Assembly: GCF_013036045.1 (NCBI RefSeq)
Contig: NZ_WTPX01000012.1
Span: 1 to 55,609, forward strand
DNA: 55,609 nt
Source: Alienimonas chondri
GTDB lineage: Bacteria; Planctomycetota; Planctomycetia; Planctomycetales; Planctomycetaceae
Direction of reading: 5' to 3'
Under the pieces are notes generated by a model. That model made no database searches and was not told the origin of the DNA. It saw nothing but the letters and a program-made list of their open reading frames with translations. Shown one piece after another: positions 1 to 55,609 of this stretch. Positions within the stretch are counted from its first letter, which is position 1, and every line of letters starts with the position of its first letter. The position numbers and the translations under genes are program-made.

Positions 1-62
1 TCGCCCGCCACACCCTGACGGCCCCGGACCCGTCCGAGCACACGCTCGATCGGCCGCTGCGC

Positions 63-929
63 GTGCCGCCGCCGGGGCGCGTCGGGTTGTTGGCCGGCGC
101 CGGGCAGTTCCCGTTCCGCTTCGCCGCGGCCGCACGCGCACGCGGCCACGAGGTGCACGCCGTCGGCGTGCAGGGGATGTGCGACCCGGCGCTCGCCGAC
201 CTCTGCGACGGCTACCGGGAATCGCCGATCTCCAAGGCCGGCAGCATCATCCGCAAGTTCCGCCGCTCCGGCGTTAGCGAAGTGGTGATGGCCGGCAAGA
301 TCACGAAAACGGTCTTCTTCGAGCCTTGGCGGGTCTTCAAGCTGATGCCCGACTGGCGGGCGCTGTCGATCTGGTTCCACCACGCCCGGCGGGATAAGAA
401 GGACGACACGCTGTTGCTGGCGGTGATCGCGGAGTTCGCCCGCAACGGCATCATGGTCGGTTCCGCCCTCGACTACGCTCCGGAGCTCCTCGTGCCGCAC
501 GGCTTCCTCACCAGTCGTCAGCCGACCGCCAAGCAGTGGGACGACATCCGTTTCGGCTGGACGCTCGCCAAGGAGATGGGCCGGTTGGACGTCGGTCAGA
601 GCGTGTGCGTCGCCGATAAGGCCGTGATGGCCGTCGAAGCGATCGAGGGCACGGACAAATGCATCGAACGCGCCGGCGAATTGTGCCGTCGGGGCGGGTT
701 TACCGTCGTGAAGGTCGCCAAGCCGCAACAGGACCGGCGGTTCGACGTGCCCACGGTGGGCGAGGCGACGCTTCGCACGATGCACGCCGCCGGCGGCCGC
801 GTGCTGGCTGTCGAGAGCGGCAAGACGATTATGATCGACCAGGGACCGATGTCGGAACTCGCCGACAAGCTGGGCATCGCCGTGGTCAGCTTGAACGCCG
901 AGGAGCTGTCGCTGAAGGCCGCGGCGTAA
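63..929 (+). CDS. lpxI: UDP-2,3-diacylglucosamine pyrophosphatase LpxI
   Basis: LpxI (DUF1009 family) cleaves UDP-2,3-diacylglucosamine to lipid X in lipid A synthesis, replacing LpxH in many bacteria. The 288-residue protein opens with the family's glycine-rich VGLLAGAGQFP segment, and the C-terminal half carries DVPTVGEATLRTMHAAGG, which includes the conserved catalytic Asp region. The length matches the family (about 270-290). The start used is GTG at 63, directly before the conserved N-terminus. The frame stays open upstream to the window edge, so a longer start or an upstream fusion cannot be excluded. In another frame a TGA at 16-18 could end a preceding gene. It converges with the thioredoxin-like gene across a large inverted repeat. 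Confident family call, less certain start. Confidence 0.9.
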   Translation: MPPPGRVGLLAGAGQFPFRFAAAARARGHEVHAVGVQGMCDPALADLCDGYRESPISKAGSIIRKFRRSGVSEVVMAGKITKTVFFEPWRVFKLMPDWRALSIWFHHARRDKKDDTLLLAVIAEFARNGIMVGSALDYAPELLVPHGFLTSRQPTAKQWDDIRFGWTLAKEMGRLDVGQSVCVADKAVMAVEAIEGTDKCIERAGELCRRGGFTVVKVAKPQQDRRFDVPTVGEATLRTMHAAGGRVLAVESGKTIMIDQGPMSELADKLGIAVVSLNAEELSLKAAA

Positions 930-957
930 CGGCCCGCTTGGAGCCGGCCCTCGTACC

Positions 958-1051
958 AGCCCGTCGCGCCAGCGTCGGCCGGGCGTGCGCCCGAATTTCG
1001 GGCGATTCGAACTGCCGGCTTCAATCACGGCCGACGCTGGCGCGTCGGGCT
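958..1051. repeat. 24-bp inverted repeat at convergent junction
   Basis: The arms at 958-981 and 1028-1051 are reverse complements over 24 bp with one mismatch. The 46-base spacer holds a smaller hairpin (CGCCCGAA / TTCGGGCG). It sits between the stops of lpxI (+) and the thioredoxin-like gene (-), so it could act as a bidirectional terminator or be a dispersed palindromic repeat. There is no clear T-run. Confidence 0.8.
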
Positions 1052-1066
1052 TGTATCGGGCATCCG

Positions 1067-1930
1067 TCAATACAGCGCGGACGCGAGCTGCCGACGGTAC
1101 TCGCCGACGAGCGGATCGGCGCCAAGTGCCTCGAAGATCCGCAGCATCACCGCCTTTCCGGCCTCGCGCGCTTCGCCGGGGAAGCGTTCGACCACGGCCA
1201 AGGCGGTTTGCAGGGCCGATTCGTACTCCCCGGACGCCGCCAACGCATCGGCGAGCGCGATTTGGGCGTTCGGATCGTCCGGCGCCGCTTCCGACGCGGA
1301 ACGGGCCTCGGCGAGATCGACGCCGCCGCCGGAGGCGTGCAGGGCGATCTCCGCTTTCAGCTTCGCCGCGTCCGGGGGGAGCGGTCCGCGCTTCTCGAGA
1401 TCGGCAAGGGCCGTAGCGGCCTCCTCGTAGTCCCCGGTTCGCATGGCGCAGCGGGCGAGACCCATCGTCGCTTCGGGGAAGCCGGGGCGCAGATCGAGCG
1501 CCAGCCCGTAGCGGATCGCCGCGGCGGCCGGGCTCTGCGATTCCAACGCCGCCGCCTCGGCGAGACGCTCATCGGCTTCGTCCGGGCCGAGCTGCTGGAG
1601 CCACGCCCGCAGTTCCTGCTCCGACTTCAGGCCGACGAACTGATCGATCGGTCGCCCCTCGGCGAAGGCGATCACATGCGGGATCGAACTGACCCGAAAC
1701 GCGGCGGCGAGTTGCTGCTCCTGATCGATGTCCACCTTCGCCAGCGTCCACGCTCCGTTCGCTTCCGCGGCCAAGCCTTCCAGCAGCGGGCCGAGCGTCC
1801 GGCACGGGCCGCACCACGGCGCCCAGAAATCCACGACCACCGGCACGCAACTGCCGAGGACCGCTTGTTCAAAATTGGCGGCGGTCACGTCCATGGTGAA
1901 TGGCGGGGCGGGCGAAGCGGAGTCGGACAT
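1067..1930 (-). CDS. Thioredoxin-TPR protein (CnoX/YbbN-like)
   Basis: An N-terminal thioredoxin domain with an intact active site (PWCGPC, Cys40 and Cys43 from the chosen start) is followed by an Ala/Leu-rich C-terminal half with tetratricopeptide-like helices. This is the layout of the CnoX/YbbN chaperedoxin family, which protects folding proteins from oxidation. E. coli YbbN lacks the full CxxC, so this version may be redox-active. The ATG at 1930 gives 287 residues; an in-frame ATG at 1966, four bases past the DUF1598 stop, would give 299. It is the last gene of a leftward group. No signal peptide is seen, so it is probably cytoplasmic. Confidence 0.85.
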   Translation of the reverse strand: MSDSASPAPPFTMDVTAANFEQAVLGSCVPVVVDFWAPWCGPCRTLGPLLEGLAAEANGAWTLAKVDIDQEQQLAAAFRVSSIPHVIAFAEGRPIDQFVGLKSEQELRAWLQQLGPDEADERLAEAAALESQSPAAAAIRYGLALDLRPGFPEATMGLARCAMRTGDYEEAATALADLEKRGPLPPDAAKLKAEIALHASGGGVDLAEARSASEAAPDDPNAQIALADALAASGEYESALQTALAVVERFPGEAREAGKAVMLRIFEALGADPLVGEYRRQLASALY

Positions 1931-1969
1931 GCCGCCAGTCTGCCTTTCGCCGTCCGCCGTCACCATCCA

Positions 1970-3340
1970 TCAGTCCCACCACCACCGAGCGTCCGGCGCG
2001 GCGACCGCCTTCTCCCGGGCCGCTTCCAGATAGCCGCTCGCATCCGGTGCCTGCCCCGCCGCCCGCAGGGCGTCGCCGGGGCGAATCGACACGCCGCCGC
2101 CGATCAGCCCGATCACCGTTCCCCCGGCCCGCTTGGAGTTAAACGCCGTCGGCACGGTCTTCGGCGCAGGCCCCACCGGCACCGGCATTCGGTTCGCATC
2201 GTTGAGCAACGACGGCTTCCAACTTGCTTTCTCCGCGAGCCGTTCCGCTCGAATGAGTTCGGAGACCATCGCCAAGTCGTACAGGTTCTGCAGCGCCGCG
2301 AACGACGGGCGCACGGCGCACAATTCCGCGACGTTGTCCGAGAACCGCTTCGCCCACTCGGCGTTCGGCACTCCGCGGCTGCCGGCGTCGCGGATCGTGC
2401 CGTCGGCATTGAGCGCCTGATCCTCCGTGACGACCCGTAGGCGGGGACCGGAGAAGGCGAAGGCGGTGCGGTCGGCGTTCACCGCGAACGGCTCGTAGGC
2501 GTCGGTCAGGTAGAACCGTTGCACGGTATTCGCCCCCGGGCCGATCAGGGCGAGATGCGACGGAATCTGTCGCACGCCGGACGGTTCGAGGCCGAGCGAA
2601 ATCAGCTTCATGCGGTAGTCCGCCTCGATCATCGCGACGCCGAAGTGCGAGCCGGGTTCGACCCCGTAGATGCGGACGGTTTGGTCGCCGAGGATGTTCG
2701 CCAGCTTGCGGTAGATGCCCGCCGCCTGCGAGACGGACCGCACGGCGCCCAGCCCCGCGGTCGCCTGAGCCATTCGCGCCTGTCGCTCCGGCACCGGGTC
2801 GATCGAACAGCCGATCGCCCCGCCCCTCCTCGCATCCCCGCCGCGGAGCGCGGCGAGCAGATCCATGAGGTGCAGCACCGGCCGCCCCGCGTGGTCGCCC
2901 TCCGCTGTGGAGACCATGCGGCCCAGCGCGTCCGGGGCGAATCCGCCGGCCGGTCCGACGAGCACGAGATCCCCCGGTTCGCCGCCCGCGGGCGGTTTCA
3001 CCAGCACCGCGTCGATTCGCGTGAGGCCGGCGAGATAGGCCATCGCGTCGTCCGGTTCCTCGCCCGTCGCGGTCGCCGCGTCGAGAGCCGCTTCGAGCCT
3101 CACCAGCGAGACCTTCCGGGCGTCGCTGGAGACGTTGAGGTCCGCCGGCAGGTTCTCCGCCGCGAACGCCGCCAAGCGGGCGCTCTCCAGCTTCGTGCCG
3201 AGCTTCTCGTCGTAGCGGGTGGTGAGGGCGCCCGCCGCGTCGATCAGCACCCCGTTGCCGGCGCCGCCGTTGTTGTTCTGGGCGAACGCGGGCGAGGCGA
3301 CCGCCAGCAGCAGCGCGGCGAAGAGTGGCGTCCAACGCAT
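1970..3340 (-). CDS. DUF1598-type exported planctomycetal protein
   Basis: The ATG at 3340 starts a clear signal peptide (MRWTPLFAALLLAVASPAFA), giving 456 residues; an upstream in-frame start at 3457 adds an unlikely basic leader. The core has GCSIDPVPE, then GVEPGSHFGVAMIEADYRMK and LGLEPSGV, which I recognise as the signature of DUF1598, a family known almost only from planctomycetes. The function is unknown. The protein is predicted to be exported. It lies 37 bases after the CitG-like gene and 3-39 bases before the thioredoxin-TPR gene, so co-transcription is likely. The C-terminus ends in an unusual Trp triplet. The family call is from memory of the motif. Confidence 0.75.
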   Translation of the reverse strand: MRWTPLFAALLLAVASPAFAQNNNGGAGNGVLIDAAGALTTRYDEKLGTKLESARLAAFAAENLPADLNVSSDARKVSLVRLEAALDAATATGEEPDDAMAYLAGLTRIDAVLVKPPAGGEPGDLVLVGPAGGFAPDALGRMVSTAEGDHAGRPVLHLMDLLAALRGGDARRGGAIGCSIDPVPERQARMAQATAGLGAVRSVSQAAGIYRKLANILGDQTVRIYGVEPGSHFGVAMIEADYRMKLISLGLEPSGVRQIPSHLALIGPGANTVQRFYLTDAYEPFAVNADRTAFAFSGPRLRVVTEDQALNADGTIRDAGSRGVPNAEWAKRFSDNVAELCAVRPSFAALQNLYDLAMVSELIRAERLAEKASWKPSLLNDANRMPVPVGPAPKTVPTAFNSKRAGGTVIGLIGGGVSIRPGDALRAAGQAPDASGYLEAAREKAVAAPDARWWWD

Positions 3341-3377
3341 GATACAGCGGTCCGAGCAAGGCAAGTGTGCCCCGATG

Positions 3378-4277
3378 CTACCGGCGGTTCGCTTCCCGCA
3401 CGAGATGTGCCGCCTGCGCGGCGAGTTCCTCCTCGGTCGGTAGCTCGATCCGGCCATCGCGGGCCGCCCAGAACAGCGCCGCGCAGGTCAGGTCCGCGGT
3501 CGTGCCGGGGTTCCGCCGCGGTCGGCCGGTTCGCAGCAACCCGTCGAGCGTCCTCACCCACGGTCGTTCCGCCAGCGGTCCGTCGTCGGGACGGTGCGGC
3601 TGGTGCCGTTCCCGCACGGCGTCGCGGATCGCGATCGCCGCCCCCTCCCCGCAGCGGCGGGCGATGTGCGTGTCCGGCGTCGTCCGCAGTCGGCTGAGGT
3701 AGATCAACAGCGTCGCGTCCTCCCACGCCAGCCGGTGCGTTCGTGGAGCTTGATTGAAAACGTGTTCCAGCCCGACGACGTCGCACCAGACGCCGTTGAA
3801 GTCGGTCGCCCACGCCTTCGCCACGCCGTCTCGATCGGCCGCCAAACGCATTGTTTCCAGCAGCGTGACGGTGGGCTCGGATCGCACGTCCTGCTCCGCC
3901 GCGTCGCCCAATCCGCCGGGGTTCGCGAGTCGAATCGCTTCATACACGGCCACCGCGTCGTCGACGGTCGTCGCGGCGAGCGTTGCCGCGGGGGAGCGAC
4001 GCGGCGGCGTCGCGCACAGCGGGGCGAGCAGCAACGCGATGCCGAGGTTCACATTCGTGCCGCATTCTCGCCGCGTCTCCCGCACGCAATTCAACACGGC
4101 CGGACCGACGCCGATCGTCGCCGCGGCCGGCAGCGTCTCCGCGGCGACGCCCGCGGCGGTGACGAAATGGGCGTGGGTCAGGTCGTCGAAGTTCGCCCCC
4201 GGGTAGACGTTCCCCGGCTTGCGGGCGGTGCACTCCGTCAGGCAGGCCCGGCGGGCGAGGTTCGGCAGTTCGATCAC
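3378..4277 (-). CDS. CitG-like triphosphoribosyl-dephospho-CoA synthase
   Basis: The family transfers a triphosphoribosyl group to dephospho-CoA, making the prosthetic-group precursor of citrate or malonate lyases. Conserved segments are visible: TARKPGNVYPGANFDDLTHA near the N-terminus, TNVNLGIALLLAPL, and GLGDAAEQDV followed by PTVTLLETMRLAADRD. The GTG at 4277 overlaps the TGA of the upstream gene as GTGA and gives 299 residues; an ATG at 4307 (309 residues) is an alternative. No citrate lyase genes are nearby. From memory, related COG1767 proteins occur with tetrahydromethanopterin-linked C1 genes in methylotrophs and planctomycetes, so the real substrate may differ. Confidence 0.8.
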   Translation of the reverse strand: MIELPNLARRACLTECTARKPGNVYPGANFDDLTHAHFVTAAGVAAETLPAAATIGVGPAVLNCVRETRRECGTNVNLGIALLLAPLCATPPRRSPAATLAATTVDDAVAVYEAIRLANPGGLGDAAEQDVRSEPTVTLLETMRLAADRDGVAKAWATDFNGVWCDVVGLEHVFNQAPRTHRLAWEDATLLIYLSRLRTTPDTHIARRCGEGAAIAIRDAVRERHQPHRPDDGPLAERPWVRTLDGLLRTGRPRRNPGTTADLTCAALFWAARDGRIELPTEEELAAQAAHLVREANRR

Positions 4278-4834
4278 GGCAGCGGCGGCAGGTTCTCGGC
4301 CATCCATTCCTCCCGCTCCCGCTCCCGCTGCAACTGCTCTCGAACGAGCGTATCAGATTCAAAGTTCGGCGTGACGAGCCGCGGCGGCACGCACCACAGG
4401 TTGAGCGTGGCGGGGTCCCCGTAGGGGGTTATCGCATGCGCGATGAGCATGCTGTCGCCGTGCTGGAGCGGATGCCACTCCCCGGCGGCCAGCACTTCCG
4501 ATTGAATTGACCCCGGTAGAGTGAAGCTGGATCGGTGCCGGTATTCCCACTCGCCACGAGCCGAGTTGCCGGCGTGCCAAGTCCACTTGTCGCCGCCGTT
4601 CACCGCAGTGAGTTCGGTGATGAGCTGTGCGGCGTCGGCTTCCAGTTCAAGCGTGATCTTGCCCCCCGCCCCCGCGGGCACGACGACGTACCGAACCCGC
4701 GCCGGCGGACGGGCGTCGCGGGCGATCTTCAGGGCCAGTGCGTAGCTTGCCCAGCCGATCAGTGGGATCGCGATGAGAACCGCTGCGATCGCCGCGACGA
4801 TCTTGAGGCGACGACGAAACAAATAACGAGACAT
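4274..4834 (-). CDS. Small single-pass membrane protein, unknown
   Basis: A 186-residue protein with a basic N-terminus (MSRYLFRRRLK) and one strong transmembrane segment at about residues 11-33, then a soluble, probably periplasmic domain. That domain has a Trp-containing patch (GGDKWTWHAG) and a highly charged tail (REQLQREREREEWM). I do not recognise the family. It starts 78 bases after the fusA stop and just past a hairpin, and its stop overlaps the CitG-like gene, so it probably begins the leftward transcript running to 1067. Confidence 0.6.
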   Translation of the reverse strand: MSRYLFRRRLKIVAAIAAVLIAIPLIGWASYALALKIARDARPPARVRYVVVPAGAGGKITLELEADAAQLITELTAVNGGDKWTWHAGNSARGEWEYRHRSSFTLPGSIQSEVLAAGEWHPLQHGDSMLIAHAITPYGDPATLNLWCVPPRLVTPNFESDTLVREQLQREREREEWMAENLPPLP

Positions 4835-4851
4835 GGCGGCTCAAAACGAAC

Positions 4852-4883
4852 AACGGGCCGGAGACGTTCGTCCCCGACCCGTT
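4852..4883 (-). terminator. Hairpin terminator after fusA
   Basis: Read leftward, AACGGG pairs with CCCGTT and an inner GC stem continues around a short loop. A T-rich stretch (GTTGTTCGTTTT) follows. It lies about 30 bases after the fusA stop and before the next gene start. Confidence 0.6.
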
Positions 4884-4912
4884 GATGTTAGCTGCGATCG
4901 AGGATAGAAGCC

Positions 4913-7045
4913 TTACTTCATCGCCGCGCGGGCTTCCTGCTGCTCCTGGCGCTGCTTCAGGACCTCTTCCTGAATGTTGCTGGGCACCTGGGCGTACTTG
5001 GCGAACTCCATGCTGAAGTTGCCTTTGCCCTGCGTCATGGACCGCAGCTCGTTGGCGTAGTCGAACATTTCGGCCAGCGGAACTTCGGCCTCGACGATCG
5101 CGGTGCCGCTCTTGGTGGAGCTGTCCACGATCATGCCGCGCTTACTGGAAACGTGGCCGGTGACCGGGCCCTGGAACTCTTCCGGGCACTCGATTTCCAG
5201 CTTCATGATCGGCTCCTGCAATTTGATCGCCGACCGCTGGAGAGCTTCACGCATGCAGGCGAAGCCGGCGGTGTTGAAGGCCATCTCGGACGAGTCGACG
5301 TCGTGGTAGCTGCCGTCGTTGAGAATCATCCGCACGCCGACCACCTCGAACTCGCCGAGGGGGCCTTTGACGATACCGCGACGGAAGCCCTTCTCCACCG
5401 CGGGGATGTATTCCCGGGGGATGCGGCCCTGCGTGACCTCGTTGACGAACTCGAACGGCTCCTCCGCGGCGTTCATCTCCTCTTCGGTCATCGGCTCCAG
5501 TTCGCCCTTCACGTGGGCGTACTGGCCGGAACCGCCGGTCTGCTTCTTGTGCTTGTAGTCGTAGGTGTACGACTTCGTCGGCCGTTCCTTGTAGGCCACG
5601 CGCGGCGGGCCGACTTCGCACTCGACGTTGTACTCACGCTTGATGCGTTCGACGTAGATGTCGAGGTGCAACTGGCCCATGCCGGCGATGAGGGTCTCGC
5701 CGGTTTCCTCGTCGCTGAAGACGCGGAAGGTCGGGTCTTCGCGGCGGAAGCGTTCCAGCGCCTTGCCGAGCTTGTCCGCCCCGTCCCGCTTCAGCGGCAC
5801 GAGCGACCGCGTGATGACGGCGTCCGCGACGAAGATGTTCTCCAGCGAGTAGTTCACGTCGCCGCCGCAGAACGTATCGCCGGAGGCGCAGTCCATACCG
5901 ACGACGGCGATGATGTCGCCGGGGCCCGCTTCTTCCACGTCGGCACGGTCGTTGGCGTGCATCCGCACCAGGCGCCCGAACCGGGTCTTCTGACCGGTCC
6001 GGGTGTTGATGTAGGAGTCGCCCTTCTTTATCGAACCCTGGTAGATGCGGGTGTAGGTCAGCTGGCCGAACTGCTCCTGCACGATCTTGAACGCCATGGC
6101 GACGGTCGGCAGATCGGCTTCGGGCTTCAATTCGACCCGCGTCGCCTTGCCGTCCTCGTCCACGTCGTCCTGGTCGAGCGCGGAGATGTCCCGTTCCAGC
6201 GGGCTGGGCAGGTAGCGGTTGACGGCGTCCAGCAGCGGCTGGACAGCCTTGTTCTTGTACGCGGACCCCATCATCACCGGAACGATCTGGTGGCTCAGGG
6301 TGGTCTCACGCACGATGTCGTGGATGAGGGTCGAGGGGATCTCGGCCTCTTCGAGCAGCTTCTCCATCAGGGAGTCGTTGTAGAGGCTGAGAGCCTCCAG
6401 CATCTCGCCGCGCTTCTCGTTGGCCTGATCAACCAACTCGGCGGGGATCTCTTCGGTGCGGACCTTTTCGCCCTTTTCGCCGTCGAAGTAGTAGGCCTTC
6501 ATCTCGATCAGGTCGACCACGCCTTCGTGGTCGTCTTCGAGGCCGATCGGGATCTGCAGCGGCACGGGGGTGACGTGCAGCTTGGCGGCCATCTGCTCGG
6601 CGACGCCAAACGGGTCGGCGCCGGTGCGGTCGCACTTGTTGATGAAGGCGATCCGGGGGATCTGGTATCGCTTCATCTGACGGTCGACCGTCAGGCTCTG
6701 GCTCTGCACGCCGCCGACGCTGCACAGCACGAGGATGGCGCCGTCCAGCACGCGGAGGGAGCGCTCCACTTCGACCGTGAAGTCGACGTGGCCCGGGGTG
6801 TCGATGATGTTGATCGAGAAGTCCTTCCACGTCACGGACGTGGCCGCGGACGCGATCGTGATCCCCTTCTCTTTTTCGAGTTCCATGGAGTCCATCACGG
6901 CCCCCTCCTTTTTGACGTCACCGATTTTGTGCGTCTTGCCGGAGTAGAAGAGGATCCGCTCGGTCAGCGTGGTCTTACCGCTGTCGATATGGGCTGAGAT
7001 CCCAATGTTGCGGTGTTTGTTCAGGTTGACGAGGAAGTCGTTCAC
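4913..7045 (-). CDS. fusA: Elongation factor G, mitochondrial/spd type
   Basis: GTPase that drives ribosome translocation. G1 is AHIDSGKTTLTER (Ser in place of the usual Ala), followed by MDSMELEKEKGITIASAAT, the G3 motif DTPGHVDF, and FINKCDR as the G4 motif with Cys where Met or Leu is common. These are hallmarks of the EFG1 group shared by mitochondria, spirochaetes and planctomycetes (spdEFG1) rather than classical EF-G. The start chosen is GTG at 7045, giving 710 residues: a GGAG ribosome site lies 7 bases upstream and homology begins at once (NDFLVNLNKHRNIGIS). Forty-three more in-frame residues up to 7174 look non-coding. No ribosomal protein genes adjoin it, so it stands outside the usual str operon. 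Confidence 0.96.
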   Translation of the reverse strand: MNDFLVNLNKHRNIGISAHIDSGKTTLTERILFYSGKTHKIGDVKKEGAVMDSMELEKEKGITIASAATSVTWKDFSINIIDTPGHVDFTVEVERSLRVLDGAILVLCSVGGVQSQSLTVDRQMKRYQIPRIAFINKCDRTGADPFGVAEQMAAKLHVTPVPLQIPIGLEDDHEGVVDLIEMKAYYFDGEKGEKVRTEEIPAELVDQANEKRGEMLEALSLYNDSLMEKLLEEAEIPSTLIHDIVRETTLSHQIVPVMMGSAYKNKAVQPLLDAVNRYLPSPLERDISALDQDDVDEDGKATRVELKPEADLPTVAMAFKIVQEQFGQLTYTRIYQGSIKKGDSYINTRTGQKTRFGRLVRMHANDRADVEEAGPGDIIAVVGMDCASGDTFCGGDVNYSLENIFVADAVITRSLVPLKRDGADKLGKALERFRREDPTFRVFSDEETGETLIAGMGQLHLDIYVERIKREYNVECEVGPPRVAYKERPTKSYTYDYKHKKQTGGSGQYAHVKGELEPMTEEEMNAAEEPFEFVNEVTQGRIPREYIPAVEKGFRRGIVKGPLGEFEVVGVRMILNDGSYHDVDSSEMAFNTAGFACMREALQRSAIKLQEPIMKLEIECPEEFQGPVTGHVSSKRGMIVDSSTKSGTAIVEAEVPLAEMFDYANELRSMTQGKGNFSMEFAKYAQVPSNIQEEVLKQRQEQQEARAAMK

Positions 7046-7052
7046 GGTGTCG

Positions 7053-7056
7053 CTCC
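7053..7056 (-). promoter_or_regulatory. fusA ribosome binding site
   Basis: GGAG on the minus strand, 7 bases before GTG at 7045. It decides the fusA start in favour of the internal GTG over the longer frame. Confidence 0.7.
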
Positions 7057-7393
7057 GGAGGGGGCACGACGACAGAGCGTCGGCCGGGGAAAGAGGGGGT
7101 AAACTTTTGGAGAGGGCACGCGACCCACTCGATAGGCACTGAACCCTGACGCCCGCATCGTCGGCGGTCGTCACTCACTGGGCCGGGACCGAGAAGCCGT
7201 GCCGCCGATTCAAGGAGAACGGGGCACGGGGGCGAGGTCCGCGGCGGTCAGCGAGGTGTTTTCATGGGTCCAGAGCTGCGGGTCGCACGCCGCGGGCGGC
7301 GCGGTCCCTCCACGCCTGTCCCGGTTGCGACGGACAGATCATAACGAGTTGATCGCGCCGGAAAAGGGCGATTTGTGAAGTTCTGCGCATAGA

Positions 7394-7425
7394 TAACGCC
7401 GAGGCTCCGCGGAGCCTCGGCGTTA
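7394..7425. repeat. 32-bp perfect palindrome, family copy 1
   Basis: A perfect palindrome: left arm TAACGCCGAGGCTCC, central GC, and an exactly complementary right arm. It lies about 20 bases downstream of the ppdK stop. Near-identical palindromes occur at 48392-48423 and 49373-49400, all sharing the core GAGGCYCCGCGGRGCCTC. This is a REP-like dispersed element that could also terminate ppdK. Confidence 0.9.
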
Positions 7426-7446
7426 CGACGCATCACATCCGTTCGA

Positions 7447-10167
<2,721 letters not shown>

Positions 10168-10401
10168 CTGGCGCGGGGTGACTGCTGCGAGTGCGATTTG
10201 ATTGCGAACGCCGAATCGCGGGACGCCATAGACCCCGAAGACCTGGACCGTTGAGGGGTCCGGTTAGACCGGGGGCGCGGACCGCGTTCGGCGGGGCGGA
10301 ACCGTATCGGCCCCGACTTCCACCCGCAACCGGTCCGCCTCCCGCTACGGGTCCGTGACAGTCTGTTTGCAGGGAGCGATCCGCACCGCTAGCGTCCGTT
10401 C

Positions 10402-11028
10402 GTGAGCCGACTCCGCGACATCTTCCGGGTTCCCGCGACCGACGAGTCTCCGCTGGTCTGGACGGCCACATTGCTGGTCGCGGTGTTGTCCCTGATCGGC
10501 TCGGTCTGGGCGTTGAGCGACGGTCAACGGGAGGGGTGGATTCTTCTGGCGTTCGGTGTCGCCGCGGGCCTTGCCGCTTGGTTCCTTCGGCCGTCGCCCG
10601 GTCGTTCAGCCGGTCAGGGCGAGGGGGATGCAGTGGGATCGGGGGCCGGCGGACTCGAGGAAGTTCCCGTCACGCTGACGCCCGAAGCGGCGAGGCAAGC
10701 GGCTGTCGCGGCCGCTCGAGGGGAGACGCCCGACCCCTGGTGGATCAGAATCTCAAGCGGCGGCATCGGTCCGAAGCCGGACGGTCAGTGGGGATACGTC
10801 CATCGATTGGATTTCACGACCGCCCCGGAATCGGGCGACGTGACGTACCGGAGCGAGGGCGTCGCCGTCGCGGTGCCGCGATCCGACCTCGACGTACTTG
10901 CCGGGACGGTTCTCGAATACCGTCGCGATCCGGGCGGCTTTGAATTTCTGAACCCGAACGACGCGGCCGTGAACGAGCGAATCTCGGCCGTCCGCGGTCT
11001 CTCCGGAAGCGAACTGCCAGCGGGCTGA
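10402..11028 (+). CDS. Membrane-anchored cysteine-less IscA/ErpA-like protein
   Basis: A 208-residue protein with two hydrophobic segments at about residues 19-38 and 45-62, a Gly/Ala linker, then a domain at about 88-190. That domain reads like the A-type Fe-S carrier fold: VTLTPEAARQA at its start, a region ending in DLDVLAGTVLEYRR, and the family-like close GGFEFLNPNDAA. All three Cys that bind Fe-S or iron in IscA/ErpA are absent, and the whole protein has no Cys. A role in Fe-S transfer by the usual chemistry is therefore unlikely; scaffolding or binding is possible. The GTG at 10402 has no obvious ribosome site. It is divergent from ppdK and upstream of a FHA gene. The domain assignment is by eye. 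Confidence 0.6.
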   Translation: MSRLRDIFRVPATDESPLVWTATLLVAVLSLIGSVWALSDGQREGWILLAFGVAAGLAAWFLRPSPGRSAGQGEGDAVGSGAGGLEEVPVTLTPEAARQAAVAAARGETPDPWWIRISSGGIGPKPDGQWGYVHRLDFTTAPESGDVTYRSEGVAVAVPRSDLDVLAGTVLEYRRDPGGFEFLNPNDAAVNERISAVRGLSGSELPAG

Positions 11029-11076
11029 TTTTTCTCCGATGGCCCTCGGGTAACAGCTATTGCGCAGATATCGAGT

Positions 11077-11460
11077 ATGCTAGTCGGAATCGCTGTCCCC
11101 CTGCGAGCCTTCCCCGTGCGTGCCGAACTCCTCCCGCCCATCGGTCCGGCTGTGCGGTTGAAACGCGACCTGACCGTCCTCGGTCGCAAGCGGGACGTCT
11201 GCGACGTGATTATCGAGCGAGAAAGCGTTTCCGCCCTGCACTGTCTGCTGGTCAAAACGGACGGGTTGCTGTTCGTCCGCGACCTCGGCAGCACCAACGG
11301 CACGACGGTCAACGGCCAGCGCATCACCCGCGGCGCCCTGCTGCCGGACGACGAACTTGGCGTGGGCGGGGTGAAGTTCCGCGTGAAGCTCGGCCCCGGC
11401 ACCGACTTCGGCGTCGGCGATGAGAGTTGCCAGACCGAGGCCGTGAACGCGATCTCCTGA
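11077..11460 (+). CDS. FHA-domain protein
   Basis: A single forkhead-associated domain fills most of the 127 residues: LTVLGRKRDVCDVIIERESV, then SALHCLLV and DLGSTNGTTVNGQRI. FHA domains bind phosphothreonine peptides, so this is a likely reader of Ser/Thr kinase signalling. An alternative GTG at 11116 would give 114 residues and begin nearer the domain. It lies 48 bases after the IscA-like gene and may be co-transcribed with it. Its stop codon is two bases from the stop of the opposing PQQ-propeller gene, with no terminator between them. Confidence 0.85.
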   Translation: MLVGIAVPLRAFPVRAELLPPIGPAVRLKRDLTVLGRKRDVCDVIIERESVSALHCLLVKTDGLLFVRDLGSTNGTTVNGQRITRGALLPDDELGVGGVKFRVKLGPGTDFGVGDESCQTEAVNAIS

Positions 11461-11462
11461 GA

Positions 11463-13193
11463 TCAGACTTCCGGCGCCTCGGGGTCGGCAGGGGCCGGGG
11501 GATCGCCCGCCGCGTTTTCATCGGCCAGCTGCACGCACACTGCTTCGGTCCCGTTGCGCCAATACAGGCGACCGCGCGAATAGGCCGCGTGGTTCCAGCA
11601 GACGCCTTCCAACAGCGTTTCTTCCGTCGCGTCGCTGTAGCGAACGATCTCCTCGAAGTCGTCCGGCGTCGCGGCGACCAACGCCAGATCGCCGTTCTCG
11701 CAGGTGACCAGCAGCATTGGCGGACCCTCCGCGGTTCCCAGCAGCAGGCACTGACCGAATCCGTAGCGGCCCTTCTTCCACATACGTTCGCCCGTCTCCA
11801 CGTCGATGCAACTCAGGATGCCTTCGTCGAGTCCGTAGACGAAGCCGTCGTGCAGGATCGCGTCATTGAATTTCAGCTTGAAGCGATTCGGCGTCCGCCA
11901 GACCTCGTCCGCGGTCCCCGTGCCGTCGTCTTCGCTCACCTCGTAGAGACCGGCGCCGGTGTTATAGCCGCTGGAGAGGAACACGCGGTCGCCGGAGACG
12001 ATCGGGACGGCCGCGTTCACCTGCGGCTGATTCGTCCAAGGCACGTCCCACAGGGTTTCACCCTCGGTGGAAAGTCCCCGGACGCCGTCCGCCTCGAAGG
12101 CGAGAATTTGCGGGACGCCGGCGATCGTCGCTTCGACGGGCGAGCTGTAGCTGCCCGGGCTGTCGCCGCTCGCCCAAAGGGTTTCGCCGGTGCTCAGGTC
12201 CAACCCCATCGCCGCGCTGTCTTCCCCGGCGGCGGCGCCGGGCAGCACGACGACGGCATCGCCGACCACCAGCGGACTGCACGCCAACCCCCAGGTGATG
12301 TTCCCCTCCTCGAACAGATCCCGCTTCCAACGGAGTTCGCCCGTCCGAGCGTCGAGGCAGGTCACGACGCCCGTGGCGCCCATGCTGTAAACCGCTCCGT
12401 CGTGAAATGTCGGCGTGCTGGCCGGGCCGTCGCCGCCGTTGGGGGCGATGCGGGAGAACCGCGTCCGTTCGCCGTGGCTCCACAGCGGAGCGCCGGTGTT
12501 CGCGTCGTAGCAGGCGATCGTTTCCTCTTCGCCGCGCTGCTCCATCGTGAAGCAGCGGTCGCCGACGATGCTGAAGCCGCCCCACCCCGGGCCGACGGGA
12601 TGTCGCCACACGGTCTCGGGGGGCTTGACGCTCCAGTCGGCGCCAATCGCGGCGTCGAGAACCTTGCCGTCCCGCTGCGGACCGAGCAGCCCCGGCCAAT
12701 CGTCCAGGCCGGCGACGACGGGCGGGGCGTCCGTCGTGTCCGCGACGGACGCGGACTCCGGATTCGCTGCGACGAAGGCGGCGATTCGCTCCTCCGCCGT
12801 CGGGGCGTATCGATATCGGAAGCCGCTGACCTGCATCGCCCCGTCCCATTGGGGGGGAAAGAGGAACAGGAGGCCCGCAGCGAGCGACGCCGCGGCGATC
12901 GTCACCGTCATGCGCGTCCCCCGCGACCAGCCGGAGTAGCCCCACAGCCAACAGACGGCCGCCAACGCCGCCGCGGAGACCGCCCCGAGCATCACCATGC
13001 TGTTCACCGTAGCATCGCGGTCGGTGAGGAGGTCGGCCAACATCCACGCGGCCAGCGGAGCGATCAGGCCGAACCCGATCGCCCAGAGGCCGATGGTCCA
13101 GCCGAGACCGCGGGAGCGGCTCGGCGGGGACGAAGCTGCCGGCGCGTCGGTCGCCGCTGCGTCACGCGGCGGAGAAATGGAATCGTCGGTCAC
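11463..13193 (-). CDS. Membrane-anchored PQQ-type beta-propeller protein
   Basis: A 576-residue protein. The N-terminal ~115 residues contain three to four transmembrane helices (GLWAIGFGLIAPLAAWML, then two more hydrophobic blocks). The rest is a repeated beta-propeller with PQQ-like blades, such as YDANTGAPLWSHGE, LDARTGELRWKRDL, LDLSTGETLWASG and IDVETGERMWKKG. The WPGLLGPQRDG entry motif is typical of large planctomycetal PQQ-repeat families. No dehydrogenase signature is visible, so a protein-binding or sugar-binding periplasmic role is more likely than enzymatic oxidation. It follows a lipoprotein gene by 78 bases in the same direction. Confidence 0.8.
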   Translation of the reverse strand: MTDDSISPPRDAAATDAPAASSPPSRSRGLGWTIGLWAIGFGLIAPLAAWMLADLLTDRDATVNSMVMLGAVSAAALAAVCWLWGYSGWSRGTRMTVTIAAASLAAGLLFLFPPQWDGAMQVSGFRYRYAPTAEERIAAFVAANPESASVADTTDAPPVVAGLDDWPGLLGPQRDGKVLDAAIGADWSVKPPETVWRHPVGPGWGGFSIVGDRCFTMEQRGEEETIACYDANTGAPLWSHGERTRFSRIAPNGGDGPASTPTFHDGAVYSMGATGVVTCLDARTGELRWKRDLFEEGNITWGLACSPLVVGDAVVVLPGAAAGEDSAAMGLDLSTGETLWASGDSPGSYSSPVEATIAGVPQILAFEADGVRGLSTEGETLWDVPWTNQPQVNAAVPIVSGDRVFLSSGYNTGAGLYEVSEDDGTGTADEVWRTPNRFKLKFNDAILHDGFVYGLDEGILSCIDVETGERMWKKGRYGFGQCLLLGTAEGPPMLLVTCENGDLALVAATPDDFEEIVRYSDATEETLLEGVCWNHAAYSRGRLYWRNGTEAVCVQLADENAAGDPPAPADPEAPEV

Positions 13194-13271
13194 GGCGGCC
13201 GTTCGGAGGGAGGGAACGGGCGAGTGTCCGACGCAACCCGCAGACCGGCAAGGGCCGCGGCGCCCCGAAAC

Positions 13272-14072
13272 TCAGCGACCGAGCGGCTTCGAGACGATCG
13301 CGGCGCCGTCCCAGCGCAGCAGCGCGTCGTCGCGCTCCGCTTTCGGCTCATGGAAAGGAATTGCGGAGCGTTCCCGATCGCTCAGCAAGCGGTCCAGCGC
13401 CGTGCGATCGAACCCGTCCGGCAGCACGGCGGCGAGGTCATTTCCGCGGTGGAGAGCCAATCTGCGATTCTCCGGCGAACTGCCCAGAATCGCATCGAGC
13501 AGCGCGGCCCGCGGGATCCACGCCGCCCGCCGCCGGATGGCGGCCGTATCGGCCTCCGACAGTTGGTGAAACACACGATGATCTGCTTCGAGGCGGACGA
13601 GCTGACGCTGAGCTTCATCCTGCAATCGTCGCAGTTCACGTTCGTCAAGCAGGTCGTTCGCCGTGGCGGCGAAGCCCAGGGCGGCGCCGACGGACGCGAA
13701 CCGTTCCGCGGACCAGCCCAACTCCTCCAGCAGTCGCGGGCCGTCGGGCCGCGCGGCGACCGTCTCGGCGAGGGACGATCCGCGGAGGCCCTCTTCGATC
13801 GCCCGACGCTCGTTCGCGGTCAGCACGGACACCGTGCGGGTCGACTCCGAGGGCCAGTCCGAGAGCGTCGGCCGGGCCTCGGCAAGCACTTCCAACTCTT
13901 CCTCCGAGAGCATGGAGGCCAGCCACAGAAATTCATCGACGTCGCGCTCGCGGAGCGGCGTGGTCGACTCGGCGGCCACCGAAAGAATCCGCGGCGGCGG
14001 CTTCTCCTGACAGCCGGCGCCGAACAGCGCGACGAGACAGAGCGGGGCGGCGGCGGCGAGTCCGTGCTTCAC
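13272..14072 (-). CDS. Putative lipoprotein, unknown
   Basis: A 266-residue protein beginning with a signal peptide that ends in a lipobox-like ALFGAGC, so probably lipid-modified at Cys21. The rest is Glu/Arg/Leu-rich and mainly helical, with a likely amphipathic or coiled stretch at about 130-165. No Cys remain in the mature part and I do not recognise a family. It stands upstream of, and co-oriented with, the PQQ-propeller gene. Confidence 0.65.
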   Translation of the reverse strand: MKHGLAAAAPLCLVALFGAGCQEKPPPRILSVAAESTTPLRERDVDEFLWLASMLSEEELEVLAEARPTLSDWPSESTRTVSVLTANERRAIEEGLRGSSLAETVAARPDGPRLLEELGWSAERFASVGAALGFAATANDLLDERELRRLQDEAQRQLVRLEADHRVFHQLSEADTAAIRRRAAWIPRAALLDAILGSSPENRRLALHRGNDLAAVLPDGFDRTALDRLLSDRERSAIPFHEPKAERDDALLRWDGAAIVSKPLGR

Positions 14073-14131
14073 CCTCTTAGAGTCGTCCTCCCGACGGTCG
14101 AACGACAGAAGCGCCGCCCGCGCATGAAAAA

Positions 14132-14161
14132 ACCGCCCCGCCGGAACGCCGGCGGGGCGGT
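14132..14161 (-). terminator. Intrinsic terminator of the metalloprotease gene
   Basis: A perfect 13-bp GC stem (ACCGCCCCGCCGG and its complement) with a 4-base loop, followed in the leftward direction by six Ts. It lies about 26 bases after the metalloprotease stop. This is the most canonical terminator in the window. Confidence 0.9.
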
Positions 14162-14187
14162 CGGTTCGTTCCTATCGAACGGTCGAA

Positions 14188-17100
14188 TCAGCGACCGTTC
14201 GGGGACTCCTGTCCGAACCGGATGATGGTGCCGCCGCTGCTGCCGCCGATGTCATTCGCGTTGTAGATGTACTGCGCGTCGATGGCCTTGCGGATCATCG
14301 ATTCGGCTTCCATCAGGTGGGCCTTGGTGTAGGCGTCCGCCGGTTCGCCGTGATCCTTCAGGAAAGAGCCGAGTTGATCGGCCAGTTCCTTCAACTGCAT
14401 CGTGGCCAGGTTAGAGATCGGCTTGAAGGCCGCTCCGTTGCCGGAGCCGGGCATACTGAGGTCGATCAGACGGGAGAGGTGCTCCCGCTGCAGGTTGCGA
14501 CGCAGGCTGCTGATCATCGGCTTCCGCGGGTTGAAATCGCCCTCGGGCACCTCGTTCAGTTCCGTCCAGACCGAGGAACGCACGGTCTCGAGCAGTTCCG
14601 GCAGCGTGAAGGCGTCCTCGCCGGCGGGCACCTGAACCTCGTTGTCGTACACGCGACGCAGCACGGTCGGGTTCAACAACATCGTCATCACGGACGCCTG
14701 CATCCCCTCGACGCGGTCGTGGACCGGGAAGGCGCTGTCGCCCATGGCGCTCCGCCAACCGGTGCCGTCCAACCACTTCGCCGTGGTGAGGTGGGAGAGC
14801 AGTTCCGGCGTTAGGCCGTACGCGTCGTCGCGGAAGCTGTTCTCGATCACGAACTCCAGGGCCTCACGTTGATCCTTGGCGTCGACGACTTTCAGCGGCG
14901 GAGTGTCCGGCGACTGACCCTTGACGTCGCGACGGACGAACACGCCGCCGAGCCAGTTCGACATCATGCCCAGCTGCCGCATCTGCATCGACAGCGTCAG
15001 CTCGTAACCCTCGCGGGCCTTGAACCAGCCGTCGCCCTCCTTGACGAACGCTTCGAGGAGCTTCTCGCGGCGATCCTGAATCAGCTCCATCTGGTCCTTG
15101 GCGTAGGTCAACGGGTCGGACCCGAAGTCATACCGCCGAGCGAACGGGTCGGGGCCGGACGTGTCTTCGTCGGTCCCGAAGGCGAGCTCCGGTTCGGTGC
15201 TGCGCTTCAGCAGTTCGGGTAGCTCTTTGGCGTCCGCCACGTAGCCGTACTCGATCGCCCACATGTCGTAGGGACCGATGCCGTCCATCGCGTATTCGCC
15301 CTGCTTCTCGCCCGCCTGGAAGCGGATGTTGATCGGCGTGTAGTCCATCACGCTGGTCGCGATCAGGCCGGTGCCGCCGTTGATCTCGGAGTAAGACGAG
15401 ACCGAGGTGCCCTTGAAGTTGTGCCGCAGGCCCAGCGTGTGGCCGACCTCGTGCGCCACCAGGTGCGCCAGTTGCGGGCCGATGAAGCTCTCCGGCATGC
15501 CGTCGAGCATCTGGCCCTCGTCCTCTTCGTCGTCCTTGTCCGCATCCTCATCGTCGGACTCGGCCTCCTCATCGTCCTGCTCCTCGCCGTCCTCGGCGGG
15601 GTCGTCGTCCTTCTTCTCGTCGGACGATTCGCCGTCGGCAGCGGCCTTCTTCGCCTCAGCTTCCGCTTTCTCCTTCGCGGCCTTTTCTTCAGCGGCCTTC
15701 TTCTCCGCCTCCTTGTCGTCGAACGCACGAACGGCCAGTTCCATCCGCAGCGCGGCGAGTTCGGCGCCCTTCTCGTTCGCGGCGAGGCAGAAGCCGTTCT
15801 TCTGCACGCCGGTGCCGATCAGGCCGTCAAACTGGTCGTCGCCCATCATCCGCGTGTCCACGCGGCCGGCGGCGTGTCCGGCCAGTGGGCCGTACGCCTC
15901 GCGAGCGATCGTCGCCGCGACCGACGCCCGGTCGCCGGGCTCGGCGAACCGCACGCGGGGATCCCAATCGGGGTGTTCCGCCAGCCATGCCAGCGTTTCC
16001 GGTCCCATCCCCTGCATCGCGACCTGGGGCATCACCTTGTCGAACTGCATCCGGAAGTGACGGATCCAACCGTCAGTAAGGATGATGTCCGCATCAAGGA
16101 TCTCGCCGGTCTCCGGATTGATCCGGGACGGGCCGATCGCGGTGCCGATGTCGTTATTCAGCCAGCGGACGAAGTTGTAACGCACGTCCTCCGGGTCCTT
16201 ATCCATATGACGGCCGGTGCCGGCGTCCTGGTATTCAACCTGGATGGCGTCCTCGATGCCGATTTTCTCGAAGGCGGCGTTCCAGGCGAGGATGCCTTCC
16301 TTCACCCAGCGCCGGTAGCGCACCGGGGTGGTGTGCTCGATGTAGAAGACGATCGGTTCCTTCGGCGGGCTGAGTTTCAGCTTGGAATCTGCCTTCTCCA
16401 GGTGCCAGCGGGTGATGTAGCGGATGCGGGTTTCGTCATCCTGATACTTGCCGAAGTCGCTGTAGGCCGTCGTGAAATAGCCGACCCGCTGATCCGCCGG
16501 GCGCGGTTTGAAGCCGTCGCTGGGCTTCAGAACGCTGAAGCTGTAGTGCAGCGTCTTCAGTTGGCCGCCGGCGCCGGGGATCTCGTAGGCGATCTCGACG
16601 TTTTCGGCGAAGGACTTCGCTTGCTCGATGCTGAAGACCCGGGGGGTGCTCCGGCTGATCGACATCCCCTGGAAGAACTGGCTCGCTTTGCCGACGCACA
16701 GGGCGTCCATATCGATGACCGGCCCGCCGCCGGGGCCAATCGTGACGATCGGGATCTCCATCAGCACGCGGTCCGTGAAGAGCCGCTCGACGGAGGCTTT
16801 GGCCTCTTTCTCCTTCGTACGGACGTCGACGTTCGGGGCGATGACCGCCAGAACTTTGTCGTACCGCTTAAATTTGATGTACAGCTCGCCCGCCTGGAGC
16901 CCGGCGAACTCCTCGCCGCTGGCGACGGTCAGGGCGACGAAATACGGCTGCGAAGCGAACCCGCTGGGCAGCTCGGCGAACATCTGTCCGTCTTTGGACC
17001 GCGTGTAGAGCGTCCAAAGCGGCTTTTCGGAAGAGCCGTCGGCCTTTGTGGGGCTGGCGACTTTGTCGAACCCTTCGAGCACCTTAGCGTGCGGCGGGAA

Positions 17101-17202
17101 CTCCGGCGGATCCTCCGCCAATGCGATTCCGGCCGTTTGGGCCGAGAGCAGCGTGAGCGTCGCCAACGCTAAAGGCAGGGCGGTTCGAGATCGACGTCGC
17201 AT
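14188..17202 (-). CDS. Exported zinc metalloprotease (DUF5117/DUF4953 type)
   Basis: A large secreted gluzincin/metzincin-like protease. The ATG at 17202 opens a signal peptide (MRRRSRTALPLALATLTLL), giving 1004 residues; in-frame starts at 17271 and 17301 only lengthen the leader. The zinc site HEVGHTLGLRHNFKGT (HExxHxxGxxH) lies at about residue 580. The flanking order of an N-terminal beta domain, then WNAAFEKIGI, then the catalytic region matches the DUF5117-DUF4953 architecture. Unusually, about 70 residues just before the catalytic helix (DNA 15510-15725) are low-complexity: Lys/Glu/Ala repeats, then an Asp/Glu-rich run. An intrinsic terminator follows the gene. Substrate unknown. Confidence 0.85.
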   Translation of the reverse strand: MRRRSRTALPLALATLTLLSAQTAGIALAEDPPEFPPHAKVLEGFDKVASPTKADGSSEKPLWTLYTRSKDGQMFAELPSGFASQPYFVALTVASGEEFAGLQAGELYIKFKRYDKVLAVIAPNVDVRTKEKEAKASVERLFTDRVLMEIPIVTIGPGGGPVIDMDALCVGKASQFFQGMSISRSTPRVFSIEQAKSFAENVEIAYEIPGAGGQLKTLHYSFSVLKPSDGFKPRPADQRVGYFTTAYSDFGKYQDDETRIRYITRWHLEKADSKLKLSPPKEPIVFYIEHTTPVRYRRWVKEGILAWNAAFEKIGIEDAIQVEYQDAGTGRHMDKDPEDVRYNFVRWLNNDIGTAIGPSRINPETGEILDADIILTDGWIRHFRMQFDKVMPQVAMQGMGPETLAWLAEHPDWDPRVRFAEPGDRASVAATIAREAYGPLAGHAAGRVDTRMMGDDQFDGLIGTGVQKNGFCLAANEKGAELAALRMELAVRAFDDKEAEKKAAEEKAAKEKAEAEAKKAAADGESSDEKKDDDPAEDGEEQDDEEAESDDEDADKDDEEDEGQMLDGMPESFIGPQLAHLVAHEVGHTLGLRHNFKGTSVSSYSEINGGTGLIATSVMDYTPINIRFQAGEKQGEYAMDGIGPYDMWAIEYGYVADAKELPELLKRSTEPELAFGTDEDTSGPDPFARRYDFGSDPLTYAKDQMELIQDRREKLLEAFVKEGDGWFKAREGYELTLSMQMRQLGMMSNWLGGVFVRRDVKGQSPDTPPLKVVDAKDQREALEFVIENSFRDDAYGLTPELLSHLTTAKWLDGTGWRSAMGDSAFPVHDRVEGMQASVMTMLLNPTVLRRVYDNEVQVPAGEDAFTLPELLETVRSSVWTELNEVPEGDFNPRKPMISSLRRNLQREHLSRLIDLSMPGSGNGAAFKPISNLATMQLKELADQLGSFLKDHGEPADAYTKAHLMEAESMIRKAIDAQYIYNANDIGGSSGGTIIRFGQESPNGR

Positions 17203-17536
17203 CGGGCGGGAAATCCGGGGGCGGTGAAGTGGGGCCGGGATGTGCGAGTCGTACGAGCAAGCAGAAGGCATGGTTTCGCCAACTCGTCGCAACGCCGACA
17301 ATCTTCACTCATTCTTCCCGACTGCACCGGATGGGCAAGTCCCCGCGCCGTCGACTGGGGGAATTGAAGGTGCCGAGACTCCCGCGTTTCGTCGCAGACC
17401 GAATGCTGCAGACGGCGCCTCGCGTGTCAGCCATAAGTCGCGGTCGCGAGAACGGGCGGAGCCGCGAGGTGCGGCAGTCGCCATTTCCATGACCGACGGG
17501 AACCCCCATGCTCGCACGGCGACTCGGACCGGCGGC
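17203..17536. other. Intergenic region upstream of metalloprotease
   Basis: About 330 bases between the PP2C stop and the metalloprotease start. No tRNA, hairpin or recognisable promoter stood out. Short open frames here lack start context and family resemblance. Confidence 0.5.
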
Positions 17537-18301
17537 TCAGATCACGTCGACGATCATGCAGGTGATGTTGTCCTTCGAGCCGCCCTCCTGAGCTGCTTTG
17601 ACGACTACTTCCGCAATTGCCTGCGGGTCGTCCCCGGCGGCCAGCAGGTCACGGAGCGGGTCGTCGTCCAGTCCGTCCGTCACGCCGTCGCTGCACAGCA
17701 GGAACCGGTCGCCGCGTTTTGATTCGAACGACTTGACGCAGGCGCCCTGCCCGCCCTCTTTGCTACCGAGGTAGCGATACAGCACGTTTTTGTAACGGTG
17801 CGTCGCCGCTTCCTCCGGCTTGATCGTGCCTGCTTCGACCAGCGCCTGCACGAGGCTGTGATCCGTCGTGAGTTGCTTCAGTCGTCCGTCGCGCAGCCGA
17901 TAGACGCGGCTGTCGCCCACTCCCCCGATGTGCAGCAGCCCGCCGGCCGCGACCAAGAACACCACCGTGGTGCCCATCTGATTCTGTTCCGGGTCCAGCG
18001 CTCCGGCGGCCATGATCTCCGCGTTGGCTTCCGCCACCGCTTTGTCCAGCAGCATCGAAACCGTGTCTTTCCCGCTCCGCTTAAAGTCGAGTTCCGCGTT
18101 CAACGCTTCGGGGATCATCTCGACCGCCATGGCGCTGGCCTTTTCGCCCGCGGCTTGACCGCCCATCCCGTCGGCGACGATGAAGAACCGGCCATCCGGA
18201 TCGACGAACGCGCTGTCCTCGTTGTTCTTACGAAAATTCCCGGTGATGCTCACGAGGCCGTACCGCAGCTTGATCGGCTTTCGTGACGCGGAGCGGCCCA
18301 T
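17537..18301 (-). CDS. PP2C-type serine/threonine phosphatase
   Basis: A metal-dependent phosphatase, probably the partner of bacterial Ser/Thr kinases. From the ATG at 18301 (254 residues) it shows the PP2C motifs in order: NNEDSAFV, VADGMGGQAAGE, GDSRVYRL, CSDGVTDGLDDD and KDNITCMIV. The metal-binding Asp residues of the DG, DGMGG and DN motifs are all present. A further 28 in-frame residues up to 18385 resemble no PP2C N-terminus. It is a single catalytic domain with no membrane segment. The neighbouring genes are unrelated in function. Confidence 0.93.
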   Translation of the reverse strand: MGRSASRKPIKLRYGLVSITGNFRKNNEDSAFVDPDGRFFIVADGMGGQAAGEKASAMAVEMIPEALNAELDFKRSGKDTVSMLLDKAVAEANAEIMAAGALDPEQNQMGTTVVFLVAAGGLLHIGGVGDSRVYRLRDGRLKQLTTDHSLVQALVEAGTIKPEEAATHRYKNVLYRYLGSKEGGQGACVKSFESKRGDRFLLCSDGVTDGLDDDPLRDLLAAGDDPQAIAEVVVKAAQEGGSKDNITCMIVDVI

Positions 18302-18429
18302 GAAAAGCACGGCGGCGAGGGTGTGGAGCCGGAACGGTGCGAAAACGTGACTCCCCAATCTACCGCACGACGGCCCCCGAGACACATGTGCCGCCCGTCG
18401 CGACTGATTCGGGGGCTCGAAACGGCCGT

Positions 18430-19197
18430 TTATGGCGCGGCCACGGGATCGACCGGCGGCAGGACCGTCTGGAGAAAATCTCTGGTCCCGACCGTCGTCG
18501 CCGACAGAAACAACTCTCCTCGCTCAAAGCCTGCCGACGAGCCGTGATACAGGCTGGCGCCTTCGAGGATATCCCACACCCGTTTTTTCTCGGGTGGGAA
18601 CTGGGAGGCGTAGCACTTCACCGCCGCGAGCTTCTTGTCGTACGTCGAACTGATGTCCGCCACGAACGACCCGCCGTTCGGAGGGAGCGCGGACGTGCTG
18701 AAGCCGAGCGGATACCAGACCTGCTTGTCGATCCGATGAACGGGCAGCGGACCCAGTTCCGGGTCGGTGAAATGCTCGTCCCACTTGCACAGTCGACTGT
18801 AAAAGACGGCGGCGTCGGTGATCTGAGTCGCCTGCCAATGGTCCGGGGAGGCCATCGGCGTCTTCGCGGCGATCCCCAGCACCACCTTCGGGCGATACTT
18901 GCGGAAGATCTTCGCCAGCTCGCAGCGGGCCTCAAACGAATCGAACAGCCGACGGTTCGGCAGGTCGAGCGTGTGGCGATAGTGCAGACCCAACGCCTCG
19001 GCGGCGGCCTTCGCCTCCGCCATACGCTCCTCCGGTCCGCTGCTGCAGGGGGTCGGTTCACCGTCGGTCAGATCGACGAGACCCACGCGGTATCCCTGCT
19101 CCACGAGCCGGGCCAGCGTGCCCCCGCAGCCGATCTCCACATCGTCCGGATGGGCGCCGACGGCGATGACGTCCAAGGGGGCGGGCAGATCGACCAT
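18430..19197 (-). CDS. PIG-L/LmbE deacetylase, BshB1-like
   Basis: A zinc-dependent de-N-acetylase. The [15 protein letters not shown] motif holds the His/Asp metal ligands, and a later SPDHWQA supplies the third ligand region. The overall layout is close to BshB1, the GlcNAc-malate deacetylase of bacillithiol synthesis. The ATG at 19197 gives 255 residues; an ATG at 19236 adds a basic leader. No bshA or bshC lies nearby, so the substrate is not settled. It is 86 bases downstream of the TIM-barrel isomerase gene on the same strand. Confidence 0.85.
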
Positions 19198-19283
19198 CAA
19201 GCGTTCGGGCAGCGTACGGCGGCGGGCGACGGGCACCCTACCGATGCGGCGGGCGGCGCGTCACCCGAGCTGCGTCGAACTGC

Positions 19284-20153
19284 TCAAACGGCGGCGTCGG
19301 CGCCGTCGTGCAAGTCGGCGAACCAACGGCTGGTGCGACGCAGGCTCGCCGCGTGGTCCTGGCGTTCCCACGCCGATCGGTTCCACACGTCGAGTTCGTA
19401 GTCGCCGCCATAGCCGCACTCGCCCAGCCGGCGGATCAACGTGGCCAGCGGCAGCGAGCCGTGCCCCGGCAATTGCCCTGGCCCCCGCCGTTCGCCCCGC
19501 GCCCCGCTGACCCGGCAGTCGGAGAGTTTGACCACCTTGACCGCATCGGCGAATTCGTGGACCCGATTGACCAGCGAGTGGTCGGTGGCCATCAGCAGCG
19601 TCGGAAACGCCATCCCGACGTTCGGTCGATCGACGCGTTCCAGCAGCGTCAGGGTGTCCGAGACGGACCGAACCACGCTGTTCCGCGACAGGTGCCCCGG
19701 CAGCGGCTGCACCGCGATCGAGACGTCGAACTCCGCGGCGTAGGCGGCCAGCTTTTGCAGCGTGCCCGGGATCAGGTTCTTGGCGGCATGCCGTTCCGTG
19801 AAGCAGCCGTTCCCGCCGGTGGCGACGCAAACGCATTTGGCGCCGACCTCGGCGGCCAGCTTGATCGCTTCGAGGGCTTCGAAGCACGCCTGACGACGGT
19901 CGAACTCGTCTCCCTGCGTGAAGCCGCCGACCCAGGACAAGCTGCTGACCGCCACGCCGGACCGTCGCACTTCCCTCGCCACCTGACGCCGCGACCGGGA
20001 GCGGAACTTCCCGTTCCAGAGAGCCAGCGCATCGAGTCGGCAGTTCTCGATCGCGGCGAGATCGTCCGACATGCTCCAGCGACGGGTCGTCGGCTGTCCC
20101 AACGCGAGGCGGGGTCGGGCCGACTGTGTCTTCGCCTCCTCCGGCACGAGCAT
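19284..20153 (-). CDS. Sugar phosphate isomerase/epimerase-like TIM barrel
   Basis: A xylose-isomerase-like TIM barrel (AP endonuclease 2 family) that probably isomerises or epimerises a sugar or inositol derivative. The chosen ATG at 20153 gives 289 residues, a normal length. Recognisable barrel strands include VAVSSLSWVGGFT, AKCVCVATGGNG, VSIAVQPLPG, NVGMAFPTLLMA and GDYELDVW. The Glu/Asp/His metal ligands expected of the family are only partly obvious. The frame stays open to 20396, but that leader is Pro/Arg-rich and unlike the family. Substrate unknown. Confidence 0.75.
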   Translation of the reverse strand: MLVPEEAKTQSARPRLALGQPTTRRWSMSDDLAAIENCRLDALALWNGKFRSRSRRQVAREVRRSGVAVSSLSWVGGFTQGDEFDRRQACFEALEAIKLAAEVGAKCVCVATGGNGCFTERHAAKNLIPGTLQKLAAYAAEFDVSIAVQPLPGHLSRNSVVRSVSDTLTLLERVDRPNVGMAFPTLLMATDHSLVNRVHEFADAVKVVKLSDCRVSGARGERRGPGQLPGHGSLPLATLIRRLGECGYGGDYELDVWNRSAWERQDHAASLRRTSRWFADLHDGADAAV

Positions 20154-20574
20154 CAGACCCGACAACCGGGCATCCCGCGGAGGACGCTCCGCCGTTGGCT
20201 TGGACGCGATCTTGGACGCGGAAGCGTGCGGCACGGAGCGCTCGACGGCAGGGTCGCGGGATGGGATTGGGGGAGAGCTCCCCGGCGAGGCAGGAGGATT
20301 ACCGATCCACGTGCCGGCAAGACAGTCCATCCGGGCGCGATTTTCCGGATCGCGCCGGCGGGAGGGGCCGTAGCGATCAGCGTGCCGACGCCCCAAGTCG
20401 AAACAGCACGGGAAGATCCGTCAAAACGAACGACGACCCCCCGGATTCCCCCCGTGAACGCACGGATAGCGGGTGAACTGTCGCGGGTTTGCACCGGCTC
20501 GTTGCGCGGTCGGTGCACTCGGGGGACGCAGGTGTCGTCGGCATTCTCCGCCGACGACCGGAGCATGAATCAGT
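20154..20574. other. Intergenic region sufT-isomerase
   Basis: About 420 bases. It holds a hairpin directly after sufT (20534-20558) and otherwise no gene or tRNA that I can support. The promoter of the isomerase should lie here but is not evident. Confidence 0.5.
20534..20558 (-). terminator. Hairpin after sufT
   Basis: A 9-bp perfect stem (GTCGTCGGC / GCCGACGAC) with a 7-base loop, 16 bases after the sufT stop. It lacks a T-run, so it may be a weak terminator or an mRNA 3' stabiliser for the suf transcript. Confidence 0.6.
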
Positions 20575-20883
20575 TCAAAAGATGCCGAGCTGATCGCGGG
20601 CATCTTCGGTCATCCGCTCCGGCGTCCACGGCGGATCCATCGTGAGCGTCACGTCGCATTCGCCGACGCCCTCGACGCGTTCCACGGCCGATTTGGCGTT
20701 CTGAACGATCTGCGGGCCGGCGGGACAGGCCGGGCTGGTGAGCGTCATCGAGACCTTCGCCTCGCCGCCCTCTTCCTCGGGGGGAACGACGTCGTAGACG
20801 AGGCCCAGGTCGACGATGTTGACCATCAATTCCGGGTCGATGACCTCTTTCAGGGCATCGATCAGTTCGGATTCAGCAGGCAT
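20575..20883 (-). CDS. sufT: Fe-S assembly factor SufT-like (MIP18/DUF59)
   Basis: A 102-residue MIP18/DUF59-family protein. It begins ELIDALKEVIDPELMVNIVDLGLVYDV, with the conserved DPE and DLGL elements, and has the reactive-Cys motif TSPACPAGP. SufT proteins help Fe-S cluster maturation, especially under high Fe-S demand. It ends with the PPWTPERMTEDAR segment typical of the family. It is the last gene of the suf operon, 47 bases after sufD. Confidence 0.92.
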   Translation of the reverse strand: MPAESELIDALKEVIDPELMVNIVDLGLVYDVVPPEEEGGEAKVSMTLTSPACPAGPQIVQNAKSAVERVEGVGECDVTLTMDPPWTPERMTEDARDQLGIF

Positions 20884-20930
20884 GGGCGTGGGCGGGAAAG
20901 TCGGATCAGCAGGGAGCGTGGGAGCGAAGT

Positions 20931-22256
20931 TCAGTCGCCGATGCCGAGCTTCCGCTCGGTCGCTGCGGCGAGGGCGGCGCGGACGGGTTCGACGTTCACG
21001 CGGTCCAGCACTTTCTCAAAGAAGCCGGCGACGATCATGTGCATCGCTTCGGACTCCATCAGGCCGCGACTGCGGCAATAGAAGAGCTGCTCCTCGTCGA
21101 CGCGGCCGGTCGTGGCGCCGTGGGTGCAGCGGACGTCGTCCGCTTCGATCTCCAAGCCCGGAATGCTGTCGCTGCGGGCTTCGTCCGAGAGCATCAGCGA
21201 GTCGCAGCGCTGATATCCGTCCGTCCGCTGGGCGACTTCTTCGACCTTAATCATCCCCCGCCAAACGACCTTCGACTTGTCCCGCAGGACGGTCTTATAG
21301 AGCAAGTCGCTGTCCGTGTCCGGCGCGTTGTGCGACTGCTGGGTGTAGTAGGAAAGGTTCTGGCGACCGGTGGAGAACGTGACGCCGTTGACCTCGCCGC
21401 GGGCGCCGCGGCCGTCGAGGTGAACGTCCTGATGGACGTGCGCGAGCTTCGAACCCAAGCCGCCGACCGTCCACTGCAACAACCCGTCGCGACCGACCCG
21501 GCCGCACTGGTGAGCGAAGTGCAGCGTGTTGGTGTTCCAGTTTTGCAGCTGGGCGTACCGCAGGTTCGCTCCGTCGCCGACGAACAGTTCGACGGCTCCG
21601 ACGTGCAATCCGGCCCCGTCGCCCTGGCTGGTCGTTTCCTCAAGCAACGCAGCGTTCGCGCCGTCTTCGAGAATGACGAGCGTGTGCGAAAGGTCGCAGC
21701 ACCCCTCCCCGCTGAGCCCGATCAGGCTGTGCAACGGCTTCTCCAGCGTGACGTTCCGCGGGACGTACAGCACGGTGCCGCCCGTCCAGAACGCCCCGTG
21801 CCACGCCGCGAAGCGGTCGGCGCCTGCATCGACGCCCTTCGTCATCAAATACGGTTCGAGCAGGTCGCCGTGCGTGTTGACGAGGTCGGTCAGGCAGCCG
21901 AAGACGGCGCCGGCCTCCTTCAACTCATCCGATAATTCGACATGGGCCGAAGCGCCGTCCGCATGGACGGCCCGGCCGCCGAAGCCCTGATCGTCTCGCA
22001 TCCCGCCCGCGAACGACTGCGGGTCGGCGCCGGTCTCCGCGATCGCGAACTTCTCGGGACGCAGGAACCGCAGTTCGACCCGGCGGTATTCCTCCGCCGG
22101 GTCCGGCACGGAGAGGTGCGTGAGATATTCCGCGAACGCTTCCCGCCGCCGCTGGGTGACCCAGTCCGGCTCGGTGCGTGTTTCCAAGAAGCGTTCAAAC
22201 GCCTCGGCGTCGAACGTGGTCGGCGCCGCGACGGCGGTGGTGAGGGCGGATTTCAT
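20931..22256 (-). CDS. sufD: Fe-S cluster assembly scaffold SufD
   Basis: A component of the SufBCD scaffold complex. The 441-residue protein has a helical N-terminus and the right-handed beta-helix core shared with SufB (VLYVPRNVTLEKP, FSTGRQNLSYYTQQSHNAPDT, SKVVWRGMIKVE). The C-terminal block CTHGATTGRVDEEQLFYCRS includes the conserved His that pairs with SufB at the cluster site. It is transcribed leftward after sufB, from which it is separated by 130 bases holding a strong hairpin. Confidence 0.95.
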   Translation of the reverse strand: MKSALTTAVAAPTTFDAEAFERFLETRTEPDWVTQRRREAFAEYLTHLSVPDPAEEYRRVELRFLRPEKFAIAETGADPQSFAGGMRDDQGFGGRAVHADGASAHVELSDELKEAGAVFGCLTDLVNTHGDLLEPYLMTKGVDAGADRFAAWHGAFWTGGTVLYVPRNVTLEKPLHSLIGLSGEGCCDLSHTLVILEDGANAALLEETTSQGDGAGLHVGAVELFVGDGANLRYAQLQNWNTNTLHFAHQCGRVGRDGLLQWTVGGLGSKLAHVHQDVHLDGRGARGEVNGVTFSTGRQNLSYYTQQSHNAPDTDSDLLYKTVLRDKSKVVWRGMIKVEEVAQRTDGYQRCDSLMLSDEARSDSIPGLEIEADDVRCTHGATTGRVDEEQLFYCRSRGLMESEAMHMIVAGFFEKVLDRVNVEPVRAALAAATERKLGIGD

Positions 22257-22338
22257 AGAGACGGGGCGTTGATCCCCGACTCGGATGCGGGGCTTCGACG
22301 TGAAGAGGGTGACGATCGGGGCGTCGGAGCGGAGGCGA

Positions 22339-22377
22339 CGCCGTCGGGGCCGGGACGAAGCCCCGAGCCCGACGGCG
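22339..22377 (-). repeat. Intercistronic hairpin sufB-sufD
   Basis: Ten-bp perfect arms (CGCCGTCGGG / CCCGACGGCG) at 22339-22348 and 22368-22377, with further pairing inside. It begins about 10 bases after the sufB stop. It could attenuate sufD or protect the sufCB message from 3' decay. Confidence 0.65.
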
Positions 22378-22386
22378 AACGGGGCG

Positions 22387-23850
22387 TCAGCCGACGCTGC
22401 CTTCCATCTGGAGTTCGATCAGCCGGTTCATCTCGACGGCGTATTCCATCGGCAGCTCCTTGACGAGCGGCTCGATGAACCCGGTGACGATCATGCCGCT
22501 GGCTTCGGCTTCGCTGAGGCCGCGGCTCATCAGATAGAACAGCTGGTCTTCAGCGATCTTGGAGACGCTGGCCTCGTGTTCGAGGGAGACGTCCGCTTCT
22601 TCGCACTCGATGTACGGGTAGGTGTCGGACTTGCTCTCCGGGTCGAGGATCAAGGCGTCACAGACGACGTTCGACTTCGAACCCGTCGCCCCGTCCATGA
22701 CCTTTACCAAGCCGCGATAGGAGGCGCGACCGCCGTCCTTGCTGAGCGACTTGGAGATGATGCGAGACGACGTATTCGGCGCCGCGTGGACCATCTTGGC
22801 GCCGGCGTCCTGATGCTGGCCGGGGCCGGCGAAGGCGATCGACAGCGTCTCCCCGCGAGCCCCTTCCTCGAGCAGATGGCAGGCCGGGTACTTCATCGTC
22901 AGCTTCGAACCGAGGTTCCCGTCGACCCACTCCATCGTGGCGTCGCGGTACACGTGGGCCCGCTTGGTCACGAGGTTGTAGACGTTGCTCGACCAGTTCT
23001 GAATGGTCGAATAGCGGCAACGGCCCTCCTTCTTGACCACGATCTCCACCACGGCGCTGTGGAGCGAGTTCGAGCTATACGTCGGGGCGGTACAGCCTTC
23101 GACATAGTGAATGTTGGCGCCCTCGTCGACGATGATGAGGGTCCGCTCGAACTGGCCCATGTTCTCGCTGTTGATGCGGAAATAGGCCTGCAGCGGGAAC
23201 TTGATGTGCACGCCCTTCGGGACGTAGATGAAGCTCCCGCCGCTCCAGACGGCGCTGTTGAGCGCGCTGAACTTGTTGTCGTCCGCGGGGATGACGGTCG
23301 CCCAATACTCGCGGAACAGGTCTTCGTGCTCCCGCAGGGCGCTGTCGGTGTCGGTGAAGATCACCCCCTGATCGACCAGGTCCTGCTGCAGCGAGCCGTA
23401 GACGACTTCGCTCTCGTACTGGGCCTTCACGCCGGAGAGGTACTTCTGCTCCGCCTCGGGGATGCCGAGCTTCTCATAGGTCTTGCGAATGTCTTCCGGC
23501 ACGTCGTCCCAGCTGCGCTCCTGGCCGCTGCTGGCCTTCATGTAATAGAAGATGTCCTGGTAGTTGATCTGCTCCAGATCGCCGCCCCAGTGCGGCGTGG
23601 GCCGCTTCTCGAACAGCGCCAGGCTGTCGAGGCGATAGTCCCGCATCCACGCGGGTTCGTTCTTCATCTCCGAGATCTGCGCGACGATCTCCCGGTCCAG
23701 CCCCTTGCGGGATTTGAACGCATAGGTGTCCGTCTGATCGTGGAACCCGAAGCGATAATCGCCGAGATCCACGTCCGGCCGATCTTCGACGGGGGAGTCG
23801 AAGTCGCGGGCGGGCGAATCGGCGTTCGAAAGGTCGAGGGTGGCGGGCAT
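22387..23850 (-). CDS. sufB: Fe-S cluster assembly scaffold SufB
   Basis: The main scaffold of the SUF system, 487 residues. Typical segments are present: YAFKSRKGL near the N-terminus, [56 protein letters not shown] and [20 protein letters not shown]. The Cys of EGCTAP and the acidic EHEA region match the residues needed for cluster building. The ATG at 23850 is 64 bases after sufC. The protein is closer to the long SufB form, and no frameshift is seen. Confidence 0.97.
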
Positions 23851-23914
23851 GATCGTGCGTTCGATGGGAGGTCGTTCTAAAACGTCAATAACAATTCGGC
23901 GGCTCTGGACGCTG

Positions 23915-24742
23915 TCACGCGACTCCGGCCAACTCCGGCTCGGCGGCTTTGCGGGCGTCGGCCTCGGCGGCGACTTCGGGGTGCCGGTCGCGGACGCCGG
24001 CGTAGCCGTCGGTGTACAGCTCGGCGGCCAGTTCGGCGCCGCCGCTCTCCACGATCTTCCCGCCGAGCATCACGTGCGTGTGATCGGGCGTGTTGTAATG
24101 CAGCAGGCGGTCGTGGTGGGTGATGATCAGCACGCCCATTTTTTGCTCCTCGGCGAGCTTGGCGACGCCTTCGGAGACCACGTTGACCGCGTCGGTGTCG
24201 AGGCCGCTGTCGGTCTCGTCGAGGAACGCGAACCGCGGGCGGAGCATCGCCATCTGGAGGATCTCCATTCGCTTCTTCTCGCCGCCGCTAAAGCCCTCGT
24301 TGAGATAGCGGCGGGCGAAGGCACGATCGACGCTCAGTTCGTCCATCCGCTCGTACAGCTCGCGGCGGTACTCCCGCATGGAAATCAAGTCCCCGCCCTC
24401 TTTGCGGTCCGGGTTGCGAACGTTGGAGACGGCGTGCCGCAGGAAGTCCGCGACCTTCACGCCGGGGATCGTCACCGGATACTGAAAGGCGAGGTACAGC
24501 CCCTTACGGGCCCGCTGGTCGGCTTCCAGCTCGATGATCTCCTCGCCGTCCAGCTGCACGCTGCCTTGGGTAACGGTGTAGCCGGGGTGCCCGGCGAGGG
24601 CGTAGGCGAGCGTGCTTTTGCCGCTGCCGTTCGGCCCCATCAGGGCATGGACTTCGCTGCTGTTCAGCGTGAGATTCACGCCCCGCAGAATCGGCGTATC
24701 GCCGACGGAGACGTGCAGATCGGTAATTTGAAGGGTGCTCAT
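23915..24742 (-). CDS. sufC: Fe-S assembly ATPase SufC
   Basis: The ABC-type ATPase of the SufBCD complex. From the ATG at 24742 (275 residues) it shows Walker A (GPNGSGKST), the Q-loop region [11 protein letters not shown], the SufC-specific signature [14 protein letters not shown], Walker B with the D-loop ([13 protein letters not shown]) and the H-loop (ITHHDRLL). The 30 residues after the ATPase core form an Ala/Glu-rich tail. An ATG at 24757 would add five residues. It lies 81 bases after nuoB. Confidence 0.96.
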
Positions 24743-24823
24743 AACGCTCAAAATCACTTCGCCGGAATCGAGCCGGGGCGGCCCGATCGAAACGCTGGGG
24801 AAAACGGGGGTCGCGTCGGTCGT

Positions 24824-25546
24824 TTAGACGGCCAACGGTCGGACGGTCACGGACTCGCCTGCCAACACCGGCAGGGCGACGCGACCGGAATGATGCGGGA
24901 CGGGCAGACGATCGGCGGTCTCTCCTGACCGCTCGGCCCCTGCCGAATTCACCCCTGATCGCTTGGAGAGGGTGCGGGCGTTGATGCGGTCTTGCAGCCG
25001 CATGATTCCTTCCAACAACGCCTCGGGCCGCGGCGGGCAACCGGGGACGTACACGTCCACCGGCACCACCAGATCCACGCCTTTGACGACGTGATAGCCG
25101 TGCTTGAAGTACGGTCCGCCGCCGACCGTGCAGGCGCCCATCGCCATCACGTACTTCGGTTCGGGCATCTGCTCGTAGAGCCGACGGAGCCGCGACGCCA
25201 TCTTATGGGTCACGGTGCCGGCGACGATCATCAGGTCCGCCTGACGGGGCGAGGCCCGGAAGGCGCCGCAGCCGAACCGTTCGAGGTCCACCCGCGGTCC
25301 GCCGATGGCCATCATCTCCATCGCGCAACAGGCGATGCCGAAGGTCATCGGCCAAATCGCGTTCGCCTGCCCCCAGTTGAGGGCTTGCGACAACGTCGTC
25401 AGCACAATGTTCTCTTCGAACCGACCCTCCAGCCACCCGCCGTCGGCGGGCTGGGAGGTCGGCGGGCCGGCTGATGACGAACCAGGGAACGCCGGGACGC
25501 CGGGATCGCCGGCGAAAGCTTCGGCGGGGACGGCGGCGATACTCAT
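24824..25546 (-). CDS. nuoB: NADH-quinone oxidoreductase subunit B inside the suf operon
   Basis: A 240-residue NuoB/PSST subunit, which carries cluster N2 in respiratory complex I. All four cluster ligands are present: Cys73 and Cys74 ([10 protein letters not shown]), Cys139 (MGACTVGGG) and Cys170 (VPGCPPRPE). The N-terminal ~36 residues are a Pro/Ala/Gly-rich extension, and about 45 residues follow the conserved end (GIMRLQDRI) as a tail that looks disordered. The ATG at 25546 overlaps the sufR stop as ATGA, indicating translational coupling. No other nuo gene is in the window. It may serve complex I from a separate locus or be a stand-alone copy. Confidence 0.92.
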
Positions 25547-26211
25547 CGCGACACCTCCGCTTCGACGGAGCCGAGTTGGGTGAGGCCGGAGCCGTCGGGA
25601 GTGAACTCGCAGCAGGAGTCGCCGTCGCGGCAGCAACGGGTCAGCACGACGCCGGTTCCGAGGACGCGCTCGAACACCTTCTGTTCCAGCTCGCAGATCT
25701 GCGGGTCGTCCTCGGAGATATCCAGATAGGGGCAGTGATGCTCCCGCAGCACGGGTAGCGGGCCGGAGTCGTCGACTTCGACGGTGAAGCCATGCACCTG
25801 CAAAGCATCCCGCAGCCCCGCGAGCCGTTCCCGCAGCGCCCCCTTCCCGACCGAATCGCCGCCGTAGCGGGAGACGAGCGTGTCTTGAAGACGGCCGAAC
25901 AGGAAGGAACGGGTGCGTTCGTCCTCGACCTCGGACAGCGCCGACCACATCGCGTCGGCGAGTTCCTGGTAGTTCGAACCGAGCGCCCGCTTGCCGTCCG
26001 CGGTGAGACCGTAGAGATGTTTCGGGCGACCGCGGCCGATCTTCACCGGCTGCCGATCGATCATTCCCGCGTCAGAAAGTCGGGAGAGGCGCTGGCGAAC
26101 CGCGGTGGCGGTGACGCCGAGATCCTCGCACAATTCCTCAATCCCCGCTCGCGATCGCCGGTTCAGGCGGACGAGCAGAGTACGGTCGGCGGCGGAGACG
26201 GGGGTGCTCAC
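25543..26211 (-). CDS. sufR: SufR-like Fe-S-sensing repressor
   Basis: A 222-residue regulator with an N-terminal winged helix-turn-helix ([20 protein letters not shown], then [19 protein letters not shown]). The C-terminal domain carries clustered Cys: Cys160, Cys173, Cys193/194 and Cys200/201, fitting SufR proteins that bind a [4Fe-4S] cluster and repress suf when clusters are plentiful. It is the first gene of the sufR-nuoB-sufCBD-sufT operon, which fits autoregulation. The start is GTG at 26211 with AGGA 7 bases upstream. A candidate operator is the palindrome AAACGTTT at 26232-26239, unproven. Confidence 0.9.
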
Positions 26212-26231
26212 ACCTCTATCCTATGCAGGCC

Positions 26232-26239
26232 AAACGTTT
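26232..26239. promoter_or_regulatory. Candidate sufR operator palindrome
   Basis: AAACGTTT, with partial flanking symmetry, 21-28 bases upstream of the sufR GTG in the divergent region to the AGCS gene. It is weakly reminiscent of the spaced palindromes bound by cyanobacterial SufR, but the sequence is not the same. Speculative. Confidence 0.25.
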
Positions 26240-26482
26240 CAACAACGGAGGGTGCGAGAAATGGCCTCCGTTCGACGCCTATTGAGACGCGATCCCAGGG
26301 GCAGCGGTTTTTTCCGGAGACTCGACCTGTCCCAAAAGGTCGGGGGGGCGTGCGGCGGGAGGGAACGCGGTCGAGAAGGCCACGCTTCCGGTGTCTCCCC
26401 GGCGCCGGCATGATGGTTCCCACCGACCGGCTCGCTCGCAGTCGTCGGTGTTCCTTGTTTCCAACACCCGCCCGCCCGGCCG

Positions 26483-28288
26483 ATGCCGTTCAAGAAATCA
26501 GTCATCGCAATCGCAGTACTGTTCATCGTCGCGTCGATCGGCGTTCCCCTTTCCGCCGTCGGGGCTTCCCAGGATCGCCCGGACGATGCCGCTGAGGCCG
26601 CGACGGAACCCGTCGCCGTGCAGGGGGGAGAAGAAGTCGGCGAGGACGATGACGACGTCATCGATGAAGACGTGCGTGCGGAAATGGATCTTGCGGAAGG
26701 CGCCCTCCCCGCCGCGGCCGAGCAGGAACCGAGCGGCTGGATGCAGTCGATCGACGACGGCGCCGGTTACATCGCCGGCAAGGTCGCCACGGTGCTGTTC
26801 TACGACCTCAGTTCCCCGTTCTTCGACCCGCAGTTCAACGAGAACGGCGATCCGGTCCTCGATGAGAACGGCCGGCAGGTCGGCGCCCCGCTCGGACTCG
26901 CGGTCGTCGTGGTGATGCTGGTGACGGCGTCCATGTTCTTCACCGTGTACATGGGCTTTATCAACTTCCGCGCGTTCAAGCACGCGATTCTCGTCACCGC
27001 GGGCAAGTACGACGATCCGAACGACCCGGGCGAGGTCAGTCACTTTCAAGCGCTCACCGCGGCGCTGTCCGCGACGGTCGGTCTGGGAAATATCGCCGGC
27101 GTCGCGGTCGCCGTGGGAATGGGCGGGCCGGGTGCGGTGCTGTGGATGATCTGCGCCGGCTTCCTGGGAATGAGCGCCAAGTTCATGGAGTGCACCCTCG
27201 GGCAAAAATACCGCAAAGTTCGCTCCGACGGGAAGATCATGGGCGGCCCGATGTATTACCTGAAGGACGGGCTGAAGGAGATGAACCTCGGCCCCTTCGG
27301 CATTTTCCTGAGCGGCTTGTTCGCCCTGCTGTGCGTCTGGGCGAGCACGATGGGCGGCAACGCTTTCCAGGTGAACCAATCGCTGGGCGTGATCGGTGGG
27401 CAGATCGATCTCCTCAACCCGGAGACCGGCCATCCTTGGATCTACGGACTGTTCATGACGGTGGCCGTCGGGCTGGTGATCCTCGGCGGCATTACGCGGA
27501 TCGCGGCGACGGCCGCGAAGATCGTCCCGACCATGTGCGGGGTCTACGTCGCCGCTTGCCTGTTCATCCTCGCGAGGAACGCTTCGGAAGTGCCCGCCGC
27601 GTTCGGCGAAATCTTCTCCCAGGCGTTGAACCCGGATGCCGCGTACGGCGGGTTCCTCGGCGTGCTGATCCTCGGCTTCCGACGGGCAGCGTTTAGTAAC
27701 GAGGCCGGCGTCGGGTCCGCCGCGATCGCGCACAGCGCCGCGAAGAGCGAATACCCGGTGCGGGAGGGCGTCGTCGCCCTGCTCGAACCGTTCATCGATA
27801 CGGTCGTCGTCTGCACGATGACGGCCTTGGTAATCGTGATCACCGGAGCGTACAACAATCCTGAACACGCTCATCTCGCCGCCGCGGACGGGGCGGCCCT
27901 CACGAGCGCCGCGATGGGCGAGCAGATCTCTTGGTTCCCTTACGTCCTGAGCGTCGCGGTGGTGCTGTTCGCGTTCAGTACGATCATCAGCTGGAGCTAC
28001 TACGGCGAGCGGTGCTGGTGCTTCCTGTTCGGCGACAAGACGTCGATCGTCTACCGCCTGCTGTTCCTGGTGTTCGTGTTCCTAGGGTCGATCATCTCCG
28101 CTCGAAATGTGCTCGAACTGGGCGACCTCGCGATCTTGGGGATGGCGGTTCCGAACCTGATCGGCGTCGTGCTCCTCTCTCCGGGCGTTCGGCGGGATCT
28201 GACCGCCTACTGGACCAGCTACAAGAACGGAGAGATGGACATCCAAAACGACGCCAGCCGGGCCGCCAACAACCCGCCGGCGGCCTGA
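26483..28288 (+). CDS. Sodium:alanine symporter family (AGCS) transporter
   Basis: An AGCS-family Na+-coupled amino acid carrier, 601 residues, about 80-100 longer than usual. Family segments include FQALTAALSATVGLGNIAGV, GPGAVLWMICAGFLGM, KFMECTLGQKYR, GGPMYYLKDG and FSNEAGVGSAAIAHSAA. The extra length is at the N-terminus: a signal-peptide-like segment (KKSVIAIAVLFIVASIGVPL) followed by about 85 hydrophilic residues including a strongly acidic run (EEVGEDDDDVIDEDV) before the first conserved helix. This suggests an exported acidic domain. It is divergent from sufR and ends at a bidirectional terminator facing gatB. Confidence 0.92.
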   Translation: MPFKKSVIAIAVLFIVASIGVPLSAVGASQDRPDDAAEAATEPVAVQGGEEVGEDDDDVIDEDVRAEMDLAEGALPAAAEQEPSGWMQSIDDGAGYIAGKVATVLFYDLSSPFFDPQFNENGDPVLDENGRQVGAPLGLAVVVVMLVTASMFFTVYMGFINFRAFKHAILVTAGKYDDPNDPGEVSHFQALTAALSATVGLGNIAGVAVAVGMGGPGAVLWMICAGFLGMSAKFMECTLGQKYRKVRSDGKIMGGPMYYLKDGLKEMNLGPFGIFLSGLFALLCVWASTMGGNAFQVNQSLGVIGGQIDLLNPETGHPWIYGLFMTVAVGLVILGGITRIAATAAKIVPTMCGVYVAACLFILARNASEVPAAFGEIFSQALNPDAAYGGFLGVLILGFRRAAFSNEAGVGSAAIAHSAAKSEYPVREGVVALLEPFIDTVVVCTMTALVIVITGAYNNPEHAHLAAADGAALTSAAMGEQISWFPYVLSVAVVLFAFSTIISWSYYGERCWCFLFGDKTSIVYRLLFLVFVFLGSIISARNVLELGDLAILGMAVPNLIGVVLLSPGVRRDLTAYWTSYKNGEMDIQNDASRAANNPPAA

Positions 28289-28318
28289 TTTCCGTTGCGA
28301 GGCTCGAACTCGGGATGA

Positions 28319-28355
28319 AATAAGGGGCGGGTCCGCGATGGACTCGCCCCTTATT
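28319..28355. terminator. Bidirectional terminator AGCS/gatB
   Basis: An 11-bp perfect outer stem (AATAAGGGGCG / CGCCCCTTATT) plus a partly paired inner stem, flanked by T-rich bases on the + strand (TTATTGTTT) and A/T on the other side. It lies between convergent stops. Confidence 0.85.
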
Positions 28356-28385
28356 GTTTGCCGTTCGCTTGCAGCCGGGCGGCGG

Positions 28386-29914
28386 TTACCCCGCCCCGCC
28401 GATGCGTTCCAAGAGCATCGCACGGACCGTCTTGGGGTCCGCGCCGCTGACGGCTTTCAGCACCTGACCCATCAGCGGGCCGACGGCCTGTTGCTTGCCG
28501 TCGCGGACGGTTTCGATCGCGACTGCGTTCTTGGGGTTCGCGAGGGCGTCGTCGATCGCGGCTTCCAACTCGGCACCGCCGGTTACGGCGATCAGGCCGC
28601 GTTCGTCGATGATCGCGTCGACCGTCTCCGGCGTGTTCTGGCCACGGGGGCGCGACAGCAGGTCCGCATACACGTCGCGGGCCGCTTTGGTGTTCAGCTC
28701 GCCGGCGGAAACCCTCTTCAACAGGTGCCCCAGCGTGCCCGCGGGGATCGGGAACGTGTCGATCTCGTGGTTCAGCTCGGAGAGGTCGCGCAGCACGTCC
28801 TGCGTGCACCAGTTCGCCGCTCGCTTGCCGTCGTCGGCGGTCTGGGCGACCTCTTCGTAGTAATCCGCGAACGGTTTGCCGCGTTCGATGATCACGCCGG
28901 CGTCGTAGTCGCTCAGCTCCCAGACTTCGCCGATCCGCACGCGGCGGTCGGCCGGGAACTCGCCCAATTCGCCGCGGAGCGCTTCGATCGCTTCCTCGGT
29001 GAGCGTGACGGGCACGAGATCCGGGTCCGGGAAGTAGCGGTAGTCGGCCGCTTCTTCCTTCGTCCGTTGAGGAACCGTGACCTGGCGGTCGGGATCCCAG
29101 CCGCGGGTCGTCTTGTTGCCGGCGTTCAACGTCTCGCCGGTGCGAGCGAACTCTTCGAGCTGCCGCGTCCGTTCGAACTCGATCGCCGCTTCGACGCCGC
29201 GGAAGGAGTTGAGATTCTTCACCTCCGCAATCGGCGTGGCCTTCGCGCCGTCCGCGGTGGAGATCTTGAAGTTGACGTTCACGTCGCACCGCAGGCTGCC
29301 CTCCTGCATGTTGCAGTCGGAGACGCCCAGGTAGGTCAGCAGCAGTTTGAGCCGTTCGAGATACGCCTTGGCCTCCGCGGCGCTGCTCATGTCCGGTTCG
29401 GAGACGATCTCCACCAGCGGCGTGCCGGCCCGGTTGAGATCCACCTTGGAGACGCCGCCGGCGTGCATGTTCTTGCCGGCGTCCTCTTCGAGGTGGGCGC
29501 GGGTGATGCCGATCCGCTTCACGCCTTCCTCGGCGTCGATATCCAGCCAGCCCTCGCCGCAGACCGGCAGGTCGTACTGGCTGATCTGATAGCCTTTCGG
29601 CAGGTCCGGGTAGTAGTACTGTTTGCGGTCCCACTTGCAGAAACGGGCGATCTCGCAATTTAGCGCGAGTCCCACCTTCACCGCCATGCGGAACGCCGCG
29701 GCGTTCAGAACCGGCAGCGAACCGGGCAGGCCGAGCACCAGCGGGTCGGTGCGGGTATTCGGTTCGTCCGGGGCGAAGTCGGCGGCGCACCCGCTGAACA
29801 GCTTCGTCCGCGTGGCGAGCTGCGCGTGCACCTCAAGCCCGATCACCGCTTCGATGTCGCGGTCGTCGGGGAGGGAGCCGCGGCTCGGTTGATCAGCGCT
29901 GTGGGGGGCGTCGC

Positions 29915-29918
<4 letters not shown>
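28386..29918 (-). CDS. gatB: Asp-tRNA(Asn)/Glu-tRNA(Gln) amidotransferase subunit B
   Basis: The tRNA-binding kinase subunit of the GatCAB complex, which converts mischarged Glu-tRNA(Gln) or Asp-tRNA(Asn) to the correct amide. The 510-residue protein has [21 protein letters not shown]-type sequence at the N-terminus, [27 protein letters not shown]-like sequence (here with KWDRKQ) and DVNVNFK, and a C-terminal YqeY-like domain. The GTG at 29918 overlaps the gatA TGA (GTGA). It is the last gene of gatCAB. Confidence 0.97.
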
Positions 29919-31413
<1,495 letters not shown>

Positions 31414-31417
<4 letters not shown>

Positions 31418-31746
31418 TTCCCGCTCGGGGTGTCTGAACCGCCGAGGATCTGGGGCACGAGGAAAAACTCCCCGTCCGTCGCCGGGGCGTTGGCGAGCGC
31501 GGCCTCCCGCGGCAGCATCGGCGTGGGCACGTCTTCGCGAAGCACGTCTCGCACTTCGATGGCGTGGGCCATCGGCTCGACGTCAGCCGTGTCGACTTCA
31601 TCGAGTAAATTCACGTAGCCCAGGATCGCCCGCAGTTGGTTCGTGAACGCCTTCAACTCGCCCGGCTTCACGGCCAGGCGTGATAGACGGGCGACGCGAG
31701 CGACGTCCTCCCGGGTGATCTGCGGATTTGCGGCGGGTTCGGCCAT
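31414..31746 (-). CDS. gatC: Amidotransferase subunit C
   Basis: A small GatCAB stabilising subunit, 110 residues from the ATG at 31746. It has the family's N-terminal helix [17 protein letters not shown] and the later [11 protein letters not shown]-type segment that wraps GatA. An earlier in-frame ATG at 31821 adds a Pro/Thr-rich leader with no family resemblance. It is the first gene of the operon. The presence of gatCAB suggests that Gln-tRNA and/or Asn-tRNA are made by transamidation. Confidence 0.92.
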
Positions 31747-32111
31747 GCGCGGAGTGTCCGCCGAGCCTGCGACGGGTGCAAGCGGGACGGGGGTGTCGTC
31801 AGTCTGCGCGTGTCTCGGCACTCAGGGAGTGTCAGAACTGCAACGCCCCTGTGTTGCAAGAGGCGCTTTGCAGATTCTCCGAGGTCGCTCGGGAGAAGCC
31901 GGGGGAACTCTTCGGGTGCTAAGGGATCTACCGTGCCGGGTCTTGGCTATACGGGACAGGGAGTTACGTCGAATCAACCCCTCTCGTGCCGCTTCGTGCC
32001 GGGATTGGCACACCCCATGCGTAATAGCTTTTCCGTTACCGACAGCCCGCAACGCCGCGAGCCGTCGCCTTCCACTGCGGCTGACCTCGCCGCCTCACGA
32101 AAGACAGCACG
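31747..32111. other. Divergent region gatC-csrA
   Basis: About 365 bases between divergent genes. It contains a sigma-54-type promoter match for csrA (32006-32021) preceded by the direct repeat TCGTGCCG. The match overlaps a small inverted repeat (GTGCC...GGCAC). No gene is supported here. Confidence 0.5.
32006..32021 (+). promoter_or_regulatory. Candidate sigma-54 promoter of csrA
   Basis: TGGCACACCCCATGCG matches the -24/-12 consensus TGGCAC-N5-TTGC at nearly every conserved base, with invariant GG and GC exactly 10 bases apart. Transcription would start near 32032, leaving a leader of about 80 bases before csrA. Confidence 0.5.
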
Positions 32112-32390
32112 ATGCTCGTTCTCACCCGTAAGTCCGACGAGTCGATCCGCATTGGCAACGACGTTGTCATCAAAGTGATTCGCACCGGCAAGGGCACGGT
32201 GAAGCTGGGGATCGAAGCCCCCGGCGACGTCCGCATCCTCCGTGGCGAACTGGTGGACGCCGCGGAGCCGGTCGCCGCGGACGCCGACGAAGACGACGAC
32301 CACCCGTTCACCTTCGAAACGGACGAAGAGTTCGCCCTCCCGATCAGCGTCGCCTGCGGCGGGTACGTCGCCCTGCCCGCGATGGCCTGA
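32112..32390 (+). CDS. csrA: Carbon storage regulator CsrA
   Basis: An RNA-binding post-transcriptional regulator that recognises GGA motifs. Residues 1-60 are a standard Csr[32 protein letters not shown] and RILRGEL, including the Arg that contacts RNA. Unusually the protein continues to 92 residues with an acidic stretch ([10 protein letters not shown]) and a hydrophobic end. Sixty-seven bases later a CtpA-type protease gene begins in the same direction. Flagellar genes, a common csrA context, are absent here. Confidence 0.95.
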
Positions 32391-32457
32391 CGCCCCCGAG
32401 TTTCTCCCCCTCATCTCCCCGGGCCGCCTGGCCCGCATCAGCAAGGATTCTGACGCG

Positions 32458-34200
32458 ATGAACGTCCCCCGCTCTTTTTACCAGTACAACGGCCGCACCG
32501 CCCCGGTCGCTCGCCCCAAGGCGAAAATCGGCTTCACGGTCGGCTCGTTGATCGAGCTGGCGGCCCTCGGATTCGCCCTGCTCGTCCCGGCGGTGGCCCT
32601 CGGCCAGGATCGGACCGCCTACGACTTCGGTCCTGATCCGACCGCGACCGCCTACGATTCGAACGGCGGCTACAACCGCGGCGGCTATGAGCCGCAGACC
32701 CCGACCTACGACTACCGCGACCAGTACGTCCCGGAGCCGACCCGCGCCGCCCCGAAGGCGACGCCGAAACCGCAGCCGAGCGTCGCGGATCGCCTGGCCT
32801 ACCGCTACGACGATCCGAAGGTCGTGCGGTTCGCCACGGGCAGCGGCTGGACCCGTCTGGTCAACCTGTATCGCGAGAGCAGCCAGCTGATCGACGCCCG
32901 CCACCGCGCTCCGAACAGCTACGCCGACCGCGTCGCCCAGGCGCTGGAGAACCTGAATGAAGCCGTCGGCAACGACTCGTTCCGCCGTGCCCACAGGGTC
33001 ACCGCCAATGCTCAGCAGGTGCAGAGCTTCCGCAGCCGGCTGTCGGGGATGAACGCCCGCAACGTGCGGAACCAGACCGACGCCCTCGAAGTGATGCGTC
33101 AGACGGCGAGCCTGGCCCAGAACGACCTTGGCCTGAGCGCCGATGCGGTCGCCGCGGAGTTCCTGTTCGGCGCCGTCGAATCGCTCGACAAGTACAGCGG
33201 ATTCCTGCCCAGCGACAGCCGCGTCGGCTACGGAGCGGACCTCACCGTGATCCCCGCCGTGACCGCTGGGCCCCTGGACACCAGCGTCGTTGGGTTGGGC
33301 GTGGAACTGAAGGAGCATGACCGGGGCGTGGTGATCGTGAAGCCGCTGGCCGGCGGCCCGGCCGCCGCGGCGGGGCTGAAGCGGGGCGACGTGATCACCA
33401 AGGTCGACGGCCAGGATCTCGCCGGCCGTGGACTGAACGGCGCCGCCGACCTAATCGTCGGCCGTGAGGGCACCACCGTCCAACTGCGGGTGATGCGGGA
33501 CAACCGCTTCGGCACCTTCAACCTGCGGCGTGCCCGGGTCGAACTGAAGACCGTTAGCGTGGTCGAACTGATGACTGCCCCGGACGGCTCCAAAGTCGGC
33601 TACCTGAAGCTGGACCGCTTCGCCGCCACGACCCAGACCGAACTCGACGCCGCCCTGTGGCAGCTCTACCAGAGCGGAATGAAGAGCTTGGTGATGGACC
33701 TTCGCGGCAACCCCGGCGGCCTGCTGGATCAGGCGATCTCCGTCAGCGACACCTTCCTGCCGAACGGCACGATCGTCAGCACCCGGGGCCGTCTCGCTGA
33801 GGACAACATGTCGTCTGCCGCCAAGAAGAGCCGCACCTGGAAAGTCCCGATGGCGGTGATCGTCGACGACGGCTCGGCCAGCGCCAGCGAAATCTTCGCC
33901 GCCGCCATCCAGGACAACCGCCGTGGCGTGATCGTCGGTCGGAACTCCTACGGCAAAGGCACCGTGCAGACTCACTTCCCCGTCCGCACCGTCTCCGGCG
34001 ACCTGAAACTGACGACCGCCCTGTTCTACAGCCCCAGCGGTCGCCAGATGGCTGAAGAAGGCGTTGCCCCGGACGTGACCGTCACCGAAGACCGCGAAAT
34101 CCTGCCGCTGGACCGCGACGCCGACGTGCTCGCCGCCTTGAAAGCCGCCAGCAGCCGTGAAGCCGCCACGATGGCCGCGACCCCCGGCGCCGCTCGGTAA
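32458..34200 (+). CDS. C-terminal processing protease (S41, CtpA-like)
   Basis: A 580-residue exported serine protease. The N-terminus has a membrane anchor or signal segment at about 31-50 ending ALGQ, then a Tyr/Pro/Arg-rich linker and a helical domain. A PDZ domain at about 275-360 follows (LGVELKEHDRGVVIVKPLAGG, GDVITKVDGQDL), then the S41 core with RGNPGGLLDQAI. The catalytic Ser is at about 475 (SASASEIFAAA) and Lys at about 500 (YGKGTVQT), the normal 25-residue spacing. The ATG at 32458 has AAGGA about 12 bases upstream. It probably matures or degrades periplasmic proteins. Confidence 0.93.
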   Translation: MNVPRSFYQYNGRTAPVARPKAKIGFTVGSLIELAALGFALLVPAVALGQDRTAYDFGPDPTATAYDSNGGYNRGGYEPQTPTYDYRDQYVPEPTRAAPKATPKPQPSVADRLAYRYDDPKVVRFATGSGWTRLVNLYRESSQLIDARHRAPNSYADRVAQALENLNEAVGNDSFRRAHRVTANAQQVQSFRSRLSGMNARNVRNQTDALEVMRQTASLAQNDLGLSADAVAAEFLFGAVESLDKYSGFLPSDSRVGYGADLTVIPAVTAGPLDTSVVGLGVELKEHDRGVVIVKPLAGGPAAAAGLKRGDVITKVDGQDLAGRGLNGAADLIVGREGTTVQLRVMRDNRFGTFNLRRARVELKTVSVVELMTAPDGSKVGYLKLDRFAATTQTELDAALWQLYQSGMKSLVMDLRGNPGGLLDQAISVSDTFLPNGTIVSTRGRLAEDNMSSAAKKSRTWKVPMAVIVDDGSASASEIFAAAIQDNRRGVIVGRNSYGKGTVQTHFPVRTVSGDLKLTTALFYSPSGRQMAEEGVAPDVTVTEDREILPLDRDADVLAALKAASSREAATMAATPGAAR

Positions 34201-34483
34201 CGAACCCTGAGACATCCGCCCACTCCAAGATGGAGTGCGGAACGTCTTCCCCCGGTGAAGCGAAACGGCGAGCTGAGAGTCGAGAGTGAGTCATCTGCCC
34301 GGCGTCCGCGGCCATCAAGAAGCTGGCCCCCGACAGCGTGCAGAACAACTGGCTTCGCCAGGATTTCCAAATAACAAGAAATCAGGAATCAGGTCTGATC
34401 GAGCCGAGCGGGGGGAAACAGTCCCCGAGTGAATGTAGGGAACTCTACGGTCGTTCGCGGTCGCAACAGGCTCAGGCCAAGTC
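34201..34483. other. Intergenic region with A-rich repeat copy
   Basis: Includes one copy of the dispersed A-rich repeat (34373-34393). A short open stretch from 34290 to 34487 lacks a start codon and ends overlapping the next ATG. It may be a gene remnant but has no recognisable family. Confidence 0.35.
34373..34393 (+). repeat. A-rich dispersed repeat, diverged copy
   Basis: AACAAGAAATCAGGAATCAGG resembles the CAAGAAATCAAGAA repeat found at 40621 and 40691, with G for A changes. It stands out in a GC-rich background. Confidence 0.4.
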
Positions 34484-34828
34484 ATGAACGAGCTGCCCCC
34501 AGAACGCCTTGCCCGCTGCATTTTCGTGGCGTCCTGCCTCGGCGCACTGCCGCCTATGCTGCTGCCGGCCCTTGCATTCGAGAGATTCGGCTACGGTGCG
34601 GTTGCGGGCGCCGCCGCCGTGAGCGTATTGGCGTCAGTCCTCATTGCCGCGCTCGTCGGGATCCCCGCACAGGCACTGGTAGAACGATGGGCGGAACGTG
34701 CCGATGTCCACCCGAGGCAGGCGGAGCGGATCGGATTGCTTTTCGGGTTCGTCTCCGGCGGCGGCGTCGGCTTCCTCGCACTGGTGCTGCCAGGCGTACT
34801 GATCAATACCATGTTTCCGGGGCATTGA
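34484..34828 (+). CDS. Small multi-pass membrane protein, unknown
   Basis: A 114-residue hydrophobic protein with three likely transmembrane segments (about 14-34, 38-60 and 85-110), separated by a charged loop (VERWAERADVHPRQAERIG). No family is recognised. Codon use is slightly less GC-biased than its neighbours. It stands alone between the protease gene and the oppositely oriented ribBA. Confidence 0.5.
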   Translation: MNELPPERLARCIFVASCLGALPPMLLPALAFERFGYGAVAGAAAVSVLASVLIAALVGIPAQALVERWAERADVHPRQAERIGLLFGFVSGGGVGFLALVLPGVLINTMFPGH

Positions 34829-34845
34829 TCTTCCGCTGACACACA

Positions 34846-34861
34846 GCGGGCTGACGCCCGC
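34846..34861. repeat. Short hairpin at convergent junction
   Basis: GCGGGC-TGAC-GCCCGC, a 6-bp stem with a 4-base loop, between the convergent small membrane protein and ribBA genes. It may be a weak terminator. Confidence 0.4.
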
Positions 34862-34872
34862 CGCTCGCCGGC

Positions 34873-34905
34873 ACTTTGGTTCTTGGTTCCTTGCGTCTTG
34901 GAGCT
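34873..34905 (-). repeat. A-rich dispersed repeat downstream of ribBA
   Basis: Read on the minus strand it runs AAGCTCCAAGACGCAAGG and on to ACCAAGAACCAAAG. It aligns along its length with the sequence just after the secDF stop (AAGCTTCAAGACCAAGAAA onward). It lies within 10 bases of the ribBA stop. Confidence 0.6.
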
Positions 34906-34909
34906 TTGC

Positions 34910-36148
34910 CTACGGTAGCTCGTGCCCCATCTTCTCCCGCTTCGTGGCGAGGTACTTCTCGCGGGTCGGCTCCGGCGGGGCGATGATGGGGACCTGTTCG
35001 ACGACCTCCAACCCCATTGCGGAACTGACGAACGATTCCCGCTTCTTCGGGTTATTGGTCAGCAGACGAATCTGGGTGAGGCCGAGATCTTTCAGGATCT
35101 GCAGGCCGACCATGTAGTCTCGCTGGTCGGCTTTGAAGCCGAGCTTGTGGTTTGCCTCCACGGTGTCCGCCCCCGCGTCCTGCAGTTCATACGCTTTGAG
35201 CTTCGCCGTGAGGCCGATGCCGCGGCCCTCCTGCGGGAGATAGACCACCGCCCCCCGCCCCGCTTCGTGGCAGCGGGTCATTGCGAGGTGCAGCTGGTCC
35301 CCGCAGTCGCAGCGGAGTGAATCGATGAGATCCCCCGTGAAGCAGGAGGAGTGCATCCGCACCAACGGCGGTTCGCCGGCTTCCTCGCTCAGGTCCCCCC
35401 ACACCAGGGCCACCGGTTCCTGGGCCTGATGTTCGACCCGGTAGGCGATCACCGTCGGCGTGCCGTACTGGCGAGTGGGGATGGGCACTTCCGCCTCTCG
35501 CGTCACGAGTCGCTCTCGTGAGGTGCGGTACTTGATGAGGTCTTCGATGCTGACGACCGGCGTGCCGTGCTCCGCGGCGAGCCGTTGCAACTCCTCCCCC
35601 CGTGCCATCCCGCGACCGTCGCTGGAGACGATCTCGATCAGGCAGCCCACCTGCGGTAGCCCCGCGAGGGCCATCAGGTCGGTGACGGCCTCGGTATGCC
35701 CCGCCCGCCGCAGCACGCCGCCCGGCTTGGCGAGCAGCGGGAAGATATGGCCGGGCTTCACGAAGTCCGAAGCGACGCTCCGCGGGTTCGCCATCTCCCG
35801 CAGCGTGCCGGCGCGGGCCTCCGGCGACACGCCCGTGCCAGCGGAGACGTGATCAATCTGCACCATGAACGGCGTGCGATGCGGCGCCGTGTTCGCGGAC
35901 TCTTCCACGATCGGCCGCAGATCGAGCCGCTCCGCGGTCTCCTTCGTGACCGGCGCGCACAGCACGCCGCGGCCGTGGCGGACCATGAAATCGACCGTGT
36001 CCGCGGTGATCGTGGAGGCCGCGGCGACGAAATCGCCCTCGTTCTCACGCTCGTGGGCATCGACGACGATGATCGCCCGGCCGGCTTTCAGCGCGGCCAG
36101 CGCGTCCTCGATGGAATCGCGGCGTTCAGGGGTGGCGGACTCGCTCAT
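34910..36148 (-). CDS. ribBA: Bifunctional RibBA (DHBP synthase / GTP cyclohydrolase II)
   Basis: Catalyses both entry steps of riboflavin synthesis. Residues about 10-205 are the DHBP synthase half with VVDAHERENEGDFV. Residues about 210-405 are GTP cyclohydrolase II with its zinc Cys set (SSCFTGDLIDSLRCDCGDQL) and LPQEGRGIGL. The ATG at 36148 gives 412 residues; the frame extends to 36235 but that leader overlaps the preceding gene's region and is unlike the family. No FMN-riboswitch-like leader fits in the 43 bases upstream. Confidence 0.96.
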   Translation of the reverse strand: MSESATPERRDSIEDALAALKAGRAIIVVDAHERENEGDFVAAASTITADTVDFMVRHGRGVLCAPVTKETAERLDLRPIVEESANTAPHRTPFMVQIDHVSAGTGVSPEARAGTLREMANPRSVASDFVKPGHIFPLLAKPGGVLRRAGHTEAVTDLMALAGLPQVGCLIEIVSSDGRGMARGEELQRLAAEHGTPVVSIEDLIKYRTSRERLVTREAEVPIPTRQYGTPTVIAYRVEHQAQEPVALVWGDLSEEAGEPPLVRMHSSCFTGDLIDSLRCDCGDQLHLAMTRCHEAGRGAVVYLPQEGRGIGLTAKLKAYELQDAGADTVEANHKLGFKADQRDYMVGLQILKDLGLTQIRLLTNNPKKRESFVSSAMGLEVVEQVPIIAPPEPTREKYLATKREKMGHELP

Positions 36149-36191
36149 ACGGGCATGGTAGACCGGCAGGCCGGTTCGTCCGAACGAGTCG

Positions 36192-36815
36192 TCATTCTGT
36201 CGGCGACAAGCGAACCGTGGGCGGATCGTCTGCACTCAGCGACCAGTCCAATGGCAGCAAGGCGCTGCGGATCGGCGCCCCGCCGGGTTCCGTGACGCCG
36301 TCCGCGGTCAATGCCCCATCGGTCAACCGGTACCGGGAGAGCCGCCATGGCTCGCGGTCCAGCATCCAAAGCTCCCGCACGCCGACCGAGGCGTAGAACG
36401 GCAATTTTTCCAAAGCGAGATCGCCTTCGGAGAGCACCTCCACCGCGAGATCCGGTCCGCCGAGCCAATGGCTGCCCTTCGCCTCTGCTGGGTTCCCGGG
36501 AAGAAACAACAGGACATCGGGGCAACGGTAGTTCTTCGTCCAGTCGTCAGCGCGATCGGAGACGTTCGCTCCGGGTTGCACGCGCCCTTCACTCCCGGAG
36601 TCATCCAAGTGGCGATTGAGTTGATAGCAGATGCGATCAACGCAGTCCTGATGCTCCAATCCTGGCAGCGGCATGAAGATGTACCTTCCGTCCCAAACTT
36701 CGTCGTACCGGTCCAGTCCGCTCCGACGGCGTTCGTCCAACGCCTGACGGGCGAAGAGCGGGTCTTGAATGAGCGGGCCGGACTGCGGGACCCGCACGGG
36801 CGTGGCGGCGATCAT
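36192..36815 (-). CDS. Uma2-family (DUF820) putative nuclease
   Basis: A 207-residue protein of the PD-(D/E)XK-like Uma2 family, much expanded in cyanobacteria and planctomycetes. The fold markers are visible: EVWDGRYIFMPLPGLEHQ at the N-terminus, CPDVLLFLPG with the catalytic Asp, DLAVEVLSEGD with the Glu, and KLPFYASVGVRELWMLD. The biological role is unproven; many are thought to be mobile-element-derived. It lies 43 bases upstream of ribBA on the same strand, divergent from the uronate isomerase-like gene. Confidence 0.85.
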   Translation of the reverse strand: MIAATPVRVPQSGPLIQDPLFARQALDERRRSGLDRYDEVWDGRYIFMPLPGLEHQDCVDRICYQLNRHLDDSGSEGRVQPGANVSDRADDWTKNYRCPDVLLFLPGNPAEAKGSHWLGGPDLAVEVLSEGDLALEKLPFYASVGVRELWMLDREPWRLSRYRLTDGALTADGVTEPGGAPIRSALLPLDWSLSADDPPTVRLSPTE

Positions 36816-36916
36816 GAGGTCAGTCTATCCGCCACCGCCCACGGGTGGGTCGCGGGTTTCGGTGCGATTCGTCACCATCCGGCGTTCGCCCCGCAGATCG
36901 TCCCGAAGACCGTCCG

Positions 36917-38212
36917 ATGCCGACCGAAACCGCCGCCGACCGCATCCTTTCCGGCCTCGAAGCGGCGCCGATCCTGGATCCGCACTCGCACATCAATCCG
37001 CACGCGCCGACCAGCGAAACCCTCGCGGACATCCTCGGCTACCACTACTACACCGAACTCGCCCGCTCGTCCGGGCTGGCCAAGGAACAGATCGAACCGA
37101 GCGCCGGGCCGCTGGATCCGAAGCAACTCGTCGCCAATCTCGTGCCGACGCTGGAGCGGTTGGACAACACCGTGCAGGTGTCTTGGTTCACCGAGCTGGC
37201 CCAGACGTTCTTCGGCTGGGAGCACGAGTGCCTGACCCGCGACAACTGGGAGGCGCTCTACGACGAGTCCGCCAAGCAGATGGCGGCGCCGGGCTACACC
37301 GACCGCGTCATCAAGCAGACGAACCTCGAAAAGGTCTTCCTGACGAACGACTTCGACGACCCGCTGGACGGCTTTGACACCGACTTCTACGTCCCCTGCC
37401 TACGGACGGACGACCTCGTATTCAAACTGCATACCCCGGAGGTCCGCGAGCGGCTGGCGAAGGCGACTGGGGTGGAGGTCGGCGACGCGGACAGCCTGCG
37501 GGCCGCGATCCGCAAGCTGTTTGAGCACTTTACAGCGAAGGGGGCACGGGCGTGCGCGATCTCGCTGCCGCCGTGGTTCGAGCCGTCGGCCGGCTATGAC
37601 TCCACAATAGCTCGACATATTGCAGCGGGAGAGCTCGGCCACGTCCCGGGGGAGGACGGTGAACTGCGGCCGGAATTGTATTCGTTCGTGTTCCGCACCC
37701 TCGCCGAGCACTGCCGGGAGTTCGGTCTCCCGTTCGATCTGATGATCGGCGTGAACCGGAACGTCTATCCGGACGGCGTGCATCAGGGCCGCGATCTGTA
37801 CGACAGCCGGTGCTCGCTTAAGCAGTACGCCGACCTGTTCAACGCCTTCCCGGAGGTGACGTTCCCCGTCAGCGTGCTGGCTCCGACGCTCAATCAGGAA
37901 CTCGTCAGCTACGCCTGGATCTTCCCGAACGTCGTGACGAGCGGGCACTGGTGGTACTCGAACATTCCCGCGCACATCGCCAACGATCTGCGGGCCCGCC
38001 TGCAGGCCGTGCCGGGGGACAAGCAGATCGGGTACTACTCCGACGCTTACAAGCTGGAGTTCGTGCTGCCGAAGTTCGCGATGTACCGCCGCATCCTCGC
38101 CAAGGAGCTGTTCGCCGAGTATTGCGAGGGACGCGGGTGGGGCGAGGAGCGGGCCGTCGAACTCGGTTTGAAGGTCTTGCGGGGGAATTCGGAGCGGCTG
38201 TTCCGAGGATGA
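36917..38212 (+). CDS. Uronate isomerase-like amidohydrolase
   Basis: A 431-residue metal-dependent TIM-barrel protein related to glucuronate/uronate isomerase (UxaC). The N-terminal metal motif is ILDPHSHINPH, then TNDFDDPLDGFD, and late SGHWWYSNIP and YYSDAYKLEFVLPKF, which resemble planctomycetal UxaC-like proteins. The ATG at 36917 (MPTETAADRIL) is favoured; the frame opens at 36845. No uronate pathway genes adjoin it, so the substrate is not certain. It is divergent from uma2 by about 100 bases. Confidence 0.75.
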   Translation: MPTETAADRILSGLEAAPILDPHSHINPHAPTSETLADILGYHYYTELARSSGLAKEQIEPSAGPLDPKQLVANLVPTLERLDNTVQVSWFTELAQTFFGWEHECLTRDNWEALYDESAKQMAAPGYTDRVIKQTNLEKVFLTNDFDDPLDGFDTDFYVPCLRTDDLVFKLHTPEVRERLAKATGVEVGDADSLRAAIRKLFEHFTAKGARACAISLPPWFEPSAGYDSTIARHIAAGELGHVPGEDGELRPELYSFVFRTLAEHCREFGLPFDLMIGVNRNVYPDGVHQGRDLYDSRCSLKQYADLFNAFPEVTFPVSVLAPTLNQELVSYAWIFPNVVTSGHWWYSNIPAHIANDLRARLQAVPGDKQIGYYSDAYKLEFVLPKFAMYRRILAKELFAEYCEGRGWGEERAVELGLKVLRGNSERLFRG

Positions 38213-38299
38213 AGTAGAGTCGGCGAGTGAATCGGAGTTCGCCGAGCGGTATCTTCGCGAGCCTGCCGCGGTCCGTCTGCCTCGCCCCCCGCCCCGCCG

Positions 38300-39982
38300 A
38301 TGCCCAAGCTCGTCCTTCTGCAGGGAGAGACCCCCGATTCCCGCCGGCTCACCGGCGGCGAAGCGGTCGTCGGTCGGCATCCGAACGTCGACGTGCAGAT
38401 CGACAGCAACATGGTCTCCCGCCGCCACGCGCGGTTGTTCCAGCGATCCGGCGAGGACGACTGGACGCTCGAAGACCTCGGCAGCGGCAACGGCACCTTT
38501 CTCAACGGAAAGCGAATCGCCGAGCCGATCGTGCTGAACACCGGCGACCGCCTGAAATTCGGTCCGGTTCTGGCTCGCTTCGAAGACGAGTCCAAGGAGA
38601 AACCGCCGGCGCCGGATCTCGAGTCGGCCTTCGCCTTCGCCCTCACGGACGAGGGCCCGGAAGGGGCGACGGTTACCGGCAGCGCTTCGGCCGGCAGCGG
38701 CTACGGTCTGCTGGACGTCCGGCCGCAGCAGAAGCTCGAAGCGGTCATCGGCATCGCCCGCGATCTCGCCGCCGCATCCGCCGCGGACGACGTCGCCGGT
38801 CTGCTCCCGCAGATCCTGCAGACGCTGTTCAACATCTTTCCCGGCGCCGACCGCGGCGTGATTTTGCTCCGCAAAGGCGGCGACCTGAGCGCCGGCTTCT
38901 TCCCCGCGGCCCAGAAGCAGCGGCAGGCGGGGGAGGATTCCACGGTCAAGATGAGCCGCGCGATTCTTCGCAAGGTGGTCGAAGAGAAAGCCGGTTATCT
39001 CTCCGCGGACGCCAGCAGCGACAGCGTATTCGACGCTAGCGAGAGCATCTCCAGCCTCGCGATCCGTTCGATGATGAGCGTGCCGATGCTGTCGCTCGAC
39101 GGGGACGTGACCGGCGTCATCCACCTCGACACGCAGAACCCGATCACGCAGTTCAAGGAGGAAGACCTCGACCTGCTGCAGGCCGTCGCCGGTCAGGCCG
39201 CGATGAGCTACGAGAGTCATCGCCTGGTGGTGGCGGCGCTGCAGAAGCGGAAGCAGGATTCCGAAATGCAGATCGCCAAACGGGTGCAGCAAACGCTGCT
39301 GCCCACGGATTTGCCCCGTCACGACGGCTACAGCTTCTTCGCCAGCTACGACGCCGCTCAGGCGGTCGGCGGCGACTACTACGACGCGTTCACGCTCGCC
39401 GACGGGAAGATCGCCCTGGCCTTCGGCGACGTCGCGGGCAAAGGCGTACCGGGCGCCCTGCTCATGGGACGCATGAGCGCCTGCGTGCAAAGCGTGCTGG
39501 CGAACGTGCACGAAGCCGGCGAGGCCTTCTCGCAGATCAATTCGCACATGTGTCGCAACATGGCCGAGGGGCGGTTCGTGACCTTCGTGCTCGTGCTGCT
39601 CGACCCGGAGACCGGCCAGATCGACGTCGTGAACGGCGGCCACATGAGCCCGCTCTTCCGCGGCGCCGACGGCAGCTTCTTTGAGTTCGACGACGAAACG
39701 GTCGGCGTCCCCGTCGGCGTGGTCGACGGCTATCCCTACGAGACCGTCTCCCGCACGATGCAGCCGGGCGAGACGGCCCTCATCATCACGGACGGAGTCG
39801 ACGAAGCGATGAACCCGGCCGGCGATCTGTTCACCAAAGCGAGGGTGAAAGACTTTCTGATGAATGGGCCCGCCGACGCCGCCGAACTCGGTCGAGCGTT
39901 GCTGAAAGAGGTCCGCACGCACGCCGCCGGCCGTGAGCAGAACGACGACATCACCATCATGACCTTCGGCCGCCGCGCATAA
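38300..39982 (+). CDS. FHA-GAF-SpoIIE (RsbU-type) phosphatase
   Basis: A 560-residue signalling protein. Residues 1-95 form a FHA domain (VVGRHPNVDVQID, SRRHARLF, LGSGNGTFLNGKRI). Residues about 145-320 form a GAF domain (SIRSMMSVPMLSLDGDVTGV-like region), followed by a short coiled link (KQDSEMQIAKRVQQTLLP). Residues about 340-560 form a PP2C-SIG/SpoIIE phosphatase (GGDYYDAF, ALAFGDVAGKGVPGALLMG, ITDGVDEAMNPAG, QNDDITIMTFG). The metal-binding Asp residues are intact. Such proteins usually dephosphorylate anti-anti-sigma factors, here perhaps gated by a phosphothreonine partner through the FHA domain. No STAS or anti-sigma gene is adjacent. Confidence 0.92.
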   Translation: MPKLVLLQGETPDSRRLTGGEAVVGRHPNVDVQIDSNMVSRRHARLFQRSGEDDWTLEDLGSGNGTFLNGKRIAEPIVLNTGDRLKFGPVLARFEDESKEKPPAPDLESAFAFALTDEGPEGATVTGSASAGSGYGLLDVRPQQKLEAVIGIARDLAAASAADDVAGLLPQILQTLFNIFPGADRGVILLRKGGDLSAGFFPAAQKQRQAGEDSTVKMSRAILRKVVEEKAGYLSADASSDSVFDASESISSLAIRSMMSVPMLSLDGDVTGVIHLDTQNPITQFKEEDLDLLQAVAGQAAMSYESHRLVVAALQKRKQDSEMQIAKRVQQTLLPTDLPRHDGYSFFASYDAAQAVGGDYYDAFTLADGKIALAFGDVAGKGVPGALLMGRMSACVQSVLANVHEAGEAFSQINSHMCRNMAEGRFVTFVLVLLDPETGQIDVVNGGHMSPLFRGADGSFFEFDDETVGVPVGVVDGYPYETVSRTMQPGETALIITDGVDEAMNPAGDLFTKARVKDFLMNGPADAAELGRALLKEVRTHAAGREQNDDITIMTFGRRA

Positions 39983-39986
39983 CAAA

Positions 39987-40029
39987 CGCCCCGCTCGCCG
40001 CCCTCTTCAAGAGGATGGCGAACGGGGCG
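39987..40029. terminator. Bidirectional hairpin between phosphatase and tRNA-Glu
   Basis: A 19-bp stem with three mismatches (CGCCCCG...CGGGGCG) and loop TTCAA, lying between the stop of the + strand phosphatase and the 3' end of the - strand tRNA. It could terminate both. Confidence 0.75.
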
Positions 40030-40037
40030 CGGTGCAA

Positions 40038-40112
40038 TACTCCGTACGGGATTTGAACCCGTGTCTCCGCCGTGAGAGGGCGGTGTCCTGGGCCGGGCTA
40101 GACGAACGGAGC
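40038..40112 (-). tRNA. tRNA-Glu (CTC)
   Basis: Read on the minus strand: acceptor GCTCCGT pairing with ACGGAGT (terminal G-U), D-arm GTCTAGCCCGGCCCAGGAC, anticodon stem CCGCC/GGCGG with loop CTCTCAC (anticodon CUC), T-arm ACGGG-TTCAAAT-CCCGT and discriminator A. CCA is not encoded. All four arms fold. It reads GAG codons. It lies downstream of queF, although Glu tRNAs are not queuosine substrates. Confidence 0.96.
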
Positions 40113-40231
40113 CTGCGTTGGGCTGAACCGAACCAATACGTTCGGTCGCTCAGGACAGCCGTACTCTACAGGGACACCGCGGATCGTCAATCGGTTCGGC
40201 ACGAGACGGCGGCACGAACGACCGGAGGAGT

Positions 40232-40600
40232 TCAGGCCGTGTGCGTCACGCGGATCACGCTGTGCAGACCGCCGCGCGGCGTCCAATTCGCTTCCAGCTC
40301 CAGCTCTTTTGGCTTCAGCAGGCGGATCAGTTCGTCCGCGATCTGATTCGTGACCGCTTCGTAGAACGCCCCGTGGTTGCGGAAGCTCTGGTAGTACAGC
40401 TTCAAGCTCTTCAGCTCGACGCACTGCTCCGTCGGCAGATACCGCAGCGTCAGCGTGCCGAAGTCCGGATGACCGGTCTTCGGGCAGACGCTGGTGAACT
40501 CCGGGGCGACGTGCGTGATCTCGTAATCCCTCGCGGGATACGGGTTCTCGAACGTCTCCAACAGGTCCGGCCGCGGACGGTCGTAGAGGAACTCAGACAC
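40232..40600 (-). CDS. queF: NADPH-dependent 7-cyano-7-deazaguanine reductase
   Basis: Reduces preQ0 to preQ1 in queuosine synthesis. The 122-residue short (unimodular) form has the catalytic Cys39 in FTSVCPKTGHPDFG with Asp46, and the QueF motif ELKSLKLYYQSFRNHGAFYE. The ATG at 40600 begins MSEFLYDRP. It follows secDF by about 110 bases holding an A/T-rich inverted repeat. Together with tgt about 3.7 kb upstream on the same strand, this gives two queuosine steps in one region. Confidence 0.95.
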   Translation of the reverse strand: MSEFLYDRPRPDLLETFENPYPARDYEITHVAPEFTSVCPKTGHPDFGTLTLRYLPTEQCVELKSLKLYYQSFRNHGAFYEAVTNQIADELIRLLKPKELELEANWTPRGGLHSVIRVTHTA

Positions 40601-40620
40601 GTGTGACGAAACTCCAAACT

Positions 40621-40691
40621 CAAGAAATCAAGAACCAAAGACGGCCGCGAACGGCGAAGGGATCGTAACTCGTTTGATTCTTGATTTCTTG
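40621..40691. repeat. A/T-rich inverted repeat secDF-queF
   Basis: CAAGAAATCAAGAA at 40621-40634 and its exact complement at 40678-40691, with a 43-base spacer. Similarity continues a few bases beyond each arm. The same unit recurs near 34.4 and 34.9 kb. It could form a hairpin between secDF and queF. Confidence 0.8.
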
Positions 40692-40709
40692 GTCTTGAAG
40701 CTTCCCCGT

Positions 40710-43700
40710 TCACGCCACCTTCGCGCGGGCCGGTTCGGTCGCCACGGGGGCGGCACTTGCCGGCCGGGTGTTCTTGCGGTTCATCAACCACAGCAGCACG
40801 GGGCTGGCGACGAACAGCGAGGAGTAGGTCCCGATCAGGATGCCGACCACCAGGCAGTAGGCGAAGCCGTGGATGCCCTCGCCGCCGAAGGCGTAGAGGA
40901 TGCCGACCACGATCAGCGTGGTGACGGAGGTCAGCAGCGTCCGCGACAGCGTCTGGTTGAGGCTGCGGTTGACGATGTCCGGCGTCAGCCCCGGGTTCTT
41001 TCCGCGGACCTCGCGGATGCGGTCGAACACGACGATCGTGTCGTTCAGGCTGTACCCGATGACCGTCAACAGGGCGGCGATCATTGGCAGGTTCAGCTTG
41101 AACTCTTCCAATCCGAGCCATCCGACCGCGGCGCCGGCGTTCAGCCCGCCGACCAGCCAGTTGGCCAACGCGACGGCGCCCAGCACGAACAGCACGTCGT
41201 GCACCAACGCCACGACGGCCGCGAGGCCGAAGTCGACCCGCTGAAAGCGAAGCCAAATGTAGGCGACGATCGCCACGAGGCTGGCGAGGACCGCCAGAAT
41301 CGCGGACCGCTGCATCTCGCCGGCGACGGCGCTGTCGAAGCTGTTCACCTCGTCGAACACCGGGCTTTCCGCCAGGTGATCGGTCATGCCGGCCAGGGCG
41401 GCCGCGAACTGTTCGTCAGAGACGGCGCCGGTCGCGATCACGCGGATCGTCTCGTAGCTGCCGGCCTCGCCGACGCCGCCGGAGGCTTCGCCCCGGCCGC
41501 GGACGGTGTAAGGAGCCGTCGGGTCGTCCATCGGCTGACCGGCGGCCGCCATCAACGCGGCCGTCGCATCGCCCATCTCCCGCAGTACGGTGGCCGTGCC
41601 GATCGGTTCGGAGAACGTCACGTCGACCCGTTTCCGGCCGGGTTCGTCGAGCGCTTCCGGCTCGGTGGCGTTTTCGACCGTCACGCGACGGACGTTGACG
41701 GTGCCGGTCGCCTCGAAGGCCCGAGCGACGAGAGTGGCCACGCTGGTGGCGCCGCCGTACGCCTCCGGATTGTCCTCCAACTGGCGATCACGCAGCGTCG
41801 TGCGAACGCGGAACCGCTTCCCGGCCTCTCCGGGGGCGTCGCTATCGAGTTCGAGCCGTTCGACGGACACGTTCCCCCGGAACGCTTCCAACGCTTCCAG
41901 GTCGTCCTTCACCTCCGCGGCGCTCTCCGACTGGTCCAACTGGAACGTCACCATCGTCCCGCCGCGGAAATCGATATCGAGGAGGTTCGCTCCACGAGTC
42001 GCGATCAGGCCGATGCCCAGCAGCAGCACGATCGCCGAGGCGGTCAGCGACAGTTTCGACTTGCCGACGAAGTCGATCGCCGTGCTGCCGACCACGCTGA
42101 ACATGTTGAATTTCTTCACCCAGCGCTTCCGCTCCATGATGTCGCAGAGCAGCCGGCCGAAGTAGAGGGCCGTGAACATCGAGGTCACGATCCCAATGAA
42201 CAGCGTCACGGCGAAGCCGCGGACCTGGTCGGTGCCGATCAGGAACAGGATCAGCGCCGTGATCAACGTCGTGACGTTGGCGTCGACGATCGTCGTGAAC
42301 GCTTTCGCGAAGCCGTTCTGAATGCTCATCCGCAGCGAACTGCCGCGGGCCTGTTCCTCTCGGATACGTTCGAAGATCAGCACGTTGGCGTCCACCGCCA
42401 TACCGATCGTCAACACGATGCCCGCGAGACCCGGCAGGGTGAACGTCGCTTCGATCAGGCTCATCACCCCCAGCACAAGGATGAGGTTGAGCACCAAACA
42501 GAGGTCGGCGACCAGTCCGAGGACCAAGTAGTACGCCGCCATGAAGATCAGGACGACGACGCCCGCCCCGAGGATGCTGTAAACGGCCTTCTTGACGGTG
42601 TCCTCGCCCAGCAGCGGGGAAACGGTGAATTCGCTGACGGGCGTCGGATCCAGCGGGACTTCCAAGGCGCCGGCGTTGAGGACGTCGACGATTTCATCCA
42701 CTTCGGATTCAGTGAAGTCGCCGGTGATGACGCCGCTGCTGGAGATCACGCCGTTGATGCCCGGGGCGCTGCGGACTTCCTCGTCCAGCACGACCGCGAG
42801 GCGCTTGCGGAGCGCGTCGGTCGACAGGTTCGCCGCCGTCAGGGACTGGAACCGGAAGGCGCCCTGCGTGTTGAAGCTGAACGAGACCTGCGGGGTGCCG
42901 TCGTCCGGGTTGCGGGAGTTGCGGGCCCGCACGAGGAAGCTGCCGTCCACCTCTTTGCCCGGCCGTGACAGCACGGTCAGCACCTGCGGGCGGATGCCCT
43001 CGAAGGGCCCTTCGGCGATTTCCGCGGGCGGTTGATCGAGGATCTGGCCGTCGGCGTCGACGAAGCGAAACGCGTTGATGCTGCGGGGGTCGAACGCGTC
43101 TTCCAGCGCCAGCGAGCCGTCGTTGTTCCGGCCGATGTCTTTCCAGGCCGCGGCGGGGTTCGGGCCGCGGGTGACGACCCGTTCGGTCCCGGACAGGGCC
43201 CGAGCGCGATCGACGAGGTCACGGTGCTCGGAGTCGTTCGCGAGGATCAAGAACTCGAGGTTCCCCAGCGTGGTCGCGGCACGGCGGAGGCGTTCGACCT
43301 TCTCCGGGTCGGCGCCGGGCACGATCAGTTCGATGCGGTCCTGCCCGACGCGGCGAACGGTGACCTCTTCGGTCCCCGACGGATTGATGCGCTTGCCGAT
43401 CGCGCCGACCATCCGGTCCATCACCTCGCCGGTGATCTCTTTGCCGGTGCCTTCGGGACCGAGCTTCTCCCGGTCGACCTGGAACACCATGTTCGTTCCG
43501 CCGGCGAGGTCGATGCCGAGCTTCAGGCTGTGCTTGACGCCGTCCATGAACGGGTCGCCGTTCTTCTGGGCGGCGAAGCCGTTGAAGAGAAACGGCGTGA
43601 CGCCCAGAGCCGCGAGGAACAGCACGAGTCCCAGCCGCATTGGCACGTCCTTCATCCGCCACGCCCGGCCGACGAAGTAGCTGATGAGAAAGGGGATGAT

Positions 43701-44063
43701 GAACACCGCGGCGACCACCAGCCCGGTGATCCACGCGGAGATCCCCTCCTCTTCCTCGTTGGCGGCGCCGCCCGGGCTGAGGTCTCCGTCGATCGTTTCC
43801 TCGGCTTGATCGCCCGGAAGCGTCGCGGGATCGCCGTCGAGGACGTCTTCTTCGTTCAGGCCCCCCTCGGCATCATCCTCCACGGGATCGTCGGCGAGCT
43901 CCGCGGCGGTGGGACCGGCCGGATCGGCGAGGTCGTTCACCTGAGCCGACGCCGTCGGGGCGGACGCCGCCGCGATCAGGCAGAGCAGCAGAGCGAGCAG
44001 GACCCCGGCGGGCGGGTGGATCGAGCGGGAAAGTCGCGCGGGGAGCGGCAGCGGAAGCGTCAT
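40710..44063 (-). CDS. secDF: SecDF fusion, Sec translocon accessory
   Basis: SecD and SecF in one 1117-residue protein that uses the proton gradient to help pull proteins out of SecYEG. The ATG at 44063 starts a signal-peptide-like segment (GVLLALLLCLIAAASAPTASA), followed by a ~70-residue acidic stretch and two extra helices before the SecD start (LKLGIDLAGGTNMVFQVD). The SecD helix motif GMAVDANVLIFERIREE is at about 555, and the SecF motif GYSLNDTIVVFDRIRE near 1005. The frame is open to 44336 but that leader is Arg/Pro-rich and unlikely. tgt lies upstream, as in many bacteria, but yajC is missing between them. Confidence 0.95.
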   Translation of the reverse strand: MTLPLPLPARLSRSIHPPAGVLLALLLCLIAAASAPTASAQVNDLADPAGPTAAELADDPVEDDAEGGLNEEDVLDGDPATLPGDQAEETIDGDLSPGGAANEEEEGISAWITGLVVAAVFIIPFLISYFVGRAWRMKDVPMRLGLVLFLAALGVTPFLFNGFAAQKNGDPFMDGVKHSLKLGIDLAGGTNMVFQVDREKLGPEGTGKEITGEVMDRMVGAIGKRINPSGTEEVTVRRVGQDRIELIVPGADPEKVERLRRAATTLGNLEFLILANDSEHRDLVDRARALSGTERVVTRGPNPAAAWKDIGRNNDGSLALEDAFDPRSINAFRFVDADGQILDQPPAEIAEGPFEGIRPQVLTVLSRPGKEVDGSFLVRARNSRNPDDGTPQVSFSFNTQGAFRFQSLTAANLSTDALRKRLAVVLDEEVRSAPGINGVISSSGVITGDFTESEVDEIVDVLNAGALEVPLDPTPVSEFTVSPLLGEDTVKKAVYSILGAGVVVLIFMAAYYLVLGLVADLCLVLNLILVLGVMSLIEATFTLPGLAGIVLTIGMAVDANVLIFERIREEQARGSSLRMSIQNGFAKAFTTIVDANVTTLITALILFLIGTDQVRGFAVTLFIGIVTSMFTALYFGRLLCDIMERKRWVKKFNMFSVVGSTAIDFVGKSKLSLTASAIVLLLGIGLIATRGANLLDIDFRGGTMVTFQLDQSESAAEVKDDLEALEAFRGNVSVERLELDSDAPGEAGKRFRVRTTLRDRQLEDNPEAYGGATSVATLVARAFEATGTVNVRRVTVENATEPEALDEPGRKRVDVTFSEPIGTATVLREMGDATAALMAAAGQPMDDPTAPYTVRGRGEASGGVGEAGSYETIRVIATGAVSDEQFAAALAGMTDHLAESPVFDEVNSFDSAVAGEMQRSAILAVLASLVAIVAYIWLRFQRVDFGLAAVVALVHDVLFVLGAVALANWLVGGLNAGAAVGWLGLEEFKLNLPMIAALLTVIGYSLNDTIVVFDRIREVRGKNPGLTPDIVNRSLNQTLSRTLLTSVTTLIVVGILYAFGGEGIHGFAYCLVVGILIGTYSSLFVASPVLLWLMNRKNTRPASAAPVATEPARAKVA

Positions 44064-44280
44064 GTCGTTTTCGGTCTCGTCCTGAGCCGCCCGCGGGCGG
44101 GGGATCGATCGGCGAATGCCGGGCGATCCCGTTATTGACAGCGAAGTTGATCGGGTTGGGCCGTGCCGCGGCGTCGAACGGCACGAACTCAGACGCGCAG
44201 CCGGCGGGCGGGCCGCGCACTCTAGTTTTCCGGGCCGAACCGAACAACCCGCACGCGGCCTGCCGACCGGCTGGACGGTT

Positions 44281-45492
44281 TCACGCCCCGTTCTGCGTGC
44301 GGACAGGGTCGCCGGGCGGCGGGTTGGTGGCCGCAACGTTCGCCCCAGCCCCCCACTTCGCCAACTCCGCCGCCGCGAACGCCTCCGCCTCGCCTCGTTC
44401 GATCGCCGCCCGCAGATCGGCGAGCAGCCGGTGATAGAACCGAAGGTTGTGCAGCGACAGCAGGATCGGGGCGAGCATCTCGCCGGCGAGGAACAGATGC
44501 CGCAGCGTTCCTCGGCTGAACGCGCCGGCCCCGCCCCGCCGGCAGGCCGGGCAATCGCAGGCCGCGTCGATCGGCGCGGTGTCCCGGGCGTGGACGGCGT
44601 TCTTGATTTTCAGCACCCCGCCGGAGGTGAACACGCTGCCGTTCCGACCGTTTCGAGTCGGCATGACGCAGTCGAACAGATCGACGCCCCGCATCACCGC
44701 GTTCACCAGATCGGCCGGCGTGCCGACACCCATCAGATAGCGGGGCTTCTCGCGCGGCAGCAGCGGCGTGGTCGCTTCGAGGGTGCGGTACATCTCCGCG
44801 GGGGCCTCGCCGACGCTCAAACCGCCGATCGCATAGCCGGGGAAGTCCAGCGGCAGCAGGCCCTCCGCGCTCCGGGCCCGCATCGCCGGATCGACGCCGC
44901 CCTGCAGAATGCCGAACAACGCCTGCGGATCGCCGCCCGCGGTCAGCCGGTCCAGCTCGTTCCAGCGATCGCGGCAGCGGGTCGCCCACCGCGTCGTGCG
45001 ATCGACCGCGTCGGCCATCTTCGCCGGCTCGCAGGGCAGCGGGGGGCACTCGTCGAGGCACATCATCACGTCCGCGCCCAGCTTCGCCTGGATGTCGACG
45101 CTGTCCTCCGGCCGCATGAACAGCTTCGACCCGTCGACGTGGGAGACGAACCGCACCCCCTCCTCCGTCATCGTCGCCAGATCGGCGAGGCTGAAGACCT
45201 GAAACCCGCCGCTGTCCGTGAGGATCGGCCCCTCCCAAGACATCACCGCATGTAGACCGCCCAGGTCCGTGATGACGTCCGCCCCCGGCCGCAGCGCGAG
45301 GTGGTAGGTGTTCGCCAGGATCTGCGAGGAGCCGATCGCGGCGAGCTGCTCCGGCATCACCCCCTTCACCGACCCGGCGGTGCCGACCGGCATAAAGGCG
45401 GGGGTTCGCACGTCGCCGTGCGGCGTGCTCCAGACGCCGGCCCGGGCGTCGCCGTCGGTGGCGGCGAGATCAAACGCGAAAGGGTCGGGCAT
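44281..45492 (-). CDS. tgt: tRNA-guanine transglycosylase
   Basis: Exchanges guanine-34 for preQ1 in Tyr, His, Asn and Asp tRNAs. The 403-residue protein has [15 protein letters not shown], the catalytic Asp in [12 protein letters not shown], and [15 protein letters not shown] with the second Asp. The zinc site is [10 protein letters not shown] plus the downstream His of LHNLRFYH. The ATG at 45492 overlaps the previous stop as TGATG, so the TTG three bases earlier is not needed. The C-terminal ~25 residues are a variable tail. Confidence 0.96.
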
Positions 45493-46544
45493 CAAAACGC
45501 GTTCAAATCACCGCGGGCGGCCGCATCCAGCATGCCCAGATAACGGAAGACCATACTGAAAATCAGCCAGACGATGAACGCGGCCACGATCGACCACACC
45601 AGCCACCCCACCGCGGCGGAGAGGGTCGTGAGGCTGCGGCGGGCATCGGCTTCGAGGTCCGGGCTGATGCGGTCCAGCATCTCCGGCACGCTGCCGGACG
45701 CCTCCGCCACGTCGACCATCGACAGGTATTCGGCGGGGAACAGCTTCGTCGCGGCCAGCGATTCCGTCAGTTCGGCGCCTGCGCTGACCTCCGCCCACAC
45801 CTGCGGAGCGGCCGCGGCGTAAGCGCCGTTCTCCGTGGCGTTGAGGCTCGCCATCAGCGAGTTTCGCATATCCATCCCGGCGTTCTGCGTGAGGGCGAAC
45901 GCCCAACTGAACCGGGCCAGGGCGAAGTTTTGCAGGCACTTCCCCACCACGGGGACGCCCAGCAGCAAGGCGTCGACGGACCGCCGCCAGCGCAGCGACT
46001 GCTTGCCGACCTGATAGATCAGAACGCCCCCCCCGGCGATCGCCGCCGCCGTGCCGAACCAGATCGTCGCCCCGCTGGCGCCGATCAGTCCGAGGCCGAG
46101 CGTGTCCGTCTTCCCGTCGCCGATCTGCCCAAGCAACCAGATCACGAAGCCGATCACGAACACCGCGACCACCAGCTGAAACACCGGCCAGGCGATCTGC
46201 GCGAGAAACGCCTTCTTCAACCGCAGCAGGTTGTCGTAGTGCTCGGCGAGACTGCGGAGCACCTCGGGGAGATGCCCGGTTCCCTCCGCGATCTGCACCA
46301 GTTCGATAAACAGTCGCGGGAAGGCACCGTCGGCGTTGCGGAAGGCGACGTGCAGTTCCTCGCCTCGCTTCACGGCCGTGGAAACCTCCTCGAGTCGCTT
46401 GGAGAGCCGGAAGTCGCCCGACTTGGATCCCGCGACGGAGAGCGCCTTCAGCAGCGTGACGCCGCTGTCCAGCAGCGTCGCCAGCGAGCGGCAGAGCCGG
46501 GCGAGCGTGGAGAGCGGCAATCGGCGGGAGAACATCATTCGCAT
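45492..46544 (-). CDS. GspF/PilC-type inner membrane protein
   Basis: A 350-residue type II secretion system F-domain protein. It has two copies of the domain: the first about 10-130 ([20 protein letters not shown], then [20 protein letters not shown]), the second about 210-340 ([35 protein letters not shown]), each followed by transmembrane segments. In type II secretion and type IV pili this protein couples the ATPase to the pseudopilus. No gspE or pilin gene is nearby, and it is translationally coupled to tgt, so the pairing is probably positional. Confidence 0.88.
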
Positions 46545-46573
46545 GGTAACGCCGCCGGACGCACAATCCGCCC

Positions 46574-47410
<837 letters not shown>

Positions 47411-47441
47411 AGGATCGAATAGCTGGTTCCGCTCCCGCAGA

Positions 47442-47496
47442 CGCTTGCGGTTTCGCAGCGCCCCGGAGACTGATCGACGCTGCGAAACCGCAAGCG
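47442..47496. repeat. 19-bp perfect inverted repeat, fabI/kinase junction
   Basis: CGCTTGCGGTTTCGCAGCG at 47442-47460 and its exact complement at 47478-47496 around a 17-base spacer, between convergent stops. It is a possible bidirectional terminator or repeat element. Confidence 0.85.
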
Positions 47497-47536
47497 ACGC
47501 CTGAATCTCAAGAGTGTGCGAACCTCGCCCCGGCGC

Positions 47537-48328
47537 TCAGGCGGCGACGCGGGGGAACTTCAGGGTGAAGCAGGTGCCGCGGCCGATCGCGCTTTCGACC
47601 CGGATGCGGCCGCCGTGCGCTTCGATCACGTCGCGACAGAGCGGCAGGCCGAGGCCCGTCCCCCCCCCGGAGCCGCTGCCGAGCGTTTTCGTGCTGTAGA
47701 ACGGCTCGAAGATCTTGGGCAGCGCGTCACGGGGGATGCCGGCGCCGGTGTCGCGGACGCTCAGTTCCGCCATGCCGTCGGCTTCGTTGTCGGTCAGCGT
47801 GAAGGTCATCAGCCCGCCGTCCGGCATCGCCTGCCGGCCGTTCAGGATCAGGTTCACCAACACCTGCTGCACCTGCGGCACGCAAACGCTGGCCCGCGGT
47901 TCGCCGTTTGCGTCGGTCTGCATGCGGACGCGGTGGGCTTGAAGATCCTTGCCGGTCAGCATCAGCACGTCGTCGAGCAGAGCGCTCAGCTTGACCGTGT
48001 CCCGCCGGTCCTCGCCGCCGCGGGCGAAGGAGAGCATTGATTCGCTGATTTTCGCGGCCCGCTCGCCCGCTTCGAGAATGCGGGTGAAGGCTTTGACGAC
48101 GTGCGGATCGTCGGACCGCTTCAATCCGATCTTGGCGTAGTTCAACGTCGTCATCAGTACGTTGTTGAACTCGTGCGTGACGGAGGCGCTGAGCTGCCCC
48201 ACCGCGGCGAGCCGCTCCGCGTCGCGCAGGCGGGCTTTGAGGGCGTCATTCTCCGCTCGCAGGGCGGTCGTTGCGTCTGCGGTCCGGAGGTCGCTGGCTG
48301 GGTCGGCGGCGTGAGCGAGGGTCGTCAT
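47537..48328 (-). CDS. Soluble histidine kinase
   Basis: A 263-residue sensor kinase with no membrane segment. Residues about 22-45 form a coiled coil, and the dimerisation/phosphorylation helix has SVTHEFNNVLMTTLNY with the phospho-His. The ATPase domain shows the N box (QVLVNLILNGRQAM), G1 (DTGAGIP), F box (FEPFYSTK) and G2 (GGGTGLGLPLC). The layout fits the NtrB/HPK4-like class. No receiver-domain gene is adjacent, so its partner is unknown. It is divergent from the Nudix-like gene across a palindrome. Confidence 0.92.
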   Translation of the reverse strand: MTTLAHAADPASDLRTADATTALRAENDALKARLRDAERLAAVGQLSASVTHEFNNVLMTTLNYAKIGLKRSDDPHVVKAFTRILEAGERAAKISESMLSFARGGEDRRDTVKLSALLDDVLMLTGKDLQAHRVRMQTDANGEPRASVCVPQVQQVLVNLILNGRQAMPDGGLMTFTLTDNEADGMAELSVRDTGAGIPRDALPKIFEPFYSTKTLGSGSGGGTGLGLPLCRDVIEAHGGRIRVESAIGRGTCFTLKFPRVAA

Positions 48329-48391
48329 GGGGGGCCGGTCCGTCGGCGGGGCGAGGGCGTTACGCTTTCTCTTCGGTCGATGAAGGCGTCG

Positions 48392-48423
48392 TAACGCGGA
48401 GGCTCCGCGGAGCCTCCGCGTTA
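48392..48423. repeat. 32-bp perfect palindrome, family copy 2
   Basis: Left arm TAACGCGGAGGCTCC, central GC, exact complementary right arm. It differs from the 7394 copy by one symmetrical base pair. It lies between divergent genes (kinase and Nudix-like), where a terminator is not expected. Confidence 0.92.
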
Positions 48424-48515
48424 TCTCTCAACTCACGCGGGACGCGGGTCCGGGGGAAGCTGTGCGGGCGCCGGCTATGATCTTCTCCCGCCTCTCCCCG
48501 ACCCGCCCCGTCCCC

Positions 48516-49001
48516 ATGCCGCATTACGTCGGCGCGATCGCCCTCGTTCGCCGCAACGCCGCTTCCCCCGGCGACCCCGAGGTCGCCGACCCCGCCGGCC
48601 GCAGCGAATGGCTGTCCGTGTGGAACCCCGCCCGCAAGGCGTTGTTCCTGCCGGAGGCGGAGAAGCTGGAGGGCGAAAGCTACCGCGACGCCCTCGTCCG
48701 CGAGGTCGGCTGGGCCGCGGGCCTGGACGCCGGCAAGGATTTCCTGCTGAGCCACGCCCCGCGGGCACACATTCAATTCGCCGAGCAGTGCGAGGGGCCG
48801 ACGGAGGGGGACATCACGATCTTGGAGTTCTATGTCTGCGAGCTGTTCCGCAAGGGGCGGGCGAAGCTGGACGGGAACAGCGAGGTCCGCTGGCTGACCG
48901 CCGGCCACCTCGAAGCGGGCGAGGCGAACGGCAAACCGATCGCGGCCCGGCAGCTCGACTTGATGAAGCGGGCCGACCTGATCCCCCCCCGCGAGGGCTG
49001 A
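48516..49001 (+). CDS. Nudix-like protein with degenerate Nudix box
   Basis: A 161-residue protein that appears to have the Nudix fold: HYVGAIALVRR, a strand WLSVWNPARKALFLPEAEKL, then ESYRDALVREVGWAAGL, which lines up with the Nudix helix (REVxEExGL). The two metal-binding Glu of REVxEE are replaced by Trp-Ala, so pyrophosphatase activity is doubtful. Later strands ITILEFYVCELF and EVRWLTAGHL fit the fold. Starts at 48477 or 48462 are possible, but the ATG at 48516 meets the conserved region best. It precedes a small membrane protein by 4 bases. The fold call is by eye. Confidence 0.6.
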   Translation: MPHYVGAIALVRRNAASPGDPEVADPAGRSEWLSVWNPARKALFLPEAEKLEGESYRDALVREVGWAAGLDAGKDFLLSHAPRAHIQFAEQCEGPTEGDITILEFYVCELFRKGRAKLDGNSEVRWLTAGHLEAGEANGKPIAARQLDLMKRADLIPPREG

Positions 49002-49005
49002 GCCG

Positions 49006-49365
49006 ATGACGACCGCAACCCCGCCGCCGACTCCCGTCCGTCCGCCGACGGCCAAGGCGCTGTTCAAGTTTCATCCCCACACCTGGACGCTGTGGATGAT
49101 GGCGACGCCGTTGCTGATGGGGATCGCGCTTTTTTTCGACTTCTTCCCTCGGCTCGGTTCGCCGGCGTTCGATGCGGCGGGCGTGCCGACGGGCGAGCCG
49201 GTCTACAACCTCGGCTTCCCGCTGGTCACGGCGCTGTACGCCCCGAACGTCGGCTTCCGGCTGGGACCGTTGGGCTGGCCGGTGTTCGCCACGCAATTCC
49301 TGCTGTACCTCGCCTGCACCGGCGTCGTGTGGGCGTGGCAGCATGCGGCGAAAGAAGACGCCTGA
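49006..49365 (+). CDS. Small membrane protein, unknown
   Basis: A 119-residue protein with a Pro-rich N-terminus and two likely transmembrane helices (about 29-48, LWMMATPLLMGIALFFDFF, and 92-112, VFATQFLLYLACTGVVWAW) joined by a Gly/Pro-rich loop. No family is recognised. It begins four bases after the Nudix-like stop, so the two are likely co-transcribed. A palindrome follows directly after its stop. Confidence 0.6.
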   Translation: MTTATPPPTPVRPPTAKALFKFHPHTWTLWMMATPLLMGIALFFDFFPRLGSPAFDAAGVPTGEPVYNLGFPLVTALYAPNVGFRLGPLGWPVFATQFLLYLACTGVVWAWQHAAKEDA

Positions 49366-49372
49366 GCCTGTA

Positions 49373-49400
49373 ACGCGGAGGCCCCGCGGGGCCTCCGCGT
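49373..49400. repeat. 28-bp perfect palindrome, family copy 3
   Basis: ACGCGGAGGCCCC, central GC, exact complementary arm. It shares the core of the 7394 and 48392 copies with one symmetrical change (CTCC to CCCC). It starts 8 bases after the small membrane protein stop. Confidence 0.9.
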
Positions 49401-49448
49401 GATGAGAAGACCTCCGAACCCTCATCGCTCCGCCGGGTCCGATCCGCC

Positions 49449-50855
49449 ATGAACAACTCCCAGCTGCGTAAGCTCGGCGTGCCGGACTTTCTGATCGCGG
49501 ACGCGCTGTCCGGCATTCGCTCCGCGGCGGCGGCGAAAGTGCTGCGCGGCTACAAGCTGAAGCAGTTCCTCCCCGCCCTGCTGGAGACCCCTGCCGACTA
49601 CGAGAGCGATCCGCACTTTGGCCCGCTGGCGACGGCGGTGATGACGGCGGAAGCCGAGGATCTGGCCCCCCCGCCGGAGCCGATCGCCTATCGCACGTGG
49701 GGCGACGACATCGACGATCAGGCCCACAAGCAGATGCGCGAGGCGTGCAGCCTGCCCAGCGCCCGGGGCGCCGCGCTGATGCCGGACGCGCACGTCGGCT
49801 ACGGCCTGCCGATCGGCGGCGTGCTGGCGTTGGAAAACGCCATCGTCCCGTACGCGGTCGGCGTGGATATCGCCTGCCGGATGAAGCTCTCCGTGCTGGA
49901 CGTGCCGGTGGGGTATCTCGAAGCGGTCCCGGATCGGCTCGAAGACGCGCTTAATAAAGGCACGCGGTTCGGGGTGGGGGCCAGCTACGGCCGCAGCGGC
50001 CGCCAAAATCACCCGGTGATGGATCAGGACTGGAACGTCACCCGCATCACCCGGGAGAAGAAGGACAAGGCTTGGACGCAGCTGGGCAGCAGCGGCTCGG
50101 GCAACCATTTCGCTGAGTTCGGCCTGTTGACGCTTTCCCAGCGCGACGAGGAACTTGGCTTGGAGAAGGGCGAATACCTCGCCCTGCTGTCGCACTCCGG
50201 CTCCCGCGGGACCGGGGCGGCGGTGTGCGATACCTATTCCAAGATCGCCTGCAACCGGCTCGGCAAGCGGCAGCAGGAGCGGTTCGGCCGGCTGGCGTGG
50301 CTCGATATGGACAGCGAGGAAGGCCAAGAATACTGGGTCGCGATGAACCTGATGGGCGATTACGCCGCCGCGAATCACGCGGTGCTGCACAAGAACGTGA
50401 TGGAGCGCATCGGCGCCCACGCGATCGCAGGCGTGGAGAACCACCACAACTTCGCCTGGAAGGAGACCCACGGCGGCAAGGAGGTCTACGTCCACCGCAA
50501 GGGCGCGACCCCCGCGGGGGCGGGCGTGCTCGGCGTGATCCCCGGCAGCATGGCGGACCCCGCGTTCATCGTTCGCGGTAAGGGCAACGCCGAGTCGTTG
50601 GACAGCGCCTCCCATGGCGCCGGCCGGCGGATGAGCCGCACCAAGGCGAAAGCGAAGTACGCCTTCGGCACGGTGCGGAAGACGCTGGAGAAGCGCGGGA
50701 TCCGGGTGATCTCCGCCGGCTCCGACGAGGTGCCCGGCGTCTACAAGAACATCCGCCAAGTGATGGCCGCCCAGACGGACCTCGTAGACGTCGTCGCCCG
50801 GTTCGACCCGCGGGTCGTCAAGATGTGCGGCGACGGGAGCCGGGCGGAGGACTGA
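49449..50855 (+). CDS. rtcB: RNA-splicing ligase RtcB
   Basis: A GTP-dependent ligase that joins 2',3'-cyclic phosphate or 3'-phosphate to 5'-OH RNA ends. The 468-residue protein keeps the metal ligands Asp140 and Cys143 (VGVDIACRM), His220 (GSGNHFAEF), His249 (LLSHSGSRG) and His332/333 (VENHHNFAWKE). The guanylylated His is 389 (SASHGAGRRMSR). The N-terminal ~75 residues are family-specific. No RtcA or archease gene is adjacent; RNA repair or tRNA maturation is the likely role. The ATG at 49449 follows the third palindrome. Confidence 0.95.
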   Translation: MNNSQLRKLGVPDFLIADALSGIRSAAAAKVLRGYKLKQFLPALLETPADYESDPHFGPLATAVMTAEAEDLAPPPEPIAYRTWGDDIDDQAHKQMREACSLPSARGAALMPDAHVGYGLPIGGVLALENAIVPYAVGVDIACRMKLSVLDVPVGYLEAVPDRLEDALNKGTRFGVGASYGRSGRQNHPVMDQDWNVTRITREKKDKAWTQLGSSGSGNHFAEFGLLTLSQRDEELGLEKGEYLALLSHSGSRGTGAAVCDTYSKIACNRLGKRQQERFGRLAWLDMDSEEGQEYWVAMNLMGDYAAANHAVLHKNVMERIGAHAIAGVENHHNFAWKETHGGKEVYVHRKGATPAGAGVLGVIPGSMADPAFIVRGKGNAESLDSASHGAGRRMSRTKAKAKYAFGTVRKTLEKRGIRVISAGSDEVPGVYKNIRQVMAAQTDLVDVVARFDPRVVKMCGDGSRAED

Positions 50856-50881
50856 CGAGAGCCATCGTCCTCACCCGCGTC

Positions 50882-50955
50882 CCCCGCTTCGCCGTCGCCG
50901 TTAGGCGGCGCGAACCGTCACAGGCGCGCCGCCTAACGGCGACGGCGAAGCGGGG
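50882..50955. repeat. 31-bp perfect inverted repeat at rtcB junction
   Basis: Arms at 50882-50912 and 50925-50955 are exact reverse complements over 31 bp with a 12-base loop (AACCGTCACAGG). This is the longest hairpin in the window, between the convergent rtcB and aminotransferase genes. It is probably a bidirectional terminator or repeat element. Confidence 0.92.
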
Positions 50956-50961
50956 CGGGCG

Positions 50962-52089
50962 TCAGAGGGCGGCGACCAACCGATCGACTTCCTCGTTGCT
51001 CGTATAGAGGTGCGGCGCCGCACGCACGCGGCCGTGGCGGACGCGGACGACGATTCCTTCGTTCAGCAAACGCTTCGCACAGCCGTCGCTTTCGCCGTCG
51101 GGCGGGGTGAAGGAGACGATGCCGCTGCGGCGGTCGTAGCGATGGTTGCTCGCGATCGCACAGGCCGCGGAGGTCAGTCCGTCGACGAGCCGGTCGGTGA
51201 TCGCCAACAGTCGCTCGCCACGCTCCGCGGGCGGGATGGGGGCGAGCAGGTCCAAACTCGAGGCGAGGCCCGCCGCACAGGCGGTCGCGTAGGTGCCGCC
51301 CTCGTAACGGGCGGCGGTCTCTTTGAGTTCTAATTCGCTCGAGCCGTAGTTCCCCGCGTTCTGCACACTGTTCCAGCCGACCAGCAGCGGCCGCAGTTCG
51401 CTCAACCGTTCTTGTCGAACGTAAAGCACGCCGGCGCCCTCGGGGCCAAGCAACCACTTATGGCCGTCTGCACAGACGAAGTCGATCGGGACGGCGCCCA
51501 CGTCCAGCGGCAGCACGCCGAGTCCCTGAATCGCATCGAGCAGAAACAGTGCCCCGGCGTCGTGCGCGATCTGGCAGAGGTCCGCAGGATCGTTTCGCCA
51601 GCCGGTGGCGTACGCGACCCAGCTGGCTGCAACGACCCGGGTGCGAGCGTCGCAGGCGTCACGGACCTTCGCGGGGTCCAGCTGTTCGTTCTCCGCGGCC
51701 ACCTCCCGCACTTCAACGCCGCGGCTGGCGAGGTTCCGCCACGGCAGCAGGTTGGAGGGGAATTCGCACGCCGGCACGACCACGTTGTCCCCTTCCCGCC
51801 AGTCGATGCCCTCGGCGACCAGCCCGATCGCCTCCGTCGTGCTGCGGATGACGGCGATCTCTTCCTGCCGGGCGTTCAATAACTCGGCGAACCGCCTGCG
51901 GACGACCTCCACCCGCCCCCGCCACTTCGGCCAGTGCACGTCGCCGTGGTCGCGGAAATCGGCGGCGTACTCCGCCATCGCCGCCGCCGCGGGCGCCGGC
52001 AGCGGGGCGACGGCGGCGTGATCGAAGTAGGCGTACCGCTCCGTCACCGGCATCTGGGCACGGAGGGCGGCGAAGGCGTCGGACGGCAT
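50962..52089 (-). CDS. Class V aminotransferase / cysteine desulfurase-like
   Basis: A 375-residue PLP enzyme. It opens RYAYFDHAAVAPLP, has the cofactor-binding SWVAYATGW region with LLDAIQGLGVLPLDV, and the PLP-binding Lys in CADGHKWLLGPEG. The layout is that of class V aminotransferases, including selenocysteine lyase/cysteine desulfurase-like members. The mobile loop Cys expected of SufS/IscS is not obvious, so desulfurase activity is uncertain. The ATG at 52089 is preferred over a leader opening at 52203. It is divergent from the ankyrin lipoprotein gene by 80 bases. Confidence 0.85.
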   Translation of the reverse strand: MPSDAFAALRAQMPVTERYAYFDHAAVAPLPAPAAAAMAEYAADFRDHGDVHWPKWRGRVEVVRRRFAELLNARQEEIAVIRSTTEAIGLVAEGIDWREGDNVVVPACEFPSNLLPWRNLASRGVEVREVAAENEQLDPAKVRDACDARTRVVAASWVAYATGWRNDPADLCQIAHDAGALFLLDAIQGLGVLPLDVGAVPIDFVCADGHKWLLGPEGAGVLYVRQERLSELRPLLVGWNSVQNAGNYGSSELELKETAARYEGGTYATACAAGLASSLDLLAPIPPAERGERLLAITDRLVDGLTSAACAIASNHRYDRRSGIVSFTPPDGESDGCAKRLLNEGIVVRVRHGRVRAAPHLYTSNEEVDRLVAAL

Positions 52090-52169
52090 TGGCGGTCGGC
52101 GGGACGGGGGACGGACTCTGTGCGAAGATAGACTTGAAGAACAGATTACCGCCCGACCGCCAGGACGCC

Positions 52170-53018
52170 GTGACGACCGATCGCCGCATGCTTTGCTCTT
52201 CAATGACGTTCGCGGCCCCGGTGGTTCTCGCGACCGGATGCAACTCGCCGGAGCGGCAATTAGTGGAGGCCGCGGCGGACGGCGATCTGAGTGCCGTACG
52301 CAGCCTGTTGGCGGACGGCGTCGACGCGAACGCCCGGCCGGAGTTCACCGAGAATCGCATGGCCGTCTCGCCGCATCCTTGGAGCGCATTGCACGAGGCG
52401 ATCCGCGGAGGCCACGTCGACGTCGTCCGCACGCTGCTCCGCCGCGGCGCCGATCCCGATCTTCCCGTCGCAACTTGGCAGGAACATGCAGGGTTGATCA
52501 CTCCTGCTCGGGACGAACGAAACACCCCGCTGCGGGTCGCCTGCCAGTATCTCGAAGCGGGAGCGCTACGGGCGTTGCTGGACGCAGGAGCGGACACAGG
52601 TCACTTAGATGCGAGACTGAACGATGCGGCCCGAGCTGGTTTTCAAAAGGAAGAAGCTCCGGCGGCGGCGGAGGTCGTGTGGCTGCTGGTCGAAGCGGGA
52701 GCGTCGCCGGATGGCCGGCCCGGCGCCCGGCCGCTCATGACAGCTGTCGCGTATAACCGTCCCGGCGTCGTGGGTGCATTGTTGGAAGCGGGGGCTGATC
52801 CGAATGTGCACGACCCCGACGCGCTCGCCAGCTGGGGGAAATTCGACCCGGAAGCCGTTCCGGAGGGCGAGACGCCGGGCGGATTGATTGCTGCTAGACC
52901 CGTGTGGAACCCGCCCGCCCCGGGCCGCGCGGAGATCGTCCGGCTGCTTCGTGCGGCCGGGGCAAAATTTCCGCCTGTGGACGCGGCAATCGCCAAGCGG
53001 CAGCTTCGGCGAGAGTGA
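52170..53018 (+). CDS. Ankyrin-repeat lipoprotein
   Basis: A 282-residue protein. The GTG at 52170 (AGGA 5 bases upstream) gives two Arg, a hydrophobic run and a lipobox-like VVLATGC, so it is probably a lipoprotein. Later in-frame ATGs at 52188 and 52203 are alternatives. The mature part has four to five ankyrin repeats (SALHEAIRGGHVDVVRTLLRR, TPLRVACQYLEAGALRALLD, AEVVWLLVEAGASPDGR, TAVAYNRPGVVGALLEAGADP). Ankyrins mediate protein binding; the target is unknown. It lies 27 bases before the helicase gene and may be co-transcribed with it. Confidence 0.82.
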   Translation: MTTDRRMLCSSMTFAAPVVLATGCNSPERQLVEAAADGDLSAVRSLLADGVDANARPEFTENRMAVSPHPWSALHEAIRGGHVDVVRTLLRRGADPDLPVATWQEHAGLITPARDERNTPLRVACQYLEAGALRALLDAGADTGHLDARLNDAARAGFQKEEAPAAAEVVWLLVEAGASPDGRPGARPLMTAVAYNRPGVVGALLEAGADPNVHDPDALASWGKFDPEAVPEGETPGGLIAARPVWNPPAPGRAEIVRLLRAAGAKFPPVDAAIAKRQLRRE

Positions 53019-53045
53019 ACTCTCCGTAGGCGGTAGGGTACTGCC

Positions 53046-55553
53046 ATGACTCGAGCCGCGACGACGCCCACCCCGCCCTCCGGCGAAGATCTCTGCCTCC
53101 AATATCTCGACGGCCTGCCGTTCGAGCCGTATCCCGTGCAGGAGGAAGCCCTGCTGGCGTACTTCGAGCACGATCCCGGCGTGCTGGTCTGCGCCCCGAC
53201 CGGCACCGGGAAAACGCTCGTCGCCGAGGCGGCTCTCTACGAGGCGCTCCACACCGGCAAGACGGCCTATTACACCACGCCGCTGATCGCTCTGACGGAG
53301 CAGAAATTCCAAGAGGTGCAGGACGCTGCGGAGCGGTGGGGCTTCCCGCGGGACAGCGTCGGGCTCGTGACGGGGAACCGCAGCGTGAATCCGGAGGCCA
53401 CGGTGCTGGTGGTCGTCGCCGAGATCCTCGTCAATCGCCTCCTCGACGGGGAGAAGTTCGATTGGGACAACGTCTCCGCGGTGGTGATGGACGAGTTCCA
53501 TTCCTTCGCCGACCCCGAGCGCGGAATTGTCTGGGAGCTGGCCCTGGCCCTGCTGCCGTCGCACGTGCGGTTGATGCTGCTGTCGGCGACGGTGGGGAAC
53601 GCGGCGGACTTCGTCGTCTGGCTGGCGAAGTCGCACGGGCGGGCGATTCGGCTCGTGCAAGGCACGGAGCGGAAGGTGCCCCTGCAATACCACTGGACGG
53701 ACGACGAGCTGCTGCCGGATCTCGCCGAGTCGATGGCCGACGGCGACGACCCCGGCACCGACAATCCCAACCGCCGCACGCCGGCGCTGATCTTCGTCTT
53801 CAGTCGGGACGAGTGCTGGCAGATCGCCGAGACGCTCAAGGGGCGGCACCTCATCAGCGCCGAACTCCGCAAGGAGTTGGCCGCGGCGCTCGAAGAATAC
53901 GACTTCACCACGGGCGCCGGCCCGAAGCTCAAACCGATCCTGCTCCGCGGCGTGGGCGTGCATCACGCCGGGGTGCTGCCGAAGTACAAGCGGGCGGTCG
54001 AGGAACTGTTCCAACGGCGCCTGTTAAGCGTCGTCGTCTGCACGGAGACGCTCGCCGCGGGGATGAACCTGCCGGCCCGTAGCGTGGTGCTCACCACCCT
54101 GCTCAAAGGCCCGCCGGGGAAGAAGAAGGTCGCGGACGCCAGCGGCGCCCACCAGATGTTCGGCCGCGCCGGCCGACCGCAGTACGACGATCAGGGACAC
54201 GTCTATGCGCTAGCGCACGAGGACGACGTGAAGATCAGCCGCTGGGACGCTAAGCATGACCTCGAATCGTTGGAGAAGTCCTCCGATCCGAACCTGCAAA
54301 AAATGTTCAAGCGGCTCAAGAAAAAGCGGCCGAGCCGGAATCCGAGAACGCAGTACTGGAACGACGACCAGTTCCAAAAGCTCATCGCCGCCCCGCCCGG
54401 CAAGCTCGCCAGCAAGGGCCGATTGCCCTGGCGCTTGCTGGCCTATCTGCTGAAGAAAAGCCCCGAGGTGGACAAGGTGCGGGCGTTCGTGCGCACCCGC
54501 CTGATGGACGAGGGCCGCGTCGAGGGGCAGTTGAAGGAACTGGACCGGATGCTGATGACGCTGCACCACGGCGGCTTCGTCGATCTCGAACCGGAGCCGC
54601 CCGCCCGCAAGGAACCGAAGCCGGCAGCGGCAGAACCCGGCGAACCGGAGCTGGAACCCGAACCCAAACCCGAACCGGCCGGCGGGATGCTCGGCGGCCT
54701 GCTCAGCGAAGCGATCGCGGAGGCTCAGCACGAGACGGACAAACCCGCAAAAGACGACTCACCGCTCGCCAAAGCGCGGCGGAAGGAAGCGGGCGAGGAG
54801 GAACCCTCCGACGAGCCGGTGCGTTACTCCCCCAAGCGTGCCATGCCCACCGAGCGGGCCGATCAACTCACGGCGTTCCGCACCGTCAATCCGGTGTTCG
54901 GGTCATGGCTGCTGACGATCCTCGGCAAAGCGGACCGTGAGGAGTGGCTGCAGATCCTCGAAGCGACGCTGGAGTTCCCCGGCAGCACGGCTCGCAGCGT
55001 CCGCGTCCCGCAGCCGGACTTCATGCCGCCCGGCTCGCTCGCCACGGGGTACGTCGACCCGGAACTGATCGAACGCGGCGTGCTCTCCCCCGAGGAGCTG
55101 TACCCCTCGTCCATCGAAGACGACGACAATCGGCTCGCCAACGATTGGGAGCGCAAGTACGCCCCAACCCTCGCGGAGAAGGTCGATCTGCTGTTTCGGC
55201 ATGAATATCCGCACGTCGACGACCAGCGGATCCGCTCCGTCTGGTGCGCGGGGGATCTGCTGAACCACGGAGCGAACTTCGACGACTACGTCACCGCCCG
55301 CGGCTTGCAAAAGCAGGAGGGCTGCGTCTTCCGCCACTGCCTGCGGCTCGTGCTGCTCTGCGGCGAGTTCGCCCGGCTGACCCCCGACGGACTCGATGCC
55401 GCCGAATGGCGGGACGAGCTGAAAGACGTCGCGAAGCAGCTGACCCTCGCCTGCCGGGCTGTCGATCCGCAGACGACCGAGGCCGAACTCGAAACCCTCA
55501 AGTCCGGCGGCGAAGACGGCGCCGACGACTTCGGGCTGGGGCTGTTCGAGTAA
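53046..55553 (+). CDS. Ski2-like superfamily 2 RNA helicase
   Basis: An 835-residue DExH helicase. The N-terminal RecA domain has a Q-type entry (YPVQEEALLAYF), Walker A (APTGTGKTL), DEFH in VVMDEFHSFADP and motif III (LLSATVGN). The second RecA domain has VHHAGVLPKYK, ETLAAGMNLPARSVV and motif VI (QMFGRAGRPQYD). This motif set is Ski2/Mtr4-like. A Pro/Glu/Lys-rich linker (about 515-560) precedes a C-terminal domain whose EGCVFRHCLRLVLLCGEF recalls the DSHCT region of Ski2 proteins. The likely role is RNA remodelling or decay. The gene is complete and ends near a hairpin at the window edge. Confidence 0.88.
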   Translation: MTRAATTPTPPSGEDLCLQYLDGLPFEPYPVQEEALLAYFEHDPGVLVCAPTGTGKTLVAEAALYEALHTGKTAYYTTPLIALTEQKFQEVQDAAERWGFPRDSVGLVTGNRSVNPEATVLVVVAEILVNRLLDGEKFDWDNVSAVVMDEFHSFADPERGIVWELALALLPSHVRLMLLSATVGNAADFVVWLAKSHGRAIRLVQGTERKVPLQYHWTDDELLPDLAESMADGDDPGTDNPNRRTPALIFVFSRDECWQIAETLKGRHLISAELRKELAAALEEYDFTTGAGPKLKPILLRGVGVHHAGVLPKYKRAVEELFQRRLLSVVVCTETLAAGMNLPARSVVLTTLLKGPPGKKKVADASGAHQMFGRAGRPQYDDQGHVYALAHEDDVKISRWDAKHDLESLEKSSDPNLQKMFKRLKKKRPSRNPRTQYWNDDQFQKLIAAPPGKLASKGRLPWRLLAYLLKKSPEVDKVRAFVRTRLMDEGRVEGQLKELDRMLMTLHHGGFVDLEPEPPARKEPKPAAAEPGEPELEPEPKPEPAGGMLGGLLSEAIAEAQHETDKPAKDDSPLAKARRKEAGEEEPSDEPVRYSPKRAMPTERADQLTAFRTVNPVFGSWLLTILGKADREEWLQILEATLEFPGSTARSVRVPQPDFMPPGSLATGYVDPELIERGVLSPEELYPSSIEDDDNRLANDWERKYAPTLAEKVDLLFRHEYPHVDDQRIRSVWCAGDLLNHGANFDDYVTARGLQKQEGCVFRHCLRLVLLCGEFARLTPDGLDAAEWRDELKDVAKQLTLACRAVDPQTTEAELETLKSGGEDGADDFGLGLFE

Positions 55554-55575
55554 GGGGTGTTTCCGGGGCTCCCTA

Positions 55576-55593
55576 CTCCCCGTTTTGGGGGAG
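55576..55593. terminator. Hairpin after helicase gene
   Basis: CTCCCC-GTTTTG-GGGGAG, a 6-bp stem with a T-rich loop, 23 bases after the helicase stop. The window ends shortly after. Confidence 0.45.
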
Positions 55594-55609
55594 AGGGGTT
55601 GGGGGTGAG

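Follow-up and report, generated by a model that had tools for sequence, protein, structure and literature searches.

A cysteine-free protein with an IscA-type fold and a predicted membrane anchor in the planctomycete Alienimonas chondri

The gene considered here lies in a stretch of 55,609 nucleotides from Alienimonas chondri (contig NZ_WTPX01000012.1, assembly GCF_013036045.1), the whole of which is referred to as the window. It starts with a GTG codon and encodes, in an intact frame, a protein of 208 amino acids in which a domain of the A-type iron-sulfur (Fe-S) carriers follows two predicted membrane helices. The gene stands between a pyruvate phosphate dikinase gene, which from its sequence we take to be ppdK, and a gene for a small FHA-domain protein, and a suf cluster is found further along the window. 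The features are as follows.

7447-10167, minus strand: ppdK, left neighbour, 93% identical in the same-genus genome G001
10338-11116, no strand: segment missing from G001, roughly 780 bp here and about 69 bp there
10402-11028, plus strand: gene for the cysteine-free A-type-fold protein, predicted to be membrane-tethered
10450-10509, plus strand: predicted membrane helix 1, residues 17-36
10519-10587, plus strand: predicted membrane helix 2, residues 40-62
10588-10662, plus strand: low-confidence linker, residues 63-87 (pLDDT below 50 at residues 64-85)
10663-10971, plus strand: A-type carrier (IscA/HesB-fold) domain, residues 88-190, from profile, PDB sequence search and model
10786-10788, plus strand: CAG codon of Gln129, at the carrier Cys1 position
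10927-10941, plus strand: DPGGF, residues 176-180, a shortened hairpin also found in planctomycete fusion proteins
10972-10980, plus strand: Asn191-Glu192-Arg193, at the presumed carrier Cys-Gly-Cys site
11077-11460, plus strand: FHA-domain protein gene, right neighbour, 48 bp downstream of 10402-11028
20575-26211, minus strand: suf cluster with genes for SufT-like, SufD, SufB, SufC, and SufR-like proteins

In its sense frame the gene has a coding-like GC content at the three codon positions (0.72/0.57/0.75). The third-position value of 0.75 is below the 0.84-0.91 of the three nearest genes, which says little because equally low values (0.74-0.78) occur elsewhere among the ORFs of the window. 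Two reverse ORFs overlap the gene, and a misannotated antisense ORF was rejected on their codon-position GC, which is unlike that of the adjoining genes. An RNA element was likewise rejected, with no Rfam match above the gathering score at 10000-11500. No promoter-like site was found for the gene when scored against the sigma-70 consensus. The absence of cysteine from all 208 residues is unremarkable alone, since five neighbouring proteins hold only 0.3-1.7% cysteine; the notable point is the replacement at the three positions where the family carries its cysteines. The first-pass annotation had described this ORF and its missing cysteine triad correctly, and had named an assembly problem as the alternative. 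An assembly or frame error concealing the cysteines is unlikely, because the frame is intact and neither strand carries a Cys-Gly-Cys codon motif at 10351-11150.

Homology to the A-type carriers was seen in several sequence comparisons. The TIGR00049 profile matches residues 90-187 (E 1.5e-6) with 28.4 bits, under its cut-off of 58.8 bits, and Pfam, including PF01521, gave no match to the full-length sequence (E up to 10) or the isolated domain (E up to 1). A PDB sequence search returned DsrR as the best match (E 3e-6), followed by E. coli IscA (YfhF; E 1.3e-4). Profiles built without the protein scored it at 32.7 bits (21 carriers), 34.0 bits (5 planctomycete fusion domains), and 51.0 bits (8 planctomycete lipoproteins), compared with at most 7.0 bits for 1000 shuffled controls. 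Judged from these sequence comparisons, the resemblance is not due to chance. Identity to any sequence in the tree described below is at most 35% over 99 columns, and the core fold residues NPN and GGF are retained.

Structure prediction points the same way. An AlphaFold2 model of the domain built with 56 homologous rows reached a pLDDT of 79.2 and a pTM of 0.72; these rows were of carrier type and favour a carrier fold. With this model, all 10 Foldseek matches at E<=0.001 were A-type-fold chains (SufA at 7.2e-7). Nine of them are named carriers, DsrR, or matches to the carrier profile, and the remaining one belongs to the YneR entry 9a4q. VIA-align superposed the model on IscA (Z 13.1, rmsd 1.9 Å over 95 residues), SufA (Z 11.9), DsrR (Z 11.4, rmsd 2.8 Å over 103 residues), and 9a4q_B, taken as YneR (Z 8.5). 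A single-sequence model of the full-length protein was poorer (pLDDT 62.4, pTM 0.37) and showed the main strands and helices in the same order; IscA was its top Foldseek match at a non-significant E of 0.15, and its VIA-align list held no IscA. The IscA/ErpA-like fold proposed at first pass is thus confirmed at the level of a predicted model, one made with carrier-type rows.

The Cys-Xn-Cys-X-Cys ligands of A-type carriers are absent from the protein. In the alignment, DGQWGY stands in place of GGCSGF, with Gln129 at the Cys1 position (which we take to be Cys35 of IscA) and a 5-residue insertion ahead of it. The CxC site was placed by its offset from the NPN motif. On this reading the three cluster cysteines would be replaced by Gln129, Asn191, and Arg193, the latter two by that offset. 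Given the known chemistry of the family, no carrier-type cluster binding is expected because no thiol is present, and the protein would neither bind nor carry Fe-S clusters in the manner of a carrier.

The fold could still serve a carrier of another kind, one which works at the membrane and binds an alternative metal or ligand through other residues. The same fold, kept here, holds the cluster in IscA (1x0g). A histidine (His135) lies six residues past the former Cys1 site, and an insertion stands ahead of that site. Against this, the protein has no cysteine anywhere and its former ligand positions are Gln, Asn, and Arg, and arginine is unusual at a metal site. The first-pass annotation had suggested that the carrier fold was repurposed, perhaps to bind a protein or an alternative metal; nothing found points to the metal site, which is a very improbable reading. 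Repurposing for protein binding holds up better, with the fold kept, the triad gone, a membrane tether predicted, and a canonical carrier encoded elsewhere in the genome.

That canonical three-cysteine A-type carrier is found at G000:C305, and it can cover the housekeeping job. Because it has been kept, a repurposed and perhaps protein-binding fold is the best reading of the cysteine-free protein. The genome had also been credited with a complete suf operon, which is confirmed in part. The window does contain the SufR-, SufC-, SufB-, SufD-, and SufT-like genes together, and a SufS-family gene lies apart from them at 50965-52089 and scores below every cut-off. The canonical carrier suggests a further possibility, namely that the cysteine-free protein heterodimerises with it, tethering it at the membrane to assist Fe-S delivery. 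Mouse ISCA1 and ISCA2 are reported to form a heterocomplex (PMC5437272). This is nevertheless improbable: G001 has a carrier above the TIGR00049 cut-off but no such tether, and the gene is neither beside the carrier gene nor within the suf cluster.

Some observations on A-type carriers at large were made alongside. Carriers above the TIGR00049 cut-off were found in 39/40 planctomycete genomes. One planctomycete contig (L129, JACOUH010000279.1) encodes at 3698-4546 an isc-type operon with IscR-like, cysteine desulfurase, IscU-like, and carrier genes. An ORF beside or inside its IscU-like region reads, as we take it, like an intein or homing endonuclease. Relatives of A-type carriers are also encoded on at least 567 viral contig stretches (tblastn). 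The count of 39/40 contrasts with a 2009 survey, which reported A-type carriers to be missing from almost the entire PVC group (PMC2682760).

The region ahead of the domain is predicted to be a membrane anchor. Two membrane helices had been claimed at first pass, and both reappear in the single-sequence model and as hydropathy peaks of 2.04 and 1.68. Arg3, Arg5, and Arg9 precede the first helix and Arg63 and Arg68 come after the second. With arginines flanking both predicted helices, the N-terminus should lie inside and the A-type domain most likely in the cytosol. The sequence therefore suggests that both ends of the protein, and hence the domain, face the cytosol. This would give an A-type domain which is stripped of its three cluster ligands and sits behind a two-helix anchor.

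Comparison with relatives shows where the gene is found. In G001, the only same-genus genome in the comparison set, ppdK and the FHA gene directly adjoin and the gene between them is absent; the flanks of the extra segment align there at 89% and 87%. Three further genera show the same ppdK-FHA adjacency (L056, L060, L062, all of this family), and their pieces gave no convincing match to the protein. For the other 10/14 loci, no ppdK was found in the piece fetched. Counted from the FHA gene, four relatives (G001, G003, G004, G009) have it adjoining ppdK. An FHA match (E<=0.001) was present in 21/21 genomes, that is, in 20 relatives and the window's own, although FHA proteins are numerous and orthology is apparent for the best matches alone. 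None of these 20 relatives matched the cysteine-free protein. No terminator-like site was found between the gene and the FHA gene. The two are possibly co-transcribed, and by its position alone the FHA protein is a candidate partner.

Planctomycete orthologues, which the first-pass annotation had proposed to compare, were sought at several depths. Within the family (170 genomes) two genomes matched, the window's own and G768, the latter with a fusion protein, leaving no orthologue among the other 169. A search of 59 genomes gave three matches, of which one was the window's genome and the other two had canonical carriers. At class level, 81/397 genomes had a match at E<=0.01; among the matches listed, none but the window's own spans both anchor and domain. 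Those fetched and read were canonical carriers or lipoproteins, and many weaker ones lie beyond these. In a class search with query A3, 23 of the 24 non-window matches were canonical (GGC[ST]G and CGC) and one, L130, was odd. The window itself was the sole match in the phylum at E<=1e-28 (1/392). A scan of genome_contigs yielded 595 pattern matches, none of which was confirmed as an orthologue, though exact short patterns can miss distant ones; scanning again with a lipoprotein as query returned a canonical carrier only.

Since the gene is absent from G001, and ppdK and the FHA gene adjoin there and in three genera, a gain in the window's lineage is the simplest explanation, and the gene was probably acquired recently and in this lineage specifically. 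A plasmid or viral origin was rejected, with no plasmid match at E<=1e-5 and none in viral_contigs by pattern scan, as was a mobile-element insertion, since the extra segment is not bordered by direct repeats. An imperfect inverted repeat (10272-10291 / 10324-10343, 75%) reaches the left edge of this segment.

Such a recent gain could be drifting, in which case a carrier-like domain joined to a membrane anchor would be evolving with weak or absent selection and without a settled function. The presence of the gene in 1/170 family genomes and its absence from G001 fit this, as do a third-position GC below that of the three nearest genes, a very long branch in the tree, and the lack of a recognisable promoter (sigma-70 consensus). 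However, the 208-residue frame is intact and its codon-position GC still looks coding, and NPN and GGF are kept despite an identity of at most 35%, which would be hard to achieve if the fold were not selected for. Neutrality or decay of the gene has to be allowed for, because selection on the domain would have to be measured against an orthologue and none was found; drift is nonetheless rather unlikely, and the fold repurposed for protein binding is the preferred reading.

Further analysis revealed planctomycete relatives in which the cysteines are thinned out. A-type proteins with a lipoprotein signal occur in at least 8/397 genomes of the class (L071, L068, L076, L096, L103, L104, and L107 in family f3, and L073 in family f11), their lipobox being called by eye. 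Cys1 is present in all eight, the CxC in none (8/8 and 0/8). In the tree, seven cluster together (99/99) and L073 lies elsewhere. L071 is the best class-search match outside the window's genome (E 1.8e-9). The L071 and L068 genes lie downstream of WD40-repeat genes judged similar by eye, and a neighbour of L068 begins, as far as we can judge, like a planctomycete cytochrome-type protein. These lipoproteins resemble the cysteine-free protein in being envelope-anchored by prediction and in having lost the CxC, but they have a lipobox rather than two helices and have kept Cys1. Because of the lipobox, their domain should be outside the cytoplasm.

A second set consists of fusion proteins of about 400-460 amino acids, found in 5/170 family genomes: L128 (G768), L130 (G167), L280 (G767), L281 (G110), and L282 (G330). 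A better conserved second domain, marked by an NGDG motif, follows the A-type domain. Two of the five, L130 and L280, retain Cys1, which the others (L128, L281, L282) have lost, and the CxC is missing from all (0/5). The shortened GGF hairpin of the protein from the window recurs in L128, L130, and L280, which also carry a lipobox; in its place L281 has GAF and L282 GAY. The protein from the window differs in its length and lack of the second conserved domain; no fusion protein occurs in its genus. Having no cysteine, it also has no lipobox, unlike 8/8 lipoproteins and 3/5 fusion proteins.

Its place among these relatives is read differently by different methods. In the tree it groups with the fusion proteins (94/86, not starred; 91/87 in another run) on a very long terminal branch (1.91-2.06). 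Grouping it with the lipoproteins is not rejected by the AU test (p 0.144), and the profile scores given above favour the lipoproteins. The sequences are suggestive of kinship to one or the other, but since tree, profile score, and AU test diverge, descent from either is not claimed. It is conceivable, if somewhat doubtful, that planctomycetes repeatedly converted the Fe-S carrier fold to cluster-free interaction domains anchored in the envelope, with cysteines lost stepwise from three to one to none and the protein from the window as the end point. Neither exported planctomycete A-type domains nor a membrane-helix anchor on an A-type domain was found in the open-licence literature.

Among known systems, IscA, SufA, and ErpA share the domain fold and core motifs but keep Cys1 and the C-terminal CxC, which the protein from the window, with its predicted anchor, lacks. 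DsrR of Allochromatium vinosum (PDB 2k4z) is closer: it has the IscA fold with ligand cysteines missing, and both proteins have PDG at the Cys1 motif. DsrR presumably differs as a 125-residue chain without a membrane anchor. It is tied to Dsr sulfur oxidation, reported from four phyla, and described as acting without cluster delivery. The protein was rejected as a DsrR orthologue, as this genome has no dsrA above the cut-off; the dsrA profile gave two weak matches (29.0 and 19.8 bits vs 392.85), and 8/14 control genomes also match under the cut-off.

PdhI/YneR of Bacillus subtilis (PDB 9a4q) has the same fold as the domain, although it is not among the seven PDB sequence matches of the protein. 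It is reported, on the basis of crosslinking, modelling, and mutants, to inhibit pyruvate dehydrogenase E1 by occluding the active-site entrance (PMC10090944). It differs in having this target, and no membrane anchor is mentioned for it. Cysteine loss in A-type proteins as such is already known, since one A-type copy in chicken is reported to have lost the cysteine motif (PMC7144353).

By analogy, the protein most likely works like DsrR or PdhI/YneR, as a tethered binding module. The A-type domain would dock on a putative partner protein at the inner membrane and modulate it. The parallel loss of cysteines in the fusion proteins counts in favour of repurposing. The computations establish homology and fold, the missing triad, the canonical carrier elsewhere in the genome, and the lack of the gene in G001, whereas the anchor with its orientation, the failure to bind metal, protein binding, and expression are inferred. 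The full proposal is that the A-type fold, freed from Fe-S binding, is expressed and serves at the inner membrane as a tethered module that binds another protein, and that its gene is a recent lineage-specific gain; belief and doubt in it are evenly balanced.

The protein is missed by profile-based annotation, with no match in Pfam and a score below cut-off in NCBIfam. The exported planctomycete A-type proteins provide a natural series for asking what roles the fold has besides holding a cluster. If the proposed function is correct, the protein from A. chondri would add a membrane-tethered form to the few known cluster-free uses of the Fe-S carrier fold.
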